NCBI RefSeq assembly: GCF_009696275.1
Contig: NZ_VUMI01000013.1
Span: 1 to 64,000, forward strand
DNA: 64,000 nucleotides
Source: Eisenbergiella porci
GTDB lineage: Bacteria > Bacillota > Clostridia > Lachnospirales > Lachnospiraceae
Direction of reading: 5' to 3'
This document shows positions 1-64,000 of this stretch, one piece after another. Made by a program: the position numbers and the translations under genes. Below the pieces are notes generated by a model, which was not told where the DNA came from, ran no database searches, and saw only the letters and a list, made by a program, of their open reading frames with translations. The stretch's first letter is position 1. Each line of letters opens with the position of its first letter.

Positions 1-45
1 AGCACTCATCCGTAGGGTTTTTCCTTTCATAAGGATAAGGCTATT

Positions 46-77
46 GTAAAAGAAAAAGAGCACCGTGGCAACGGTGC
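46..77 (-). terminator. Rho-independent terminator
   Basis: On the minus strand a 7-bp stem GCACCGT/ACGGTGC with loop TGCC is followed by the T-rich tract TCTTTTTCTTTT. It would terminate the transcript starting at the nitroreductase remnant (start codon at 173). Confidence 0.75.
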
Positions 78-122
78 AGAGAAAAGATAAGAAAGGCTAT
101 TGCACAGCATGTGCGATTTGGT

Positions 123-173
123 TCAATAGCTCCGTACAGAATAGCGTTTTTTTGCAAGTTCAATAAAATCCAT
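123..173 (-). pseudogene. Nitroreductase family protein, 5' remnant
   Basis: Minus-strand ATG at 171-173 opens a 16-codon frame reading MDFIELAKKRYSVRSY, then TGA. This matches the N-terminus usual for small FMN nitroreductases (…ELAKKRYSVRSY…), which are normally about 170-200 residues. The next 120 bases toward position 1 show no nitroreductase sequence but do contain a terminator. I infer an internal deletion that removed nearly the whole gene and left its start and a terminator. It is divergent from the HxlR regulator at 323, the usual arrangement for an HxlR-controlled nitroreductase. Confidence 0.6.
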
Positions 174-322
174 GATAGTCAATCCTTTCGTTATGTTGTA
201 TAATTTTCTTGGTATCTTTAAGATCACACTAATTTTAACATGGTGCGATTAAATAACAAGATTGCACTTTTCAGAAAGATACTTCCCAAAAAGAAAGTGC
301 CTCAAAAGGATTGAAAACAATA

Positions 323-673
323 ATGAATTATGAAAAGTCACAATTTAACTGTCCCGTAGAAGCTACGCTATTTTTAATCGGCGGAAAGTACAAACCGCTT
401 ATCTTGTGGCATTTGATAGATAAACCGCTGCACTATATGGAATTACAGCGGTTAATCCCAAAAGCCACACCTAAAATGTTGTCCCAGCAACTCCACGACT
501 TAGAAGAATGCGGAATGATTCATAGAGAAGTCATTCCAGAAAAACCGCCTAAAACTTTATACTCCCTTACTGCTTTTGGGCGAAGCATTATTCCTGTCTT
601 GGATTCTATGTGTAACTGGGGAGCCGCTTTTCTTGATGGCTTGGATATTACACCTCCTTGCAATTCAAAATAA
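323..673 (+). CDS. HxlR-family winged-helix transcriptional regulator
   Basis: A 116-residue protein with the HxlR pattern: N-terminal Cys in FNCPVEATLFLIGGKYKPLI, then a winged helix (LIPKATPKMLSQQLHDLEE) and the wing segment ending in YSLTAFGRSIIPVLD. HxlR proteins bind operators as dimers and commonly control adjacent redox or nitroreductase genes; here the divergent nitroreductase is only a 16-codon remnant. I chose the ATG at 323 because AAAGGA lies 12 bases upstream; an in-frame TTG at 311 abuts that ribosome site and is unlikely. The gene is AT-richer than the conjugation genes that follow, and its stop lies only 9 bp from the stop of the convergent virD4 gene. Confidence 0.85.
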   Translation: MNYEKSQFNCPVEATLFLIGGKYKPLILWHLIDKPLHYMELQRLIPKATPKMLSQQLHDLEECGMIHREVIPEKPPKTLYSLTAFGRSIIPVLDSMCNWGAAFLDGLDITPPCNSK

Positions 674-682
674 CATACCGCT

Positions 683-2488
683 TTATTCTGCGGCAAAATC
701 TTCATCCGACAGCTCAATGTCGTAGAGGTCAAAGGGTTCGTCCTCCGTTATCACGCGCCGATTTTTCCGGCGCAGGGACGACAGGTAGCTGTCCACATCA
801 AAGGTATTCTTTTTGTCGGCGTCCGAAAGGTATTTATAGCGGGGGTGGCGGGTGATGTCGTATTTCTCACTGAAAAACGGCCTCACGCCGCGCACCTGCA
901 AAATACACTTGCCTCCGTCCATCGTTGCAATTTCGTCTTGGCTCATCAGCTCCTTTCCGAGTTTTTGGTAGTTCAGTCCGTGGGAGGTCTGCGCGCCCCG
1001 GTTCTCGCTCTGGTTGTAGCTGTCAATGGTTTCCTTGCCCAGCACCTCCGCGATCTCCTTGGCGTTCTTGCCCCGTCCACTCAGGAACAGCGTACAGTCG
1101 CAGTTGTCGGAAATGATTTCCGCCGCGTCTTTGTAAATGGCTTTTAGCTGCGACTGGCTTTGCAAAATAATAGAAGCCGAGATTTCCCGGCTTCGGATGG
1201 TGGCGATCAGCTTATCAAAGTTTGGAATCTGGCCGATGTTGGCGAACTCGTCTAAAATCAGCCGTACATGGACAGGCAGCCGCCCACCGTATTTGTCATC
1301 GGCCCGGTCGCACAAAAGGTTAATAAGCTGGCTTTGCACCATTGCCAGAATGAAATTAAAGGTCGTGTCCGTGTCCGACATAATCAGGAACAGGGCCGTT
1401 TTTTTATCCCCGATGGTGTCAAGTTCCAGTTCGTCGTCCTCCATCAGCTCCCGCACCTCCCGGATGTCAAAGGGCGCTAATCTGGCTCCGCAGCTTATCA
1501 AGATGGAGCTGCGGGTCTTGCCCGCCGACAGCAGGAATTTACGGTACTGGCGCACCGCAAAATGTTCTGGGTCTTTTTCTTCCAGCCGTCCAAACATCTG
1601 GTCTACCGGGGATTGAAATTCCGGGTCGTCCTCGCGGGCTTCGCTGGCGTTTATCATTTCAAGAAGCGTGGTGAAATTCATTTCCTCGTCCGGCGCTTCG
1701 TACCAGATATAGCCAATGAGGGCCGAATACAAAAGGCGTTCCGATTTGATCCAAAAATCCTCGGCGCTCTTTTCACCCTCGCCCTTGGTGTTGCAGATCA
1801 GCGTGTTTACCAGTTTCAAAATGTCCTTTTCCGAATGGATGTAGCGAAACGGGTTGTAGCGCATACTCTTGGAAAAGTTAATGGTATTCAGCACTTTTAC
1901 CCGGTAGCCGCACCGCACAAGGAGCTGGCCCACCTCGCCGATCAGACTTCCTTTCGGGTCGGTAATCACGAATGAGGTCGGGTAGTCCTTGGACACGCAC
2001 TGCATGAGGTTGGGCTTCACAAAAAATCTCGTCTTGCCGCTGCCGGAACCGCCGATTACCAGCACATTTTTGTTCCGGGCGGTCTTGGGGTCTTTGGGGC
2101 GGTTGTTCATGGTGAGGCGTTCCGTCTGGGTCAGGAGGATATTGTTGTCAAACACCGGGTCGATGTACGGGGCTATATCTTTGGGGCCTCCCCAACGGGC
2201 GCTGCCGTACTCCACGCCCCGGCGGTATTTCTTGGCGTTCTTGCTCTTGCAGTACACCATCAGCCGCAATGCCACCGCACCGGCCACGCCCACCGCCAGA
2301 TCGAACAGGTGGAAGCTGGGGGCGGCGCTTTCAAAGGCAAGGGAAAAGCCGTCCGCAAGGTGCAATAGCTTTTCCGACAAGTCCGCCCCAGCCGCCAGCC
2401 GGTAGGTCTGTCCCAGCTTGCCGAACAGGTAAACAAACAGCAGATAGGGCAGGTTGGCGATTATCAGCTTTTTCATTTCCGGCTTCAT
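683..2488 (-). CDS. VirD4/TraG-type conjugal coupling ATPase
   Basis: 601 residues. Two N-terminal membrane segments (about residues 8-25 and 60-80) precede a cytoplasmic ATPase. Walker A GGSGSGKT lies at about 146-153 and the Walker B-like segment RLILDEFANIG at about 395. The protein resembles the VirD4-like CD1115 family, which couples the relaxase-bound DNA strand to a type IV secretion channel at the membrane. Its start overlaps the pcfB stop by 4 bp (ATGA), indicating translational coupling. Downstream, the usual channel genes are replaced by the convergent HxlR gene, so the transfer module is either rearranged or broken here. The coding region itself appears full length. Confidence 0.92.
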   Translation of the reverse strand: MKPEMKKLIIANLPYLLFVYLFGKLGQTYRLAAGADLSEKLLHLADGFSLAFESAAPSFHLFDLAVGVAGAVALRLMVYCKSKNAKKYRRGVEYGSARWGGPKDIAPYIDPVFDNNILLTQTERLTMNNRPKDPKTARNKNVLVIGGSGSGKTRFFVKPNLMQCVSKDYPTSFVITDPKGSLIGEVGQLLVRCGYRVKVLNTINFSKSMRYNPFRYIHSEKDILKLVNTLICNTKGEGEKSAEDFWIKSERLLYSALIGYIWYEAPDEEMNFTTLLEMINASEAREDDPEFQSPVDQMFGRLEEKDPEHFAVRQYRKFLLSAGKTRSSILISCGARLAPFDIREVRELMEDDELELDTIGDKKTALFLIMSDTDTTFNFILAMVQSQLINLLCDRADDKYGGRLPVHVRLILDEFANIGQIPNFDKLIATIRSREISASIILQSQSQLKAIYKDAAEIISDNCDCTLFLSGRGKNAKEIAEVLGKETIDSYNQSENRGAQTSHGLNYQKLGKELMSQDEIATMDGGKCILQVRGVRPFFSEKYDITRHPRYKYLSDADKKNTFDVDSYLSSLRRKNRRVITEDEPFDLYDIELSDEDFAAE

Positions 2489-2961
2489 CGTGACAGCCCC
2501 CTTTCCTTGATTTTCTCCTTGGCCTGCTGGCTGCTTCTGGCCGCTGCCTTTTCTTTCAGGACGGCAAGGGTCTTTCGGATGGAGGGGCGTTCCTGCTGTT
2601 GGAGCTTCTTGGCCGTAAACTCCTTAAACGCCTGTTCCAGATTGTCCGCCTGCTTGGATTTGAAGATCACGATATACCGGGGCGGATGGGTAGTGCGGTC
2701 TTTCCGCAAGGTAAAATCAATGTCGTATTTCTTGGCGCAGGGCTTAAATAAGCCAATGTTGGCGTCGGTGATCTCAATGTTGGACAGGGCGGAACCGTCC
2801 TTTTTGAGCTGCCGTAAGCTCTGCTGTCCGTGACGGGTCTTGCCCGTCCCTTTCTGCCGGGCGGCCAGATATTTTCGGATGGCCGCTTGCAGCACTTGGG
2901 CGGTGAGCTTGCCCGTCTTAACCGCTAACGCTATGGTTTTCTGGTCTACTTCTTCCTGCAA
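2485..2961 (-). CDS. pcfB: PcfB family protein (DUF3801)
   Basis: 158 residues, predicted soluble, strongly basic at the C-terminus (KEKAAARSSQQAKEKIKERG). The core (LSNIEITDANIGLFKPCAKKYDIDFTLRKD … YIVIFKSKQADNLEQAFKEF) matches PcfB, an accessory conjugation protein encoded next to the coupling protein in pCF10-like and clostridial elements and associated with relaxosome processing. It sits directly upstream of and overlaps virD4, as expected for this family. Assignment is from sequence pattern and context. Confidence 0.85.
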   Translation of the reverse strand: MQEEVDQKTIALAVKTGKLTAQVLQAAIRKYLAARQKGTGKTRHGQQSLRQLKKDGSALSNIEITDANIGLFKPCAKKYDIDFTLRKDRTTHPPRYIVIFKSKQADNLEQAFKEFTAKKLQQQERPSIRKTLAVLKEKAAARSSQQAKEKIKERGLSR

Positions 2962-3003
2962 CTGCTATCCCTCCTTTGGAAAGTCAGCAGGCAGGCGGAT
3001 GGC

Positions 3004-3216
3004 TTAAATCCGCACCCGCAGGCCGGAGAGGTCGTCGGCATGGATTCCAACCAGATACCAGTTCTCGGCCATTTCAATGCGGGTCGGCCTCCATCTGCCG
3101 CCCACCATCACATCAAAAGTTTCTCCGCAGTGCAGGCCGCCGTAATAGTCCGCAAGGTCAAAGCGGATGTCGTAGCGGTCTGTCTGCTCGTCAAAAATCA
3201 AAGCACCCTGTTTCAT
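3004..3216 (-). CDS. DUF5348 domain protein
   Basis: 70 residues: starts MKQGALIFDEQTDRYDIRF and contains DYYGGLHCGETFDVMVGG and WYLVGIHADDLSGLRVRI, the pattern of the small DUF5348 proteins found in clostridial conjugative elements between the initiator-like gene and pcfB. Function is unknown. The frame opens further upstream (to 3342), but the ATG at 3216 has an ideal ribosome site GAAAGGAGG 8 bases before it, and the upstream part would run through the hairpin at the end of the preceding gene. I therefore use the shorter form. Confidence 0.8.
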   Translation of the reverse strand: MKQGALIFDEQTDRYDIRFDLADYYGGLHCGETFDVMVGGRWRPTRIEMAENWYLVGIHADDLSGLRVRI

Positions 3217-3307
3217 AGGGTCGGCCTCCTTTCTCGTCGTCACAAGCTCCATATCGCTTGTTTCCACGCAAGCGTGAAAAGCTCGCTCATTTCGCTGTTC
3301 CTCCTCT

Positions 3308-3334
3308 CCCCACAAAATCACCGATTTTGTGGGG
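3308..3334. repeat. Perfect hairpin overlapping a stop codon
   Basis: Arms CCCCACAAAATC (3308-3319) and GATTTTGTGGGG (3323-3334) are perfectly complementary with a 3-base loop. The stop codon of the initiator-like gene (3318-3320) lies in the loop-side end of the stem. No T-run follows on either strand, so it is not a normal terminator. A processing site or a translational block between the two genes is possible. Confidence 0.7.
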
Positions 3335-4466
3335 TTCCCCAACTGCCTGTATTCATGTCATGGGCCACCAGCGCCGTGTAATAGCCGTTGATGGTGCTTG
3401 GGGCGTTGAACAGAACCGCCAGCAGGTATTTTTTGATGTTCCGTATTTCCGTAGTGTTTTTGCTGATACAGTCAAAGACAAACTCAATGTGAGAGCTGTT
3501 CAGTTTCATCAGCTTGGATTTCACCAGCTCGGCGGGGTAATCGTCCCCGGCAATGCGGATGGTCTTTCGGGCGCTGCATACGGTTTCCACCAGCAAGTCC
3601 ACGATCTCGTCCAGCATATCCCGGTCAATCCCCTTGGCGTACTGGCAAAGGTGTTCATATTCGATGTTGTCCTTGATGATCTCCCGATAAATCTCCACGG
3701 CGCTCTGTGATTTCGCTCCCGTTCCTTTCCGTTCCGGCGGCGCAGCCGCTTCTTCCTCCAAAGGAGAGGGAGGGGAAAGGATAGGAATGGAATCGGTATT
3801 TAATCCATCCGTAATTGATTTGTCTTTACTTGATCTATCTTTATTTAATTGCGTTGGTTTTTCCTGCGTAGGCTTTTCCTGAGTTGGATTATCCAATGTT
3901 GGATTTTCCAATGTAGGTGAATCCGGCACAGGCTGGGGCTGTTCGTAAATGATGTAATCCGCCCCACGCAGGCGGCCTTGGCTGTCACGCTCACGGGAAC
4001 GCACGATATAGCCCGCCTGTTCCAGCTCCTTAACTGCCGCCCGGATCGCGTCGATCTGCTCCCGGTTGATAAGGGACAAGCCTTTCAGCGTAAAGTCCCA
4101 ATCCTCTGGCAAGGACAGCATTTGCGACAGCAGCCCCTTGGCTTTCAGGGACAAGTCCTTGTTCCGCAGGTGGTGGTTGGACATCACCGTGTAGCCCCGA
4201 TTTTTCTCCACTCGAAAAACTGCCATCTCGTCGTCCACTCCTTTCACTTGAAATTTCACCGCGCCGTCAAGGGCGGTGAGCTTGCCCGGCTGGTAGGGAC
4301 ATTCCTCATACACACAAAACTGGTACTTCCAGTGCGGGCGGTAGAAACGGCAGATGCCGCAGTCCTCCGGCGCTCCGGCCTCGCCGTTGTCAAAGTGGTC
4401 TGCTCCCGGCCTCGTCTGCATGAGCTGTTCAAAGGCCCGGTCGCTGCCGGAAGTAAAAAAGTACAT
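3318..4466 (-). CDS. Replication-initiator-like protein (DUF6017 type) with fused Cys-rich N-terminal region
   Basis: 382 residues in one frame from the ATG at 4466 (ribosome site AAAGGAGG 9 bases upstream). Residues 1-80 are a small Cys-rich module (CGICRFYRPHWKYQFCVYEECPYQPG) usually encoded as a separate short gene in these elements. From about residue 81 (MAVFRVEKNRGYTVMSNHHLRNK) follows the winged-helix region seen in RepA-N/DUF6017 proteins, then a Pro/Thr-rich linker with PTLENPTLDNPTQEKPTQEK repeats and a helical C-terminal domain. The inner ATG at 4226 has its own ribosome site GAAAGGAG 11 bases upstream, so the C-terminal protein is probably also made alone. The fusion is unusual; both starts are plausible. 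Confidence 0.8.
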   Translation of the reverse strand: MYFFTSGSDRAFEQLMQTRPGADHFDNGEAGAPEDCGICRFYRPHWKYQFCVYEECPYQPGKLTALDGAVKFQVKGVDDEMAVFRVEKNRGYTVMSNHHLRNKDLSLKAKGLLSQMLSLPEDWDFTLKGLSLINREQIDAIRAAVKELEQAGYIVRSRERDSQGRLRGADYIIYEQPQPVPDSPTLENPTLDNPTQEKPTQEKPTQLNKDRSSKDKSITDGLNTDSIPILSPPSPLEEEAAAPPERKGTGAKSQSAVEIYREIIKDNIEYEHLCQYAKGIDRDMLDEIVDLLVETVCSARKTIRIAGDDYPAELVKSKLMKLNSSHIEFVFDCISKNTTEIRNIKKYLLAVLFNAPSTINGYYTALVAHDMNTGSWGTPQNR

Positions 4467-4721
4467 AGGCGGTCGCCTCCTTTCTGCTTTTGGGCGCAAA
4501 AAAGCCGCAGACTTCTTTCAAAATCTGCGGCGCAGCCAATAGGAAAAGGACACTGCTTTCACAATGTCCTTTTCAATCAACTATTTAATTTTTTGTGTTC
4601 CCACACTCCATATCAATGACTACCGAAACCGTGATATAGTCCTCAATGCGCTTATTGCGGAACTTATCACCCTCGGCGTCAAACACCACATGGCGGGAAA
4701 AGTGCCTAAATCTAAGGATTT
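4467..4721. other. Element-host boundary region with two hairpins
   Basis: No gene was recognised. Two inverted repeats are visible: GCCGCAGA (4504-4511) with TCTGCGGC (4524-4531), and AAAAGGACA (4544-4552) with TGTCCTTTT (4565-4573). The second could act as a weak terminator in either direction. The attachment junction of the conjugative element probably lies here or within the last codons of rlmD; an origin of transfer is possible but not demonstrated. Confidence 0.4.
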
Positions 4722-6101
4722 CTACAAGGTTCCTCTTTGTAGCAACACTATTGTCTCCACATGAATAGTCCCCGGAAACATATCACACCCTCTCCACTTC
4801 CTCACCTCATACCCCATCTCCCCCAAATACTTCAAATCCCTTGCCAGCGTAGCCGAATCGCAGCTCACATACACAATCCTCTCCGGCCGCATCCGCACCA
4901 TGGTTTCGAGGCACTTCTCATCGCACCCCTTCCGAGGCGGGTCCACCACAATCACATCCGCACAAACCCCATCCTCCTCATATTTCTGAGGAAGCACCTC
5001 TTCCGCCTTTCCGACGAAAAATTCCGCGTTTGTTATTCCATTCCTGGCGGCATTCTCTTTTGCATCAGCAATCGCCTCCGGCACAATCTCCACGCCATAC
5101 ACTTTCTTCGCTTTTTTCGCCAGGAATAATGAGATAGTACCAATCCCGCAGTACAGATCCCAAACTGTTTCTTCCCCGGTCAGGCCCGCATACTCTAAGG
5201 CCTGTCCATACAGCTTCTTCGTCTGTACCGGGTTCACCTGATAGAAAGACAGCGGGGATATCCGAAATACCACATCCCCAATACTATCCTCTATCTTCTC
5301 TTCGCCCTTCAAAACCCGCACCTTTTTGCCCAAAATCACATTGGTTCTCTCAGTGTTCACATTTACGGATACGCTGGTCATCCCGGGGATCTTCCACAGC
5401 TCCTCCGCCAGCGCTTTTTCCTCCGGCAGCTTGTTCCCATTTATAACGACGCAGGCCATGAGCTGGCCGCTGGCAAAGCCCTTTCTTATCAGCACATGGC
5501 GGATCAGTCCCTTTCCGGAAGTCTCGTCGTAGGCGGAAACTCCATATTTTTTCATATAGGCAAGGATGGTTTCCAGAACCGTCTTATTTTCCTCCACGCC
5601 CAGGGCGCAGTCCGTATTGGCGATGATGTTGTGGCTTCTTCCGGCGTAAAAACCCGTTACCACGTTTCCTTCTTTGTCATATCCAAAGGGGAACTGTGCC
5701 TTATTCCGATAGTGCCAGGGGTCTTCCATTCCAATAATCGGTTCCATGCAGGCATCGATGTGTTCCGGGGAAAATCCGCCGATTCGGATGAGGTTGTTCC
5801 TTATTTTATTCTGTTTAAATTCCAGCTGTTTATCATAGGAGAGCGGCTGAAGCTGGCAGCCGCCGCATTGGCGGTGGAAGGGGCAGGGGGGCTGAACACG
5901 AAAAGGAGAAGGCACAAGTACCTTCTCCAGCTTTGCATAGGCATAGTTTTTCTTCGCTTTCATGACCTTCACCTGTACCGTGTCGCCGATAACCGCATCT
6001 TTGACAAACAGAATAAAACCGTCGGTTTTTCCTATTCCTTCGCCTTCGATCCCGGTGTCCGTTATCTCCACTGTGAGAATGTCATTCTTTTTTATTTCCA
6101 T
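4722..6101 (-). CDS. rlmD: 23S rRNA (uracil-5)-methyltransferase RlmD/RumA family
   Basis: 459 residues. The N-terminal TRAM domain (1-60) is followed by the iron-sulfur cysteines C73, C79 and C82 with C165 as the fourth, then the SAM-binding fold (WDLYCGIGTISLFLA), the VVVDPPRKGC motif and the catalytic Cys in YVSCDSATLARDL. It methylates a uracil in 23S rRNA using SAM. Its 3' end abuts the conjugative element; the last residues LQRGTL after the conserved HVETIVLL may partly derive from the element. The start is 6 bases from the yhaM stop, so the two genes are probably cotranscribed. Confidence 0.93.
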   Translation of the reverse strand: MEIKKNDILTVEITDTGIEGEGIGKTDGFILFVKDAVIGDTVQVKVMKAKKNYAYAKLEKVLVPSPFRVQPPCPFHRQCGGCQLQPLSYDKQLEFKQNKIRNNLIRIGGFSPEHIDACMEPIIGMEDPWHYRNKAQFPFGYDKEGNVVTGFYAGRSHNIIANTDCALGVEENKTVLETILAYMKKYGVSAYDETSGKGLIRHVLIRKGFASGQLMACVVINGNKLPEEKALAEELWKIPGMTSVSVNVNTERTNVILGKKVRVLKGEEKIEDSIGDVVFRISPLSFYQVNPVQTKKLYGQALEYAGLTGEETVWDLYCGIGTISLFLAKKAKKVYGVEIVPEAIADAKENAARNGITNAEFFVGKAEEVLPQKYEEDGVCADVIVVDPPRKGCDEKCLETMVRMRPERIVYVSCDSATLARDLKYLGEMGYEVRKWRGCDMFPGTIHVETIVLLQRGTL

Positions 6102-6107
6102 CGTGCT

Positions 6108-7052
6108 TTACTCCATCCGTGTCATTCTGATGTTGGATTCAAATAATCTGTTGTAGCCAAGCCAGCCGGCATCCTTTGCATTCTGAAGGGCTTCCATGAA
6201 GGTTTCCATCTTTGCGTCGGTGTTGTCAGCCAGGTTCAGGGCAGCCGCTTCGATCAGGGCCGGTTTTTTGGGGGAGCCGTATTCGTATTCGCCGTGGTGC
6301 GCCAGGATGCAGTGTTTCAGTTCCGCTTCCAGAACCGGCGGGAAACCGGGTATTGTGCGGGCTTTCTGGCCTATCATTTCCGTTCCCATGACGATGTGGC
6401 CCAGAAGCTGGCCGTCATCGGTGTAGTCGTTTTCAGGGAAGAGGGAGATTTCTCTTGTTTTTCCGATGTCATGGCAGATGGCTGCCGTGATCAGGAGGTC
6501 TTTTTTCAGCAACGGGTAGGCTGCGCAGTAGTATTCGCAGAGTCTGGTGACGCTGAGGGTGTGTTCCAGAAGGCCGCCTACAAAGCCGTGATGTACGGTT
6601 TTGGCTGCGGAGGAGGAGCGGAAGGCCTTGATAAAGGCTTCATCTTCCACAAAGAAGGTTTCCAGCAGCTTTCTCAGGTACTGGTTTTCCACGCGGCCGA
6701 TAAAACCAAGCAGTTCTTTGTACATGTCGTCGATATTTTTAGCACTTACTGGAAGGTAATCGGCAGGATCGTATTCTCCCTCCTGGCAGAGGCGGACTCT
6801 TTTTACGCTGATTTGCAGAGAGCCCTGGAAGGAGTTGACATCGCCGTATACCTCTATGTAATCCAGGCTGTCGAATTCGGCAATGCCCGCGCTGTTGGGA
6901 TCCCAGATCTTGGCGTCAATGGTGCCGGTTTTGTCCTGAAGTATCACATTGTCGTAAGCCTTACCGTTTTTGGTCACCGCTGACTGCTTATGTTTGCAGA
7001 GGTATATATCGAATACTCTGTCGCCTTCTTTTAAGTCCTTTATATATTTCAT
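6108..7052 (-). CDS. yhaM: 3'-5' exoribonuclease YhaM family
   Basis: 314 residues. An N-terminal OB-fold nucleic-acid domain (GKAYDNVILQDKTGTIDAKIWD, about 30-52) is followed by an HD hydrolase domain with HHGFVGGLLEHTLSV, the metal-binding pair ICHDIGK and the later HH in LAHHGEYEYGSP. YhaM enzymes degrade RNA and single-stranded DNA from the 3' end in low-GC Gram-positives. Length and motif order match the family. It is immediately upstream of rlmD on the same strand. Confidence 0.93.
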   Translation of the reverse strand: MKYIKDLKEGDRVFDIYLCKHKQSAVTKNGKAYDNVILQDKTGTIDAKIWDPNSAGIAEFDSLDYIEVYGDVNSFQGSLQISVKRVRLCQEGEYDPADYLPVSAKNIDDMYKELLGFIGRVENQYLRKLLETFFVEDEAFIKAFRSSSAAKTVHHGFVGGLLEHTLSVTRLCEYYCAAYPLLKKDLLITAAICHDIGKTREISLFPENDYTDDGQLLGHIVMGTEMIGQKARTIPGFPPVLEAELKHCILAHHGEYEYGSPKKPALIEAAALNLADNTDAKMETFMEALQNAKDAGWLGYNRLFESNIRMTRME

Positions 7053-7150
7053 TTTTTCTCCATTCTGCCTTCAGGCCCGTTCTTTTTACATTTTTTTCTA
7101 AATTGGAAATTTATAAAAAAATATTGGTTTATAGTTTGTTTTTTAATTTC

Positions 7151-8530
7151 CTATTTTAAGGTTTCCAGGATAACATCCACTGTCATTTCCTGATATTCAT
7201 CCTGCACCTGGCGCATGACGGTGAGGGTGATTTGGGAATCAGGGAGGAGCGTCATCATTTCTTCCTTGTATTCTTTGAATGAAGTGATTTCCTCAGTTCC
7301 CATTTTTACAATTACGTCTCCGCTTTGGATGCCCGCAACCATAGCGGGGGAATCCATCACGATGCCGGTTATGTAGGCGCCTGCGGGGACACCCTGGGAT
7401 TCCTGGATTTCAGCAGGGACATCGGTTCCGTATATGCCCAGCGTGGCCATGGGCTGGCCGTTGGAAAGCTTTTCAATGTTGTTTTTCAGGTCGCTGATAC
7501 CCAGGGCGGATATCAGGTTTTTGGCGTCGCTGCTGTTATTGCGCTGGCTGATAATGCCCAGCACCTGGCCGTTTAAGTTGATGATAACACCGCTGCCGTT
7601 TGTGCTCCCGTAAATATCGGTAGTGAGCAGGTGGTAGTTGCCGTCGGTGAGGTTAAGAACGGTATCCATGGAGGTTATGATGCCGTAGGCCACGGAGTTG
7701 GCTGTTCCCATGGGACGGCCCAGGGCGATGACCGGCGTGGCAAGGAGGCCGCTGCCGCTGTTGGAGCTGCCGAGCTTTGCCGCTTTAATCGCTTCTTTTG
7801 TCTCGTCGCTGATGTCGCTCAGGCTGACGCAGATGACTGCCAGTCCGGTGGTCGGATCGGACTGTTTTACGGTGGCTGTGGCCTGGGTGTTATCGCAGAA
7901 GGTGACGTGTACCTTTTCCGCCTGTTCCACGATTTCTTTTTCGGTGAGGATCATGAGCTCCTTGCCGTTATCGGCCACGATCAGGCCTGCTGTCTGGCCT
8001 TTGTTTTCATAGGTGTTGTTCAGCCAATCCACATCGGAAACAACGCCGGTTACGGTGACCATGGATTTGGCGCCGTCCTGGGCCAGCTTGTAGAGGTTGC
8101 TGTACAGCTTCTGGTAATCGGACACGCTCATATCCACCTTCTGGACAACGGTGGAGGCGATGGGCGCGGATTCCTTTTCTTCTTCGGTTTCAGTTTCCAG
8201 AACCATGTCCTCGGGAAGCATTTCTTCATTTTCCGCTTCCTCCTGGAGCTGCACAGGGGCGGGTTCCTCCTCGGGGTACAGCCAGTTGCTGAAAACAGGC
8301 TCCAGCACAAGAAAAGTAAAGCATGCGATAAGGCCGAAAATCACTGCCATGGAGGCGGTGATCATGGTTCTTTTCAGCAGCTTTCTCTTGTTGATGGGGC
8401 GTTCCTTTACTTTTTCCTTGATAAAATCAATGTCCCTGCTGGAGGCCCCGGAGGCAGGCTCCGACAGGTTTGAGCCTCCGCCTGATTCCGGTTCGGGGAC
8501 GGATGTTTTATCCCGTTTATTATCTGACAT
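7151..8530 (-). CDS. HtrA/DegP-like membrane protein, predicted proteolytically inactive
   Basis: 459 residues. A polar N-terminal tail (1-52), one membrane segment (about 53-73, ITASMAVIFGLIACFTFLVL), an acidic Glu-rich linker, a trypsin-like fold (about 150-345) and a C-terminal PDZ domain (about 365-455, GAYITGIVMDSPAMVAGIQSGD). The Asp region DPTTGLAVI is retained, but the His normally found in an ATNHHV-type motif is absent (ILTEKEIV), and the usual GNSGGP loop reads GSTNGSG with Asn where the nucleophile Ser belongs. Overall architecture matches surface HtrA proteins, so this is probably a non-catalytic binding or chaperone-like relative. Substrate and role are unknown. Confidence 0.85.
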   Translation of the reverse strand: MSDNKRDKTSVPEPESGGGSNLSEPASGASSRDIDFIKEKVKERPINKRKLLKRTMITASMAVIFGLIACFTFLVLEPVFSNWLYPEEEPAPVQLQEEAENEEMLPEDMVLETETEEEKESAPIASTVVQKVDMSVSDYQKLYSNLYKLAQDGAKSMVTVTGVVSDVDWLNNTYENKGQTAGLIVADNGKELMILTEKEIVEQAEKVHVTFCDNTQATATVKQSDPTTGLAVICVSLSDISDETKEAIKAAKLGSSNSGSGLLATPVIALGRPMGTANSVAYGIITSMDTVLNLTDGNYHLLTTDIYGSTNGSGVIINLNGQVLGIISQRNNSSDAKNLISALGISDLKNNIEKLSNGQPMATLGIYGTDVPAEIQESQGVPAGAYITGIVMDSPAMVAGIQSGDVIVKMGTEEITSFKEYKEEMMTLLPDSQITLTVMRQVQDEYQEMTVDVILETLK

Positions 8531-8916
8531 TCTTTTTACTATCCTCTTATTTTTGCCTGAAACTTTTTATCCCGCAGACAACGAGACCAGCGGACTTGCC
8601 CGCAGAAAACCGGAAGTCCTTCTGTCCGTCCGGCGGCGGCCGCGAAGGGTAAATACATGCTGGTTTTCGTTGGATGCAAATATCCATGCCCTCGCAAACC
8701 GCTTCTTAACGGGCGGATATCCGTCACTACCCAAGAAACTGATCAGTTACAGTTTATGTTCTTTTCCGTTGGAAAAGAAGAAAAACCTGCTGGCTTTTCT
8801 TTAACAGTATATCCGATTGGCCGTGGCTTGTAAAGGCTTGGCTAGGCTTTCCGGGCCGGAAATGAGCCGTTTTTCGACGGTTGGCCGGATGGGCAGCCGG
8901 AGTCATTTCCTAATTT
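8531..8916. other. Intergenic, nothing convincing
   Basis: 386 bases between the HtrA-like gene and the GNAT gene. Only short palindromes (for example ACTGATCAGT) and no gene, terminator with T-run or clear promoter were recognised. Confidence 0.4.
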
Positions 8917-9480
8917 TTATCTGTTTTGAAAATAGTCCTGCGCCAGGATGCCGTACATACAGCTGTCGCAGATGCCCTGATTATTCCGGTCGGCCTGGCG
9001 GAGGATTCCTTCCGGTTTCATGCCGCATTTCGCCATCACTTTCCCGGAGTTGGGATTATTGGAATCATGTCTGCATTCCACTCTGTTTGCACCCACTTCT
9101 TCCATAAAGAAGCGGATAATTTCTGCCAGAGCTTCCGATGTGATTCCCTGATGCCACCAGCTTCGCCCGATGCAGTAACCGATATGTACCATATTAATAT
9201 CTTCCTGCTGGTGTACCACTGCAATGCTGCCGATGGGGAAATCCCCGTTTTCCTTCAGGACAATGGCCCACTGGTATGCATCATTGTCTGCATATGCGTC
9301 GTTCCAGCTTTGCAGGATAAATCTGCTGATTTCCACATTTCCGTGGACGGGCCAGGTGAGGAATTTTGTCACCTCCGGATCGTTGGCCCAGTTGTCATAC
9401 ATGGCCTGTGCGTCATCCAAACGGAAGCGGCGAAGGATGAGACGGTTGGTCTCCAGGGTTATGGTTCCTTTATGATTCAT
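8917..9480 (-). CDS. GNAT-family N-acetyltransferase (RimJ/RimL type)
   Basis: 187 residues. It begins TLETNRLILRRFRLDDAQAMYDNW, typical of RimJ/RimL-like acetyltransferases, and carries the acetyl-CoA loop region IGYCIGRSWWHQGITSEALAEI and the C-terminal VECRHDSNNPNSGKVMAKCGMKPEG. These enzymes transfer acetyl from acetyl-CoA to amines; the substrate here is unknown. The ATG at 9480 is chosen because AAGGAG lies 7 bases upstream; the frame is open further upstream but without a ribosome site. It is preceded by a promoter at 9625-9653. Confidence 0.88.
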   Translation of the reverse strand: MNHKGTITLETNRLILRRFRLDDAQAMYDNWANDPEVTKFLTWPVHGNVEISRFILQSWNDAYADNDAYQWAIVLKENGDFPIGSIAVVHQQEDINMVHIGYCIGRSWWHQGITSEALAEIIRFFMEEVGANRVECRHDSNNPNSGKVMAKCGMKPEGILRQADRNNQGICDSCMYGILAQDYFQNR

Positions 9481-9573
9481 ATTTTTTCTCCTTTTTTGGT
9501 TTCTCAGAGGTAAACTTCGTATGAAGGCAAACCTCCACACAGGCAGTCTGCTCTGGTTCAGCCTGCTGCCTAT

Positions 9574-9662
9574 CGTAATAAAAAATGTACGGAAAGCAGC
9601 ATCTCTTCCAGTTTCGTACCACTAATAGTAGCAAATAGACATAGGTTTTTCAACTCTATTTT
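9574..9662 (-). promoter_or_regulatory. Promoter with adjoining terminator-like remnant
   Basis: Minus strand: -35 TTGAAA (9648-9653), 17-base spacer, -10 TACTAT (9625-9630). About 35 of 43 bases here match the promoter at 13371-13413. Immediately downstream lies a segment (9577-9600) closely resembling the 3' half of the terminator at 12692-12745, with CGGAAAGCAGCAT in common and an A/T run. The pair looks like the promoter and terminator of a lost gene fused together; today the promoter could feed the GNAT gene at 9480. Confidence 0.65.
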
Positions 9663-9683
9663 TGCCTCCCTTTTGCATTGTAA

Positions 9684-9725
9684 ATATTAAAATGGCCATG
9701 GAATTATCCACCGCCATTTTAATAT
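9684..9725. repeat. 13-bp inverted repeat
   Basis: ATATTAAAATGGC (9684-9696) and GCCATTTTAATAT (9713-9725) are perfect complements around a 16-base loop. It lies between the truncated hydrolase gene and the promoter at 9.65 kb. No strong T-run follows on either strand; role unknown. Confidence 0.65.
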
Positions 9726-9781
9726 ACCTGTATTTAAGTAACTCTCCCGTTTTTTCACAGTTGCTTATCACTATTCCGTGT

Positions 9782-10930
9782 TTATTTTTCCAACCTCTGC
9801 GCCGCAATCCAGTCTATAATAGCCACCGGCCTTCCGCCATAAATAACCGGTTTCCCATCAAAATCTACAGTACACTGGTTGTTTAACATGGGGATCCAGG
9901 ACCAATGCCCGCTATAAGCATAAGGCGTGCCGTCTTCATTATAATACAGGCCGGTCTGATCCGTAATATGATCCCAGAAAGTAAAATGAATATTCTCCCC
10001 GCCCGCCGCGATCAGTCTCTTATAGGTAGGAACCACGTACTGGTCCGGCGCCACCACCGGGTCATCCTTGGCATGGGTAAACCAAATTGGTTTTGCCGCA
10101 ATATTGGCTATATCCTCCTCCGTGATAAAGTTATCCCCCAGGGCTTCGCACACAGGGAATACAGCCGCGTATCTGTCGGGATTACGAATCAGCATCTTCA
10201 TGGTCATGAAGCCGCCGTTGGAATCCCCTCCCAGATAAATCCTGCTTGTATCAATTTCCTCATGTGCCCCGATAAAATCAGCAATCAGCCGTTCCAGGGG
10301 TTCCACATATATGGAAACGCCGTCAAGAGTGTATTCACCGCTTCCGTTATCCATCCACATGGTAGGGGTCTGGGGCGCCAGCAGATATGCACCGCCAAAC
10401 AGCTCCTGGATATCCGGGGAAATCAGGTTCACCACCTTGTTGCCCGTGGCCGCAATCAAGGGCTCCATTCCACCTTCTCCTGCACCATGCAGCCATATCA
10501 GCAGAGGGACCTTATGCTCATCCGCTTCCTCCGGACGATAAAAGCAATAGGACAGCGAAGCTTCCGGATCCTCATGCACTGCAGTCTGCAAAAGCTCCCC
10601 ATAGATAAAACGGTTCCCATCATTTTTGTCGAACACAAGCCCTTCCAGCATACCCTCTTCGGTTTCGATGTGAGTCAACTGTTCAATTGTATAAGCTATA
10701 TCCACGGTTACGTTAAACCTTCCGTCAAAACGAATGGTGGAGCCAATCCCTTCTCTAGGATCACAGTACATGCAAAGAGTAATATATTTCCCCTCATCGT
10801 CACGGCTGCCATCAGCATCGGACACATACAAATCCGTAATCCGCCTCGTTCCCTTCATAGAATCATCAGGTTTTTGCCCCATAAATACAGGCCAGACAAA
10901 ATCCTCTCCTGACACTGCGGTGCGTTTCAC
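9782..10930 (-). pseudogene. Prolyl-oligopeptidase-type alpha/beta hydrolase, 5' truncated
   Basis: 382 codons from a GTG. It contains the oxyanion motif LIWLHGAGEGG, nucleophile elbow GGDSNGG, a DDPVV acid region and a C-terminal His in GHWSWIP or DHITD; related esterases act on polysaccharide-linked esters. The frame continues upstream as NLRVSVKRT, which fits the family, but ends at a TAA inside the palindrome at 10946. The N-terminal Ig-like part of the family (roughly 40-60 residues) is therefore missing, and no ribosome site precedes the GTG. I regard it as a truncated gene; a shortened functional product cannot be excluded. Confidence 0.7.
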
Positions 10931-10945
10931 TGAAACACGAAGATT

Positions 10946-10965
10946 TTAGACCGATGTCGGTCTAA
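10946..10965. promoter_or_regulatory. 20-bp palindrome resembling a TetR-type operator
   Basis: TTAGACCGATGTCGGTCTAA has 9-bp perfect arms around a TG centre. Its form resembles operators of TetR/AcrR regulators in Firmicutes, but no TetR gene lies nearby. It sits exactly between two hydrolase genes that both lack their 5' ends. Confidence 0.5.
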
Positions 10966-11001
10966 TATTTTTTTGTCCCATTAATTGATACTCCGCTTAC
11001 A

Positions 11002-11859
11002 TTGCTTTCTGGAATTACCTTTGCAAGAGTTCCTTATTGGTTTCCTTTTTTTGATTATAGGGATTTGAAAATGGACATCATATTACCCTTTCGACCTGAT
11101 GAGGAGGGAAAAAGGCCGCTTCTTGTATGGATCTGCGGCGGCGCATGGATGACTATGGAGCGCAGTGCCCATCTCCCGTGGCTCATGAATTTTGCACGCC
11201 GGGGCTATTCTGTTGCCAGTGTGGAATATCGTATGTCCAACAGCTGTCATTTTCCGGGACAGTTGGAGGATATAAAAAAAGCAATCCGTTATCTGAGGGC
11301 TCATGCCGGAGAATTTGGAATTGATGCCGACAGGATAATCGTTGGAGGCGAATCCGCCGGTGCTCACCTGGCGGCAATGGCCGGTGTTACCAATGACAAA
11401 AGAGAATTCGATAAAGGAGAATATTTGGAATATACCAGCCGGGTTCAGGCGGTTATCGACTACTACGGCCCCGCATCCTTCACGCTGAAGGCAAAGGATG
11501 CGCCGGAAATAAATGAATCGGAGCAACCGGACTTTCTAAAAGGGCCGTCTCCTGTAGCAATGCTTCTAGGATATGAGCCTGCTAATGATCCGGAAAAAGC
11601 AGATACTGCTGCTCCTCTTTCCTATATCAATCCCTCTACGCCTCCTTTCTTTATCGCTCATGGCACGCAGGATATCATTGTACCCATAGAAAACAGCGAT
11701 GCACTCTGCACCGCGCTTGAAAAAAACAAGGTACCGGCAGAATTCTGGACAATTCAGGGGGCGGGACATGCCGACTCCCGATTTTATCAGAAAGAAATGG
11801 CTGACAGAATCATGGATTTCCTGGAAAGAGTATTGAAGCGCGAAAAGGGCATGGAATGA
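11002..11859 (+). CDS. Alpha/beta hydrolase (esterase/lipase), probably 5' truncated
   Basis: 285 codons from a TTG. Motifs: oxyanion WICGGAW (about 43-49), nucleophile GGESAGAHLA, acid in HGTQDIIVP and His in GAGHADSRFY. This is the HSL/acetyl-esterase-like fold. It is closely similar to the neighbouring damaged copy at 11900, whose intact start (MRNNIDIPVKEQVVTLIPSV) shows this gene should begin about 20 residues earlier. Here the upstream frame has no ATG or GTG, no ribosome site, and stops at a TAA in the palindrome at 10946. The catalytic part is complete, so a product from TTG is possible, but the start looks lost. Confidence 0.7.
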   Translation: MLSGITFARVPYWFPFFDYRDLKMDIILPFRPDEEGKRPLLVWICGGAWMTMERSAHLPWLMNFARRGYSVASVEYRMSNSCHFPGQLEDIKKAIRYLRAHAGEFGIDADRIIVGGESAGAHLAAMAGVTNDKREFDKGEYLEYTSRVQAVIDYYGPASFTLKAKDAPEINESEQPDFLKGPSPVAMLLGYEPANDPEKADTAAPLSYINPSTPPFFIAHGTQDIIVPIENSDALCTALEKNKVPAEFWTIQGAGHADSRFYQKEMADRIMDFLERVLKREKGME

Positions 11860-11899
11860 TATCTCCACCCAGGTAATACTAAAAAGAGAGGAAAAGGCT

Positions 11900-12677
11900 A
11901 TGAGAAATAATATTGATATCCCTGTAAAAGAACAGGTGGTCACCCTGATTCCCAGTGTGACCTTTGCACAGGTTCCATATTGGTTTCCTTTTTATAATTA
12001 TAAGGATTTAAAAATGGATATTCTGGGTTCATTTGGAGGCCCATGTTGCTGCAAGCATTGAATACCGCCTTTCCAATAGCGTTCATTTCCCGGCACAGAT
12101 TGAGGATGTTAAAAAGGCATTTCGTTTTTTAAGGGCGCATGCTGATGAATATGGTATTGATCCGAACAGAGTAGCCATAGGCGGCGAATCTGCAGGAGGA
12201 AACCTGGCTACCATGGTGGGTGTTACCAATGGTAGCCGTGAATTTGATATAGGCGAATATACGGAGCAATCCAGCCAGGTTTCTGCCGTCATCAACTATT
12301 ACGGCCCGGCTTTCCTGAAACAGAAGCATGGGACGCAATCCATGAACGGAGTCCCTCTGCCGGAAACGACAGGATATTCCCGTACCATCCGACTACTGGG
12401 CTTCGATCCTGAAAAAGAACCTGATCGAGCGGCAAGGACAGCCGCTCAATACTATATTAATAAAAATACAATTCCCTTTTTCCTGGCCCATGGAACAGGT
12501 GATACGCTGGTGGATATTTCAGGCAGTAATGAATTCTGCGACATTCTGACGCAGAACAATGTGCCGGTGGAATATTACCGCATTAAAAATGCCGCACATA
12601 TGGGCATGGAGTTTTATCAGGATGAAATGTCACAGAGAATTCTGGCATTCCTTAATAAAACATTAATTGTTAAGTAG
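11900..12677 (+). pseudogene. Alpha/beta hydrolase, internal deletion
   Basis: Starts at an ATG with a good ribosome site (AGAGGAAAAGG) and reads 39 codons matching the copy at 11002 (TFAQVPYWFPFYNYKDLKMDI). It then loses about 43 residues of family sequence, including the oxyanion CGGAW strand and the following helix, and shifts frame to a TGA. The remaining frame (from about 12033) resumes at VAASIEYRLSNSVHFPAQIEDVKKAFRF and keeps the nucleophile GGESAGGN, the acid region HGTGDTLVD and His in AAHMGMEFY. Without the oxyanion segment and in two frames it cannot make an active enzyme. It is a tandem paralogue of the gene at 11002. Confidence 0.85.
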
Positions 12678-12691
12678 GCGTCAGCCGGAAT

Positions 12692-12745
12692 AAAAAAAAC
12701 GTGCGGAAAGCAGCATTTTCCATCTTTTTTCTGCCCTTCCGCACG
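12692..12745 (-). terminator. Rho-independent terminator
   Basis: Minus strand: CGTGCGGAA (12737-12745) pairs with TTCCGCACG (12700-12708), followed by eight T (12692-12699). It ends the transcript of the 135-residue gene at 12755. Confidence 0.8.
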
Positions 12746-12754
12746 GCCGCTGTT

Positions 12755-13162
12755 CTATTCTGTTTCCGCTTTCCGCCTGTTTTTTTCCGCAATGACCTCT
12801 CTGGCCTTACGCACGCTTTCCACGTAAGCAGCATCCGGCGTTTCATACAGATATTTCGGGGCCAGGAATGCGGCGTCATAAAGCATTTCCAGCGCATCCT
12901 GCTGCTCCTGGTCCGGATGGGAGGGCGCTACCACGCGCGTCTGCCATACGGACATGCAGCGGGTATATTCCACCATCCAGAACAAAGGCTCCATGTTTTT
13001 TTCCATCTGTCCGTTAAGCGTGGCGGAGTCCTCTCCCGCGATTTCAATGAGCCTGCCGATGTGGGAAGGAAGAGGCTCATCCACCTCACCGTTGGGATGG
13101 ATCAAGCATTCGCAGTAGTCCTCATCCTCCCGGTGCGCATTGATAAATTCCATTACTTTCAT
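12755..13162 (-). CDS. Hypothetical protein
   Basis: 135 residues, not recognised. It is predicted soluble, acidic in the N-terminal half (INAHREDEDYCECLIHPNGEVDEPLPSH) and helical with basic Lys/Arg residues at the C-terminus (VRKAREVIAEKNRRKAE). There is no signal peptide or membrane segment. It has its own promoter (13376-13404), a 210-base leader and its own terminator (12692-12745), so it is monocistronic. The same promoter type and part of the terminator recur at 9.6 kb without the gene, suggesting a second copy was lost there. Confidence 0.7.
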   Translation of the reverse strand: MKVMEFINAHREDEDYCECLIHPNGEVDEPLPSHIGRLIEIAGEDSATLNGQMEKNMEPLFWMVEYTRCMSVWQTRVVAPSHPDQEQQDALEMLYDAAFLAPKYLYETPDAAYVESVRKAREVIAEKNRRKAETE

Positions 13163-13375
13163 TGATGCTGCCTTTCCCTGCAGCCGGGACCCGGCTTCCG
13201 CCTCTGTCCTTCCGGCGGGCCGTATCCCTGCAGTCAGTCTTATCCTTCGTTATAGAAATATGCCGCCTCCGGCAAATCATTGTCTGTCCCGAATTATGTT
13301 TGAAAATGTGTCAAGTCCCTGGCTGCTGTCTCTTCCACAATGTAAAATTCCGCAAGGCTTTCATACGTACCCCTA

Positions 13376-13404
13376 ATGGTAGCAAAAAGACGCGGTTTTT
13401 TCAA
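13376..13404 (-). promoter_or_regulatory. Sigma-A type promoter
   Basis: Minus strand: -35 TTGAAA (13399-13404), 17-base spacer, -10 TACCAT (13376-13381). The surrounding 43 bases are about 80% identical to the promoter at 9625-9653. It drives the hypothetical gene ending at 12755. Confidence 0.65.
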
Positions 13405-13444
13405 CACTATTTTTCCCTTCTTCTGCTGTTTCTGAAGCAATTCC

Positions 13445-13497
13445 GTAACGGTTCAGGCAGGTTAGCGCATTCACTGCGCAAACCGTGAGAAAACGTG
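13445..13497 (-). repeat. 53-bp dispersed intergenic repeat, copy 1
   Basis: Read on the minus strand it begins CACGTTTTCTCACGGT and ends CTGAACCGTTAC. About 43 of 53 bases match the plus-strand copy at 27263-27315. The inner part can pair ACGGTT with AACCGT around a GCGCA/TGCGC stem, so it is probably a structured intergenic element. Confidence 0.6.
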
Positions 13498-13573
13498 GTG
13501 GCAACAGTAAAATATCCATGTATGAATGCCTGCCCCGTTGCCCGCGGGTATAAATAATTATTCATAAAATATG

Positions 13574-13603
13574 AAAAACGGGCAGCTTCAATCCGGCTGC
13601 CCG
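13574..13603 (-). terminator. Rho-independent terminator
   Basis: Minus strand: CGGGCAGC and GCTGCCCG form an 8-bp stem (13579-13603) followed by TTTTT (13574-13578), just past the stop of the NifX-like gene. Confidence 0.85.
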
Positions 13604-13630
13604 CAAAACCTTCTTTATTTCTCTCCGATA

Positions 13631-14035
13631 TCAGTGATTTCCTCCGCAGCCATGCTTGTCCTCGCCGCAGGAATGCTCTCCGCAATTATGTCCGCCTTCA
13701 TGATGATGGCTGCACATGGTATCCGGATCATAAACAAGCTGCCCTGCAAGAAGTGCAGCAACATTGGCATCCGCATCTCCGGAAGCTCCCGGATAAAGCG
13801 TAATCCCAATCTCAGCCAGCGCTGTTCTGGCGCCTCCGCCGATACCGCCGCAGATCAGGGTATCCACATCCCTTTGCTTCAGGAAGCCTGCCAGCGCGCC
13901 ATGTCCGCTGCCAACTGCGCTTACTACCTGGAAATCCGTTACCTTCCCGTCTTCCACATTATAAATTTTAAAATTCTCACAATGCCCGAAATGCTGGAAT
14001 ACCTGTCCGTTTTCATAGGTTACTGCAATTTTCAT
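13631..14035 (-). CDS. NifX/NafY-type dinitrogenase iron-molybdenum cofactor domain protein
   Basis: 134 residues. Residues 1-105 match the NifB/NifX cofactor-carrier fold: MKIAVTYENGQVFQHFGHCENF, then a central DTLICGGIGGGARTALAEIGI. The last 27 residues are unusually rich in His and Cys (CSHHHEGGHNCGEHSCGED…), suggesting a metal-binding tail. Outside nitrogen fixers such proteins are common in Clostridia, with roles in metal or Fe-S handling that are mostly undefined. The ATG has GGAGG 8-9 bases upstream. It lies downstream of the damaged two-component genes on the same strand and has its own terminator. Confidence 0.85.
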   Translation of the reverse strand: MKIAVTYENGQVFQHFGHCENFKIYNVEDGKVTDFQVVSAVGSGHGALAGFLKQRDVDTLICGGIGGGARTALAEIGITLYPGASGDADANVAALLAGQLVYDPDTMCSHHHEGGHNCGEHSCGEDKHGCGGNH

Positions 14036-14074
14036 GATGAATACGCCTCCGTTATTTTTTATGCTAACTGTAGT

Positions 14075-14973
14075 CTACTCTTGTTTATGGCATATGTCAA
14101 TAACTCTCCCAATCTTATCAATGGAATATACCGGCAATTGATATATTATATTCAGTGCCGAAAGCACGGCAATGTGGTTTTTCATGTCATGATAAATCCG
14201 ATCCCTCTGCTGATAAAGCATGATCATTTCTTGATAGCTTTTCTCCGCCATCTCGTTCCGGATACTGAAATTCTCCAGTTCATTCTTCTTTTCCATATAC
14301 AAAAAACAATCGTCAGAATAAGAACAAACAAAATCAGTAAAGGGAAAAACACAAAATAAATATCAATCCGCCTCTTTTTCACTACAGAAAAATAGAAAAC
14401 CTGATCGCAATAAAGCAGTCCGATATGCTCCAACAAAACAAACACAGCGACCACCAGCTTGTACCGCACAAATATATTCTTGACAATCCCTTTATAATGG
14501 ACGGCTGCCAGCACAGCCCCCAGTACCAGCAGCCTGCTCACCGTCATCACAAACAGTCTCTCCGGGTTCAGGACCTTCTGGATAACGGCGACAAAATCCT
14601 CATCCCCTGTCGCCAGCTGCCCCAGGTAACCGGATAATACATCCAGGAAATAAACCGTCTCAAAATATAGTGCCGTCGCCAGTAACCCCTTCCAGAATCC
14701 CGTCCTGAAAAAAGCCAGCGCCGCAACCGTTACTGCCAGGATACATGCAAGCATAAAATAACGGGAATACATGGCGGTATCCTCCCGCTGCCATACCGTC
14801 AGTCCCGACAATACCACTATCATTATGCCAAGCAGCACGCTGTTCCACATTTTCTCGCTGCGTCTCTCGAAAAACATAAGAAAAATATAAAACACACCGC
14901 ACATTTCAGCGGCAGTAAGCAGCCACTGTGCAAGCCTCATTCCTATCATAGCCCTTATATCCTGTCCTTCCAA
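14075..14973 (-). pseudogene. AgrC-like sensor histidine kinase (GHKL type), frameshifted and truncated
   Basis: The first frame (249 codons from 14973) gives six or seven membrane segments like AgrC/VirS-type sensors. It loses frame in a run of six T near 14305: one extra T restores …IVFLYMEKKNELENFSIRNEMAEKSYQEM and the phospho-acceptor motif YHDMKNHIAVLSAL. The restored frame ends about 25 residues later, so the GHKL ATPase domain (normally about 130 residues) is missing. The receptor half overlaps the response-regulator gene by 19 bp. Two independent lesions make it non-functional. Confidence 0.85.
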
Positions 14974-15533
14974 AAATGAAGAAGCATCCTCTTCACCGTT
15001 TTCAAATAGGTCCTCCCCACAGGCAGCACATCACCGTTTCTCATGGTAAGATCCCGATCCGCCAGCCTGAGGATATGTTCTATATTAACAACAAATCCTC
15101 TTTCAATAAACATAAAATTTTCCGAATCCAGTTCCTCAAAAACAACCCGAAGCGGTTTTCTCACATGCACCTGCCTGTCCTGCAGTACGAGGACGGCATA
15201 CTTTTTCTCTCTGTACAGATAGATAATCTCATCATACTCCACACGTCCCTCCATTGCCAGCTCTGTATGGGAGGTCAGAAAAATAAGGCAGGCCTCCGGG
15301 GAATGCTCCCGTATTTTCTCCGCCAGTTCAAAGCCGTTCATTCCCGGCATTTCCACATCCAGAAAATAAACGTCCGAATCCCTTCCCTCTTTTAAATCAT
15401 ATATTACCATTTCCGGACTGCTGTAAAGCCGCAGCTCATGCATTCTGTTATTTGCATGGAAAAACTCTCTCACATATCTGCTGCATATAATATGAAAATT
15501 AGTATCATCATCAACCAGGGCTATCCTTATCAA
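14955..15533 (-). CDS. LytTR-family response regulator with internal deletion
   Basis: About 192 residues from a TTG at 15533 (preceded by GAGGGGAAAGAG); a longer GTG-started form from 15587 is possible. The receiver domain begins IRIALVDDD and has the phospho-acceptor Asp in VYFLDVEMPGMNGFELAE and the T/S region LIFLTSHTELAMEG. It then jumps directly to VEYDEIIYLYREKKYAVL, the start of the LytTR DNA-binding domain. The receiver's last strand-helix with its conserved Lys and the linker, about 40-45 residues, are missing in frame. LytTR RRs with GHKL sensors usually control peptide or quorum systems. Its partner kinase is also broken. Confidence 0.75.
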   Translation of the reverse strand: MIRIALVDDDTNFHIICSRYVREFFHANNRMHELRLYSSPEMVIYDLKEGRDSDVYFLDVEMPGMNGFELAEKIREHSPEACLIFLTSHTELAMEGRVEYDEIIYLYREKKYAVLVLQDRQVHVRKPLRVVFEELDSENFMFIERGFVVNIEHILRLADRDLTMRNGDVLPVGRTYLKTVKRMLLHFWKDRI

Positions 15534-15640
15534 ATTCTCTTTCCCCTCTTTTGCGGTCTGTATCTGCGCCGTACCGCTCTTTTTCACAGCTGTCCGGCGC
15601 TTTCACGATTATAGTTTTCTACATTTTAACAGTAAAATGC

Positions 15641-15713
15641 ATCATATTTGTTACATCTGACCCCAAAATGCAGCTTTTTGGTCGCAAAAAGCAGAAAAAA
15701 AGGTACAGTTAAG
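15641..15713. promoter_or_regulatory. Candidate LytTR binding region
   Basis: TACAGTTAAG at 15704-15713 matches the AgrA-type LytTR half-site, and an imperfect inverted pair GACCCCAAAA / TTTTTGGTC lies just before it. It lies between the LytTR regulator gene and mutS2, so it may be an autoregulatory site. Only one good half-site is visible. Confidence 0.3.
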
Positions 15714-15735
15714 GATTGTCTGCACTTTTCCGCTA

Positions 15736-15764
15736 TTGGATCTCTCCCCCCGCCATGCTATAAT
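15736..15764 (+). promoter_or_regulatory. Promoter of mutS2
   Basis: -35 TTGGAT (15736-15741), 17-base spacer, -10 TATAAT (15759-15764) with extended TG (TGCTATAAT). The leader to the mutS2 start is about 135 bases. Confidence 0.75.
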
Positions 15765-15907
15765 GTCGGTAACCCGTTAAATGCCGCAGACAGCAGGGCT
15801 GCGCCATACCGGTTCCCACAAGGCACCAATGCCAATGCATACCTACTATCGGCAGCGATGACCCGCCGCTGCCCTCTTTCATGAAAAAGGAGTAATATTA
15901 CCAGAAA

Positions 15908-18286
15908 ATGAACGCAAAAGTATTAAAAACGCTTGAATATAACAAAATTATCGCCCGCCTCACCGAGCATGCGACCTCTGACCCGGGACGCAAGCTTTGC
16001 CGCGAGCTGACACCTATGACGGAGCTGGACGACATCCGTGCCGCCCAGAGGGAAACAGGAAACGCCCTCACCCGTCTTTTCAAAAAAGGCAGCATCTCCT
16101 TCGGTAACAACCGGGAGCTGGGCATGAGCCTGAAATCCCTGGAAATCGGAGCTACGCTTTCCGCGCCGGAGCTTCTGCGCATCGCAGGGCTTCTGGAGAA
16201 TGCAGGACGGGTTAAGGCCTACGGGCGGCAGGAAAGGGAGGACATGGAGGAGGATTCCCTTACTCCTCTTTTTCAGGGGATTGAGCCGCTGCCCCCCGTT
16301 TCCAACGAAATCTACCGCTGCATCCTTTCCGAAGAGGAAATCAGCGACGACGCCAGCCCCGGCCTGAAGCATGTGCGCCGCAGCATGGCGGTTACCACGG
16401 ACCGCATCCATTCCCAGCTGTCCGGCATGGTAAACGGCTCCCTGCATTCCTACCTGCAGGATGCCCTGATTACTTCCAGAAACGGACGCTACTGTATCCC
16501 GGTCAAGGCCGAATACCGGAGCCAGGTGCCGGGCATGATCCACGATCAGTCCTCCACCGGAAGCACGCTTTTCATTGAGCCCGCCGCGGTGGTTAACCTG
16601 AACAACCAGATGCGCGAGCTGGAAATCAAAGAACAGGAAGAAATAGAAAAGGTTCTGGCCGCTCTCAGCGCCCAGGTTGCCGACCACGCAGAGGATATTG
16701 CGGAAAACCAGAAAATCCTTACGCGTCTGGATTTTGTTTTTGCCAAGGCATCCCTTGCCCTGGAGCAGAATGCCACGGAGCCTGTATTTAACAACGAACA
16801 CATTATCAATATCAGGGGGGCAAGACATCCCCTCCTGGATAAAAAAACCACGGTGCCCATCGATATCCGCCTGGGAAGGGATTATGACCTGCTCATCATC
16901 ACCGGCCCCAATACCGGTGGTAAGACGGTATCCCTGAAAACAACGGGGCTTTTCTGCCTGATGGGGCAGGCCGGCCTTCATGTTCCCGCCCTGGACCGTT
17001 CGGAGCTTTCCATTTTCCATGAGGTCTATGCGGACATCGGGGATGAGCAGAGCATTGAGCAGAGCCTGAGTACCTTCTCCTCTCATATGACCTCCATCGT
17101 CTCCATCCTGAAAAATGCAGACGCCGATTCCCTCTGTCTTTTTGATGAGCTGGGCGCCGGCACTGACCCCACCGAGGGAGCGGCGCTGGCTATCGCCATC
17201 CTGAATTACCTGCACGACAGGGGCATCCGCACCATGGCCACCACACACTACAGCGAGCTGAAGGTCTATGCCCTTTCCACCTCCTTTGTGGAAAACGCCT
17301 GCTGCGAGTTCGACGTGGAATCCCTGCGTCCTACCTACCGGCTGCTCATCGGCATCCCCGGTAAGAGCAACGCCTTTGCCATCTCTTCCAGGCTGGGGCT
17401 TTCCGACGAAATTATCGATGCCGCGCGCACACAGATCAGCGCGGAGGATAAAAGCTTTGAAGACTTGCTTACCGATTTGGAGCAAAGCCGTGTTACAATA
17501 GAGAAGGAACAGCAGGAAATCGCCGCTTACAAGAGGGAAGTAGAAACGCTGAAGAAGCAGCTGGAAGCCAAACAGGAAAAAATCGACCAGGCTAAGGAAC
17601 GGATTCTGCGAGAAGCCAATGAACAGGCCCGCGAAATCCTCCAGGATGCCAAAAATACAGCGGACGAAACCATCCGCGCCTTCCAGAAAGCCGGTCCCGG
17701 CGCTTCCATGAAGGATCTGGAAAAAGCAAGAGAAAAGCTGCGCGGGAAAATCTCCGACAAAAATGAAAAGCTGGCCGTTAAAAACGATCAGCCCGCGACA
17801 GCCGGCCTGAAGCCCTCCCAGCTTAAGTTAGGAGAAACCGTGCGCATCGTATCCATGGGGCTGAAGGGAACCGTGAGCACGCTTCCCGACAATAAAGGCA
17901 ACCTGTTCGTACAGTGCGGCATTATCCGTACCCAGACAAATATACGCGATCTGGTCCTTGTCCAGGAAAAGGATGCCGCGACCACAGCCAAAGGCGCGCG
18001 TACCGGCTCCGGCAAAATCCGCATGTCCAAATCCCTCTCCGTTTCCGCGGAGATTAACCTTCTGGGCAAAACAGTGGACGAAGCCATGTCCGTTCTCGAC
18101 AAATATCTGGATGACGCCTATCTGGCCCACCTGCCCAGTGTGCGTATCGTACACGGCAAGGGGACGGGCGCGTTAAGAAGCGCAGTACAGAACCACCTGC
18201 GCAGGGTGAAATATGTGAAATCCTACCGCCTGGGTGAATACGGCGAAGGAGACGCAGGTGTCACCATAGTAGAATTTAAATCCTGA
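15908..18286 (+). CDS. mutS2: MutS2 family ATPase/endonuclease
   Basis: 792 residues, the usual MutS2 length. Core and clamp domains come first, then the ATPase with Walker A GPNTGGKT (about 333-340), Walker B LCLFDELGAGTDPTEGAAL and ATTHYSELK. A long coiled coil follows (about 510-610, EKEQQEIAAYKREVETLKKQ…), then a C-terminal Smr nuclease domain (about 715-792, VRIVHGKGTGALRSAVQNHLRR). MutS2 acts on branched DNA or on collided ribosomes rather than in mismatch repair. It has its own promoter at 15736 and GGAG just before the start (AAAAAGGAGTAATATTACCAGAAAATG). Confidence 0.96.
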   Translation: MNAKVLKTLEYNKIIARLTEHATSDPGRKLCRELTPMTELDDIRAAQRETGNALTRLFKKGSISFGNNRELGMSLKSLEIGATLSAPELLRIAGLLENAGRVKAYGRQEREDMEEDSLTPLFQGIEPLPPVSNEIYRCILSEEEISDDASPGLKHVRRSMAVTTDRIHSQLSGMVNGSLHSYLQDALITSRNGRYCIPVKAEYRSQVPGMIHDQSSTGSTLFIEPAAVVNLNNQMRELEIKEQEEIEKVLAALSAQVADHAEDIAENQKILTRLDFVFAKASLALEQNATEPVFNNEHIINIRGARHPLLDKKTTVPIDIRLGRDYDLLIITGPNTGGKTVSLKTTGLFCLMGQAGLHVPALDRSELSIFHEVYADIGDEQSIEQSLSTFSSHMTSIVSILKNADADSLCLFDELGAGTDPTEGAALAIAILNYLHDRGIRTMATTHYSELKVYALSTSFVENACCEFDVESLRPTYRLLIGIPGKSNAFAISSRLGLSDEIIDAARTQISAEDKSFEDLLTDLEQSRVTIEKEQQEIAAYKREVETLKKQLEAKQEKIDQAKERILREANEQAREILQDAKNTADETIRAFQKAGPGASMKDLEKAREKLRGKISDKNEKLAVKNDQPATAGLKPSQLKLGETVRIVSMGLKGTVSTLPDNKGNLFVQCGIIRTQTNIRDLVLVQEKDAATTAKGARTGSGKIRMSKSLSVSAEINLLGKTVDEAMSVLDKYLDDAYLAHLPSVRIVHGKGTGALRSAVQNHLRRVKYVKSYRLGEYGEGDAGVTIVEFKS

Positions 18287-18371
18287 GCCTGCTTTCATAA
18301 GGATTCCGGCGGCCCGGCCGCCGGAGCCTGTGAAAGCATGCCCACTTGTCACAGCAAAGGAGACTAACCAC

Positions 18372-19070
18372 ATGGTAAATAAACAGAAAATTCTGATTGT
18401 GGACGATGACAACAATATTGCGGAGCTGATCTCTTTGTACCTCACTAAGGAATGCTTTGAAACCATGATTGTGGGGGATGGGGAATCCGCCCTTTCCGCA
18501 TTGGACAGCTTTACCCCCAACCTGATCCTGCTGGATCTGATGCTCCCCGGCATCGACGGCTATCAGGTATGCCGCGAGGTACGGAGCAAATCCAATATTC
18601 CCATCATCATGCTTTCCGCCAAGGGCGAGATTTTTGACAAGGTGCTGGGGCTGGAGCTGGGCGCCGACGATTACATGGAAAAGCCCTTCGACTCCAAGGA
18701 GCTGGTGGCCCGCGTCAAAGCCGTGCTGCGCCGTTATAAGGCGGCTCCCGCAGCTGCGGAGCCCACAGGCATCAAGTGTGTGGAATACCCGGATCTCACC
18801 ATCAACCAGACCAACTATTCCGTCATCTACATGGGAAAATCCGTGGAAATGCCGCCCAAGGAGCTGGAGCTTCTTTATTTCCTCGCTTCCTCTCCCAATC
18901 ATGTTTTTACCAGGGAACAGCTTCTGGATCAGATCTGGGGCTATGAATATATCGGTGATACCCGTACCGTGGATGTACATATCAAGCGTCTGAGAGAGAA
19001 AATCAAAGACCATGAGTCCTGGAGAATCGCTACGATTTGGGGGATTGGATATAAATTTGAGGTAAGATAA
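18372..19070 (+). CDS. OmpR/PhoB-family response regulator
   Basis: 232 residues. The receiver domain (ILIVDDDNNIAEL, phospho-acceptor in LILLDLMLPGIDG, Lys in DYMEKPFDSKELVARV) is followed by a winged-helix DNA-binding domain (MPPKELELLYFLASSPNHVFTREQLLDQIWG … RTVDVHIKRLREKI). The ATG at 18372 is preceded by AAGGAG; the open frame extends 14 codons upstream without a better start. The probable partner kinase starts at 20558, past an inverted phosphodiesterase gene. The gene lies 85 bp after mutS2 and ends at a strong terminator. Confidence 0.93.
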   Translation: MVNKQKILIVDDDNNIAELISLYLTKECFETMIVGDGESALSALDSFTPNLILLDLMLPGIDGYQVCREVRSKSNIPIIMLSAKGEIFDKVLGLELGADDYMEKPFDSKELVARVKAVLRRYKAAPAAAEPTGIKCVEYPDLTINQTNYSVIYMGKSVEMPPKELELLYFLASSPNHVFTREQLLDQIWGYEYIGDTRTVDVHIKRLREKIKDHESWRIATIWGIGYKFEVR

Positions 19071-19071
19071 C

Positions 19072-19140
19072 AAAAACCGGCGGAGGCTGATATGGCTCTT
19101 GTCAAGCAGACAAGTACCATATCAGCCTCCGCCGGTTTTT
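19072..19140 (+). terminator. Very long terminator hairpin
   Basis: Arms 19072-19095 and 19117-19140 are perfect 24-bp complements (GGCGGAGGCTGATATGG core). The loop can itself pair CTTGTC with GACAAG. A-tract and T-tract flank both sides, so it can work for both the regulator and the convergent phosphodiesterase gene. Confidence 0.9.
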
Positions 19141-19229
19141 TACCGCTGTTTTTTATGGAAGCACATGGGGCATAAAATGGCTTATCATACGTTCCATCAG
19201 CCGCGCCTTATCCCCAATTAAGAGAAGCT

Positions 19230-20336
19230 TCATTTCTCAATGATAATCAACGGAATTTCCATCTCCTCATCTGTCATTCCGGCATGTACGCCGATTAAAA
19301 TATAAGCCTCTTCCTTTGTACAGCAAATGGTTAAGTCACTTACTGCAATCGCAAGGTAATCCCCTAACATGTCCCTAAAAGAAGGATGCTCTGTATCTGG
19401 TCCGAACAATTGCCTTTGAATTACTTCTTCCTTTGACATCAATAAAAATTTCTCCCCGAACTCTTTTTGAAACTCACTGAGAAATTGTTCTTTTTTCTCC
19501 GGTCTGACAAAGAGATTCAAGGCTCTCGGTTCAATCGATGGCAACCTGACAAGGCATTCCTGAATCTTTGGGTAATCTCCGATTGCAACACATTTCGAAT
19601 CCATATGTCCATGATCCGCAGTAATTATAAACAGTGTTTTATCAAGCCCGCTGCACATTTTTTCTACCCCGGACTCAATATCTTGAAGGAGTTGCTTTGA
19701 TTCTTCGCTATAGCATCCCTTTCTATGCATCGTAGTATCCGGCTCACTCCAATAACTATAGATAAATTTTTTGCCGGGCTGACTGCACAAATCAGAAATG
19801 CGGCTGGTGATATCTTCAAATGTCCGCGGATAAGGAGCAAGAAAAGGGAGAACGTAATACGCTGTTTCTTTCCCGCATATCCGATTGATTTTTTGAACAA
19901 TGTCTTCATATCCGCAATATCTGAATGCAACATTATAATCAGCCGCAGACAGACCTGTTTCCATCTCCTTGTTCAAAAAAACAGTTACATTCTTGTTTAT
20001 CTGCGGGAAATAACAATCCCAGCCAAGCCAGCCGTGTTCACATGGATTCATTCCACTAAGCATAGAAGTCGTTGCCGCCACTGTCGTCGGCGGAAATGTA
20101 GAACTATATACCGCTTCCAAATGACTTTGAAAGAAACCTTCCTTATCCAGATTCCCGTCAATTATACATTTTCCCATGCCATCTAATAAAAGGACAACGA
20201 CATTATCATATTCTTTTTTCAGATAAGAATCTAACAAGCTGCTTGTTTTTCGTCCTTCCTCATATCCAAAATATTTCAGTATAGAATTTGGGATGTTTGT
20301 AATGCAATTATTGTAATCCGGAAATTTGACTTTCAT
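19230..20336 (-). CDS. Alkaline phosphatase superfamily phosphodiesterase / nucleotide pyrophosphatase
   Basis: 368 residues, cytoplasmic. Metal and nucleophile motifs of the superfamily are present: VVVLLLDGMG, the Thr nucleophile in FPPTTVAATTSMLSGMNP, EPDTTMHRKG, TADHGHMD and the final GVHAGMTDEEMEIPLI. Such enzymes hydrolyse phosphodiesters or phosphonate-type substrates with two zinc ions; the substrate is not predictable here. It is inverted between a response regulator and a histidine kinase and has a more AT-rich composition than either, consistent with later insertion. Confidence 0.88.
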   Translation of the reverse strand: MKVKFPDYNNCITNIPNSILKYFGYEEGRKTSSLLDSYLKKEYDNVVVLLLDGMGKCIIDGNLDKEGFFQSHLEAVYSSTFPPTTVAATTSMLSGMNPCEHGWLGWDCYFPQINKNVTVFLNKEMETGLSAADYNVAFRYCGYEDIVQKINRICGKETAYYVLPFLAPYPRTFEDITSRISDLCSQPGKKFIYSYWSEPDTTMHRKGCYSEESKQLLQDIESGVEKMCSGLDKTLFIITADHGHMDSKCVAIGDYPKIQECLVRLPSIEPRALNLFVRPEKKEQFLSEFQKEFGEKFLLMSKEEVIQRQLFGPDTEHPSFRDMLGDYLAIAVSDLTICCTKEEAYILIGVHAGMTDEEMEIPLIIIEK

Positions 20337-20557
20337 TTTTTCCCTCCCCCAATTTAGATGTTGATTTGTATACCTATATTATAGAATAGAATACTTTTTA
20401 ATACCACAAATTCAGGGCAAATCCGCAAATCCCGCAAAGGGGATTACAAGGCAGGGCAAATATGGTAAGATAGTATAAGGTTTGGTAATTACGAGACTGC
20501 TGAACAATTACCAGGTCTGTATAATAGAAATGACATTATGAAAACTGAGGTGGACCA

Positions 20558-21979
20558 ATGAGAAAGACCCTCTATTTAAAATTCCTGCTGGCATATCTGA
20601 TTTTCGGCTTCTTCGGCTTCATCGTCGTCGCCTCCTTCGGATCCAGCATGACCCTGGAGCATATGAAAAGAGAAAAAGCGGATACGCTGTATAAGGAAGC
20701 AACACTCATTGCCAACACCTACGCATCGGATCTGTACAATAATGAAGCATCCCTGGAAACGGTAAAAACACAGCTGGATTCCCTGTCCGTCTACCTGGAT
20801 TCCACCATATGGATTATCAATCCCTCCGGCCGTATGATTATGGACACCGCCACTCCGGTGGATTTGGATCACCCACGCATCATCGAGGGCTTCAACGCTA
20901 CGGAAACCGCCGGCTCCTACTATACCATCGGAACCTTTTATGACAGCTTTGAAGGGGAAATGCTGAGCGTTTATGCGCCCATCACCTCCAATTTCAAGGT
21001 CCGGGGCTATGTGGTCATCCATACCGCCATGGCGTCGCTGCGTTCCACCAGTGAAAGCCTGCTCAGTATTTCCTATATTATCCTGGTCATCTTGTTCCTG
21101 CTGTCCCTGATCATCCTTATCTTTTTTACGGAAATGGTTTACCTGCCGCTGCGCAAAATTACGGAGGCGACAGAACAGTATGCCGCAGGCAACCTGCACT
21201 ATGAATTCCAGGTGGACAGTGAAGACGAAATCGGCTATCTGGCGGCCTCCCTTTCCTACATGGCCAGTGAAATCGCCCGCGGAGAGGACAACCAGAAGAA
21301 ATTCATCGCCAATGTTTCCCACGACTTCCGCTCCCCCCTGACCTCAATCAAGGGTTATCTGGAAGCCATGCTGGACGGGACCATCCCGCCTGAGCTTCAT
21401 GAAAAATACCTGAACATCGTGCTAAACGAAACCGAACGGCTCACCAAGCTCACCAACAGCCTGCTCACCCTGAACAACCTGAACACCAAGGGCATGGTTC
21501 TGGAAAAATCGGATTTTGATGTTAACTCCATCATCCGCAATACAGCGGCATCCTTTGAGGGCACCTGCCAGCAGAAGCATATCGCCATTGAGCTTGTCCT
21601 TACCGGCGAACAGCTTCCCGTGCACGCGGATATGGGCAAAATACAGCAGGTACTCTACAACCTGATGGACAATGCCATCAAATTTTCCCACTCCGATTCC
21701 GTTATCAAGATTGAAACCACAGAAAAAAGGAACAAGGTATTCGTCTCCGTAAAGGACAGCGGCATCGGCATTCCCAAGGACAGCCTGAAGCTGATCTGGG
21801 ACCGTTTCTATAAAACGGATCTTTCCCGGGGCAAGGATAAGAAGGGCACCGGCCTTGGACTTTCAATCACAAGGGAAATTATCCAGGCGCATAATGAAAA
21901 TATCAATGTTATCAGCACTGAAGGAGTGGGAACGGAATTTATTTTCAGCCTGCCGCTTTCAGAGGAAGATGATGATTAA
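20558..21979 (+). CDS. Sensor histidine kinase (OmpR-partner type)
   Basis: 473 residues. Two membrane segments (about 8-30 and 168-190) bracket an extracytoplasmic sensor region. HAMP follows (PLRKITEATEQYAAGNL…), then the phospho-acceptor box FIANVSHDFRSPLTSI, N box VLYNLMDNAIKFSH, G1 DSGIGIP, F box and G2 KGTGLGLSI. It is probably the partner of the regulator at 18372, although 1.5 kb and an inverted gene separate them. GAGGTGG precedes the ATG, and a TATAAT at 20520-20525 suggests its own promoter. Confidence 0.93.
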   Translation: MRKTLYLKFLLAYLIFGFFGFIVVASFGSSMTLEHMKREKADTLYKEATLIANTYASDLYNNEASLETVKTQLDSLSVYLDSTIWIINPSGRMIMDTATPVDLDHPRIIEGFNATETAGSYYTIGTFYDSFEGEMLSVYAPITSNFKVRGYVVIHTAMASLRSTSESLLSISYIILVILFLLSLIILIFFTEMVYLPLRKITEATEQYAAGNLHYEFQVDSEDEIGYLAASLSYMASEIARGEDNQKKFIANVSHDFRSPLTSIKGYLEAMLDGTIPPELHEKYLNIVLNETERLTKLTNSLLTLNNLNTKGMVLEKSDFDVNSIIRNTAASFEGTCQQKHIAIELVLTGEQLPVHADMGKIQQVLYNLMDNAIKFSHSDSVIKIETTEKRNKVFVSVKDSGIGIPKDSLKLIWDRFYKTDLSRGKDKKGTGLGLSITREIIQAHNENINVISTEGVGTEFIFSLPLSEEDDD

Positions 21980-22060
21980 AAACGGCATGGCGCAGGCTGC
22001 TGCATTTATATTGTCATGTCGGGAAAATGTTATCGTTGTAGTTTGCAGTCCGTAATCCGC

Positions 22061-22555
22061 TTATTTTATATAGTCATTCACTTCTCTTCTGCTGTGTAAA
22101 ATTATGGTCTTATCCGGATATTTCCCTAACTTTTCATATATCCGGGGAAGATTTTTATCCTGGAATTTATCTGTCCACTTCAGCAGGGCCACGAGCGAAG
22201 AAAGCGTTTCTTTCTTCGCCCGCTCCATTCCAAGCTTTCTCTTAACAAAACGGCGGATTATGCGAAAACGGTAAACTCTTTTCGGAATATCTAAAAGAAT
22301 AATTACATCCGCATCACGGAAGCTGCCATCAAGCCAATCATAAAACACGCCTTCTATAATCCAATCATTTTTCCGGAGTATATCGTCCAGCAATTGATTC
22401 CTCTTTTCATCAGGCATTTTTACCCCATACCTATCGGATGAATTGTCCCAGAATATATCATCCAAATCAAAGTGCGGGATATTATATTTTTCAGATAATC
22501 TTTTTGCCAGATATGATTTTCCCGTTCCGCTGCATCCAATAATGTGTATTTTCAC
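22061..22555 (-). CDS. P-loop kinase-like protein (FlaR/topology-modulation type)
   Basis: 164 residues. Walker A GCSGTGKS (8-15), substrate-binding FDLDDIFW, VIILLDIPKRVYRFRIIRRFVKR lid-like basic helix. This matches the adenylate-kinase-like family annotated as DNA topology modulation protein FlaR, whose true substrate is unknown. It is monocistronic, with no partner genes. The gene stands alone between the sensor kinase and the GntR regulator. Confidence 0.85.
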   Translation of the reverse strand: MKIHIIGCSGTGKSYLAKRLSEKYNIPHFDLDDIFWDNSSDRYGVKMPDEKRNQLLDDILRKNDWIIEGVFYDWLDGSFRDADVIILLDIPKRVYRFRIIRRFVKRKLGMERAKKETLSSLVALLKWTDKFQDKNLPRIYEKLGKYPDKTIILHSRREVNDYIK

Positions 22556-22746
22556 TTCTTTTCCCCCTTAGCCATGATTTTACTAAATATAACAGTTTCG
22601 TCCCGTCTGAATTGTTACTATTATATCATTATTTGTAATTGTTCTGTACCCTCACAGCAACCATTATTTTTCTGTCTGCACTATGGAACCCTGTTTTCCC
22701 GTTTATATTGCGATACTGTTTTTCTTCTTATATTGTAAAAACCCTA

Positions 22747-22807
22747 TTGACATCCCGCATATAGTGTTTTATAGTGTACTTGTACGGTAAGTACACTATA
22801 AAACACT
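22747..22807 (+). promoter_or_regulatory. Promoter with 45-bp palindromic operator
   Basis: -35 TTGACA (22747-22752), 17-base spacer, -10 TATAGT (22770-22775). Arms 22763-22781 and 22789-22807 (AGTGTTTTATAGTGTACTT and its complement) form a perfect 19-bp inverted repeat around 7 bases. The left arm covers the -10 box, so a bound repressor would block RNA polymerase. This is the layout of YtrA-type GntR autoregulated operons. Confidence 0.85.
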
Positions 22808-22820
22808 CCGGAGGGGTTTT

Positions 22821-23201
22821 GTGGAAATAATAATCAGTAATAACTCCAGCAAGCCCATATATGAACAGATTACCACACAGATAAAGGCAATGATTATCAC
22901 CGGCCAGCTGCAGGCAGGGGAGCCGATCCCTTCCATGCGGGCGCTGGCAAAATCGCTGCATATCAGTGTAATCACTGTTCAGAAGGCTTATGAGGATCTG
23001 CAGAGAGATGGATTTATCGAAACAACTGTCGGACGCGGCAGCTTCGTATCCGCTGCAAACAGGGATTTGTTCCAGGAGGAACAGCAGCGCAAAATAGAAG
23101 AACACCTGCAGGAGGCCGTTGAAATGGCACGCGGCTGCGGAATTTCCCTGGATAAGCTGACAGAGCTGATCGCTCTGTTCTATGAGGACACAGAAAACTG
23201 A
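22821..23201 (+). CDS. GntR-family (YtrA subfamily) transcriptional regulator
   Basis: 126 residues, GTG start after GGAGGGG. An N-terminal winged helix (PIYEQITTQIKAMIITGQLQAGEPIPSMRALAKSLHISVITVQKAYEDLQRDGFIETTVGRGSFV) is followed by a short helical dimerisation tail, the YtrA form. These repress ABC transporter operons that they head. It directly precedes a broken ABC ATPase and lies under a promoter fully covered by a palindromic operator, so it still probably autoregulates. Confidence 0.93.
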   Translation: MEIIISNNSSKPIYEQITTQIKAMIITGQLQAGEPIPSMRALAKSLHISVITVQKAYEDLQRDGFIETTVGRGSFVSAANRDLFQEEQQRKIEEHLQEAVEMARGCGISLDKLTELIALFYEDTEN

Positions 23202-23327
23202 CTTTGTTTTAAGGAGACAGAAAGCGGACACCGGCCTTCCCTCTGCGGCAGCATGCCGTCTGGGACGGGCAGGCAAAGTCTCTTCCTGATTATATTTGCG
23301 TCTTAAAGTACGCGGACGGGAGTTTAT

Positions 23328-23976
23328 ATGGAACCTGCATTACAAATCAATGGCCTGACAAAAGAATATCCCGGCTTTACGCTGGATCATGTATCCTTCA
23401 CACTGCCCTGCGGAACCATCATGGGACTGATCGGGGAGAACGGCGCGGGCAAAAGTACCACCATCAATGCCGTGCTCGACCTGATCCGGAAGGATGACGG
23501 AAATATTTAAATCCCAGGCAGCTGAAGGAAGATATCGGTGTTGTGTTTGACGGCATTAACTTTTATGAAACCCTCACCCCGTCAAGGTGGGTAAGATCTC
23601 TGCTGCCGCTTACCGCCAGTGGGATCCGTCTGCCTACAAAGGCTTTCTGGAACAGTTCCAGCTGCCTGCAGACAAGGAAATCAAAACCTTTTCCAAGGGC
23701 ATGAAAATGAAGCTTTCCATTGCAGCCGCCCTTTCCCACCATCCGAAGCTGCTTATCCTGGACGAAGCCACCAGCGGACTGGATCCGGTAATGCGCGACG
23801 ATATCCTGGATGTTTTCCTGGATTTTATCCAGGATGAGACACATTCCATCCTGATGTCCTCCCACATCACAACGGATCTGGAAAAGGTTGCCGACTACAT
23901 CACCTTTATCCACCAGGGAAAAATCGTTTTCAGCAAGCCCAACAGCTGCAGGGTGTTTGTGAAACAGGAAATATAG
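23328..23976 (+). pseudogene. ABC transporter ATP-binding protein (YtrB-like), broken
   Basis: Starts MEPALQINGLTKEYPGFTL with Walker A GENGAGKST, then a small deletion after DDGNI (about 23507-23515) introduces a stop. A second frame continues QLKEDIGVVFDGINFYETLTP and a missing base near 23583 shifts again to VGKISAAAYRQWDPSAYKG. That last frame holds the signature FSKGMKMKLSIAAALS, Walker B LLILDEATSGLD and the switch His (SSHITTD). The C-terminus ends early (FVKQEI) compared with the roughly 290-residue family, and no permease gene follows. Three lesions make it non-functional. Confidence 0.9.
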
Positions 23977-24125
23977 TTCAACTTGTCCGAAATTCCTTCC
24001 CTGCTTTTATAACCCCGGCACAAAAACCACATTCATAAAAACGCATTGATTGAATATCCCTTTTTATACAAAAAAGCAGGGAAGAAAACAGATACTGTTT
24101 TCCCCCTGCATCTTATAAAGTGCTG

Positions 24126-25434
24126 TCACTCCAGCCCTTCCTCCAGCTTCCGTATTTCCCTGTTGCAATACCAGTAAAGGCTTGACGTTGCCCCAAGCAC
24201 GCCGGTGCACAGGAACATCAACGCCATTCCGCTTCCGCTCCCTGTCCCAACCAGCCTGCCAAGCAGCTGTGCCGCAGCCGATCCCCCCTTGCATGAACGG
24301 TTCAAATACATAGTCGGCCAGCCAGCCTCCCAGCAGAAGGCCCGCCGGGATACTGCAATACTGCAGCGCATTTCTTGCTGCAAAAATTCTTCCCTGTATC
24401 TCCCGGGGAACCCGGTGATACAGAATAATACGCTGTCCCGCGGCTACAAAGGGAATAGGAACGCTTGCCGCAAGCCCTGCCAGGCACCAGCTCCAGGCAC
24501 CCCTGCCCATGCCGATCCCCAAATCCCCGAACAGGAAGGAAAAAGCGGCGGACAGATAGATCATCCTCACCGGTCTTCTCTTTATCTTCCCGGTGGCAAC
24601 CAAAAGGCCGCCCGCGATCCCTCCCATGCCCATCACACTGCTCACCAGCCCCATAATCTGCTCATTTCCCCCGCTCCTTGCAAGAAGCATGGGCGACAGA
24701 ATATTTTCATAGGTCAGCCGGGAAAAGAAATTAATCAACGCCATGCTGAAAATCATAAATCCCAGGCCCTTTCCCTTTTTCAGGAAACCAATCCCTTCCT
24801 TCAGGCCGGCAAAGGGCTTCTCTTTCTTCTTTTCCCTGCTGCATTCCTCCGGAATCCGGACGAAAAAGAGCAGGACACAGAACGCAAAAACAAAAGAGCC
24901 AAGATCCGCGAGAATTACGCCCTCCAACCCCCAGAAGGCGCTGACGGAAGCCGCCAGCACCGGTGTCACCACCGTCAGCAGGTTGGAAGAAAAGGAATCC
25001 ATCCCGCTTGCCCTCGCATACAGCTCCTTGGGCACCAGCATCCCGACAGCCACGGACTGCGCCGGAAACTGAAACGCATTCATAAAGCCAGTTACCGCAT
25101 TCACCACGTAAATATAACGGATATCCAGCCTGCCGTTAATCAGCAGCATCCAGACAAAAACAGTGCACACAGCCGCGGCGGAATCCGCTGCCAGCATAAT
25201 CGTCTTTTTCCGGTGCCGGTCAATAAATGAACCTGCAAAAAGACTGACAAGAATGTAAGGCACATAAGAACAAAAGGTCATCAGGGATACCGCCATTGCG
25301 GAATCCGTCTGTTTATAAGCCCAGATTATCAGGGCAAAACCCGTCATGGCGCTTCCCAGCTGGGAAACGGACTGGCTGAGCCAGAATATAATATAGTACG
25401 TAAATCCCGATTTATTATTTGTGAGCTGTTTCAT
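24126..25434 (-). pseudogene. MFS transporter, C-terminal frameshift
   Basis: The first frame gives about 383 residues of a 12-segment MFS protein resembling macrolide-efflux/enterobactin-exporter relatives (LSQSVSQLGSAMTGFALIIWAY; SLFAGSFIDRHRKKTIML; VPREIQGRIFAARNALQ). In a run of six G (plus-strand C at about 24284-24289) the frame shifts; with five G it continues SAAAQLLGRLVGTGSGSGMALMFLCTG … REIRKLEEGLE, the expected last membrane segment. As sequenced it runs on to 24064 with a non-native tail. It may be a real mutation, slippage-based switching, or a sequencing error. Drug or peptide export is only a family-level guess. Confidence 0.75.
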
Positions 25435-25512
25435 TGGTTTTTCTCCTTATAGTTTTTTTCTTCCTATAAGTACAAAATCCAATGAGGGCGGAATTACCTT
25501 TTTACTCTCATC

Positions 25513-25553
25513 CTCTGTACAAGCTCCGCCCGTTCATTGAACCTTGTACAGAG
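25513..25553. repeat. 11-bp inverted repeat
   Basis: CTCTGTACAAG (25513-25523) and CTTGTACAGAG (25543-25553) are perfect complements with a 19-base loop, upstream of the MFS gene. It is followed by AAAAA on the plus strand, so it is not a terminator for leftward genes; possibly an operator. Confidence 0.5.
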
Positions 25554-25594
25554 AAAAACATCCATGATTATTTCCTCATGCCGAGTCATGCTCT

Positions 25595-27169
25595 CTATTC
25601 CTCCATCATTTTTCCATATTCCTTCATAGAGTAACCCTTCAGAACCGCCGACGGGCATTCCTCCAGCACCGCTTCCACCATTTCCCTGAATCTGTGTGTC
25701 ATCCGGATATCATTATCCCTGAGCATATCTCCGCACTCAGCGATAAAATTCTCAATATCAACGCCCAGCATACCTTCATGCAAAAGCTCGGATACCAGGA
25801 ACATACATTCCTCTTCTTCCACTTCTTTTACATCCAGAAGATAGTCCATCAACTCCTTCATAGATGGAATCAAGGATATAATTCCTCCCTGTTCAAGCGC
25901 CTTCCTCTCCTGCGTGGTGAACTCCCTGTAATCCTCAATTTCATCGAATTCCGCTCTCTGCGACAGCACCCATTCGGCGTCCTCTTCCTCCAGGATGGAG
26001 ACATAAATAATTTCATCTTCCTCCATCTTCAGCACAGTGATGTTGTCCCAATAAGCATTTGGCACCAAAACTTTGTCATAGAACTCTTCCATCTCCATGC
26101 TGCAGCCGGTATAGGAATTGAGCAGCGGCAGAAGCTTCTCCGCTTCCATCACCCCATACATATTCAGGAACCTTTTCATGTTGGACTCCAGCTTTACAAT
26201 CACTTCGATCTGCTGCCTTCTATCCTTTTGCGAACAAATTTCCGCACATTTTCCGGCTTCCGGCGTCAGTCTGATAACTCCCTCATCAAAATCCTCCAAA
26301 TCCGCAAGCCCGCAGGCAAAATAAACATCCAGTTCCCCCAGCATACCCAGGCAGTCTGCCAGCGTAACCTTCTTTCCCTCCGTAAGTTGGACCAGGAATT
26401 CCATACTTTCTCCGGTAAGCAGCCCAAGTAACGGCTCCATATCCTTATTCAGCTCCTCTGCCAGGGCCGCCGCATAAACAGGGACCTTGCGTTTTCCCTT
26501 GGGGACCGGGGGCAGCGCTATCCCCATCCTGCCCATCAGAGCCTCCAGCTCCTCCTTGCTCTTCTGCTTCAGCAGCTTTTCCATGGTTTTGTTCGTGGGC
26601 AGCACTTCTACCGGAGACATGATATCCAGATCGTCTTCCTCGTCCCAGTCCTCTCCAAGGAAAAAATCCCGCAGGATATTATCCTCAAAGGACGCATCTT
26701 CCGCCTCCTCCACAAAATCCTCCGGAGCGTCTTCCCAGTCATCCTCTTCATCCCAACCGTCTTCTTCATAAGCAGGGTACTGTTCCAGTACGCCTTTTCC
26801 CTCCAGCTGGCGCGTCCTCGCTTTTTTCTCCGTATCCTCCATCTTTACTAACGTCACATCAAACATCCAGTCATCGCCGAAATCATACAAATAAAGCCAG
26901 GTTTCCTTCAGCTTCCAGCCCAGCCCTGAAAGGGTTTCCTGATCCGCCCTCCTTCTTTCATCATCATAGGGCGAATAATAACCGTCTTTGTCATATGGCT
27001 TCCTGTTTCTGCTGAACATATACAGATGCTCTGCCGTAAAATCAAAGGCCCGGAGTATGGCGCTGTGCAGATCATCCAGCGTCTTGCCGCTGTCAATCTG
27101 AATCAGCCTGTATATATTGGAATCCTCCTGCGGTTTTACCTTAAATGTATAAGCTTTTGTTTCCCCCAT
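25595..27169 (-). CDS. Plasmid pRiA4b ORF-3-like protein
   Basis: 524 residues from the ATG at 27169 (AGAGGAAAAG upstream). The N-terminal domain (about 5-115) is the pRiA4b/IS1096-associated fold: YTFKVKPQEDSNIYRLIQIDSGKTLDDLHSAIL, HLYMFSR and LYLYDFGDDWMFDVTL. A very acidic stretch follows (DEEDDWEDAPEDFVEEAEDASFED), then a large helical region of unknown function ending near YSMKEYGKMMEE. The domain is widespread and of unknown biochemical role. There is no mobile-element gene next to it. Confidence 0.8.
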   Translation of the reverse strand: MGETKAYTFKVKPQEDSNIYRLIQIDSGKTLDDLHSAILRAFDFTAEHLYMFSRNRKPYDKDGYYSPYDDERRRADQETLSGLGWKLKETWLYLYDFGDDWMFDVTLVKMEDTEKKARTRQLEGKGVLEQYPAYEEDGWDEEDDWEDAPEDFVEEAEDASFEDNILRDFFLGEDWDEEDDLDIMSPVEVLPTNKTMEKLLKQKSKEELEALMGRMGIALPPVPKGKRKVPVYAAALAEELNKDMEPLLGLLTGESMEFLVQLTEGKKVTLADCLGMLGELDVYFACGLADLEDFDEGVIRLTPEAGKCAEICSQKDRRQQIEVIVKLESNMKRFLNMYGVMEAEKLLPLLNSYTGCSMEMEEFYDKVLVPNAYWDNITVLKMEEDEIIYVSILEEEDAEWVLSQRAEFDEIEDYREFTTQERKALEQGGIISLIPSMKELMDYLLDVKEVEEEECMFLVSELLHEGMLGVDIENFIAECGDMLRDNDIRMTHRFREMVEAVLEECPSAVLKGYSMKEYGKMMEE

Positions 27170-27262
27170 AGACTTTTCCTCTCTGTGTATTTTTCCGTTG
27201 TTACATACCTTCATCATAACCCACCCTGAGCCATGATACAATTCTTTTTTTCAGGCCGCCGG

Positions 27263-27315
27263 CACGTTTTCTCACGGTCTGCGCAGAAAATGGACGGACC
27301 TGTCTGAACCGTAAC
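27263..27315 (+). repeat. 53-bp dispersed intergenic repeat, copy 2
   Basis: Plus-strand counterpart of the repeat at 13445-13497 (starts CACGTTTTCTCACGGT, ends CTGAACCGTAAC), with about 43 of 53 matches. It lies between the pRiA4b-like and radical SAM genes. Confidence 0.6.
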
Positions 27316-27363
27316 ATGTAAGTTCCATGTTTTTATTTAAAAACCGGCCATTCCCATCATTTA

Positions 27364-27393
27364 GAAAAAAGGTCTGTGACACGCTCACAGGCC
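27364..27393 (-). terminator. Terminator overlapping a stop codon
   Basis: Minus strand GGCCTGTGA pairs with TCACAGACC (one mismatch) and is followed by TTTTTTC. The TGA stop of the radical SAM gene (27385-27387) lies in the stem. Confidence 0.75.
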
Positions 27394-28308
27394 TTCTCCA
27401 TCAAATTCCGGTATAAAGCTTTCCTCCGCGTTTTCCCCTTCCTGGATAAAACCGTTTTCCACACCCAGCTCAAGGGCGAAGTCCACCACCCTGTCGTACT
27501 CCCTTCTGCTCACACGCCTGTTCAGCTCCGGGAACTCCGGAAATTCACCAATCGGGGTATACTGGTTCATAATGCTGATAAAAATGCGCTCCCCATAGGT
27601 CTGATACAGATACCGGATCACCTTTTTGGAATCCACCGTACAGCCGGGCAGCACCAGATGCCGCACAATGACTCCCTTTTTCATCAGCCCCGTATTGCCG
27701 TCAAAAACCGGCTCTCCCACCTGCCTTACCATTTCCGCCACCGCCAGGGAGGCCGTTTCGAAATAATCGGGTGCGTGGGAATATCTCTGCGCCAGCGCAG
27801 GGGAGACATATTTCATGTCCGGCAGATAAATATCCACCAGGCCGTCCATCCGTTTCAGCGTATCCGCCTTCTCATAGCTTCCGGTATTGTAAACCACCGG
27901 GATACACAGCCCCGCCTCCTTCGCCCGCTCCAGCGCCAACGCAATCTGCGGGACGAAATGGGTGGGCGTCACCAGATTGATATTATTGGCTTTCTTCTCC
28001 TGCAGCTCCAGGAAAATGTCCGCAAGCCTTTCCACCGTAATTTCCCTGCCGGCCCTGCTCTCGGCAATATTCCTGTTCTGACAGAACACACACCGGAGCA
28101 CACAGCCGCTGAAAAAAACAGTACCTGAACCGTTATCTCCTGAAATACACGGCTCCTCCCAAAAATGCAGCGCCGCCCTGGCGGCTTTTATTTCTGCGGT
28201 CTGCCCGCAATAGCCCGTTTTTCCGCCAAGCCTGTCGGCATGGCAGTTTCTTGGGCACAGCGTACAGTCCGACATGATTTTTATGTAATCCGCTTCCTCT
28301 TTTCTCAT
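27385..28308 (-). CDS. Radical SAM protein (PflA-like)
   Basis: 307 residues. An N-terminal Cys cluster CTLCPRNCHADRLGGKTGYCG precedes the radical SAM motif SGCVLRCVFCQN (CxxxCxxC) that holds the 4Fe-4S cluster and SAM. The layout resembles the pyruvate formate-lyase-activating-like proteins of unknown target found in anaerobes. No glycyl radical enzyme gene is nearby, so the partner cannot be named. AGGAAAGGAACG precedes the start. Its 3' end forms part of its own terminator. Confidence 0.88.
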   Translation of the reverse strand: MRKEEADYIKIMSDCTLCPRNCHADRLGGKTGYCGQTAEIKAARAALHFWEEPCISGDNGSGTVFFSGCVLRCVFCQNRNIAESRAGREITVERLADIFLELQEKKANNINLVTPTHFVPQIALALERAKEAGLCIPVVYNTGSYEKADTLKRMDGLVDIYLPDMKYVSPALAQRYSHAPDYFETASLAVAEMVRQVGEPVFDGNTGLMKKGVIVRHLVLPGCTVDSKKVIRYLYQTYGERIFISIMNQYTPIGEFPEFPELNRRVSRREYDRVVDFALELGVENGFIQEGENAEESFIPEFDGEGL

Positions 28309-28403
28309 CGTCCGTTCCTTTCCTGCTGCTTCTTACTATACGTAATGGGACGATGTTTTGCAAGTGCTTTAACATAACATATACCGTTGTCAGTTCCTGA
28401 TAA

Positions 28404-29570
28404 TTACTTCCCGTTCACTCCTGCATAAACGCTCTCCAACAGTTCCCCTCCCGTATCCTGCGACAGCTCCCAGATCCCGGCGCCTGCCAGTCCCAGATTC
28501 CGGGCCAGCATGGCTTTAGCACCCACAGACCGGGTATCCTCGTAGGAAAGGAAGGCTGCGTTTCCATATAAATATGGTACAAATGCTTCTTCATGAAAGA
28601 AGGAGCGAAAACCGGGGCGGTTCAGGTAATTATTTTTTACCGCATCGTAGGTGACCGCACGGGCGGAAGAAAAGGCGCTGTACCTGCCGTTGTTATTTTC
28701 CGAAACACCCTCATAAAGATAGCCGTAAAAAGGGATTCCCAGAACCAGCTTGCCTGCGGGGATTCCTGCATTCAGGTACGCGGATATCCCCTCAAATACA
28801 CTGTTTTTATACTGAGGGGTGTATTCTGACGGACTGTATAGGGGCGCGCCGAAATCCGACCGGCTGTCCCACGGCCCATGCATATCATAGGTCATAACAA
28901 AAATATGATCCACCAGCTCCGCCACCTTGCCCGCTTCAATTTTCTTCAGATAGTTGGGATTGGCTGCCCCGGCAATTGTCAGATAATATTGTTTGCCGTC
29001 AATCAGGCTCTGTTCATTCAGCTTCTGCCGGATTGCGGAAAGAAGCAGCGTAAAGTTCCCTGTATCTCCGGGGCTGGACAGATTCCCGGCCTTTCCGCCG
29101 GACACCGGATATTCCCAGTCCAGATCAACCCCGTCAAAACCGTGGGCCACAAGAAAGGCCCGGCAGCTTTCGGCGAAGCTGTTCCTGCTCTCCTCAGTGG
29201 CAGCGACAGCGCTGAAATAAGCAGAATCATCCCAGCCCCCTACGGATATCAGGGTTTTCAGTCCGGGATTTGCCGCCTTTAAGCTGCGGAGCTGCTCAAA
29301 ATTCTTAAGATCCCTTTGTGGATTGGCAAGGGCAATGCTGTTGGCAGCCGGATCAATTCCGGCAAATGCGTAATTCAGGTGGGTCAGCTTCTGTGCCGGA
29401 ACGTGCAGCGGCGTATAGCCCTTAGCCGAAGCCCAGGAGGTATAATAGCCCACAACCGTCTTTTCCCGGGACTCACTCACCGGCGCGGCCTGCGCAGAAA
29501 GGCCCATAATTCCTACAAACGCGGAAACAACCATAGATGTGATAAGAGAAAATAAAATATTTTTTTTCAA
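28404..29570 (-). CDS. Secreted glycoside hydrolase family 18 (chitinase-like)
   Basis: 388 residues. Signal peptide (about 1-28, cleavage after AQA), then a GH18 barrel: VVGYYTSWA, LISVGGWDDSAYFSAV, the catalytic DxxDxDxE in FDGVDLDWEYP, MTYDMHGPWDS and AGAGIWELSQDTGG. GH18 enzymes cleave chitin or N-acetylglucosamine-containing polymers with substrate-assisted catalysis; endo-N-acetylglucosaminidase-like activity on peptidoglycan or glycans is also possible. It has no cell-wall anchor or carbohydrate-binding module, so it is probably released. It stands alone. Confidence 0.93.
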   Translation of the reverse strand: MKKNILFSLITSMVVSAFVGIMGLSAQAAPVSESREKTVVGYYTSWASAKGYTPLHVPAQKLTHLNYAFAGIDPAANSIALANPQRDLKNFEQLRSLKAANPGLKTLISVGGWDDSAYFSAVAATEESRNSFAESCRAFLVAHGFDGVDLDWEYPVSGGKAGNLSSPGDTGNFTLLLSAIRQKLNEQSLIDGKQYYLTIAGAANPNYLKKIEAGKVAELVDHIFVMTYDMHGPWDSRSDFGAPLYSPSEYTPQYKNSVFEGISAYLNAGIPAGKLVLGIPFYGYLYEGVSENNNGRYSAFSSARAVTYDAVKNNYLNRPGFRSFFHEEAFVPYLYGNAAFLSYEDTRSVGAKAMLARNLGLAGAGIWELSQDTGGELLESVYAGVNGK

Positions 29571-29739
29571 TGTACTTTTCCTTTCTTTGCGTTTTATGTA
29601 AAAAGACCTGCTCCGGGCAGTATCTTTTTTTCATTATAAAGTAAACGCACGGAAAGGAACAATGCACAAAATATGGCAGATGGAGGTGCTTTTTAGGAGC
29701 TTTCGTTGATTATGTGGGTTGTTTACTTTTCTGCTGAGC

Positions 29740-30591
29740 CTATCCCTTAACGCTTCCCGCAGTCAGCCCCGCCACAAAGAATTTCTGGCAGAAAATAAAT
29801 ATTACCAGGATAGGCACCAGGCTCAGGACAGACAGTGCAAAAACATATCCCCACTGCGTAAACTGGTGCTGACCGAAAAAACCAGAGATGGCTATGGGAA
29901 GAGTCCGCTTCAGATTATCATTTATTACCGTATTTGCCCATGGGAATTCCTCCCATGCTGTAAGGAAGTTAAAAATAGATACGGAGGCAATGCCTGGCTT
30001 CGCAAGTGGAAATATAATGCGGAAAAATACGGTAAACACGCCTCCCCCATCCATATAAATCGCTTCATCCAGCTCCCTGGGCACATTTTCCACGAACCCT
30101 TTTATCATAAATGTTGAATATGGTATGACCCAGGCCACATAAAAAGGGATCAGCCCCCAGAGATTATTGATCACCTTCAGCTTAACCGCCAGCTCATACT
30201 GGGGAACTATCAGCGTAGTCCCCGGAATAATCATGGTCAGCATAATAAACAGAAAAAGAAACCTTCTCCCCGGAAAATGGAATCTTGCAATACAGAAGCC
30301 AAGGGCGGCAGCCACAAAAGCGGCAATCAAAACGGTAATACCCGACACGAGAACGCTGTTAATAAAATTCATATAGAATTTTCCCTGGTGATGTATATAA
30401 TCATAATTTTCCAGCGTAATTTCCTCCAGTGAAGGGAAAAAACGGGGCGGGAACTCATACAGAGCCCCATTCGGCTTCAGCGAGGTGCTCAGCATATAGC
30501 AAAATGGCAGTACCACAATGATCAGCCCGGCCAACAGAAGCAGATATAATAAAAAATGAACCATATTTCTTTTTGTCAGTTTCACCTTCAA
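29740..30591 (-). CDS. Carbohydrate ABC transporter permease (MalG type)
   Basis: 283 residues with about six membrane segments and the EAA loop VPRELDEAIYMDGGGVFTVFFRIIFPLAKPG (family contact to the ATPase). CUT1-family inner-membrane permease. It overlaps the MalF-type gene by 4 bp and is the last gene of the maltodextrin-type operon. No ATPase gene follows; the shared UgpC/MsmK-type ATPase at 50.6 kb is the likely energiser. Confidence 0.93.
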   Translation of the reverse strand: MKVKLTKRNMVHFLLYLLLLAGLIIVVLPFCYMLSTSLKPNGALYEFPPRFFPSLEEITLENYDYIHHQGKFYMNFINSVLVSGITVLIAAFVAAALGFCIARFHFPGRRFLFLFIMLTMIIPGTTLIVPQYELAVKLKVINNLWGLIPFYVAWVIPYSTFMIKGFVENVPRELDEAIYMDGGGVFTVFFRIIFPLAKPGIASVSIFNFLTAWEEFPWANTVINDNLKRTLPIAISGFFGQHQFTQWGYVFALSVLSLVPILVIFIFCQKFFVAGLTAGSVKG

Positions 30592-31472
30592 TTCTCCCCC
30601 TCCTTCATCAACCGGAACTGTACCAGTGCCAAAAAGGCAAGCACCACAGCGGTAATAAAGGAAAGCGCTGCAGAATAACCGAACTTGCCTGTACTGAAGG
30701 CTTTATAATACATCCATGTCAAAATCGTATCCGTCTGGTGCCCCGGCGCGCCGTCTGTGATCATTTTAATAGAGGTAAATACATTGAAGCCGCCAATGGT
30801 CAGCATGACCAGAGCAAATAAAACGGTTCCCCGGATGGCTGGCAGGGTTACGGAGAAAAACTTTCTCACACTTCCGGCGCCGTCCAGCGATGCCACCTCG
30901 TATAATTCCTGGGGAACAGTCTGCAGCGCGGCCAGAAACACTACCATATTCCATCCAATTCCCTTCCAGATTCCCAGAAGCATTGCAATTGTAAGCCCGC
31001 CCCAACGGGTATCCAGCCAGCGGATATTCTGTCCTGTCACATGTATGACGCTTGTAAGGAAATAATTCAGCATTCCTTCCGTATTAAATACATACTTAAA
31101 AACAAGCGATGCAATAACCCAAGAGGTAATTACAGGCAGATAATACAGCACGCGGAAGCCTATCCTGAAATGGCAGATGCTGTTGATAAAAAGCGCGGTT
31201 AAAAGCCCCAGCAGCATCTGCGCCGGTACCGTCACCAGCGTATATACTATTGAATTTACAAACACTGTATGGAAATAGGGATCCCCAAAAACCTCTCCGT
31301 AATTTCCCAGCCCGAAAAACTCCTGGCTCAGTATGGATCCGAAATCCCATTTAAAAAAACTCATAAGAAACAGCTTGGCAATGGGATAAAGTGTAAATAT
31401 TCCGAATATCAGCACACCCGGCAGCAAAAGTAAGCCTATCTGCATCCTGCTGCCCCATGTTTTTCTGTTCAT
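30588..31472 (-). CDS. Carbohydrate ABC transporter permease (MalF type)
   Basis: 294 residues, about six membrane segments, with the EAA loop VPQELYEVASLDGAGSVRKFFSVTLPAIRG. Pairs with the MalG-type permease to form the membrane channel of a CUT1 sugar importer. The start is separated from the binding-protein gene by 129 bases containing a hairpin (31546-31571), which probably tunes the lower expression of permeases relative to binding protein. Confidence 0.93.
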   Translation of the reverse strand: MNRKTWGSRMQIGLLLLPGVLIFGIFTLYPIAKLFLMSFFKWDFGSILSQEFFGLGNYGEVFGDPYFHTVFVNSIVYTLVTVPAQMLLGLLTALFINSICHFRIGFRVLYYLPVITSWVIASLVFKYVFNTEGMLNYFLTSVIHVTGQNIRWLDTRWGGLTIAMLLGIWKGIGWNMVVFLAALQTVPQELYEVASLDGAGSVRKFFSVTLPAIRGTVLFALVMLTIGGFNVFTSIKMITDGAPGHQTDTILTWMYYKAFSTGKFGYSAALSFITAVVLAFLALVQFRLMKEGEN

Positions 31473-31545
31473 ATATGCCTCCTTTACTGCCCGGCCGCTG
31501 TTATACCGCCCGCCTAATCCATTAACATAAACCGGCTCAGGAAAA

Positions 31546-31571
31546 CGTCCGCGCCATTGACGAAGCGGACG
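31546..31571 (-). terminator. Intercistronic hairpin (partial terminator or RNA stabiliser)
   Basis: Minus strand CGTCCGC pairs with GCGGACG (31565-31571 and 31546-31552), followed by TTTTCC. It lies just after the binding-protein gene, where such stems commonly reduce read-through into the permease genes. Confidence 0.55.
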
Positions 31572-31601
31572 CTCCTGGGCTATAATAAAGTAGTGTAAGC
31601 C

Positions 31602-32927
31602 TTATTCGGCAAGCAGTTTATCCATCTTCACTGCAAGCTCATCCATGGCTTCCTGAGCGGTTTTTTCCCCGTTCATTACTGCGGTTACCGCAGTGGCAAG
31701 TTCACTGTCAATTTCTGACCAGCTTGCTACCGTTGGGCGGCTTTTTGCTGTTTTGATCGCTTCAATAAAAGGAGCGAAATCAGCTTTCTTCACGGTATCA
31801 CTCTCCAGCGCTTCCTTATTTACCGGAATCTGACCGCACTTTGCCATTTCCTCCTGCGCATAAGGAGATGTCATAAACTCCATAAACTTCCAGGCGGCAT
31901 CCTGGTTGGCAGAACGGAACATTGAAATATCTTCGCCACCCAAAACGGATACGCTTCCGCCCTTGCCTGCAGGCATAGGAGCGGTACCATAGGCAAAATC
32001 AGGATATGCACCCTGCATTTCCGCTATTTTCCATGGGCCCTCAAGCAGCATCATATACCGTCCGGTTCCGAAACCATCTGTCATGGGAATATCTCCGCTG
32101 TTCCATCCGGTGATACATCCCTCTCCGTAGAGATCCGCCAGCAGCTGAACCGTTGCCACCGTTTCGGGACTGTTGATATAACCGGTGGCCGTTTTCTGGT
32201 CAGGACTGGTAAGCTCTCCTCCGCAGCTCCAGATAAAAGGACAGAGGTTCCAGCCTGCAAGGGCAGGTTCATCATAGCCCCATACCTGCTGCCCGTTTTC
32301 ATTGCTGCCGGAAAGCTGTTTTACCGCTTCCACGAATTCTTCCATGTCAGACGGCACGGAAAGTCCTGCATCCTCAAGTGCTTTCTGATTGTAGAACAGA
32401 ATTTTCGTATTTGTATTCAATGCAAGTCCATAGGAATGCCCGCCTATCTGGGCTGTGCTCATAGCACTTTCCAGAAGCCCGCCGGAGACATCGCTAAAAC
32501 CCGCAATTTCTTCGTCCAGCGGAACCAGTATCCCCATTTTCTGAAACTCCGGTATCCATGCGCTGTCAAGGCGCGCCACATCCGGAAGTGTATCCGCTTT
32601 GGCATTAATCAGTATTTTTTCATGCAGGTCCGCCCATTCATGGGAAACCGCATTTACCTTAATACCCGGGTTCTCACTTTCAAAGGCCGGAATCAGTACG
32701 TTCATCAGCGTATCATTTTCCGCCGACTGCGCACTGTAATGATGCCAGAAATTGATAGTGACCTCTTCCTGTTTTTCTGTTGCTGACTGGCTGCTCTCAG
32801 TACTGTTTTGCGGACCGTCCTGTGAGCTGCTTTCAGAATTTACTGGCGATTTACCGCAGCCTGCCATAGCCCCCAAGCTTAATGCAGCTGTCAGTACAAT
32901 TGCCAGTAATTTTTTGTTATCCTTCAT
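31602..32927 (-). CDS. Extracellular solute-binding lipoprotein (CUT1 family)
   Basis: 441 residues. A lipoprotein signal with lipobox LGAMAGC (Cys near residue 23) and a Ser/Gln-rich linker are followed by a maltose-binding-protein-like fold (NFWHHYSAQSAENDTLMNVLIPAFESENPGIKV; LEDAGLSVPSDMEEFVEAV; GGEDISMFRSANQDAAWKFMEFM). It captures an oligosaccharide and delivers it to the MalF/MalG permeases. The clustered GH13 amylase points to maltodextrins. It overlaps the amylase gene by 11 bp. Confidence 0.93.
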   Translation of the reverse strand: MKDNKKLLAIVLTAALSLGAMAGCGKSPVNSESSSQDGPQNSTESSQSATEKQEEVTINFWHHYSAQSAENDTLMNVLIPAFESENPGIKVNAVSHEWADLHEKILINAKADTLPDVARLDSAWIPEFQKMGILVPLDEEIAGFSDVSGGLLESAMSTAQIGGHSYGLALNTNTKILFYNQKALEDAGLSVPSDMEEFVEAVKQLSGSNENGQQVWGYDEPALAGWNLCPFIWSCGGELTSPDQKTATGYINSPETVATVQLLADLYGEGCITGWNSGDIPMTDGFGTGRYMMLLEGPWKIAEMQGAYPDFAYGTAPMPAGKGGSVSVLGGEDISMFRSANQDAAWKFMEFMTSPYAQEEMAKCGQIPVNKEALESDTVKKADFAPFIEAIKTAKSRPTVASWSEIDSELATAVTAVMNGEKTAQEAMDELAVKMDKLLAE

Positions 32928-34743
32928 AACCTCTTTCCTCCTTTTTCTTTTTTATGACTAAAATGGACCATGCCCCGGCAGTAAGTCTGATTCTGCCCTG
33001 ACAGTCCATCCTGTCAGCGTTTACACCTTGCTTATGGATCCCATCCGCCCACTCTGCTGTGATTTCCATTTTCTCTGCATCCTCTGTCCCGGAAAAAAGA
33101 ATGGTATAGGTTCCCGGCCTTAGCACCGGCAGCACCGCTTCTGACTCCGTGTTCTCCGCATTCAGCAGCACATAAAGCTCGTCCTCTTCACACATCCTGG
33201 AAAACCCATACATCCTTCCGTCACAAAGCACTGCCGTAAAACTGCCCCTGCATAGCGCCTTTTCTTCTCTTCGAAGCCTAATCAGCCTGCTATACCAGTC
33301 ATATAGATCCTCATCCTGCTTTTCCTTTTCCCAGCAAAAAGCACCTCTGCAGTCCGGATCGTTAGCTCCTGTCAAACCGATTTCATCTCCATAATAAATG
33401 GCCGGAGCCCCGGGAAATACAAACTGAAACGCAGCGGCCAGCTTCAGCTTCCGTTTATCTTCACGGCATTGATAGAGGAAGCGTTCCGTATCATGACTGT
33501 CCAGCGGATTATAAAGCGCCTGCTGCTGTTCCGTCGAGTATGCGGACAGCATATGGTTCAGGCGGCAGTCCAGCTGTAATGCGTCAATGCTTTCCCTGGC
33601 AAAGAAATCCCTTACACTGTCCCGGAATATGTAATTCATGATGCTGTCCATCCGATTTCCCTGCATCAGCGTTCTGCCGCTTCCCCAGGTTTCTCCAAGC
33701 AGCAGACAATCGGGATATTTTTCCTTCAGAACGGTCCGTACCTCCGTCCATACACTGCCGTCCACCTCATCCGCCACATCCAGCCGCCAGCCGTCTATGT
33801 GAAAATTCCCCAGCCAGTAATCCATAACCTCCAGGATAAATTTTCTCACTTCACAATTTGCCGTATTCAGCTTCGGCATCCATTTATATGCCCCTACACA
33901 TTCATAGCTATGATGAGAAAGCCGCACCGGATATTCCGTTACAAAAAACCAATCCTTATAAGAGGATTCCTCCTGTTTCTCCAGCAGATCCATGAAAGGC
34001 GCAAAATGCGTCCCGCAGTGATTAAATACGCCATCTAAAAGGATTCTGATGCCTCTTTCATGACAGCCCTCTACCAGGCTGGTGAACTCCTCCTTACTTC
34101 CAAAGCAGGGATCGATTTCAAAATAATCTGTGGTTGCATATTTATGATTAAAATCGCCTTTAAATATGGGTGTCAGATACAGGCACTGTATGCCAAGTGC
34201 CGCCAGATAGTCCAATTTTTCCAGGATTCCCTGCAGGTCTCCTCCCATAAAATGCTCTCTGTCCGGTACACTCCCCCATGCTGCACAGTCCGGCGGATCA
34301 TTTTCAGTGCAGCCATTGCGGAACCGATCCGGAAAAATCTGATAATACACCTGCCCTGGAGCCCATTCGGGAATCCTCAGGCAGTCCTTACCGTTTGCAT
34401 AAAGGAATTCAAAAAAGCCATCCTCCGGTGTTTTTTCCTGAAGCCCCCAGGTGGTCAGGTACAGATGCTCTCCATCCCTTCCCTTTATCTCAAAATAATA
34501 TTTTTGGTACCGGGCGACCTTGGAGAAGGGCACCTCCACCGAATAATAATCCGCTTCCCCATCCCGAAGAGCGCACTGCATACGGAACTTCCGTATTCTA
34601 TCCGGCGTGGTCCTGGAGTAGATAACCAGAACACATTCCGCAGCATCCTCCCGCCCCGTCCGCAGGCGGAAGCTCAGCAGCCTGCGGTTTTCGGGATAAA
34701 CATCTGGTAGAATGCCGGAATGTACAATTGCTCCCCTGTTCAT
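32917..34743 (-). CDS. GH13 alpha-amylase family enzyme (neopullulanase/cyclomaltodextrinase-like)
   Basis: 608 residues, cytoplasmic (no signal). The N-terminal beta domain (about 1-120) is followed by a TIM barrel with catalytic residues Asp in GWRLDVADEV, Glu in LLGETWG and Asp in PLDSHDTERF, plus LDGVFNHCG. A C-terminal beta domain follows. It probably splits imported maltodextrins or cyclodextrins. It overlaps the LacI gene by 4 bp and the binding-protein gene by 11 bp, so all are co-translated from one transcript. Confidence 0.93.
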   Translation of the reverse strand: MNRGAIVHSGILPDVYPENRRLLSFRLRTGREDAAECVLVIYSRTTPDRIRKFRMQCALRDGEADYYSVEVPFSKVARYQKYYFEIKGRDGEHLYLTTWGLQEKTPEDGFFEFLYANGKDCLRIPEWAPGQVYYQIFPDRFRNGCTENDPPDCAAWGSVPDREHFMGGDLQGILEKLDYLAALGIQCLYLTPIFKGDFNHKYATTDYFEIDPCFGSKEEFTSLVEGCHERGIRILLDGVFNHCGTHFAPFMDLLEKQEESSYKDWFFVTEYPVRLSHHSYECVGAYKWMPKLNTANCEVRKFILEVMDYWLGNFHIDGWRLDVADEVDGSVWTEVRTVLKEKYPDCLLLGETWGSGRTLMQGNRMDSIMNYIFRDSVRDFFARESIDALQLDCRLNHMLSAYSTEQQQALYNPLDSHDTERFLYQCREDKRKLKLAAAFQFVFPGAPAIYYGDEIGLTGANDPDCRGAFCWEKEKQDEDLYDWYSRLIRLRREEKALCRGSFTAVLCDGRMYGFSRMCEEDELYVLLNAENTESEAVLPVLRPGTYTILFSGTEDAEKMEITAEWADGIHKQGVNADRMDCQGRIRLTAGAWSILVIKKKKEERGYEG

Positions 34744-35762
34744 TTACTTCCCCCTTTCTGCGATGATCTGCGAATCAGCAACCTGGTGGAAATCAGTGTA
34801 TGCTGACTGCCGCTCTCAGCTCTTTTTATTTTTTGAATCAACTGAAACGCCGCCTGTTCACCAAGCCCGAAGGTATCCACATCCACAGCTGTCAAAGGCG
34901 GATCCATATATTGTGCAAAGGGATGGTTGTCAAAGGTCACAATTCCTATGTCCTCGGGAATCCGGAGCCCCCTTTTCTTCAATGCCTGAAGTGTATAATA
35001 GGCAATTACATTATTGGAACACAAAAATGCATCCGGAGCCTCACGCTCCTCCAATGTCTCCCCAGCTGTCGTCTCCGCATTCTCAGGAAGCCCGCACTCC
35101 CTGATATACGCCTGACCGCAGGACAGGCCCGCTGCCTCCAGTCCTTCCAGATACCCTGCAATCCGTTTTTCCGAAAAAACGGTTTTCCTGTTTTCTATCA
35201 GGAATGCAATTCTCTGAAATCCTTCCTCCGCCAGGTGAAGCACCGCCATCCTGGCACCTTCTTCATTATTGGCATCCACCCAGCAGGCTTCCGTTTTCAT
35301 AACGGATGGTTCTCCCAGTACAACAAACGGGCAGCCGTTTTTTACAAGCATTTCCACCAGGCCGGTACGGACACAATTGGACGGAAGAATCAGTCCGTCC
35401 ACCTTTCTTTCCAGAACCAGTTTCTCCACAGGTGACGCTCCTTTGCTGTTATCGTCATTAGCAATCAGAAGATTATATCCATTCGTCTGTGCTGCCTTAT
35501 CAATGGCATACACACTTCTGTTAAAAAAAGTATTGGAAAAAGTAATATCATCCCTGGCGTCCATAATTAATCCAATACAATGGGAGTACCCATTGACCAG
35601 ATTCCTGGCCAGGCTGTTGGGATGATAATTCATCTCTTCCATGGCCTGAAGAATTCTACTTTTCGTTTCCTCCGAAATAGACGCACTCCCATTGACCACC
35701 CTTGATACCGTAGAAGGTGCAACTCCGACCTTTCCGGCAATGTCTTTAATTGTTACACTCAT
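34740..35762 (-). CDS. LacI-family transcriptional regulator
   Basis: 340 residues from the ATG at 35762 (AGGAG upstream); the frame extends further but without support. N-terminal helix-turn-helix with hinge (VTIKDIAGKVGVAPSTVSRVVNGSASISEETKSRILQAMEEMNYHPNSLARNLV), then a periplasmic-binding-like sugar-sensing domain. It heads the maltodextrin operon and probably represses it through the operators at 35776 and 35845, released by a maltosaccharide. Confidence 0.94.
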   Translation of the reverse strand: MSVTIKDIAGKVGVAPSTVSRVVNGSASISEETKSRILQAMEEMNYHPNSLARNLVNGYSHCIGLIMDARDDITFSNTFFNRSVYAIDKAAQTNGYNLLIANDDNSKGASPVEKLVLERKVDGLILPSNCVRTGLVEMLVKNGCPFVVLGEPSVMKTEACWVDANNEEGARMAVLHLAEEGFQRIAFLIENRKTVFSEKRIAGYLEGLEAAGLSCGQAYIRECGLPENAETTAGETLEEREAPDAFLCSNNVIAYYTLQALKKRGLRIPEDIGIVTFDNHPFAQYMDPPLTAVDVDTFGLGEQAAFQLIQKIKRAESGSQHTLISTRLLIRRSSQKGGSK

Positions 35763-35775
35763 ATGTACTCCTCTC

Positions 35776-35799
35776 ATTAATGCAAACGTTTGCATTAAT
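35776..35799. promoter_or_regulatory. LacI-type operator O1
   Basis: A 24-bp perfect palindrome centred on TGCAAACGTTTGCA, in the leader 13 bases before the LacI start codon. Its centre lies 65 bp from the second operator, about six helical turns, allowing looping. Confidence 0.85.
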
Positions 35800-35844
35800 T
35801 GGCAAAAAAAATATTATTTTTGCATTAATGAAATATTATTATTC

Positions 35845-35895
35845 ATGCAATCGTTTGCATATATTAATCATATTTCATTTCACCAGGACTGTCAA
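35845..35895 (-). promoter_or_regulatory. Operon promoter with LacI-type operator O2
   Basis: Minus strand: -35 TTGACA (35890-35895), 17-base spacer, -10 TATGAT (35867-35872). The near-palindrome ATGCAATCGTTTGCAT (plus strand, 35845-35860; one mismatch to O1) covers about +1 to +16, so repressor would block initiation of the whole amylase-transporter operon. Confidence 0.85.
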
Positions 35896-35903
35896 TAGCC
35901 TCC

Positions 35904-36086
35904 TTATAGAATTCCTGATTTTTGTTCAATTTCCATTATTTTTTTCTGTGGAATTTGTCTATATTTCTTTCCCCTCACCGAACCTCCGGAAATACAGGGA
36001 CACTGCAGGAGAGAATATTCCTTTAAAGGTATCCGCGGTTCAAAAACCCTGATACCGCTCTCCTCACTTACATGAAACAGCCTCAT
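35904..36086 (-). pseudogene. DUF6886-like protein, N-terminal fragment
   Basis: The ATG at 36086 with AAAGGAGCGGAT before it opens MRLFHVSEESGIRVFEPRIP, the conserved N-terminus of the DUF6886 family (usually about 180 residues). After about 22 residues the similarity ends and the frame runs on as an unrelated 38-residue tail. I infer a remnant left by deletion. A small hairpin GGTATC…GATACC (about 36028-36057) lies inside. Confidence 0.5.
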
Positions 36087-36219
36087 ATCCGCTCCTTTCT
36101 CCTGAAGGCACAACCTGCCCGCGTGATAGCCCCGAGTACCGTATCAAAAAAAGTGCCGGACCTTATCATTTTCATGAAATAATCCAACACCTTCCATTTT
36201 CAAAAATCATTCAGAATAT

Positions 36220-36492
36220 AAATCAAAGACCGTGCGTCCTGCTTCGAACACAAACCCATATGCGTTACCTTTACAGTTAACTCCGCCAGGCACCCTCACG
36301 GCACACGGAAAATTCTGCTTAGTGCTGCTTTGTTCCCAACCTGACACGGTTCGCAGACATCCGTTGCGTAAGACCCAAACTTCAACGCCACTTATAAAGG
36401 GCAGCCACACAGGCACAAGCCCTCGGCCGGACATCACCCCTGCTATAGCGGATTTCAGGTACAGGAGACCGCTAATCCCCCGGCTGCACGGT
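36220..36492 (-). ncRNA. ffs: Signal recognition particle RNA, large Gram-positive type
   Basis: About 273 nt. The conserved SRP apical core reads GTGTCAGGTTGGGAACAAAG then CAGCACTAAGCAG. The 5' part contains the Alu-domain signature GCGGTCTCCTGTACCTGAAA…CCGCTATAGCAGG, and the 3' part TGCCTGGCGGAGTTAACTGT…GTAACGC, all aligning with the Bacillus scRNA. The ends pair CCGTGC (36486-36491) with GCACGG (36230-36235). It is transcribed leftward from a near-consensus promoter, and TCTTTGATTTATATT follows the closing stem. The RNA guides Ffh to nascent membrane and secreted proteins. Confidence 0.93.
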
Positions 36493-36498
36493 TTAATT

Positions 36499-36527
36499 AG
36501 TATACTTTTTTTTTAACGCTTTGTCAA
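36499..36527 (-). promoter_or_regulatory. Promoter of SRP RNA
   Basis: -35 TTGACA (36522-36527), 17-base A-rich spacer, -10 TATACT (36499-36504). The -35 box overlaps the TGA stop of the preceding GNAT fragment. Confidence 0.9.
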
Positions 36528-36844
36528 TCCTTTGTGCTTTTTTCCAGCGTTTTTTCCAGCGGAATTCTCGTATAATATTCTTTTTCATCCGAATGATGGA
36601 TGTATGCGCCGTTTTTTTCCTGCACACGCAGGGAGGCCGGATTGTCCTTGTGCACGGACAGATAAAGCTCATCCTCTGCCACCAGATCCCGGGCTTTTTC
36701 AATTGTCAGCGCCAGGCCCTTTGTCGCATAGCCCCTGCCTCTGTATTTGTCCCGTATTCCGTAACCGATATGGCCGCCTCCGCTGCGCAGCGCATCATTC
36801 AGATAATGCCGCACCCGGAACAGGCCTTCCTGTCCTTTTTTCAA
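36524..36844 (-). pseudogene. GNAT acetyltransferase, N-terminally truncated
   Basis: 106 codons from a TTG overlapping the methyltransferase stop. It contains only the C-terminal GNAT part: FRVRHYLNDALRSGGGHIGYGIRDKYRGRGYATKGL (acetyl-CoA loop RGRGYAT) and DNPASLRVQEKNGA. Members of this family normally have about 60-80 further N-terminal residues. The junction at the methyltransferase stop suggests a deletion that brought the two genes together. A coupled short product is possible but unlikely to be active. Confidence 0.65.
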
Positions 36845-37605
36845 GGCTTAACCGCCCTTGTCGCCATATACTGCGGCGCAAATTTCCTGATTTCCATCCC
36901 GTTCTCCCGATCTTTGTCCTCATACAGATCCGTAAGCCGGAAACCGGCCTTCAGCTGGCCGCCCAGCTGCTCCTCCATGCTGTGGCTGAACTGGATGCCT
37001 TCATAATTCTGCGCCATCCTCTCAAACCTCTCCCGTGGCATTTTCAGCGGATTAAAGGGCAGAGGATTCACAACAAGCAGCGGATTGTCATCCTCAAACA
37101 GGAAATTCAGCCCGTTGTCAAAGCCGGCCAGGAGAACACCGCCGCTTTTCAGCACCCGGAAGCATTCATTCCATACGTGATAAACATCCTCCACGTAGCA
37201 ATTGGAAACGGGATGGAAAATAATATCAAAGCTCCCATCCTCAAAAGGAAGGCGCTGCGTCATATCCCCTTTGATAATGGAAATGGCATATCCTTCCCTG
37301 CGCGCCACCTTTCTTTCGGCCTCCAGCTGTCTGTCCGAATAATCCAGTATGGTGCATTCCGCCCCCAGCCTGGTAAAGATGGGCATCTGCTGTCCGCCTC
37401 CGCTGGCAAGCCCCAGCAGCTTCTTTCCCTTAAGCTCACCAAACCACTCATGCGGCGCCGTAATGCACGGCGTCAGATACACGCCCCAGTTTTCTTCCGT
37501 AACCGCTTCAAATTCCTCATGGGTGACAGGCAGTGACCAGTCACAGCCATTCTCTGCCCAGACATCCCAGGTCCTGGAATTGATTTCCGTATACTTATCC
37601 CCCAT
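36841..37605 (-). CDS. Class I SAM-dependent methyltransferase
   Basis: 254 residues. SAM-binding motif I LLGLASGGGQQMPIF, motif II CTILDYSDRQL, then GDMTQRLPFEDGSFDIIFHPVSNCYVEDVYHVWNECFRVLKSGG, typical of the Methyltransf_11 fold. The substrate is unknown. It lies downstream of the polysaccharide deacetylase on the same strand and abuts the GNAT fragment. Start ATG at 37605 is weakly preceded by GGGGG (AAAGGGGGAAAATAAATAAGCC). Confidence 0.85.
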   Translation of the reverse strand: MGDKYTEINSRTWDVWAENGCDWSLPVTHEEFEAVTEENWGVYLTPCITAPHEWFGELKGKKLLGLASGGGQQMPIFTRLGAECTILDYSDRQLEAERKVARREGYAISIIKGDMTQRLPFEDGSFDIIFHPVSNCYVEDVYHVWNECFRVLKSGGVLLAGFDNGLNFLFEDDNPLLVVNPLPFNPLKMPRERFERMAQNYEGIQFSHSMEEQLGGQLKAGFRLTDLYEDKDRENGMEIRKFAPQYMATRAVKP

Positions 37606-37645
37606 GGCTTATTTATTTTCCCCCTTTATCCACAATATCCTGATG

Positions 37646-38440
37646 TTAAAATTCTAGCAGGGTGCCGCCCTGAATTTCTTTTTTCTCCCCATTCACTTCA
37701 ATCCAGACGGATGCGGCGGAAGGATTGTACACCATATTCCCGGCAGCGCCAAACTGCAGCCGTCCCGCCGCCTCCATATAGTCCACAATTTCAATATTGG
37801 TGGCATACCAGATATCATCCCTGCCGCCGCAGTTCCTGCAGAACTCCTCCATCACATCCCAATTGCCGTAAATATTAAATTCATAGCTGTGTCCCCACAC
37901 ATACATCATATACAGATATTGGGTCTTATGTAAAGACACAAATTCCTTTCCCAGCTCCAACAAATTGTGGTTGTAATGGCAGGTAGCCTTCCACCGCAGA
38001 AAATCCTCCGGCATGGCAAAAGCTCCCGTTTCCTCCACCGTCCTGGAGTAGCGGATTCCCAGGGCTGGCAGGGCCTTCACGATTTCATCCGAAAAAGAAC
38101 CGTTGGGATAAGAAAGACCCCTCACCGGATATCCCACCGCGGCCTCCAGGCTTCTGCGATCCTCCAGGATCTGCTCAACCACCTGCTCCATGGGGCATCT
38201 GGCAATTGTCGGATGGGTGCAGGTATGGCAGGACACCTCATGCCCCCGGTACAGCTCCCGATATTCCGAAACGGGAACTCTTGTTTCTGCCGCAATCCCC
38301 GAATTTACATGAAAAGTCCCCCGGATGCCGTAGCGGTTAAACATATCCACCAGCTGTCTGTCCTCCACACGGCCGTCGTCAAAGCTCATGGTCAGTACCT
38401 TATGCTTTCCCTCCGGAAAACAGATATAAATATTCCTCAT
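37646..38440 (-). CDS. Polysaccharide deacetylase family protein (CE4-like)
   Basis: 264 residues, no signal peptide. NodB-fold motifs: MSFDDG (catalytic base and metal Asp), HTCTHPT (metal-binding H-x3-H), RGLSYPNGSF and a late His in VWGHSYEF. It probably removes acyl groups from an oligosaccharide in the cytoplasm. It is the last gene of the pectin-degradation cluster and precedes a methyltransferase. Confidence 0.88.
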   Translation of the reverse strand: MRNIYICFPEGKHKVLTMSFDDGRVEDRQLVDMFNRYGIRGTFHVNSGIAAETRVPVSEYRELYRGHEVSCHTCTHPTIARCPMEQVVEQILEDRRSLEAAVGYPVRGLSYPNGSFSDEIVKALPALGIRYSRTVEETGAFAMPEDFLRWKATCHYNHNLLELGKEFVSLHKTQYLYMMYVWGHSYEFNIYGNWDVMEEFCRNCGGRDDIWYATNIEIVDYMEAAGRLQFGAAGNMVYNPSAASVWIEVNGEKKEIQGGTLLEF

Positions 38441-38508
38441 ATTACTCCTCTCCGCGCATCAGAAGCGCGCATACAAATCCGGCTCTGCCGGTTTTCACTC
38501 CTTCCGGA

Positions 38509-40023
38509 TCATTCCGGTTCCACACGGTGATACTCATAAGGCTCACCCTCCTGCGCTGTCACAGTCACATTTTTCATGCAAAGCCCTTTTATATTGGCGG
38601 CCTTCATCCCATATCGTCCTTTCGCTGTCACATTTTCCAGACAGATATTTTCCAGGGGCATCTCCGGCAGCCCGGCCAGATAGACCGCATTTCCTGTTAC
38701 CGTTTCCACGGAAATATTTTTAAAAAGAATGTTCCGGATCACGGAGGTTCCCTCGTCCACAGGTTCCGGATGCTCCGTATCAAAGGTATCATGACTGTAA
38801 AATTCATCCACATATATGGCTCCGCGGAACCATTTGCAGTCCTGATGCTCATGGCTTAAATTCTGATGCCGCAGGTTTTCATATACAATATTTTCCACCA
38901 CGCTGCCTCTGCCCCGGGGCGTTTTAATGCTTCCGATACTGTAAACATCACTGAAAACACAATCCTGCACCAAACAGTCCCGGACGCCGCCCGACATTTC
39001 GCTTCCCATCGCCACGCCGAAGCCGCTGGTAAAGGTACAGTTCGTAACCCGGATATGCTCCGATGCGATTCCCACAAGCCTTCCTTCCTCGTTCCTGCCT
39101 GATTTGACCGCAATGCAGTCATCCTGGCTGCCGATGGTACAGCCGAACACATTTACATAGCTGCAGGAGTCCGGATCCAGGCCGTCGCCGTTTGCGATCC
39201 CCTCATACCGCCTGCCGTTTTCATCGAACTTGGTAAAAATACTCACGCCGTTAAGGCTTACATGGCTGCAGTAAATCAGGTGCACACACCAGGCGGGTGA
39301 CTGTCTTACCGTAATCCCTTCCAGATACACGCCGTCAACATTCCACAGGCAGACCGCACGCCCGGGCTTTCCCTTTCCTTCCGCCAGCTCCTGCCTGCGC
39401 AGTATGCTTCCGTTGGCATCCACACATCCTTTTCCCATAATCCGGATATTATGCAGCCTTCCGTTCTCTGTCTCCTTTGTATTGATCAGGCTGGCATAGC
39501 ACATGGTTTCCAGCCCCTCAAACCGATATTTCTTATGCGGAAAATCCTCCAGGCATCCGCTTCCCAGCAGGCGGCTTCCTTCCTCAAGAAAAAGCGTCAT
39601 ATCACTCTTCAAAAACAGCGCGCCCGTCACAAAGGTTCCCGCCGGAATCCGCACCGTTCCCCCGGCCGGACAGGCATCTATCGCTTTCTGGATGAAAGAA
39701 GTGTTTACGGTCCGGCCGTCTCCCACAGCTCCAAAGGATGTGATAGTAAGCTCCTCTCCCTTTTCCTGCAGGGCAATATGGAGCGTATCTTGGGCCAGCC
39801 TCCCGTTTTCATCCTCCGCCGCTGCTTCTATCTCATAGCCCCTGCCGCTTTTAAGCCCCCGCAGTGTGAAGTCCGTATGCTCCGTCCTTCCAACCTCCGC
39901 ACCATCCAGAAAAACCCGGTACTGCCGCGCGCCTTTTACCTTGTTCCAGAGGACGGCCGCACTGTCCGCCGTCCGCGTCTCCTCCGGACAAAACAGCTTT
40001 AACTGCTCATCTTCATACCTCAT
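38509..40023 (-). CDS. GH28 polygalacturonase-family protein
   Basis: 504 residues, no signal peptide. An N-terminal fibronectin-like part (about 1-90) precedes the right-handed beta-helix of GH28: INTKETENGRLHNIRIMGKG, NGDGLDPDSCSYVNV and SQDDCIAVKSG carry the three catalytic Asp. The segment normally reading GHG…GSE reads SGFGVAMGSEMSGG, with Phe where the conserved His usually sits. Homologues are exo-acting on galacturonan or rhamnogalacturonan oligosaccharides. It clusters with GH2 and acetylesterase genes. Confidence 0.9.
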   Translation of the reverse strand: MRYEDEQLKLFCPEETRTADSAAVLWNKVKGARQYRVFLDGAEVGRTEHTDFTLRGLKSGRGYEIEAAAEDENGRLAQDTLHIALQEKGEELTITSFGAVGDGRTVNTSFIQKAIDACPAGGTVRIPAGTFVTGALFLKSDMTLFLEEGSRLLGSGCLEDFPHKKYRFEGLETMCYASLINTKETENGRLHNIRIMGKGCVDANGSILRRQELAEGKGKPGRAVCLWNVDGVYLEGITVRQSPAWCVHLIYCSHVSLNGVSIFTKFDENGRRYEGIANGDGLDPDSCSYVNVFGCTIGSQDDCIAVKSGRNEEGRLVGIASEHIRVTNCTFTSGFGVAMGSEMSGGVRDCLVQDCVFSDVYSIGSIKTPRGRGSVVENIVYENLRHQNLSHEHQDCKWFRGAIYVDEFYSHDTFDTEHPEPVDEGTSVIRNILFKNISVETVTGNAVYLAGLPEMPLENICLENVTAKGRYGMKAANIKGLCMKNVTVTAQEGEPYEYHRVEPE

Positions 40024-40146
40024 TCTGTCTTCTCCCTGATTTTTATTTTCTATCGCCAGCCAGATACTGCTTCATAATTCGGCCCCACCTGTCAGAGCTC
40101 TGTCCGATACCTCCCCATGTGGAATGGGTCATATTCTGCAACCTTA

Positions 40147-42516
40147 CTATTCCACCGTAAGCACAGTTTTTCCCGGATACATTCCTTCCGCACAGGCCGA
40201 AACCACAATACGTCCCGCGCTGCCGCCCAACCGGATTCTCACGCTTGCACAGCCATGGTACATATGGATAAAATCAGCCTGATACGGCTCATTGGTCATC
40301 AGGTTCCCGTTATCCACGGACAGGATTTCCCCGTCCCCCTCAATCTGGAAACGCACCCTGGAGCTTTCCCGGAAATAAGGATTTCCCTCCTCGTCCTCCG
40401 CCCTTACGGTAAGCAGCATTTCATAGCCTCTCTCGGCAGGCGCCTTTATCTCTTCACGGGTAAACGAAAGCCTCACGGCAGGCCCGGGAGTTTTGAGAAC
40501 ATGACAGCACACCTCTTCCCCGTTTTTATAACCCACCGCCTTTACACAGCCCGGCTGATAAGGAAGGAAGCCGGTAATCATCCGGTTCGGGCAGTCTTCC
40601 GGACGGGGCAGGAAAAATCTTTTCCCGTTCAGATACAGCGCCACTTCCTCACAATTGCTCGCTATCATATAAGGGATCACTGTTTTATGGAACTGCGGGA
40701 AATGCCAGTGGTCCGCATAAATCGGCATATCCCAGTGCTCCTTGACCCCTTCGTCCTCAAGGGAATAATCCATCACGGAAAAATGCACCATCGGTTCCTC
40801 ATTCCAATAGCTCTTCAATAGATAAAATCCCGGCTTTTTCACAAGGTTGGTGCGGATCATTGCCCCGCTCCAGCCCTTCGCCGGATATCCCATGGATTCT
40901 CCCAGATAATCAATCCCCGTCCAGATCATCCCGCCGATTACATAATCCGCGGCAAAAGGCACCAGGGAAGGATTTTCATTGGTAAAATTCTGCATCTGCT
41001 CCGGATGCCCCTTGAAAAACTGGTAGATTTCCGTTCCCAGAATCAGTTTGTCAGGCATAGCCTCATGGATCATGGGGTACCACTGCTCCTGATAATTACA
41101 GGAAATCACATCAACAATCTCCCCGATCCTGCAAATCCGTTCCACTCTTTCTCTGACGTCGTAAATTTCCGTATCGTCCGCCTCATCCACAAATTTCTGG
41201 ATATCCTTGATTTGCGACAGATCCACATTGCTTTCCCGTTTAAAATGCGGGTTCATGGCGTAGGTTACCGGCCTTGTCGCATCCATGGTAAGCACATAAT
41301 CCTTCAGCATTTTCAAAATAGCCAGCATGGATGGCTGCCCCTGGTTTTCCACCTCGTTTCCCACGCCCCAGATAAAAATACAGGCGCGGTTACGGTCGCG
41401 CTTCACCATGGCTTCCACATCTTTTTTCCACTCTGTTTCAAAATACCGGCCATACAGGCCGCCGGTCCACTTGTCAAAGCATTCCTCATACACATAAAAG
41501 CCCAGTTCATCACACAGATCCAGGAACTCCACGGAATGGGTATGATGGGCGGCGCGGATGGAATTGCAGCCCATCTCCTTTAACAAAAGAAGCCTTTCTC
41601 TCCAGATTTCCTTCTTCGCCGCTATCCCTGCGCTTCCCGCTTCCTGATGCAGGCATACGCCCTTGAGAATCACCTTTTCCCCGTTGACAAACATCCCTTT
41701 TCCTGGAAGCAGCTCTATTTTCCGCAGCCCGATACGCATGGAAACCGTGTCCGCCGCCCTCTCACCGTCCATTAAGGACAAGGTAAGCGTATACAGATTC
41801 GGTGCTTCGGCAGACCACAGGCTTGCATTTTTTACGTGAAATTCCAGTAATCCGTTTTCACCCTCGGCAATAATATCTTCCGCAAGAATGCCTTCTGCCA
41901 TATTTTCAGCATCAGGGCATCTGTTATTCTGCGCATCGCCGCACACGCCCGTCAGGGAAAGGCTGCCTCTTACCCTTGCGTCCACGCCTGCTGCCACGCG
42001 TACCACTGCGCTGTCCCCTTCAAGCTCGGTATGTACCACAATTTCCCGTTCCTCCAGATGGGCGGCCTCCGTCTCCAGCAGCTTCACGGTACGGTAAATT
42101 CCAGCCCCGCTGTACCAGCGATCCGCAGGGCTGACCGTATTATCCACCCGGATGACAATACTGTTTTCCCCGGTTTTCAGGAACTGTGTTATATCCAGCC
42201 GGAAGGAACTGTAGCCATACTTCCAGCCGCCCGCTTCCCTTTCATTCACCCATATGGTGCTGTTTTCAAAAATACCGCCGAAATCCAGATAGTAGCAATA
42301 GCCTTCCTTTTTTCCCTCCAGCCGAAGGCTTCTGCGGTACCAGCCGATTCCGAAACGAGCCCGGAAGCCCTGAGCCTCCCCCTGATCCATATCCCGGCAA
42401 AACGGCGCGCTTATGGCCCAGTCGTGGGGCAGGGTTACTGGCCGATAGCCCTTCTTCCCGTCAGCATCCAGTGTAAATTCCCATCCTTCCATGAGTTTGT
42501 ACTCTGTTCTTGGCAT
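40147..42516 (-). CDS. GH2 beta-galactosidase/beta-glucuronidase family enzyme
   Basis: 789 residues, cytoplasmic. A jelly-roll sugar-binding domain (about 45-160), Ig-like domain, TIM barrel with FNSIRAAHHTHS-like strand, acid/base Glu in FIWGVGNEVENQG and nucleophile Glu in KLILGTEIYQFF, then C-terminal Ig/DUF4982-like domains. It probably removes terminal beta-galactosyl or beta-glucuronosyl residues from imported pectin side-chain fragments. The start is 6 bases from the stop of the acetylesterase gene, so the two are cotranscribed. Confidence 0.92.
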   Translation of the reverse strand: MPRTEYKLMEGWEFTLDADGKKGYRPVTLPHDWAISAPFCRDMDQGEAQGFRARFGIGWYRRSLRLEGKKEGYCYYLDFGGIFENSTIWVNEREAGGWKYGYSSFRLDITQFLKTGENSIVIRVDNTVSPADRWYSGAGIYRTVKLLETEAAHLEEREIVVHTELEGDSAVVRVAAGVDARVRGSLSLTGVCGDAQNNRCPDAENMAEGILAEDIIAEGENGLLEFHVKNASLWSAEAPNLYTLTLSLMDGERAADTVSMRIGLRKIELLPGKGMFVNGEKVILKGVCLHQEAGSAGIAAKKEIWRERLLLLKEMGCNSIRAAHHTHSVEFLDLCDELGFYVYEECFDKWTGGLYGRYFETEWKKDVEAMVKRDRNRACIFIWGVGNEVENQGQPSMLAILKMLKDYVLTMDATRPVTYAMNPHFKRESNVDLSQIKDIQKFVDEADDTEIYDVRERVERICRIGEIVDVISCNYQEQWYPMIHEAMPDKLILGTEIYQFFKGHPEQMQNFTNENPSLVPFAADYVIGGMIWTGIDYLGESMGYPAKGWSGAMIRTNLVKKPGFYLLKSYWNEEPMVHFSVMDYSLEDEGVKEHWDMPIYADHWHFPQFHKTVIPYMIASNCEEVALYLNGKRFFLPRPEDCPNRMITGFLPYQPGCVKAVGYKNGEEVCCHVLKTPGPAVRLSFTREEIKAPAERGYEMLLTVRAEDEEGNPYFRESSRVRFQIEGDGEILSVDNGNLMTNEPYQADFIHMYHGCASVRIRLGGSAGRIVVSACAEGMYPGKTVLTVE

Positions 42517-42522
42517 TTTTTC

Positions 42523-44301
42523 TCAATTCTCCTTTTCCCTGATTTCCATCATACGCACTAACGCCGCAGTACAGTCCGCACGGTTCACTGCCGCATTTCT
42601 TTCATAACCATCCCATAACAGTCCCAGCCGTTTCGCCTCCTGCTCACAGGTCTGCATATCCAACCCCCTTTTTCCTTCCGGCTGCAGGCTTCTTACCATG
42701 AATTCCGCCAGCTCTCCGCAGGTCAGTCCATCATCCGGCCGGAACCGGTCCTCCGGTGTCGTCGTTTCATCCACCAGTCCTGCATCCAGCGCCGTCTGCA
42801 CATTTTGTGCATCAAATTCATACCTGTAGATATCACAGAATCTTCCCTGATATCCCCGCTTTACCGGCATGGGCGCGGCCTTGAAAAACAAATACAGAAA
42901 CTGTCCCCTGGGAATCTCATCAAAAGGATGGAAAAACAGGATGCAGGGATCCAGCAGCCCCTTTACCATCGCCTTTTTCAGTATGCCCTCCTGGGGAATC
43001 CCCTTACAGTCCGCATAAGGCAGCTTGGGCAAATCCGTGGGAAGAATGGGCCTTTCCTCCTTTTGGGCGCTGGACACCGTATCCGCAGGACGCAGCAATA
43101 CGTCCGGCTTCCAGGGTTTACCGGCAAAATCATTTCTCATGCCGCACAGCGGTTCCGCATGCAACCTCACAATTTCCTCTGCAATAAATCCGGCCGTAAG
43201 CAAAGCGCCGTAATCATTGGTATGGGTTGTATCCATAAAATAATCAGGAGTGATCTCCGGCCCCATATCGCACAGAGTCCGGAAGCTGCAGGCATGCAGA
43301 TCGATTACCGGCACATGCAGCTCTCTCCCTACTCTGAGGCAGCTTAGCGCATAATCCTCCAGCAAATCAAAATACCCATCCTCATTTTTTCCCGGAATCC
43401 TGGAAAGAGAGGTCACGATCATGGGGTACGCTCCCTTTTCCCTGATTTGGCGGACGTATCTGCGTAAATTCGCTGCATACTGGTCAAATGCCTTCAAATA
43501 CCGTCTCTTCTGATCGTTATGGCCGAATTCCATCAGAAAAATATCTCCGGGCCTGATATTTTTACATACAATATCCCAGTGCCCGTCATCCCGGAAGCAA
43601 TTGGTTGTCAACCCGCCATGCGCCTGATTGCTGAAAGCCACGCCGTCAAAATACTGAGGCAGATTCTGTCCCCAGCTGCCCCCGTTGATAATCGGATTAT
43701 AGGGATACAGCCCATCATAATCCGCAACCAGGGAATCTCCCGCGATAAACACGGTGGGAGCCTGGGCATCCTCTATTTTCAGCCCGCTGATCCTGGCGCT
43801 GCTTTTCCCTGCGCCCAGCACCGTCACATATACCGAGTTGTCCTCCTTTGCCCCTTCTCCCACCACCGGGATATATTCACAAACCCGGACATAAAACCGG
43901 CAGGAAAACACCTCTCCCGGCCGGATAACAATATCCCTTTTTATCAGGTTCCTCCTGCCCGTATACAGCATCAGCCCCTGCGCGCCTTCTCTGCCGCCCC
44001 TGATGGTCACCGTCACCGCATAGCTTCCGTTCCCCGGCACCGCCGCCCGGAACCGCAAAGGAAATCCCGCCTTCACTTCCACGCCGTCCGCACCATCCTG
44101 CCACAGCCCGGTTTCTTCTCCGTCCCCAGGGCAATACGTCTCCCGCGGATTCCATCCGCCCGTCCCGGTAAACCTGTCCGCCGCCCTCTCCTGAGCTTCC
44201 AATCCCAGGAATCCGTATCCCTTACTCTCATCATAATAATCCCCGGCAGACAGCCTGACGCCTTCTCCGCCCTCTGCAAAAGAAAATTCCCTGCTAAACA
44301 T
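42523..44301 (-). CDS. Rhamnogalacturonan-acetylesterase-like SGNH hydrolase with SLH-like tail
   Basis: 592 residues, no signal peptide. A beta-sandwich N-terminal region (about 1-180) precedes the SGNH esterase (about 180-400): FIAGDSLVADYDG (catalytic Ser), NGGSWGQNL (Gly), MEFGHNDQKR (Asn) and MDTTHTNDYGA (Asp and His). The C-terminal about 170 residues contain two segments resembling S-layer-homology repeats (FDEIPRGQFLYLFFKAA and RFRPDDGLTCGELAEFMVRSL). It probably deacetylates pectin oligosaccharides. It is the first gene of the leftward pectin operon, divergent from the AraC regulator. Confidence 0.85.
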   Translation of the reverse strand: MFSREFSFAEGGEGVRLSAGDYYDESKGYGFLGLEAQERAADRFTGTGGWNPRETYCPGDGEETGLWQDGADGVEVKAGFPLRFRAAVPGNGSYAVTVTIRGGREGAQGLMLYTGRRNLIKRDIVIRPGEVFSCRFYVRVCEYIPVVGEGAKEDNSVYVTVLGAGKSSARISGLKIEDAQAPTVFIAGDSLVADYDGLYPYNPIINGGSWGQNLPQYFDGVAFSNQAHGGLTTNCFRDDGHWDIVCKNIRPGDIFLMEFGHNDQKRRYLKAFDQYAANLRRYVRQIREKGAYPMIVTSLSRIPGKNEDGYFDLLEDYALSCLRVGRELHVPVIDLHACSFRTLCDMGPEITPDYFMDTTHTNDYGALLTAGFIAEEIVRLHAEPLCGMRNDFAGKPWKPDVLLRPADTVSSAQKEERPILPTDLPKLPYADCKGIPQEGILKKAMVKGLLDPCILFFHPFDEIPRGQFLYLFFKAAPMPVKRGYQGRFCDIYRYEFDAQNVQTALDAGLVDETTTPEDRFRPDDGLTCGELAEFMVRSLQPEGKRGLDMQTCEQEAKRLGLLWDGYERNAAVNRADCTAALVRMMEIREKEN

Positions 44302-44436
44302 GAAAAAACCTCCGTTTTTTCTATTCCCAGTCCTGTTTTCCTAAAAGACCCGTTTTCTGCAACAGCCCAGAGCACTGGACCGCCGCCATTTTCTTTATTA
44401 TCATAAGTCAATTAATCTTATTTTTCTTTTGTTATA

Positions 44437-44485
44437 TTGCTTATTATGGGAATTTTATTTATAATATTTTAGAAATATTGACCAA
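44437..44485. promoter_or_regulatory. Overlapping divergent promoters
   Basis: Plus: -35 TTGCTT (44437-44442), 17-base spacer, -10 TATAAT (44460-44465) for the AraC gene. Minus: -35 TTGGTC (44480-44485), 16-base spacer, -10 TATAAA (44458-44463) for the pectin operon. The two -10 boxes overlap, so the promoters probably compete. Confidence 0.65.
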
Positions 44486-44584
44486 ATGACGCCATAGCAA
44501 AATTCCGGATGGATTCTGACGAATCAAAACTGTACCATCCATCCGCATGCAGGTCCCGCTGCCATGCGCCACAAAGGAGCCCCC

Positions 44585-45406
44585 ATGAACAACAACCTCT
44601 ATACCCCGGAAAAAATGATCCAGATAGAATACACAAAACACACCCAGGACTATGACATGGGCCGATTTCACTACCATAACGCCTACGAACTGCTCCTTTT
44701 GCAGGAAGGGGAATACACACTGATCACCCTGGATAACGCCTGCACCCTGAAAAAACATGATGTTTCTCTCATCACGCCCTACTGCATGCACAAATCCCTC
44801 GGCCGGGCAGGCAATGAAAGAACACTCATGTATTTTGACGAACGCTATCTGAACCGGTATTTCACGGAAAAAAGCCGTTCCCTTCTCCTGACATGCTTCC
44901 AGACAGGTCACCTCAGCCTTCCCCAGGAGCATTACGAGGAGACCATACAGCTCCTGTTCCAAATCCGTAGCTTTTCGGCAAAAAAGGATTTTGACAGCAC
45001 CTACCCAGCCTTCGTCAGAATCCTTTCCCTGCTTACCCAAACCTACCGCCAGGCCGCAGGAGCAGAAGAAGAAACGCAAAAAGCCAGCGCGCCCCTCATT
45101 GCCGAGCTTATCACCTATATCAATCAAAATTACAGCACCATCCGATCCCTGGATGACATCGCGGATCATTTTTACATCACAAAATACCATCTCTGCCGCC
45201 TGTTCCGCGCCGCCACCAAGAGCACCGTTATGGACCATCTAAATGGCATCCGCATCCTCCAGGCCTGCAGCCTTCTGGAAAATACAAATAAAAGCATTAC
45301 GGAAATCAGCTATGCCTGCGGCTTCCATTCCTCCGCTTATTTTTCCGACATATTCAAAAAGGCCCTGGGCATGTCGCCCAGAGCCTATCGTAAACTGAAA
45401 TCATAA
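44585..45406 (+). CDS. AraC-family transcriptional regulator
   Basis: 273 residues from the ATG at 44585 (AAAGGAG upstream). An N-terminal cupin-like sensing domain (FHYHNAYELLLLQEGEYTLITLDN) and two C-terminal helix-turn-helices (SLDDIADHFYITKYHLCRLFRAATKST; SITEISYACGFHSSAYFSDIFKKALGMSPRAYRK). It diverges from the GH28/GH2/acetylesterase operon and probably activates it in response to a pectin-derived sugar. Confidence 0.92.
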   Translation: MNNNLYTPEKMIQIEYTKHTQDYDMGRFHYHNAYELLLLQEGEYTLITLDNACTLKKHDVSLITPYCMHKSLGRAGNERTLMYFDERYLNRYFTEKSRSLLLTCFQTGHLSLPQEHYEETIQLLFQIRSFSAKKDFDSTYPAFVRILSLLTQTYRQAAGAEEETQKASAPLIAELITYINQNYSTIRSLDDIADHFYITKYHLCRLFRAATKSTVMDHLNGIRILQACSLLENTNKSITEISYACGFHSSAYFSDIFKKALGMSPRAYRKLKS

Positions 45407-45432
45407 TACTTATAAACAGTCCAGGCCGGCGG

Positions 45433-45542
45433 GAATATAGGTGCAAAAGCGGGCGTTAAGCTTGCTTATAAAACCGTTTTTGCACCTATATTCGCATCGG
45501 ATGAACATCCGATGCTTCTTGAATGGCAAAGCCATTCAAGAA
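45433..45542. repeat. Three contiguous perfect hairpins
   Basis: Hairpin 1: GAATATAGGTGCAAAA (45433-45448) with its complement (45478-45493), 29-base loop. Hairpin 2: GCATCGGAT/ATCCGATGC (45494-45515). Hairpin 3: TTCTTGAATGGC/GCCATTCAAGAA (45516-45542). No base separates the three, so the 110-base block forms a cloverleaf-like structure on either strand. It lies between the convergent araC and mgsA genes and has no T-run. Confidence 0.8.
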
Positions 45543-45616
45543 GATGTCCTGAATAATCATATTCCAGAATAACTATATATTTAAAGGATACAGCGGAAAT
45601 CTCCCATCCCGGCTTC

Positions 45617-46090
45617 CTACAACGTATTCGCCCGGTGTTCAATGTTCCTCCGGAAATTTACCACCTGGTGATCATATTCCTGATCCATCAACGAACTGGT
45701 AATCATGAAATCCGCCGTCGCCCTGTTATTGGCAATAGGAATATCATATACCTGCGCGATTCTCAAAAGAGCCTTCACATCCGGATCATGGGGCTGCGCC
45801 GTAAGAGGATCGGAAAAGAATATCACAAAATCAATCCGTCCCTCAACGATTCTCGCGCCAATCTGCTGATCCCCGCCCAACGGGCCGCTGTTGTATCCTT
45901 TCACAGGAAGCCCGGTCTTATCGGTAATCATCCTGGCCGTCGTCCCTGTCCCGCACAGGAAATGGTTCTTCAGCACATCCTTATGCTCCTCACACCAGGA
46001 AATAAGCTCCGGCTTCTTGCTGTCATGGGCAATCAGGGCAATGTTCTTCTGTTTCCCAATAGTCAGTGTAAGAAATTCTTCATTCATCAT
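45617..46090 (-). CDS. mgsA: Methylglyoxal synthase
   Basis: 157 residues. Family motifs: IALIAHDSKKPELISW, the phosphate-binding LCGTGTTARMI, YNSGPLGGDQQIGARI with the catalytic Asp region, FFSDPLTAQPHDPDVKALLR. It converts dihydroxyacetone phosphate to methylglyoxal, a bypass of lower glycolysis. I chose the ATG at 46090 (GGAGG 8 bases upstream) rather than the longer Arg-rich frame start at 46132. It overlaps the tadA end by 11 bp. Confidence 0.95.
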   Translation of the reverse strand: MMNEEFLTLTIGKQKNIALIAHDSKKPELISWCEEHKDVLKNHFLCGTGTTARMITDKTGLPVKGYNSGPLGGDQQIGARIVEGRIDFVIFFSDPLTAQPHDPDVKALLRIAQVYDIPIANNRATADFMITSSLMDQEYDHQVVNFRRNIEHRANTL

Positions 46091-46616
46091 AAACGTTTCC
46101 TCCATGTTCCTTATTCTCCTCCTGCGCCGCAAGCAGCTTACGCGCTTTACGCTCCTCCTTCACACGGACCCGGAGCTCTTTAAAAAACTGCGTCAGCATA
46201 TCACTGCATTGCTGCTCCAGCACCCCTCTGGTGACCTTTACCTGATGGTTAAACGAATCATTTTCCAGAATATTCAATATAGATCCGGCGCAGCCCGCCT
46301 TGGGGTTCATACAGCCGATCACGACCTCCGGAATCCGGGCCTGTACGATAGCGCCTGAGCACATCTGACACGGCTCCAGTGTCACATACAAGGTACAGTC
46401 CTCCAGCCTCCAGTCCCCGATTTTCCTGCTGGCCTTGTTAATGGCGGTTATTTCCGCATGCGCAAGTGTATTTTTGTCAGTATTGCGGCGATTGTAGCCT
46501 CTTCCTATTATTTTTCCTTCATGGACAATAACGCAGCCGATGGGGACTTCTCCTAAGGCATAAGCCTTTTTTGCCTGTGTCATTGCCGCCTTCATATATT
46601 TTTCCTGCTCGGTCAT
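46080..46616 (-). CDS. tadA: tRNA-specific adenosine-34 deaminase
   Basis: 178 residues. The cytidine-deaminase fold has the zinc and proton-shuttle motif LAHAEITAI and the second zinc motif LEPCQMCSGAIVQARI. It converts wobble adenosine-34 of tRNA-Arg to inosine. The C-terminal extension (VRVKEERKARKLLAAQEENKEHGG) is basic and slightly longer than in Escherichia coli. Overlaps mgsA, with which it is probably cotranscribed. Confidence 0.94.
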   Translation of the reverse strand: MTEQEKYMKAAMTQAKKAYALGEVPIGCVIVHEGKIIGRGYNRRNTDKNTLAHAEITAINKASRKIGDWRLEDCTLYVTLEPCQMCSGAIVQARIPEVVIGCMNPKAGCAGSILNILENDSFNHQVKVTRGVLEQQCSDMLTQFFKELRVRVKEERKARKLLAAQEENKEHGGNVYDE

Positions 46617-46632
46617 AGAATGGAAGTCCTTT

Positions 46633-46764
46633 CGTAACTATTCAACCATGTCAGCACACTTGCTGTACTGACCGTAAGAAAATGATTCAGGAGTGCCAAA
46701 ATCCATCGCCGAAGGCGATTTAGGATGGATTTTGACAATAACTGTGAAGGGACGAACAGTTATG
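46633..46764. repeat. Palindromic intergenic element
   Basis: Imperfect terminal inverted repeats CGTAACTATTC (46633-46643) and GAACAGTTATG (46754-46764). Inside, CAAAATCCATC (46697-46707) pairs with GATGGATTTTG (46724-46734), enclosing an ATCGCC/GGCGAT hairpin. It also has an ATAACTG/CAGTTAT hairpin at the right end. It lies between tadA and the divergent radical SAM gene; it looks like a small non-coding repeat element. Confidence 0.55.
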
Positions 46765-46774
46765 TCCTTTCTTC

Positions 46775-46803
46775 TTGTATGGCGCCTCCGGGAGGTCTAT
46801 AAT
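46775..46803 (+). promoter_or_regulatory. Promoter of the radical SAM activase gene
   Basis: -35 TTGTAT (46775-46780), 17-base spacer with CCTCCGGGAGG palindrome, -10 TATAAT (46798-46803). Confidence 0.7.
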
Positions 46804-46861
46804 AAAAGTGACTAAGACCCAAAACGACTTGCAGATAAATCATAGCAGGAAAGAGGAAAAA

Positions 46862-47557
46862 ATGCAAATTAACGGATTCAATAAAACTACCCTTTTAGAC
46901 TATCCCGGCCACGTAGCCTGTACTGTTTTCACCGGAGGCTGCAACTTCTGCTGCCCATTTTGCCAGAATGGTGATCTGGTCCTGCATGCGGGACAGCTGC
47001 CGCAGATTCCTGAAGAAGAAATTTTCCAGGTGCTCAGAAAGCGGCAGGGAATACTTACCGGAATCTGTGTAACCGGAGGCGAGCCCACGCTTCAGCCCGA
47101 TCTGGACATCTTTCTTTCCCGTGTAAAGGAACTGGGCTATCTGGTAAAGCTGGACTCCAACGGCTACCGCCCCGAGGTACTGGAATCACTGTGCAGCAGA
47201 AAGCTGGTGGATTATATTGCCATGGACATAAAATCCTCTCCTGAGAATTACACTAAAACCATCGGCCTGCCCGCGCTTGACATGGGCCGAATCCGGGCAT
47301 CCGTGGATTTTATCCGCTCCTGTGGGCTTCCTTACGAATTCCGCACCACAGTAGTAAAGGAACTGCATTCCGCCCGGGATTTTATTTCCATCGGTGAATG
47401 GCTGAAGGGATGTGAAGCATATTTTCTCCAGTCCTATGCAGAAAGCGACGGTGTCATCTGCAAACAATTCTCCGCCTATGAAAAACCTGAGCTGGAAGAA
47501 TTTATCCGGATTCTCAAGCCTTACATAGACAATGTAAATCTCCGGGGGGTAGATTGA
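46862..47557 (+). CDS. Radical SAM anaerobic ribonucleotide reductase activating protein-like (NrdG type)
   Basis: 231 residues from the ATG at 46862 (GAAAGAGG upstream). Radical SAM motif TGGCNFCCPFCQN (CxxxCxxC), GICVTGGEPTLQ, KLDSNGYRPEVL and AMDIKSSPENY match the family annotated as anaerobic ribonucleoside-triphosphate reductase activating protein. It would generate a glycyl radical on its partner using SAM and a 4Fe-4S cluster. No nrdD lies in the window, so the partner is elsewhere or different. Confidence 0.88.
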   Translation: MQINGFNKTTLLDYPGHVACTVFTGGCNFCCPFCQNGDLVLHAGQLPQIPEEEIFQVLRKRQGILTGICVTGGEPTLQPDLDIFLSRVKELGYLVKLDSNGYRPEVLESLCSRKLVDYIAMDIKSSPENYTKTIGLPALDMGRIRASVDFIRSCGLPYEFRTTVVKELHSARDFISIGEWLKGCEAYFLQSYAESDGVICKQFSAYEKPELEEFIRILKPYIDNVNLRGVD

Positions 47558-47571
47558 GCACCCCCGGAGAT

Positions 47572-48981
47572 TCAGATACGTACACTCTTCATATAATAGC
47601 CGAAGCTGCCCGGCTCCGCAGGCGTCTGTTTGCCTTCAAAGGCTTCAAATCCAAACATCTCCGCCGCCATCTTTTCCCTGTCATAATAGACTCCCGGCAC
47701 TCCGAGATAAAATTTCTCCACTCCTCCCACATTAAATTTTCCCAAAATAATATGCCTGTAATTATAATAGCCATGAAGCAGAAAGCTATTGCGCACCATC
47801 TTCTGGTACTCACTGCCCAGAATCACAAAGTCCCTCGGCGTAATGGACAGATACTGCCTTTCATCCGCAAAAGGGTGGACCGTGGGATACATATGACGCA
47901 GCTGCTCCCATTTATCCTCAAAAAATTCCTCCTGCATCAGGTCATCCCCACTTTCTTTTGCAATACGTTTTCCCTTTACTGCCCCACTTTCTTTAGGGAC
48001 GCCGCCTCCTGATACTCCGCCTTCGCTGCGGGACATTCCTTCTTTGCCGGGCATCCCTTCCTTGCTGGTCATCCCTTCTTTGCCGGATATCCCTCCCTTG
48101 CCGGGCATCCCTTCTTTTTGAATTCCACCTTCCCTGAGGTCTCCACCTTCTGCTGTCGTCGCCGCTTTTTTTGATTCCGGTTCCCGTTTTTTTTCCTGTG
48201 GTGTAAACCTTTTGTGCATGCACCGCCTGCACAGCTTTTCCGCGGAAATGGAACCGTTCTCCATTACGGAATCCACAGCATCCCTATTAATCTGGAACCC
48301 GCTCCGTTCCTCCGCTGATTCAGTATTCTTTTGTTTCTCCGTTAAAGGATTCTGGTACTGCAAAATCTCCGGCTGGTCTGCCGGATGTAAAGCCGCTTTC
48401 TGCATCTCAGTGAAGCTTAACCCCTGCGTTCGCGGCTCAGCCTGGTACGTAACTGCTTCCGGCATTTCAGAAAAGCTTATCCCGCGCGTTCGCTGCTCTG
48501 CCTGGGGCAGGTCAATTTCCGGCATCACATTGGGCGCCTCCTCCTGCAGCCTTTCATATTGCGCCATACCTGCCAGCGGGGGAGCATATTTCCTTCTCTT
48601 CTCCTCCGCCACTGAAATATCCGCTGCCTTCAGGCACTCTTCTCTGCCCTTCCATCTGCCAATCACTTCCCTGCCCGGAGAAAGGCGTATTGTTATTCCG
48701 CAGATCTCTCCGAATTCCCGTCCGCCGCGGCTCACCCCGCCGGCTGTAAACTGTCTTTCATAAGATCCTGTCCCTCTTTTCAGCAGTACCTTATCAATCA
48801 AAGCACCCGTCTCGTCCCTCAAATCAAAAAAACCCGTGTCTGTCTCATACAGGCCCTTTATCTGCATGTTCCAGGTGATAGTATCTTCTGTCTCTTCTTT
48901 TCTCAGAAAACCCGCATTTTTTACCTTACTGCCTGCTTCCATATAGTCTATGTATATAATTTGCTTGTTATAATACAACAC
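47572..48981 (-). CDS. DUF6128-type protein with repetitive linker
   Basis: 469 residues from a GTG (AGGAGGG upstream). The N-terminal region (about 1-130; YIDYMEAGSKVKNAGFLRKEE, GFFDLRDETGALIDKVLLKRGTGSYERQF) and C-terminal domain (about 345-469; YPTVHPFADERQYLSITPRDFVILGSEYQKMVRNSFLLHGYYNYRHIILGKF) are conserved in Lachnospiraceae proteins of unknown function. Between them is a low-complexity linker with the 6-residue repeats KEGMPG/KEGMTS (DNA repeat 48034-48123). There is no signal peptide or membrane segment. The gene is convergent with the radical SAM gene, leaving 14 bases between stops. Confidence 0.75.
   Translation of the reverse strand: MLYYNKQIIYIDYMEAGSKVKNAGFLRKEETEDTITWNMQIKGLYETDTGFFDLRDETGALIDKVLLKRGTGSYERQFTAGGVSRGGREFGEICGITIRLSPGREVIGRWKGREECLKAADISVAEEKRRKYAPPLAGMAQYERLQEEAPNVMPEIDLPQAEQRTRGISFSEMPEAVTYQAEPRTQGLSFTEMQKAALHPADQPEILQYQNPLTEKQKNTESAEERSGFQINRDAVDSVMENGSISAEKLCRRCMHKRFTPQEKKREPESKKAATTAEGGDLREGGIQKEGMPGKGGISGKEGMTSKEGMPGKEGMSRSEGGVSGGGVPKESGAVKGKRIAKESGDDLMQEEFFEDKWEQLRHMYPTVHPFADERQYLSITPRDFVILGSEYQKMVRNSFLLHGYYNYRHIILGKFNVGGVEKFYLGVPGVYYDREKMAAEMFGFEAFEGKQTPAEPGSFGYYMKSVRI
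48034..48123. repeat. 18-bp tandem repeat inside a gene
   Basis: Five degenerate copies of CATCCCTTCTTTGCCGGG. Because 18 is divisible by 3, copy-number change would only lengthen or shorten the Gly/Lys/Glu/Met linker of the DUF6128 protein. Confidence 0.8.
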
Positions 48982-49085
48982 CTTGTCCCTCCTTTATAGT
49001 CTCTATTGTATTCGGAGGTTGACCGGGATATGACTGGAATCTGCTTTTACTGAAGGATTCTGGAAATTGCCCGAAAATACGGTGC

Positions 49086-49141
49086 AAAAAAACCGGGAAG
49101 GCATTTTTAGTATGCACTGGTGTGCACATGCTTTCCCGGTT
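49086..49141 (-). terminator. Rho-independent terminator of cdaR
   Basis: Minus strand AACCGGGAA and TTCCCGGTT (49133-49141 and 49091-49099) pair, and TTTTTT follows. The loop carries its own TGCAC/GTGCA hairpin. Confidence 0.85.
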
Positions 49142-49234
49142 CCATCTCATTTAATAACTGTCCTAAATCACAGCGGCATACAAAATTCCATTCAGAAGCC
49201 TGCGGTTCCCGCTGCCTTGGACATTACTGGCTCA

Positions 49235-50323
49235 TCAATAATCAATGCTCTCCAGATATTTCATATAGTTTACCACCATCAATGCAATCTTGAAGGTAAG
49301 CGCATCATCGAATACCCTGATATCCAGCCCTGTGCTCTTCTGGAGCTTTTCAATTCTGTAAACCAGTGTATTCCTGTGGATAAACAGCTGTCTGGAGGTT
49401 TCAGATACATTCAGGTTATTCTCAAAGAACTTGTTGATAGTGGTAAGAGTTTCCTCATCCATATCATAAGGTACATTGTCGCCAAAGATTTCTTCAATAA
49501 AAATCTTACACAGATTAACGGGCAGCTGATAGATCAGACGGCCGATACCCAGCTTCGCATAGGAGATTACACTCTTCTCCGCATAGAAGATCTTTCCTAC
49601 GTCCATAGCCATCGTGGCTTCCTTGTAGGACTTGGATACCTCTCTCAGCTCTCCCACAACCGTACCGTAAGCTACGCGCACGTTCATCATGGCTTCGCTG
49701 TTCATCATATCAACAATCATGTCTGCCGTCTTCTCGATGGTTTCCACGTCATCTTCTTTTTCCAGAGCTTTGATGAGAATAATATTTCTTTCATCCACCG
49801 CAGTGATATAATCACCATTCTGGCTTGAGAAAAGACTCTTCAGCATTTCCATCGCGCTGTTGTCTTTTTCAATTTTCGTCTCAATCAGATATACGATTCT
49901 GGGACATTCCACTTCAATATGAAGCTTCTGGGCACGATTGTAAATATCCACAAGAAGCAGGTTGTCCAAAAGCAGATTCTGGAAAAAGTTATTACGGTCA
50001 AAACGTTCTTTGTATGCTATGATAAGATTCTGAATAGAGCTTACGGCAATTTTGCCTACCATGTAAACGTCGTCACTGGGACCCTGGGCTACAAGAATAT
50101 AAGCCGGTTCCCCATCATCCAGGATTTTCAGAAGGTGCCGTCCACCTACTACCTGGCTGTCTGCCGGTGAAGAAGCGAAATTTTCAATAATATCCCTGGA
50201 AATATCAATCTCGTCTACCGTTGCTGCAACTTTCAGGCCTTCCACGTCGAACACGCCCAGGTCAACCTTGGTTATTGCACGTAATTCATCAATGCTGTTC
50301 TGTATTACTTGATTGGAAATCAT
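49235..50323 (-). CDS. CdaR/PucR-family transcriptional regulator
   Basis: 362 residues. An N-terminal sugar-diacid-sensor-like region (IQNSIDELRAITKVDLGVFDVEGLKVAA, 1-130), a GGDEF-like central fold and a C-terminal PucR helix-turn-helix (LNVSETSRQLFIHRNTLVYRIEKLQKSTGLDIR). CdaR-like proteins respond to sugar acids or polyols. In this group the gene commonly lies beside the MsmK/UgpC-type ATPase gene, as here, so it may regulate shared sugar uptake; that role is inference. Confidence 0.85.
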   Translation of the reverse strand: MISNQVIQNSIDELRAITKVDLGVFDVEGLKVAATVDEIDISRDIIENFASSPADSQVVGGRHLLKILDDGEPAYILVAQGPSDDVYMVGKIAVSSIQNLIIAYKERFDRNNFFQNLLLDNLLLVDIYNRAQKLHIEVECPRIVYLIETKIEKDNSAMEMLKSLFSSQNGDYITAVDERNIILIKALEKEDDVETIEKTADMIVDMMNSEAMMNVRVAYGTVVGELREVSKSYKEATMAMDVGKIFYAEKSVISYAKLGIGRLIYQLPVNLCKIFIEEIFGDNVPYDMDEETLTTINKFFENNLNVSETSRQLFIHRNTLVYRIEKLQKSTGLDIRVFDDALTFKIALMVVNYMKYLESIDY

Positions 50324-50354
50324 CTCTCTTCACGTCCTTTCCTTGATACCATTA

Positions 50355-50383
50355 ACTATATAGCAAAATTTAAAAATATGCAA
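50355..50383 (-). promoter_or_regulatory. Promoter of cdaR-like gene
   Basis: -35 TTGCAT (50378-50383), 17-base spacer, -10 TATAGT (50355-50360), 32 bases before the start codon. Confidence 0.7.
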
Positions 50384-50570
50384 GAAAAATGGCCATTCCT
50401 ACATCATATTTTAAGTAAAAACGTTGTAAACACCTTTATTAGCGCAACAACCCCTTTCTTTTAGGTTTGCCTGAAATAAAGTATAAAATCACAATACCGT
50501 TGATTTCAGGAAAAAAACCGGAGCACTGCCCCTGGCGGCGCCTTCTGCTCTCATTTTCTTCCAAAACATG

Positions 50571-50601
50571 AAAAAACGGGGCTATCAACTCGATAGCCCC
50601 G
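50571..50601 (-). terminator. Rho-independent terminator of ugpC/msmK
   Basis: Minus strand CGGGGCTATC/GATAGCCCCG, 10-bp stem, 5-base loop (50577-50601), followed by TTTTTT (50571-50576). Confidence 0.93.
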
Positions 50602-50614
50602 CCTGATTTTAATA

Positions 50615-51724
50615 TTAGTTGGTGATAACCTGCTCTGTCTCTTTGTCGAAGATATGAATCTTTTCAACATCGAATGCAAATTTAACAGTATCGCCAGGTC
50701 TTGCTGTTGTACGGGAATCCACTCTTGCAGTGATAGGATAATCAGCAAGGTCAAAGTATAAGTAAACTTCTGCACCAAGCAGTTCGTAAACCTTAATGGT
50801 AGATTCAAATGTACATTTAGCTGTTTCGATGAACATCTGGGAATCATATACGTCTTCAGGACGGATACCAAATGTAACGGTCTTTCCTGCATAACCGCCT
50901 TCAATAACCTTCTTAGCTTTTGCGGGAGGCAGCGGAATAGATTTTCCAGCAATCTTCAGAGATGCATTTTCGCCGCTTACTTCAACAACAGCATCCAGGA
51001 AGTTCATCTGAGGAGATCCCATGAATCCTGCTACGAACAGGTTCTGAGGCTTGTCGTACAGATTCTGAGGAGTATCAACCTGCTGAATAACACCGTCTTT
51101 CATAACTACGATTCTGGTACCCAGTGTCATAGCTTCTGTCTGGTCATGTGTTACGTAGATGATGGTTGTACCTAATCTCTGATGCAGCTTAGCGATCTCA
51201 ATACGCATCTGAACACGCAGCTTGGCATCCAGGTTGGAAAGAGGTTCGTCCATCAGGAATACCTTAGGATTACGTACGATTGCACGTCCCATAGCAACAC
51301 GCTGTCTCTGACCACCGGACAGAGCCTTCGGTTTACGGTCAAGAAGAGGGGTAAGGTCAAGGATCTTAGCTGCTTCTTTAACCATCTTATCAATTTCATC
51401 CTTCGGAACTTTTCTTAACTTAAGTCCGAAAGCCATGTTGTCATATACAGACATATGAGGATACAGAGCGTAGTTCTGGAATACCATCGCGATATCTCTG
51501 TCCTTAGGCTCTACATCGTTAACCACTCTGTCACCGATTTTCAGTTCACCGGAAGAAATATCTTCCAGACCTGCAATCATACGAAGTGTAGTAGACTTAC
51601 CACATCCGGACGGTCCTACGAAGATGATGAATTCTTTATCAGCGATTTCCAGGTTGAAGTCTTTAACTGCTTCAAAACCGTTGGGATATACTTTGCAGAT
51701 GTTTTTTAAAGATAAACTTGCCAT
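50615..51724 (-). CDS. Sugar ABC transporter ATP-binding protein (UgpC/MsmK/MalK type)
   Basis: 369 residues. Walker A GPSGCGKST (about 38-46), Q-loop VFQNYALYPHMSV, signature LSGGQRQRVAMGRA, Walker B VFLMDEPLSNLDAK, switch His VTHDQTEA and the C-terminal OB regulatory domain (about 235-369, VTFGIRPEDVYDS). MsmK-like ATPases energise several CUT1 sugar importers at once. It stands alone with its own promoter and terminator, and is the best candidate ATPase for the importer at 29.7-32.9 kb. Codon use looks highly optimised. Confidence 0.93.
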   Translation of the reverse strand: MASLSLKNICKVYPNGFEAVKDFNLEIADKEFIIFVGPSGCGKSTTLRMIAGLEDISSGELKIGDRVVNDVEPKDRDIAMVFQNYALYPHMSVYDNMAFGLKLRKVPKDEIDKMVKEAAKILDLTPLLDRKPKALSGGQRQRVAMGRAIVRNPKVFLMDEPLSNLDAKLRVQMRIEIAKLHQRLGTTIIYVTHDQTEAMTLGTRIVVMKDGVIQQVDTPQNLYDKPQNLFVAGFMGSPQMNFLDAVVEVSGENASLKIAGKSIPLPPAKAKKVIEGGYAGKTVTFGIRPEDVYDSQMFIETAKCTFESTIKVYELLGAEVYLYFDLADYPITARVDSRTTARPGDTVKFAFDVEKIHIFDKETEQVITN

Positions 51725-51872
51725 TTAATTAGCCTCCCTATGTTATTTGTTTACATGTTTCCAGTTGAGTCCCTTCAACTGAGCCTGAAATAAGTATAAC
51801 TTAAGCGACTTCTTTTGGCTATACCACAATTCCACAAAGATTTATCGCAACATTGTAAAATTTGCTAAGAAA

Positions 51873-51900
51873 AGGATAATGAATTTTTTAGGCCTGTCAA
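51873..51900 (-). promoter_or_regulatory. Candidate promoter of the ugpC/msmK-type gene
   Basis: -35 TTGACA (51895-51900), 16-base spacer, -10 TATCCT (51873-51878). A leader of about 140 bases follows, carrying a CAGTTGA/TCAACTG hairpin near 51760. Confidence 0.5.
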
Positions 51901-51993
51901 CTTGCTGAATTCGGCATTCTGATCTTATACACTTTGACCATAATCCCTATCTTACGCGGTTTTCGACACCTTTCGTTCCTTTTCGCAGTACTT

Positions 51994-53484
51994 TTATTCC
52001 ATTTTTACGTTCATCTTTGTCTCGTAAAAGGCCACGCCGTTCTTGCCATTCCTCTTCACGGAATAAAGCGCACTGTCGGCAGCCTTATACAGCTCCTCAA
52101 AGGTTCTGCCGTCCCGCGGATAAACAGCGGCGCCGATGCTGGCGGCCGGAGAATATTTCACATATTCCCCCACCTGGAAGTCTCCGAAAAATCTGTGAAG
52201 CCTCTGCGCCTCTTTAATAAATATGCTCTCTTCCTTAATATCTTTCATAAAAATAATAAATTCATCGCCGCCGGTACGTCCCACGATATCCGTTATCCGA
52301 CATTCTCCCCGCAGCCTTGTTCCCAGCTTTCGCAGAACTTCATCACCGAATGCATGGCCCTGTGTATCATTTATTTTCTTGAAATTGTCCACATCCAGCA
52401 CGAACAACAGCCCCTGGGAATCCGGATGCGTCTCTATATAATCTTTAATCAGATACTCCGTAGCAGTCTTATTGCTCAGATTCGTGAGCAAATCCTTGCT
52501 CGCTTTCTCTTCAAGTACTTTCTTATGCTCATTATAAAAATACTTATTGATAAAATTTGTTATCAGGAGAAGCCCTGAAAACAGTCCTACTGTCAGCAGG
52601 ATGCCAACAATGGTTTTTCTCACAGGAGCCAGATATTCATTCCTGCTGTTTGCCAGGAATTCTTCTCTCACCCCCACATAGAACCGCCAGTCGTTAATTC
52701 CCATGGGAGAAAAAAACAGTTCATAACCCGCTCCGTCCATTGACACAGCAATCGTACCTTCCTTATATCCCTGTATTTTCTTCCAAGCGGTATCCGGAGA
52801 TTCCTCCCCGTCAAATTCCGCTCTCCCCATTGCCATCTTCAGGTTTCCTTCCGCCGCAAAATTCTCCGGATATCCGCCCTGCGCCATAATTGTACCGCCG
52901 CCGTCCGCCAGCAGATAAAAGGCTTTGTCCCCATAAGCCGGAAGCTCCAGCATCTCCTCCAGCCTGCAGGAGTCCAGATATACATAAAGCATACCCGATG
53001 TTTTTCCGTTTTCCCTGCATGGAACCGCAGCAATCAGCGCATTTTTCCCATCCGTCCCTTCATCCTGCCCGTAAAAAAAAGCAGTTTCCTCAAGCATGGA
53101 AAAATACGCCTCCCCGGAAAGCTCCCTGTCCCTTCCCCGGCTGTCCACGCCACTCCCCGACGGCCCGGCATATACCGCCAGGTATGCATCCGTATTGTCT
53201 GCCAGCGCACCAAGCAGCCGGACGCTCTCCTCCCGGTCCTGCAGCCCCGCCTTCCCCAGAAGGCTCCCGATGGGCGCAGCCGTCTCAGCCAGCCCGGAAA
53301 GCCTGGTCTCCACCTGATTTCCCCGATCCTCTGCGGCTGAGATAAACTTTTTCTCTATGTAATCCCTGGCCTCGCTGCGGCTCCTGACATAAAAGCTCCC
53401 CAACACATAGGCAGACAGAATAACGAAAATCAGCGCCAGTCCCAACAACTGGAACAGCGCTGATTTCTTGGACGAATCCTTCAT
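51994..53484 (-). CDS. Membrane diguanylate cyclase (GGDEF) with extracytoplasmic sensor
   Basis: 496 residues from the ATG at 53484. Membrane segments at about 10-30 and 305-325 bracket a Cache-like extracellular sensor (DNTDAYLAVYAGPSGSG; FYVGVREEFLANS). The cytoplasmic GGDEF domain has FVLDVDNFKKINDTQGHAFGDEVL, the active site RTGGDEF and an inhibitory site RITD five residues upstream, so cyclic-di-GMP synthesis with product feedback is expected. The gene shares orientation with the YesL gene 45 bp upstream. Confidence 0.92.
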   Translation of the reverse strand: MKDSSKKSALFQLLGLALIFVILSAYVLGSFYVRSRSEARDYIEKKFISAAEDRGNQVETRLSGLAETAAPIGSLLGKAGLQDREESVRLLGALADNTDAYLAVYAGPSGSGVDSRGRDRELSGEAYFSMLEETAFFYGQDEGTDGKNALIAAVPCRENGKTSGMLYVYLDSCRLEEMLELPAYGDKAFYLLADGGGTIMAQGGYPENFAAEGNLKMAMGRAEFDGEESPDTAWKKIQGYKEGTIAVSMDGAGYELFFSPMGINDWRFYVGVREEFLANSRNEYLAPVRKTIVGILLTVGLFSGLLLITNFINKYFYNEHKKVLEEKASKDLLTNLSNKTATEYLIKDYIETHPDSQGLLFVLDVDNFKKINDTQGHAFGDEVLRKLGTRLRGECRITDIVGRTGGDEFIIFMKDIKEESIFIKEAQRLHRFFGDFQVGEYVKYSPAASIGAAVYPRDGRTFEELYKAADSALYSVKRNGKNGVAFYETKMNVKME

Positions 53485-53529
53485 AGCTTCCAATTCCCCC
53501 AAAAATCATTTTCGTTGCGAATGCTATTA

Positions 53530-54324
53530 TTATTCATTGTCCTGCAATTCTGTAATTTCTTCTGTCTGGGCGGAAGGTGCATCCTCCGCATTTTCTTCTG
53601 CCTGTATATCCTGCCCCGCCTGCGCGTATTCTCTGAGGGCCTTCTGCTTTTCTTCCTCTTCCTCACGGATGAAGGAAAGCGTCTCCAGCTCATCGGAGGT
53701 TTCCTCTTCCTCCTCCGGCTCAAAGCGCTTGAAAATCTTTACGAACAACATGCTTGCCACATAGGCCGGCACCGAAAATCCGAAAAGTATCAAAAGCGGC
53801 ATTGCCTGCAAGGTAACCAGAAGAAGCACTGTGGGAATCAGGTTGATGATAATTAACAGGATGGTCTTGGGCAGGTTCAGAACGCTCATCAGGAAGGAAT
53901 TCCTGATGGTATTCTTCACGGTGTTCTCAAACCGCGACAAAACCGGGAATATGTAAATCATCGTGAAAAGATAAATCACCGCCACAATCGTAATCAGCAC
54001 CATAATCACCTTGCCGAAGGATACGGTGGAATTCCTCAGTATCATGAAATCCCCAGCAAATATTATCCCTACCACAAGGGCAATCAGCCATATAATCGTT
54101 GCCTGCTTGAAGTTCTCCTTAAAGGATTTAAAATAACCCTTCACTATGTAGCACTCTTCATTCTTAACCATCTTAATGGTCATATAATAAAGCGCCGTCA
54201 TCGCATCCCCCGCCGTAATAATCGGTAAACAGCAGAGCAACGTTAAAAGATTCAGAATCATTAAATCCGCCATCTTTGACAAAAAAGTCATAAGAGGGCT
54301 GTCCAAGTTAAAAAATCTACCCAT
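53530..54324 (-). CDS. YesL-family (DUF624) membrane protein
   Basis: 264 residues. About five membrane segments (residues 15-185; MADLMILNLLTLLCCLPIITAGDAMTALYYM is the family signature), then a strongly acidic cytoplasmic tail (EPEEEEETSDELETLSFIREEEEEK…). YesL proteins are common near carbohydrate transport genes; function unknown. It has its own promoter at 54392-54420. The tail is much longer than in Bacillus YesL. Confidence 0.88.
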   Translation of the reverse strand: MGRFFNLDSPLMTFLSKMADLMILNLLTLLCCLPIITAGDAMTALYYMTIKMVKNEECYIVKGYFKSFKENFKQATIIWLIALVVGIIFAGDFMILRNSTVSFGKVIMVLITIVAVIYLFTMIYIFPVLSRFENTVKNTIRNSFLMSVLNLPKTILLIIINLIPTVLLLVTLQAMPLLILFGFSVPAYVASMLFVKIFKRFEPEEEEETSDELETLSFIREEEEEKQKALREYAQAGQDIQAEENAEDAPSAQTEEITELQDNE

Positions 54325-54391
54325 TTGTAATTCTCCCTGTATCTATTATCGTCCCGGACTAAATGACTGCCCGCAGACACCTACATTAGAT

Positions 54392-54420
54392 ATCATACTA
54401 CGCAACCAGCTTTCGTGCAA
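54392..54420 (-). promoter_or_regulatory. Promoter of the YesL gene
   Basis: -35 TTGCAC (54415-54420), 17-base spacer, -10 TATGAT (54392-54397). Confidence 0.65.
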
Positions 54421-54449
54421 ATAAAATTTATATAAATAGGTATTGGCCG

Positions 54450-54693
54450 AGGAGATGGTTTGTGATTTTGGGGCGGCGGGGATGGCGGGTGGGGACCTGA
54501 GGGCAGGGGGAGGTTTTTTGCCGTACCTTTTCAGGCCATGGAGATGAAACTTAAAATTGTTGAAGGCTTTCTTGAAACAATTTTTGCCAAGGTTCATCGA
54601 AATATCCGGTCTGACTGGTACGGCAAAAACCTCCCCCTGCCCTCAGGTCCCCACCCGCCATCCCCGCCGCCCCAAAATCACAAACCATCTCCT
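54450..54693. repeat. Long hairpin element, copy 1
   Basis: Arms 54450-54527 and 54617-54693 are complementary over 77 bp with one bulged T. They enclose an 89-base core that itself pairs CAGGCC/GGTCTG, GATGAAACTT/AAGGTTCATC and AAATTGTT/AACAATTT. The whole 244-base block thus folds as one rod. The core is about 90% identical to that at 54979-55067, but the outer stems differ. It lies between the yesL promoter and copy 2. No gene is supported. Confidence 0.9.
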
Positions 54694-54959
54694 AGGGAGG
54701 AACGCTTCCAATATAAACCTGATATCCAGAAATACGTTTTCCACCAAATTTCAGGATATATATTACCAAAAAACTAAAAAGTCTGCCATTAATCATTCTT
54801 ATTATTTCCGAACAAACCCAAACCTTCCGCATTCTCCGCTTTTTTACCTGAAAAAATGTGCAGTAGGACGCGGCCACTTCCTCTGTGAGAGCCAGCGGTT
54901 CCTGTGGCGTAAGGCCGGGGCGGGCGTTGGGGCTGGGAAAGGGCGGCGGTCTGCGGGGC

Positions 54960-55086
54960 AGGTGTTTTTTCATGTACCTTTTCAGACCATGGAGATGAAA
55001 CTTAAAATTGTTGAAGGCTCTCCTGAAACAATTTTTTCCAAGGTTCATCGAAATGCCCGGTCTGACTGGTACATGAAAAAACACCT
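54960..55086. repeat. Long hairpin element, copy 2
   Basis: Outer arms of 19 bp (54960-54978 AGGTGTTTTTTCATGTACC and 55068-55086) enclose the same core as copy 1, with CAGACC/GGTCTG fully paired where copy 1 has a G-T pair. The block begins 4 bases after the stop of the leftward dehydrogenase gene and could end its transcript. The region 54694-54959 between the copies holds no recognisable gene. Confidence 0.9.
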
Positions 55087-55090
55087 CCCC

Positions 55091-56068
55091 CTACTCCACC
55101 AAATTTTTCAAAGTGAGGTTGTTTTCGAGGGCGTAGGCGTTTTCCAGGGTTTCGTGGGCGATGGACTGCATGGCTTCTACGGTGAAGAAACCCATGTGGG
55201 AGGTGATGAGGACGTTGGGGAAGGTGGTGAGCCTTGCCAGGTTGTCATCCTGGATGATTTCATCGGAGCAGTCCTCGTAGAAGAGGCCTTCCTCTTCCTC
55301 GTATACATCCAGGCCGACGCCGCCGAATTTTTTGGCCAGGAGGCCGTTGATCAGGGCCTGGGTGTCAATGAGGCCGCCGCGGGAGGTGTTGACCAGGTAG
55401 GCGCCGTCTTTCATTATGGATATGGTTTTTTCGTTGATGATGTGGTGGGTGTCCGGGGTGAGCGGGCAGTGGAGGGACAGAAAATCTGCTTTGGAAAGGA
55501 GCTCCTCCAGGCTGACGTATTGTACGTCCAGATTGGAGTTGGGGTAGGGGTCATAGGCGAGCACGTTCATGCGGAAGCCATGGAAAATGCGGATCATTGC
55601 CTGGCCGATTTTTCCCGTTCCGATGACTCCCGCTACTTTATGATACAGATCGGTTCCCATGAGGCCGTTGATATTCATGTTGAACTCACGGGTCCTTCCG
55701 TAGGCTTTGTGGGTAAAACGGTTGACGGTAAGCAGCATTGCCATGGCAAATTCGGCAACCGCTTCGGGCGAATAGCTGGGCACGCGCAGTACCGCTACTT
55801 TTCCTTTCGCAGCCCGGGTGTCCACATGGTTATATCCCGCGCTGCGCAGAAGCAGCGCCTTTACCCCCATTTCATGGAGCGTGTCTATCATCTGCGCATT
55901 CACATGGTCATTTACAAAAATACAGACGGCATCATAGCCCTTTGCCAGAAAAACTGTCTCCTCACTGAAGGGCAGTTCAATAAAATATATTTCATATCCG
56001 TAATCCTTCGCCATCGGTTCAAACCAGATGCGATCATACGGTTTTGTGCTGAAAAAAGCGATTCTCAT
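55091..56068 (-). CDS. D-isomer-specific 2-hydroxyacid dehydrogenase (D-lactate dehydrogenase type)
   Basis: 325 residues. The NAD-binding motif GVIGTGKIGQAMIRIFHGF lies at about 150, with catalytic Arg in NTSRGGLID, Glu in DVYEEEEGLF and His in ITSHMGFFT. The N-terminal MRIAFFSTKPYD is typical of fermentative D-lactate dehydrogenases, which reduce pyruvate to D-lactate. Its stop lies against a hairpin repeat element. Confidence 0.9.
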   Translation of the reverse strand: MRIAFFSTKPYDRIWFEPMAKDYGYEIYFIELPFSEETVFLAKGYDAVCIFVNDHVNAQMIDTLHEMGVKALLLRSAGYNHVDTRAAKGKVAVLRVPSYSPEAVAEFAMAMLLTVNRFTHKAYGRTREFNMNINGLMGTDLYHKVAGVIGTGKIGQAMIRIFHGFRMNVLAYDPYPNSNLDVQYVSLEELLSKADFLSLHCPLTPDTHHIINEKTISIMKDGAYLVNTSRGGLIDTQALINGLLAKKFGGVGLDVYEEEEGLFYEDCSDEIIQDDNLARLTTFPNVLITSHMGFFTVEAMQSIAHETLENAYALENNLTLKNLVE

Positions 56069-56154
56069 AAAAAAAGCCTTCCTTTCCCCTAAACATACTT
56101 TTATTTTTGTTTAGTGTACTCAAAGGCTCTTTTTTTATTCTTTTGTTGTCAGGA

Positions 56155-56736
56155 TCAGGGCAGCATCCTGGCAACAAAGCTTTTAATGCTGTCAACCATG
56201 TCGTGGAAGAAGTCGCGGACTGCGGATTTGACGCCTTCCACGACGGCTTCTTTCACGGGTTCCACCACGTTTTCCTGAATGGCTGCATCGGCGCTTTCTT
56301 TCAGCTGATCTCCATATTTTTCATAAAGCTCCTGGGCTTTGGAAAGAATGGCGTCAGGATCAAGACCCAGCTGATTTATCTGTTTGATGAGAACGGTGAT
56401 CTGGTCCTTCTGATCATCGGTCAGTGTGATCTGCAGTTCTTCTTCGCATTCGGTGATTGCGCCGTTAATATCCTCGTCGGTTTCCAGTTCTCCTGCGGCC
56501 AGCTTTTCTTTCATTTTTTCCAGAAGGGCTTTCTGGTCGTCGGTGAGGATGGATTCCAGATCCTGGGAAGGCTCCGTATGAAGCGCCTCATTTCCCGGCT
56601 GCAGCTGCCCGGCGGATATTTCCGTGGCGGGCGCTGCGGTCAGGAGTAAGGCGGCCAGCAGGGCTGTGCCTATGGCAGGGGCGTGTTTCTTATGGTTTTT
56701 ATTTTTAAATCTTTGACTGGTTCTGTTTCTTTCCAA
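56155..56736 (-). CDS. Secreted DUF1002-like protein
   Basis: 193 residues, TTG start after AAGGA. A basic N-terminus and hydrophobic stretch (about 20-42, GTALLAALLLTAAPATEISA) form a signal peptide. The mature part has ITECEEELQITLTDDQKDQITVLIKQINQLGLDPDAILSKAQELYEKYGDQLKE, like DUF1002 proteins, and an amphipathic helical C-terminus (VKEAVVEGVKSAVRDFFHDMVDSIKSFV). No enzyme motif is visible; function unknown. Confidence 0.7.
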   Translation of the reverse strand: MERNRTSQRFKNKNHKKHAPAIGTALLAALLLTAAPATEISAGQLQPGNEALHTEPSQDLESILTDDQKALLEKMKEKLAAGELETDEDINGAITECEEELQITLTDDQKDQITVLIKQINQLGLDPDAILSKAQELYEKYGDQLKESADAAIQENVVEPVKEAVVEGVKSAVRDFFHDMVDSIKSFVARMLP

Positions 56737-56784
56737 TATATTACTTCCTTCTTATTTACCGGGGCTTTTGCCGGTGGTTGCGGT

Positions 56785-57753
56785 TTATGAATTTTTAGCG
56801 GACGCGGTGCGCCTGACCCATTCATAGATATCCTTCCACACCATTTCCCGGTCGCTTTCGTTTACCAGCTCGTGTCTGTCGTCTTCATACAGCTTGATAT
56901 TCACGTTCGTCATGCCCAGCTCACGGAAGGAACGATATACGCCTTCCACAGCTTTTCCATAGTCCCCCACCGGATCTTTCGTTCCTGACATGAAGAGTAC
57001 GGGCAGGTTTTTCGGCATTTTTTCCAGGCGCGTTTTGTCATGGAGGCGGTCAATCAGTTCAAAGAGCGTGGCAAAGCCCCCAAGGGTAAAGGTGAAGCCG
57101 CAGAGGGGATCCTCATTGTATTTTGCAACCTCCACGGAATCCCTGGAAAGCCAGTCCATGGTGGATACGGGGTGGGAAATTTTCTTATTGTAGCTGCCGA
57201 AGGCCAGTGCGTTAACCAGGGCGCTTTTATGCTTTTCTCCCTGGAAAACGGTGAGGAACTTCACCAGCTTTTTGGAAAAGCCCAGCAGGGCCCTGGGCTG
57301 CATCCCGGTTCCCATGATGATTGCGCCGTCAATTCCGGTGCCGTAAGCACACAGGTAATTCCTGAGGATGAAGGATCCCATGCTGTGTCCCAGCATCAGA
57401 TAGGGGACGCCGGGATTTTCCTCCTGGATCATTTTTTTCAGGCGGTGGACGTCCTTAACCGCCGTGGTTGCGGGATCCTGGCTGCAGAAATAGCCGTAGG
57501 GATGGCTGCTGCCGGTGTGCTTTTCATCCCCCTTATTATATATGCTCTTTCCATGGCCCAGATGATCATTTCCCACCACCAGGATGCCTTTTTCCGCCAG
57601 GAAAACGGCCATTCTGTGGTAACGGTCAATGTATTCGGCCATACCGTGGACAATTTGCAGAATGCATACCGGCCTGCCCCCGGGCAGCCATTCCACAGCA
57701 TGGATCTTTGTGAGTCCATCTCTGGAGTCGTAATAAAATTCCTTTTTTTCCAT
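56785..57753 (-). CDS. Alpha/beta hydrolase (monoacylglycerol lipase/lysophospholipase type)
   Basis: 322 residues, cytoplasmic. Motifs: oxyanion IVHGMAEYIDRY, GNDHLGHGKS, nucleophile YLMLGHSMGSFILRNY, acid in SGTKDPVGDYG and His in YEDDRHELVNE. This is the serine aminopeptidase S33/monoglyceride-lipase family; it probably hydrolyses a lipid ester. It lies just downstream of metG on the same strand. Confidence 0.9.
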   Translation of the reverse strand: MEKKEFYYDSRDGLTKIHAVEWLPGGRPVCILQIVHGMAEYIDRYHRMAVFLAEKGILVVGNDHLGHGKSIYNKGDEKHTGSSHPYGYFCSQDPATTAVKDVHRLKKMIQEENPGVPYLMLGHSMGSFILRNYLCAYGTGIDGAIIMGTGMQPRALLGFSKKLVKFLTVFQGEKHKSALVNALAFGSYNKKISHPVSTMDWLSRDSVEVAKYNEDPLCGFTFTLGGFATLFELIDRLHDKTRLEKMPKNLPVLFMSGTKDPVGDYGKAVEGVYRSFRELGMTNVNIKLYEDDRHELVNESDREMVWKDIYEWVRRTASAKNS

Positions 57754-57811
57754 TGCGTAACCCTCCTTTACCGTATCTCCCCCTAAAAACGTTCCCTTAT
57801 ACTGCTGCTTC

Positions 57812-59791
57812 TCAGCAGATTTCCGCGCCGGCCGGCATCTCTTTTTCGGGAGCTACCAGCGCCAGGTTCCCTTCCGCGTCCTCAGCGCACAGGAGCATGC
57901 CCTCGGATACGATGCCCGCCAGCTTTGCAGGCTTCAGGTTCACCAGAACCATAACCTTCTTACCAACCATTTCCTCCGCGGAATAGTTGGACTTGATGCC
58001 GGATACGATCTGTTTTACCTCGCTGCCGATGCGTACCTGGGAGCAGAGAAGCTTCCTGGACTTCTTCACTTCCTCGCAGGCGATGATTTCCCCTACCTGG
58101 AACTGCAGCTTTGCAAAATCATCATACGTGATTTCCGGTTTTCTTTCGATATCTATCACCGCGGGCTGTTCTTCCCCGGCTTCTTCCTCAGCAGGGCCTT
58201 CTGTCTCCGCCTTCCTTGCGGCAAACATGGCTTCCGCCTTTTCCACCACTTCCTTTGCATCCAGTCTTGCAAACAGGATTTCCGGCTGATCCGTCACCTT
58301 GTTCCCGCTGGGGTAATGGCCGAAAACAGCGCATTCCTCAAAGGAAGGAAGGACAGTGTTCAGCTGCTGGGCAATCCTGGCAGAGGTTTCGGGCATATAC
58401 GGCTCCAGCAGGGAAGCGCCGATGGTGATGCTTTCTACCAGGTTGTAAAGGACGGTGGCAAGACGGTCCTTCTTTGCTTCATCCTTTGCCAGTACCCAGG
58501 GCTCTGTTTCATCAATATATTTGTTGCAGCGTTTGAACAGGGAGAAAATTTCCGTCATGGCGTCGGCCACACGCAGCTCCTCCATTTTCGCGCAGATCTT
58601 TGCATAGGTGCCGGTCACCACGGACTTGAGATCCTCGTCCACAGCTTCCGCAGCGCCTCTGTCCTCCACCACGCCGCCGAAATATTTATTGCTCATGGAA
58701 ATCGTACGGTTTACCAGGTTGCCAAGCGTGTTGGCTAGATCGGAGTTGATTCTTTCCACAATCAGCTCCCAGCTGATAACGCCGTCGTTTTCAAAGGGCA
58801 TTTCATGAAGCACGAAATAACGGACGGCATCCACGCCGAAGAAGTTCACAAGGTCGTCCGCATACATTACATTTCCCTTGGACTTGCTCATCTTGCCGTC
58901 GCCCTGAAGCAGCCAGGGATGTCCGAATACCTGCTTCGGCAGCGGCTCTCCCAGCGCCATGAGGAAAATAGGCCAGTAAATAGTATGGAAACGGATAATA
59001 TCCTTTCCGATCAGATGCAGGTCCGCGGGCCACAACTTCTTGTACTGTTCGCTGCTGTCTCCGTCCGCATTGTAGCCGATGCCGGTAATATAGTTGGTAA
59101 GGGCGTCCAGCCATACATAAACCACATGTCTGTCATCAAAATCAACCGGGATGCCCCATTTGAAGGAGGTCCTGGATACACACAGATCCTGCAGGCCCGG
59201 AAGAAGGAAGTTGTTCATCATCTCGTTTTTACGGGAAATGGGCTGAATGAACTCCGGATGGTCGTTAATATGCTTAATCAGCCTGTCCGCATATTTGCTC
59301 ATTTTGAAGAAATAGGCCTCTTCCTGGGCGGGCTTTACTTCTCTGCCGCAGTCCGGGCACTTGCCGTCCACCAGCTGGGATTCGGTCCAGAAGGACTCGC
59401 AGGGGGTACAGTAAAGGCCTTCGTAATGTCCTTTGTAAATATCCCCCTGATCATACAGGCGTTTGAAAATCTTCTGTACCTGCTTTACATGATCCTCATC
59501 TGTGGTACGGATAAATTTATCATAGGAGGTTCCCATGAGATCCCACAGGCCCTTCACCTCCCCTGCCACGCCGTCCACATAATCCTGCGGCGTCACACCG
59601 GCTTCCTGGGCCTTCAGCTCGATCTTCTGTCCATGTTCGTCCGTTCCTGTCTGGAAAAATACATCGTAGCCGTCTTTTCTTTTAAATCTGGCAATGCTGT
59701 CCGCCAGCACGGCCTCATAGGTGTTTCCAATGTGCGGTTTGCCTGAGGTATAGGCAATGGCGGTAGTAATATAATACTTTCCTTTACTCAT
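57812..59791 (-). CDS. metG: Methionine--tRNA ligase
   Basis: 659 residues. Class I signature PHIGNTY (about 19-25), zinc-binding CTPCESF and CPDCGRE (about 127-150), KMSKSKGN, an anticodon-binding helical domain and a C-terminal tRNA-binding OB domain (about 550-659, FQVGEIIACEEVKKSRKLL). It charges tRNA-Met. It is preceded by a T-box leader and followed closely by the lipase gene. Confidence 0.96.
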   Translation of the reverse strand: MSKGKYYITTAIAYTSGKPHIGNTYEAVLADSIARFKRKDGYDVFFQTGTDEHGQKIELKAQEAGVTPQDYVDGVAGEVKGLWDLMGTSYDKFIRTTDEDHVKQVQKIFKRLYDQGDIYKGHYEGLYCTPCESFWTESQLVDGKCPDCGREVKPAQEEAYFFKMSKYADRLIKHINDHPEFIQPISRKNEMMNNFLLPGLQDLCVSRTSFKWGIPVDFDDRHVVYVWLDALTNYITGIGYNADGDSSEQYKKLWPADLHLIGKDIIRFHTIYWPIFLMALGEPLPKQVFGHPWLLQGDGKMSKSKGNVMYADDLVNFFGVDAVRYFVLHEMPFENDGVISWELIVERINSDLANTLGNLVNRTISMSNKYFGGVVEDRGAAEAVDEDLKSVVTGTYAKICAKMEELRVADAMTEIFSLFKRCNKYIDETEPWVLAKDEAKKDRLATVLYNLVESITIGASLLEPYMPETSARIAQQLNTVLPSFEECAVFGHYPSGNKVTDQPEILFARLDAKEVVEKAEAMFAARKAETEGPAEEEAGEEQPAVIDIERKPEITYDDFAKLQFQVGEIIACEEVKKSRKLLCSQVRIGSEVKQIVSGIKSNYSAEEMVGKKVMVLVNLKPAKLAGIVSEGMLLCAEDAEGNLALVAPEKEMPAGAEIC

Positions 59792-59828
59792 TTTCTAAAA
59801 TGCTCCTTTCCTTTCTTTCCCCACGTCA

Positions 59829-60175
59829 ATAAAAGCCCGCCCTCTTATTTTTAAGCTTTAGTTAAAAAATAAGAAGACGAGCCTACACCCGCGGTACCAC
59901 TTCTGTTCACCCTATCCTCGCGGATACGGTCTCTCCGGGTACGTAAAGCCTACCTTCTGTGCTCATTGGCATGGACTCAGGCTTTTTCTACCCTGCCGCT
60001 GTAACAGGCGGCGCCTGTCGCAGCCTTGCCCCCGGCTGTACCGGCGGTTCGGTGCGCTGCTCCGAAGCCATATTCCATCCGCTTTGGCCTGATCCCTCGC
60101 AGCTGCAGACGGCGCTCCCCGCCTGCGGGATCTTCTCTGTAAGGCTTCCCTGAATGTACTCTCTTCTTCACTGCT
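59829..60175 (-). promoter_or_regulatory. T-box riboswitch of metG
   Basis: The antiterminator T-box AAGTGGTACCGCGG lies at 59889-59902 (minus), with the bulge UGGU that pairs with an ACCA end (A at the discriminator, as in tRNA-Met). A terminator follows (59831-59882): arms at 59835-59854 and 59862-59882, then TTTT. Upstream stems extend to about 60175; an AUG in GGAAUAUGGC (about 60067-60076) is a candidate specifier but the stem I fold was not computed. Uncharged tRNA-Met would stabilise the antiterminator and permit metG transcription. Confidence 0.9.
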
Positions 60176-60247
60176 TTTATACGTTTATAAAAGTCTGGCC
60201 GGCCCTCCGGCCGATTAACTTCAGATTATCACAATCATGTCCGGTTG

Positions 60248-60923
60248 TCAAACCTCGCCCGCGCCGCAGAGGCCGTCCGGCAGCCATGTCTGGTTTTCTC
60301 CAAGTTTCACGGCAAAAATCCTGCCCCGGTCCGCATCATATTTGGCCTGGTGGTATTTAAGTAACCGGCGTACGCGTCCCTATACGAAGAAAATCCAGCT
60401 GCTCCATAGATGAAAGCACATCCAGGAAGTGTTCCAGAGCCTCATTGCTGTTAAGCAGCGCATCTCCCCCGGAAATAAGCACATTGCTTATCTCCTTATG
60501 CTCCCTGATATAATCTGCCGCTTTCTCAAAATTATCCGCCGTCTCCTCCTCGCTGATACCTACAAGGCGCTTCCTGAAGCAGTGCCGGCAGTACATAGCG
60601 CACCGGTGAGTGGACAGGATCAGGGCGGTTTCCCCGTATTTATGCTGCAGGCCCGGAAGTCTGGTGTTTTCCGCTTCCCCGCTGGTATCAAACTTCCCCG
60701 TCATGTCGTTTTCTTCCAGAGAGGGGATGCACATACGCCGGATGGGATCCTTCGGATTGTTCCAATCAATCAGTGACAGGTAATAGCGCGGGACTGACAT
60801 GGGGAAGCGCTCTAAAATCCGCTCCACCTCCTGCTTATGCTCCCCGTGCAGGTGCATAATGTCTTCCAGTTCCCCGGCATGCGTCACATTGGTTTTCAGT
60901 ATTTCTCTCCAATCCATAGTCAC
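60248..60923 (-). pseudogene. KamA-family radical SAM aminomutase, internal deletion
   Basis: The frame from 60923 (188 codons) carries the N-terminal half of a lysine-2,3-aminomutase-like protein: RYYLSLIDWNNPKDPIRRMCIPS, the radical SAM motif THRCAMYCRHCFRKR and SNVLISGGDALL. It stops at a TAA after RIGTRTPVT. In another frame the family C-terminus follows at once (YHQAKYDADRGRIFAVKLGENQTWLPDGL… to a TGA at 60248). About 150-200 residues, including the PLP-binding and barrel segments, are missing. Not functional. Confidence 0.85.
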
Positions 60924-60978
60924 TCCTTTCCGGCAGACGGCCGCGCCTCTGCCTGCTGAACTGTTGCCTGTCTTCTCT

Positions 60979-61980
60979 TTACCAATTATTTACGGCATGC
61001 TCCGCAAAGGATATCACATCCTTTACTTCCAGACATGTGCCGTCGTCAAGCACCGCCTTTCCTGTAAATTTTCCGAACATCTGATGGCAGCAGTTATTTA
61101 CCCAGAGCAGCTTTATGCTTGTGGTTCTGTCATAATAGGGAGTCAGCGTCAGATCAAGACGTCCTTCCCTATCCGTCAGATGCCAGGGATCCATATATTT
61201 GTCTCCCAGCCTGAAGTCCACCTTCCCCAGCTTATGAGCCTCGCCTTTATAAAAAAGCATGTTCTCGCTGGCAGTATCGGTGTTGCCAAAGCCGCATCCC
61301 AGGTTAAAGCCGAACATCTCTCCGTCCAGCCGGCCGCTTCCGTTGCTCCAGTACCATTCATTATGGAAGGGCCACACGCCTCTGCCCCAGTCAAGAATGC
61401 CAAAGGAATTTTTTCTGTCAAACCGCCATTCCCTGTCCCCGTATTTTACATAGCCTTCCGCCGTCATGCAGTTGATTTTATGGTTATAATAAAAAGCGCG
61501 GGCGTATTCGTCAAAGGGCAGATTAATCACCAGAGAATTGGGATTCTGCCGTTCCAGGCGGATTTTAACCTCTACATTTCCCCAGCGGCAGGTCAGGACA
61601 CGCTTCTGGTTTTTGGTCTGGAAACGCATGAGAACGCCGCCCTTCTCATAGGAAAGGGTATTGTCCTTTTCCGCGTCCGTCGGCATATGGAGAGAGCCGA
61701 AGGGCAGCACCAGGATTTTATTCAGATCCAGAAGCTTTTCCCCTTTGATAAAATCAAACAGCATCAGGCTTACCTGTCCCGCATAGGCGGCGTGTCCTAT
61801 GGTAAACTGCAGGCACAGCCTTTCATTGGATATCTGATAAAAATCCCATTCTTTAATGCGCCACGCAGGCGCCTTGATTGCCTTTCTGTCATACACCAGC
61901 ATGCTTTTTCTGGAATAGCCCGGTATGGGGCGGCCCTTTTCATCCAGTACCGGCCCTTTTTTCAACAGTTCTTTTTCCAT
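60979..61980 (-). CDS. DUF2804 family protein
   Basis: 333 residues from the ATG at 61980 (AGGGG 7 bases upstream). Matches DUF2804: GPVLDEKGRPIPGYSRKSMLVYDR, WDFYQISNERLCLQFTIGHAAYAGQVSLMLFDF, SFGILDWGRGVWPFHNEWYWSNGSG and FGFNLGCGFGNT. It is a beta-rich lipocalin-like fold of unknown function. Downstream of the MFS transporter on the same strand, with the broken kamA following. Confidence 0.88.
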   Translation of the reverse strand: MEKELLKKGPVLDEKGRPIPGYSRKSMLVYDRKAIKAPAWRIKEWDFYQISNERLCLQFTIGHAAYAGQVSLMLFDFIKGEKLLDLNKILVLPFGSLHMPTDAEKDNTLSYEKGGVLMRFQTKNQKRVLTCRWGNVEVKIRLERQNPNSLVINLPFDEYARAFYYNHKINCMTAEGYVKYGDREWRFDRKNSFGILDWGRGVWPFHNEWYWSNGSGRLDGEMFGFNLGCGFGNTDTASENMLFYKGEAHKLGKVDFRLGDKYMDPWHLTDREGRLDLTLTPYYDRTTSIKLLWVNNCCHQMFGKFTGKAVLDDGTCLEVKDVISFAEHAVNNW

Positions 61981-62047
61981 ATCCAATCCCCTTTCTTCCA
62001 TGGCGGCCAGGATGCGGGGCTTATTCTGCCCGGCCTTGCCATGGCTC

Positions 62048-63325
62048 TTAACCCCTTTGTCTCACTTTCTGCAGGCGTCCCGCCGCTGCAAGCGGAATCA
62101 GGGTAAACAATGTGAGCAGCGCCGATACCAGAAACAGGCTTGGCGCAGGAACCATGCCCATAGTGCCGCTGACCTCCATTTCCACTCCCATCCGGTTGAT
62201 TACCTGCGTGGCTATGGCAGGGCCTGTTATCATGGGGATACAGACGAAGAAAATCTGCTTGATTCCCTCAAACTGGCCTCTCTGCTCCTCCGGATACAGA
62301 TTTTTCATCCAGGCCGTCAAAGACTGGAGCACAAGTATGTAGCCGATGCCTGCCCCGAACACGCCAGCCAGCAAAATTATCAGGTTCTGCGACAGGCTGA
62401 CCAGTATCAGACCGGCAGTATTGCACAGAAGCACCGTAAAAATCACCTGCGGCGCCTTTCCCTTATCAATAGAGCGGGCCGCGGGAATCGTCATCACCGC
62501 AGCAGCCAGCAGGCCCACGCCCTGGATTATCCCGGTCATACCGTAGTCATATCCCAGATAATTGACAAAATAAATCGTAATGTATGGGAAATAAACATTA
62601 AATCCGATAAAATACACCGTCATCACCAGAAAAACCCAGAACAGCTCTTTATTCCCCCTTACCGTCTCCCAGTTGAACACGGTGAGGAACTGATGCCAGA
62701 AGCCCTTCTCATCCCGTTTTGGATGCAGCGTGGGCGAATCCTCCAGAGTAAACAGGGCCATGACGCCCACCACAGCCACCAGGCCGCCCATCAGGCCAAA
62801 AAAGGCAAAAAAATCAATCTGATCGATAATAAGCCCGGAAACCACCGCGCCGAATATGGTGGCGAACACGGGCATAACCGCCAGTGCGCCTCCCAGCTTT
62901 CCCCGGTTATGTTCATTGGAAATATCCGTCGTCCACGGCCCGAAGCCGCCGTCATTTCCCACGGAGCCAAAAAAGCTCATAACCGCATCCGCCAGCACAA
63001 CGCATGCGGCCGCAATGAAAAGAGGGTTCTTGGGTATCATTTCCGTAGCCCCGAAAATAAAGGTGAAAATTCCCCAGAGAATATACCCGATGCAGATAAA
63101 AGGCTTTCTTTTCCCCTTCCTGTCTCCCCATGTGCCCACCAGGAATGTGCAGAATGTGGAAACAGCAGCGCTCACACCCACCATCCAGGACACAATCGCC
63201 GGCTCCGGCGCAATTTTGTCATAAACAAAGGTATTGAACCAGGAATTTTCAATATTCCAGCAGATCTGCCCCGTCATCCCCAATATCCAGATTAAAATCC
63301 AGTTTTTACGGCTTATTTTCCCCAT
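62048..63325 (-). CDS. MFS transporter
   Basis: 425 residues from the ATG at 63325 (GGGGGGC upstream), with about 12 membrane segments. Family features: GTWGDRKGKRKPFICIGYILWG in loop 2-3, NDGGFGPWTTDISNEHNRGKLGGAL and IKQIFFVCIPMITGPAIAT. This resembles sugar- or lipid-linked MFS/GPH-type transporters of unknown substrate. Paired with DUF2804 in one transcript. Confidence 0.88.
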   Translation of the reverse strand: MGKISRKNWILIWILGMTGQICWNIENSWFNTFVYDKIAPEPAIVSWMVGVSAAVSTFCTFLVGTWGDRKGKRKPFICIGYILWGIFTFIFGATEMIPKNPLFIAAACVVLADAVMSFFGSVGNDGGFGPWTTDISNEHNRGKLGGALAVMPVFATIFGAVVSGLIIDQIDFFAFFGLMGGLVAVVGVMALFTLEDSPTLHPKRDEKGFWHQFLTVFNWETVRGNKELFWVFLVMTVYFIGFNVYFPYITIYFVNYLGYDYGMTGIIQGVGLLAAAVMTIPAARSIDKGKAPQVIFTVLLCNTAGLILVSLSQNLIILLAGVFGAGIGYILVLQSLTAWMKNLYPEEQRGQFEGIKQIFFVCIPMITGPAIATQVINRMGVEMEVSGTMGMVPAPSLFLVSALLTLFTLIPLAAAGRLQKVRQRG

Positions 63326-63478
63326 TAAAAGCCCCCCTGTTCCCGTCATGCTGTTTTACTGTGTCTTTACTCTTATCTTACTCTGATTACCGGGCTTTTT
63401 CCATAGAAGAATCCTGAATTATTTCTTTGAACGGCACTTGACGGCGAAGGACATAGAAGACCGAAAATTTCCGTTTTA

Positions 63479-63507
63479 TTGTATTTTGTCATTCAGCATG
63501 GTAAAAT
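63479..63507 (+). promoter_or_regulatory. Promoter of the thiolase gene
   Basis: -35 TTGTAT (63479-63484), 17-base spacer, -10 TAAAAT (63502-63507) with TG extension. The leader of about 155 bases carries a CCTGTCTG/CAGACAGG hairpin (63521-63558). Confidence 0.65.
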
Positions 63508-63666
63508 AAGGCCTGAAGAGCCTGTCTGCCTCCGAAGTTTTTTTCAGAGCCAGACAGGAAACATTTTACGGCTGCCCGATTTTGGAAGGCTCAATTTCCC
63601 GCAGCTGAAGATATTACATCAATCTATATCAAATACTTGCCGTAACCTGGCAGAATGGAGGAAATA

Positions 63667-64000
63667 ATGAGCAGAAAAGTTGTTTTGGCCGGCGGCTGCA
63701 GAACCGCAATCGGCGTTATGGGCGGCGCGCTTTCCACTGTACCCGCAGCTGACCTGGGCACCATCGTGATTAAGGAGGCCCTGAACAGGGCAGGAGTAAA
63801 GCCTGAAATGGTTGACGAGGTATATATGGGCTGCGTTATCCAGGCGGGACAGGGGCAGAACGTCGCCAGACAGGCCGCCGTGAACGCCGGTATCCCTGTG
63901 GAGGTTCCTGCAACCACAGTTAACGTATTGTGCGGCTCCGGACTTCATTGTGTCAATCTGGCCGCCAAGCTGATTGCCTGCGGCGACGCTGATATCATCG
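63667..64000 (+). CDS. Acetyl-CoA acetyltransferase (thiolase), partial
   Basis: The first 111 codons of a thiolase, running off the right edge. GGAGG lies 6 bases before the ATG. Sequence MSRKVVLAGGCRTAIGVMGG, VYMGCVIQAGQGQNVARQAAVNAGIP and NVLCGSGLHCVNLAA, with the nucleophilic Cys in VLCGSG. It condenses two acetyl-CoA to acetoacetyl-CoA, the first step of clostridial butyrate formation. Downstream genes are outside the window. Confidence 0.93.
   Translation, partial: MSRKVVLAGGCRTAIGVMGGALSTVPAADLGTIVIKEALNRAGVKPEMVDEVYMGCVIQAGQGQNVARQAAVNAGIPVEVPATTVNVLCGSGLHCVNLAAKLIACGDADII

Follow-up and report, generated by a model that had tools for sequence, protein, structure and literature searches.

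A MITE-like palindromic repeat family of Lachnospiraceae with arms that evolve together around a conserved hairpin core

Introduction

Correia repeat elements of Neisseria are hairpin-forming MITEs of 100–160 bp that lie between genes and have short conserved termini and a TA target. The palindromic element of Lachnospiraceae described here is likewise by class a hairpin-forming intergenic MITE, but its termini vary and its core is conserved. We know of no description of this repeat family, and our searches of the literature on Eisenbergiella and Lachnospiraceae repeats, MITEs and the concerted evolution of palindromes found none that we recognised as such; Lachnospir-, Clostridi- and Firmicutes do not occur in the main text of the prokaryotic MITE review that we consulted.

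QMITE2 of Coxiella burnetii has target-site duplications of 7–9 bp and terminal inverted repeats (TIRs) of 23–29 bp (PMC10969869), and the present element resembles it in being gene-free, TIR-bounded, flanked by target-site duplications and intergenic. A stable stem-loop transcript counts as a further likeness, the fold of the present element being read from its sequence. Unlike QMITE2, the element consists, outside its core, almost entirely of inverted repeat; its terminal sequences vary by genome, its centre is conserved and its arms co-evolve. In short rRNA stems, template switching in DNA replication produces concurrent complementary changes on both stem sides and so maintains the pairing (PMC8794818); the present arms show the same kind of change, but they are mostly 60–155 bp long and belong to dispersed mobile repeats. 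Paired stem changes also mark quasi-palindrome mutation (PMC3820800), described in yeast quasi-palindromes rather than in mobile repeats. Long perfect inverted repeats occur as coding palindromes in the mitochondria of Nematomorpha (PMC6649704), whereas ours lie outside organelle coding genes, being mobile, intergenic and built around a conserved core. REP/BIME repeats with RAYTs (PMC2817692, PMC3733652) are high-copy intergenic palindromes that form composite pairs, as here, but the present family is without Y1 in two high-copy hosts, has target duplications and is much longer. What is unusual is that conservation is inverted, with a fixed core and free terminal repeats, and that the co-evolution of the arms has been measured.

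Results

Two direct copies in one intergenic region of Eisenbergiella porci

In the window (the whole stretch of DNA that was analysed, 64,000 nucleotides of the Eisenbergiella porci genome, G000), one palindromic element occurs twice, in direct orientation, in the intergenic DNA that separates a DUF624 gene from a D-2-hydroxyacid dehydrogenase gene, at 54450–54693 (copy 1) and 54955–55091 (copy 2), each with a conserved hairpin core of about 100 nt within its arms. The features, in window coordinates, are:

53530–54324, minus strand: flanking gene for a DUF624 protein (Pfam DUF624, 7.6e-20), the left border of the intergenic region
54450–54527, plus strand: left arm of copy 1 (78 nt), pairing with 54617–54693
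54519–54625, plus strand: conserved hairpin core of copy 1 (covariance model R1, 102.3 bits)
54617–54693, plus strand: right arm of copy 1 (77 nt), from arm pairing
54955–54978, plus strand: left arm of copy 2 (24 nt paired; G-rich sequence runs on unpaired further left), pairing with 55068–55091
54970–55076, plus strand: conserved hairpin core of copy 2 (R1, 112.6 bits)
55068–55091, plus strand: right arm of copy 2 (24 nt), meeting the stop codon of the dehydrogenase gene (55091–55093)
55091–56068, minus strand: flanking gene for a D-isomer specific 2-hydroxyacid dehydrogenase (Pfam 2-Hacid_dh_C, 1.6e-52), outside the element and marking the site

The original prediction of two copies with a common hairpin core was borne out: 54513–54637 matches 54964–55088 at 88% across 125 nt, and R1 matches the core in both. 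The arms differ between copy 1 and copy 2, yet pair inside each. Copy 1 has GCC/GGC where copy 2 has CAT/ATG, as had been predicted, and the claimed copy 1 arm of about 77 bp is present, its two sides matching at 77 positions with a single gap and without mismatch; the 24-nt arms of copy 2 align with 23 matches and one mismatch. A repeat search paired 54447–54518 with 54625–54696 at 99%, and none of 200 shuffles folded as well as copy 1 as DNA (z = −23.2) or copy 2 as RNA (z = −9.5). Copy 2 looks truncated, to judge from its G-rich left side, which is like that of other copies and has no right-hand partner.

The window site is empty in Lachnospiraceae bacterium CE91-St56 (G005) and Eisenbergiella tayi DSM 26961 (G012), both identified, like Anaerosacchariphilus polymeriproducens (G094), by identical flanks. 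The flank matches lie 90 and 37 bases apart, respectively, compared with 682 in the window, R1 gave no core match at the orthologous site in either genome, and the dehydrogenase flank has orthologous DNA at 81% in both.

Several further observations concern this site and its surroundings. A 12-bp direct repeat, TCCACCAAATTT, occurs at window 54740–54751 and 55095–55106, the second within the dehydrogenase gene end, beside copy 2; it may have been duplicated as the target when copy 2 inserted, or have arisen by chance. In G005, a solo arm (L251, G005:C1, about 6948313–6948370) lies about 55 bp from the orthologue of the window dehydrogenase gene, past its opposite end; taking the two species together, this gene has thus attracted the element family on each of its sides. 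The only copy matched in G338, a genome of another genus (L393, element 6001–6109), is just downstream of a D-2-hydroxyacid dehydrogenase gene, as is window copy 2, and this common neighbour is probably coincidence. The minus strand of the window carries a bacterial large SRP RNA at 36230–36491 (RF01854, 170 bits), the only Rfam match at gathering score in the window; the long hairpins, considered as members of a known RNA family, gave only miRNA-precursor matches below gathering score.

Copies are dispersed in genomes of the genus and family

Using a covariance model of the core (R1) built from 15 copies, and scoring at most 150 candidates per genome, we found matches in five of 13 genus genomes: 11 in the window genome, 44 in G005, 68 in G009, 10 in G012 and two in G006. 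An even sample of the family gave matches in 11 of 200 genomes, G000 and G009 included, with 1 to 19 each; these counts are lower bounds, because filters were stricter and only 19 candidates were scored per genome. In a sample of the order, four of 295 genomes matched, all from the same family, with G000 and G209 already counted. At least 118 stretches in the species-genome collection contain an exact pattern, and the titles among the 80 matches listed include Eisenbergiella, Hungatella, Roseburia, Anaerosacchariphilus, Lachnotalea and Lachnospiraceae, as well as 'Clostridiaceae bacterium', 'Clostridia bacterium' and one 'uncultured bacterium'. This covariance search of Lachnospiraceae, with copies counted per genome, had been proposed along with the original prediction, and it found other copies dispersed in genus and family genomes.

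The copies are intergenic and gene-free, and the element is about 130–400 bp long. We analysed 40 of the 44 matches in G005, 31 of 68 in G009, 10 of 19 in G187, 10 of 15 in G209, 10 of 13 in G094, seven of eight in G108, three of six in G202 and all 11 in G000, two of which are the window copies. By eye, the single-copy genomes G024, G037, G048, G338 and G383 have no neighbour gene in common. As for a phage or plasmid origin, one 110-base core gave no matches in 50,697 phage and 72,556 plasmid records; as for a viral one, one exact pattern gave none in viral contigs.

Terminal repeats, target-site duplications and core-less forms

Dispersed copies, target-site duplications and empty sites support the earlier suggestion of a non-autonomous palindromic mobile repeat. 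We consider it likely that the element is a non-autonomous, MITE-like transposable element of Lachnospiraceae whose arms are corrected by hairpin template and whose core is kept for its fold. In G005, 33 of the 40 analysed copies form one 260-bp family with 76–97% identity to a reference copy and the ends CTCAAACTTCGCAGG, an end found at 44 forward and 33 reverse places (≤1 mismatch; control, 0). The G187 ends TAGG(C/T)AATTGCGAAACT bound elements of 55, 62, 131, 200, 286 and 331–334 bp and occur at 78 forward and 74 reverse places (≤3 mismatches; control, 1 and 1). Both genomes therefore have terminal inverted repeats as in a MITE.

Target-site duplications were found in two lineages, of about 7–8 bp and 10–13 bp. 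A flank word of at least 7 bp is in common at 11 of 34 G005 copies, compared with 2.3% in swapped flanks, in a count that omits the six copies to which the arm finder gave arm 0 (L107–L110, L113 and L115); in G187 the figure is 6 of 10 copies, compared with 5.1%. A wider G187 set, picked from listed ends and with rows L380 and L387 being repeats, has flank words of 10–13 bp at 17 of 26 distinct elements, a figure without swap control. The flanking duplications to be looked for under the original prediction are thus present in G005 and G187, but the window genome has none of at least 7 bp at its 11 copies. The same search gave 0 of 8 in G209, 0 of 10 in G094 and 0 of 7 in G108, and only 2 of 31 in G009. 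Their absence from G000 and scarcity in G009 weigh against this reading and may reflect old insertions.

In G187, four core-less forms of 55 bp have flank words in common of 11, 12, 7 and 12 bp, and four of 131 bp have words of 10, 5, 10 and 10 bp; the covariance model found no core match in either form. Because these core-less forms carry duplications, the core is dispensable in cis for transposition.

Variant arrangements were also seen. Six G005 copies (L107, L108, L109, L110, L113 and L115) are about 16–18 bp longer than the rest. The two that were read, L107 and L110, have a small hairpin, GAATTACTTTAGTAATTT, in place of the basal core stem, and L107, L109 and L110 have flank duplications by eye. 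These longer copies would be a subfamily that moves although the base of its core is disrupted. The same genome contains palindromes of about 28–90 bp consisting of element ends only (L238, L239, L245, L246 and L249) and solo single arms (L241, L242 and L251), both of which are likely deletion products. One copy (L114, G005:C1:6352346-6352453) apparently lies within the loop of an intrinsic terminator and has an 8-bp duplication, TTACGGCC, by eye. Contigs of Clostridiaceae bacterium C65_88_CS_BP (L329, L289, L303, L272 and L327) carry divergent core pairs about 315–380 bp apart; in the three that were read (L329, L289 and L303), the pairs lie inside a composite of about 600–700 bp whose ends resemble TATTGTTGAGTGAGCAAAGG, and pair members have apparently exchanged variable segments of their arms.

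The core covaries and keeps its unpaired bases

An alignment of 105 core matches (A3; 104 distinct rows, 100 chosen sources), fitted to the covariance model, has 96.4% of its cells paired. All core helices covary: 29 of 32 pairs show a double change, and there are 873 double-change cells compared with 256.6 in shuffles, so the stem changes are compensatory, as originally claimed. A MAFFT alignment of 15 copies, with the structure taken from one of its own rows, is 96.6% paired and has double changes at 15 of 32 pairs. The unpaired bases G24, A26, A33, G104, G111 and A113 (A3 columns) are invariant in the 105 matches and form a G-N-A/G-N-A internal loop and an A-G mismatch. A second core type in G187 (five alignments) has the usually fixed GATGAG/CTCATC stem changed to a compensated AACGAA/TTCGTT, with the loops unchanged. 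Conservation of the core is partly a matter of ascertainment, because the model finds copies that have the core.

Wobble changes in the core comprise 37 distinct G-U and 14 distinct A-C cases (p = 0.0018), a count on which it bears that the A3 model scores wobble pairs as pairs; a MAFFT alignment of the G005 core has 17 G-U and 6 A-C cells. This excess suggests that the core is maintained as plus-strand RNA, against which counts the lack of strand preference of neighbour genes relative to the element (crude ORF picks). With no Rfam match at gathering score, the conserved core may represent a new RNA motif.

The two arms evolve together

Within copies the arms are near-perfect, with 3217 matches and 50 mismatches in G009 (median 103 bp, range 63–155), 799 and 16 in G000, and 2709 and 82 in G005. 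Between G009 copies, arm sequence is strongly different by eye. AT-rich hosts have shorter or less perfect arms (717 matches and 120 mismatches in G187, 214 and 50 in G209), and any arm correction would therefore not be uniform.

The alignment of the G005 family (A2) contains 27 of the 33 full-length copies, L107–L110, L113 and L115 being left out because they are longer. Nine disjoint closest pairs of the family with more than 90% identity have 25 arm changes compensated from Watson-Crick to Watson-Crick, 22 single changes and no uncompensated doubles, the pairing being the RNAalifold consensus fold of the same alignment and the disjoint pairs possibly having history in common. Independence predicts 0.88 compensated changes in these pairs, and slid pairings give 0.5. 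From high to low identity, doubles and singles number 6/16 (97% and over), 45/76, 93/55, 208/66, 1589/293 (80–85%) and 2596/649 (70–80%), in comparisons that are not independent. Per comparison, singles remain within about 1.3 to 4.1, not strictly flat, while doubles climb from 0.5 to 16.5. The two arms are thus shown to evolve together.

A one-base bulge is retained in 23 of the 27 copies. It was closed by a gain on the right side in L090 and L101 and by a loss on the left side in L078 (direction by parsimony), and the closest relatives of these copies, L091, L100 and L077, still have it. At the sole clear orthologous locus (L112 versus G012 C20, arms 141 bp), we found one compensated substitution and one mirrored indel, a deletion, alongside five arm changes and one arm indel that are confined to one side, and one uncompensated double, in a count that takes only pairs formed in L112. 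L107/L122 was not used as in-place evidence because the positions differ within one intergenic region, nor was L114/L153, because the orientations are opposite.

Pooled over three genomes, arm mismatches comprise 50 G-U and 71 A-C (p = 0.07), those common to related copies being counted repeatedly; the G005 family alignment alone has 29 G-U and 17 A-C in its arms (raw counts), the direction expected under RNA selection. Because paired changes are too frequent in near-identical copies and the pooled mismatches lack a wobble excess, the pattern points to DNA-level copying between arms and not to selection alone, which would have to act strongly on each of some 80–150 arm pairs. The simplest reading is that template-guided correction between the arms maintains their pairing. 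The selection on pairing that was originally claimed is plausible in the core, with its RNA-like wobble excess; in the arms it is unlikely to act alone.

A structured RNA selected throughout, whose transcript needs the whole hairpin with its arms paired, for example as a double-stranded target of RNase III or of a protein, seems to us unlikely. Strong covariation in both core and arms, the wobble excess of the core and the arm wobble of the G005 family would all follow from it, but the pooled arm mismatches have no G-U excess, paired changes are already present in copies less than 10% diverged, and arms reach 155 bp, a length at which single pairs should count little. Moreover, there is no orientation bias to co-directional neighbours (crude ORF picks), and core-less copies have spread. 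Selection on long double-stranded RNA possibly accounts for part of the signal.

Less probable still is that the arms are made perfect at each insertion, with transposition copying one arm into the other. This would give arms that are near-perfect within a copy and different between copies, as is seen most strongly in G009; however, the G005 bulge and several mismatches are common to many copies at different sites and therefore came through transposition uncorrected, and L112/G012 has a compensated change and a mirrored indel at one fixed locus.

Terminator function and the search for a transposase

We think it very improbable that the element is an ordinary bidirectional transcription terminator grown long-armed, and the 'processed terminator' of the original prediction is not supported. 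Some copies lie about 30 bp or less from an ORF end (crude ORF picks), the right arm of copy 2 reaches a stop codon and L114 sits in its apparent terminator loop. Against this, the window copies have no U-run after the core on either strand, a scan gave two terminator-like hits, both at left arms, compared with a shuffle mean of 1.7, orientation to co-directional neighbours is unbiased (32 versus 38, p = 0.55; crude longest-ORF picks) and 29 of 122 copies lie between divergent gene pairs (crude ORF picks). The neighbour tally uses longest ORFs, and for each of the two window copies its choice was an antisense ORF that is spurious, so its counts are rough.

The element has no coding capacity, as in a MITE, and the earlier observation of no protein-coding support stands: when the 1308 ORFs flanking 122 copies are clustered by mutual similarity, without family-library names, no cluster reaches more than 10 loci. 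A non-exhaustive search that scanned ends at 20 end-only places in G005 found no autonomous transposon or transposase. At L238 in G005, inverted ends 1.8 kb apart enclose an ORF with a Transposase_31 match of 19.6 bits (cut-off 21), a weak lead to a transposase; a similar ORF lies beside one of 122 copies and in no other of the 20 end-only loci, among which ORFs were examined in L238 only. The Pfam run comprised five proteins. None of 16 DDE_Tnp_1 loci, considered as a partner, carries element ends (≤2 mismatches). We give almost no credence to a REP/BIME-type repeat moved by a Y1 (RAYT) transposase, which would suit high-copy intergenic palindromes, some in inverted pairs in larger composites, and the Y1_Tnp matches in G000 (3) and G005 (8), but not the zero Y1_Tnp matches in high-copy G009 and G187, the target-site duplications, or whole elements of 260–290 bp (G005 and G187) against REPs of 20–40 bp (PMC3733652).

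Discussion

Under template-guided correction, the palindrome would become single-stranded in replication or be extruded as a cruciform, and one arm could then template synthesis or mismatch repair of the other, that is, template switching. A new arm mutation would be either reversed or copied across to the opposite side, and by such reversal or copying of each mutation the arms would remain near-perfect while their sequence drifts. Selection on the fold of the central core, probably in the form of plus-strand RNA, would preserve this core and its invariant unpaired bases. Our proposal that the inverted repeats are fast-evolving and renewed by arm-to-arm copying, and that the central hairpin is preserved as a new structured RNA, is tentative, and we hold it with somewhat less than even confidence.

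The evolution of RNAs and genomes poses the unsolved question of how long stems stay perfectly paired without broken intermediates. Since this family offers many near-identical copies with countable single and compensated changes, the rate and direction of arm-to-arm correction are measurable in it. The family also carries a warning: covariation is usually taken to prove that an RNA is functional, yet it may arise in palindromic mobile DNA without selection. If the proposed mechanism is true, the many copies of this family would preserve a natural record, over long times, of how bacterial DNA undergoes template switching.
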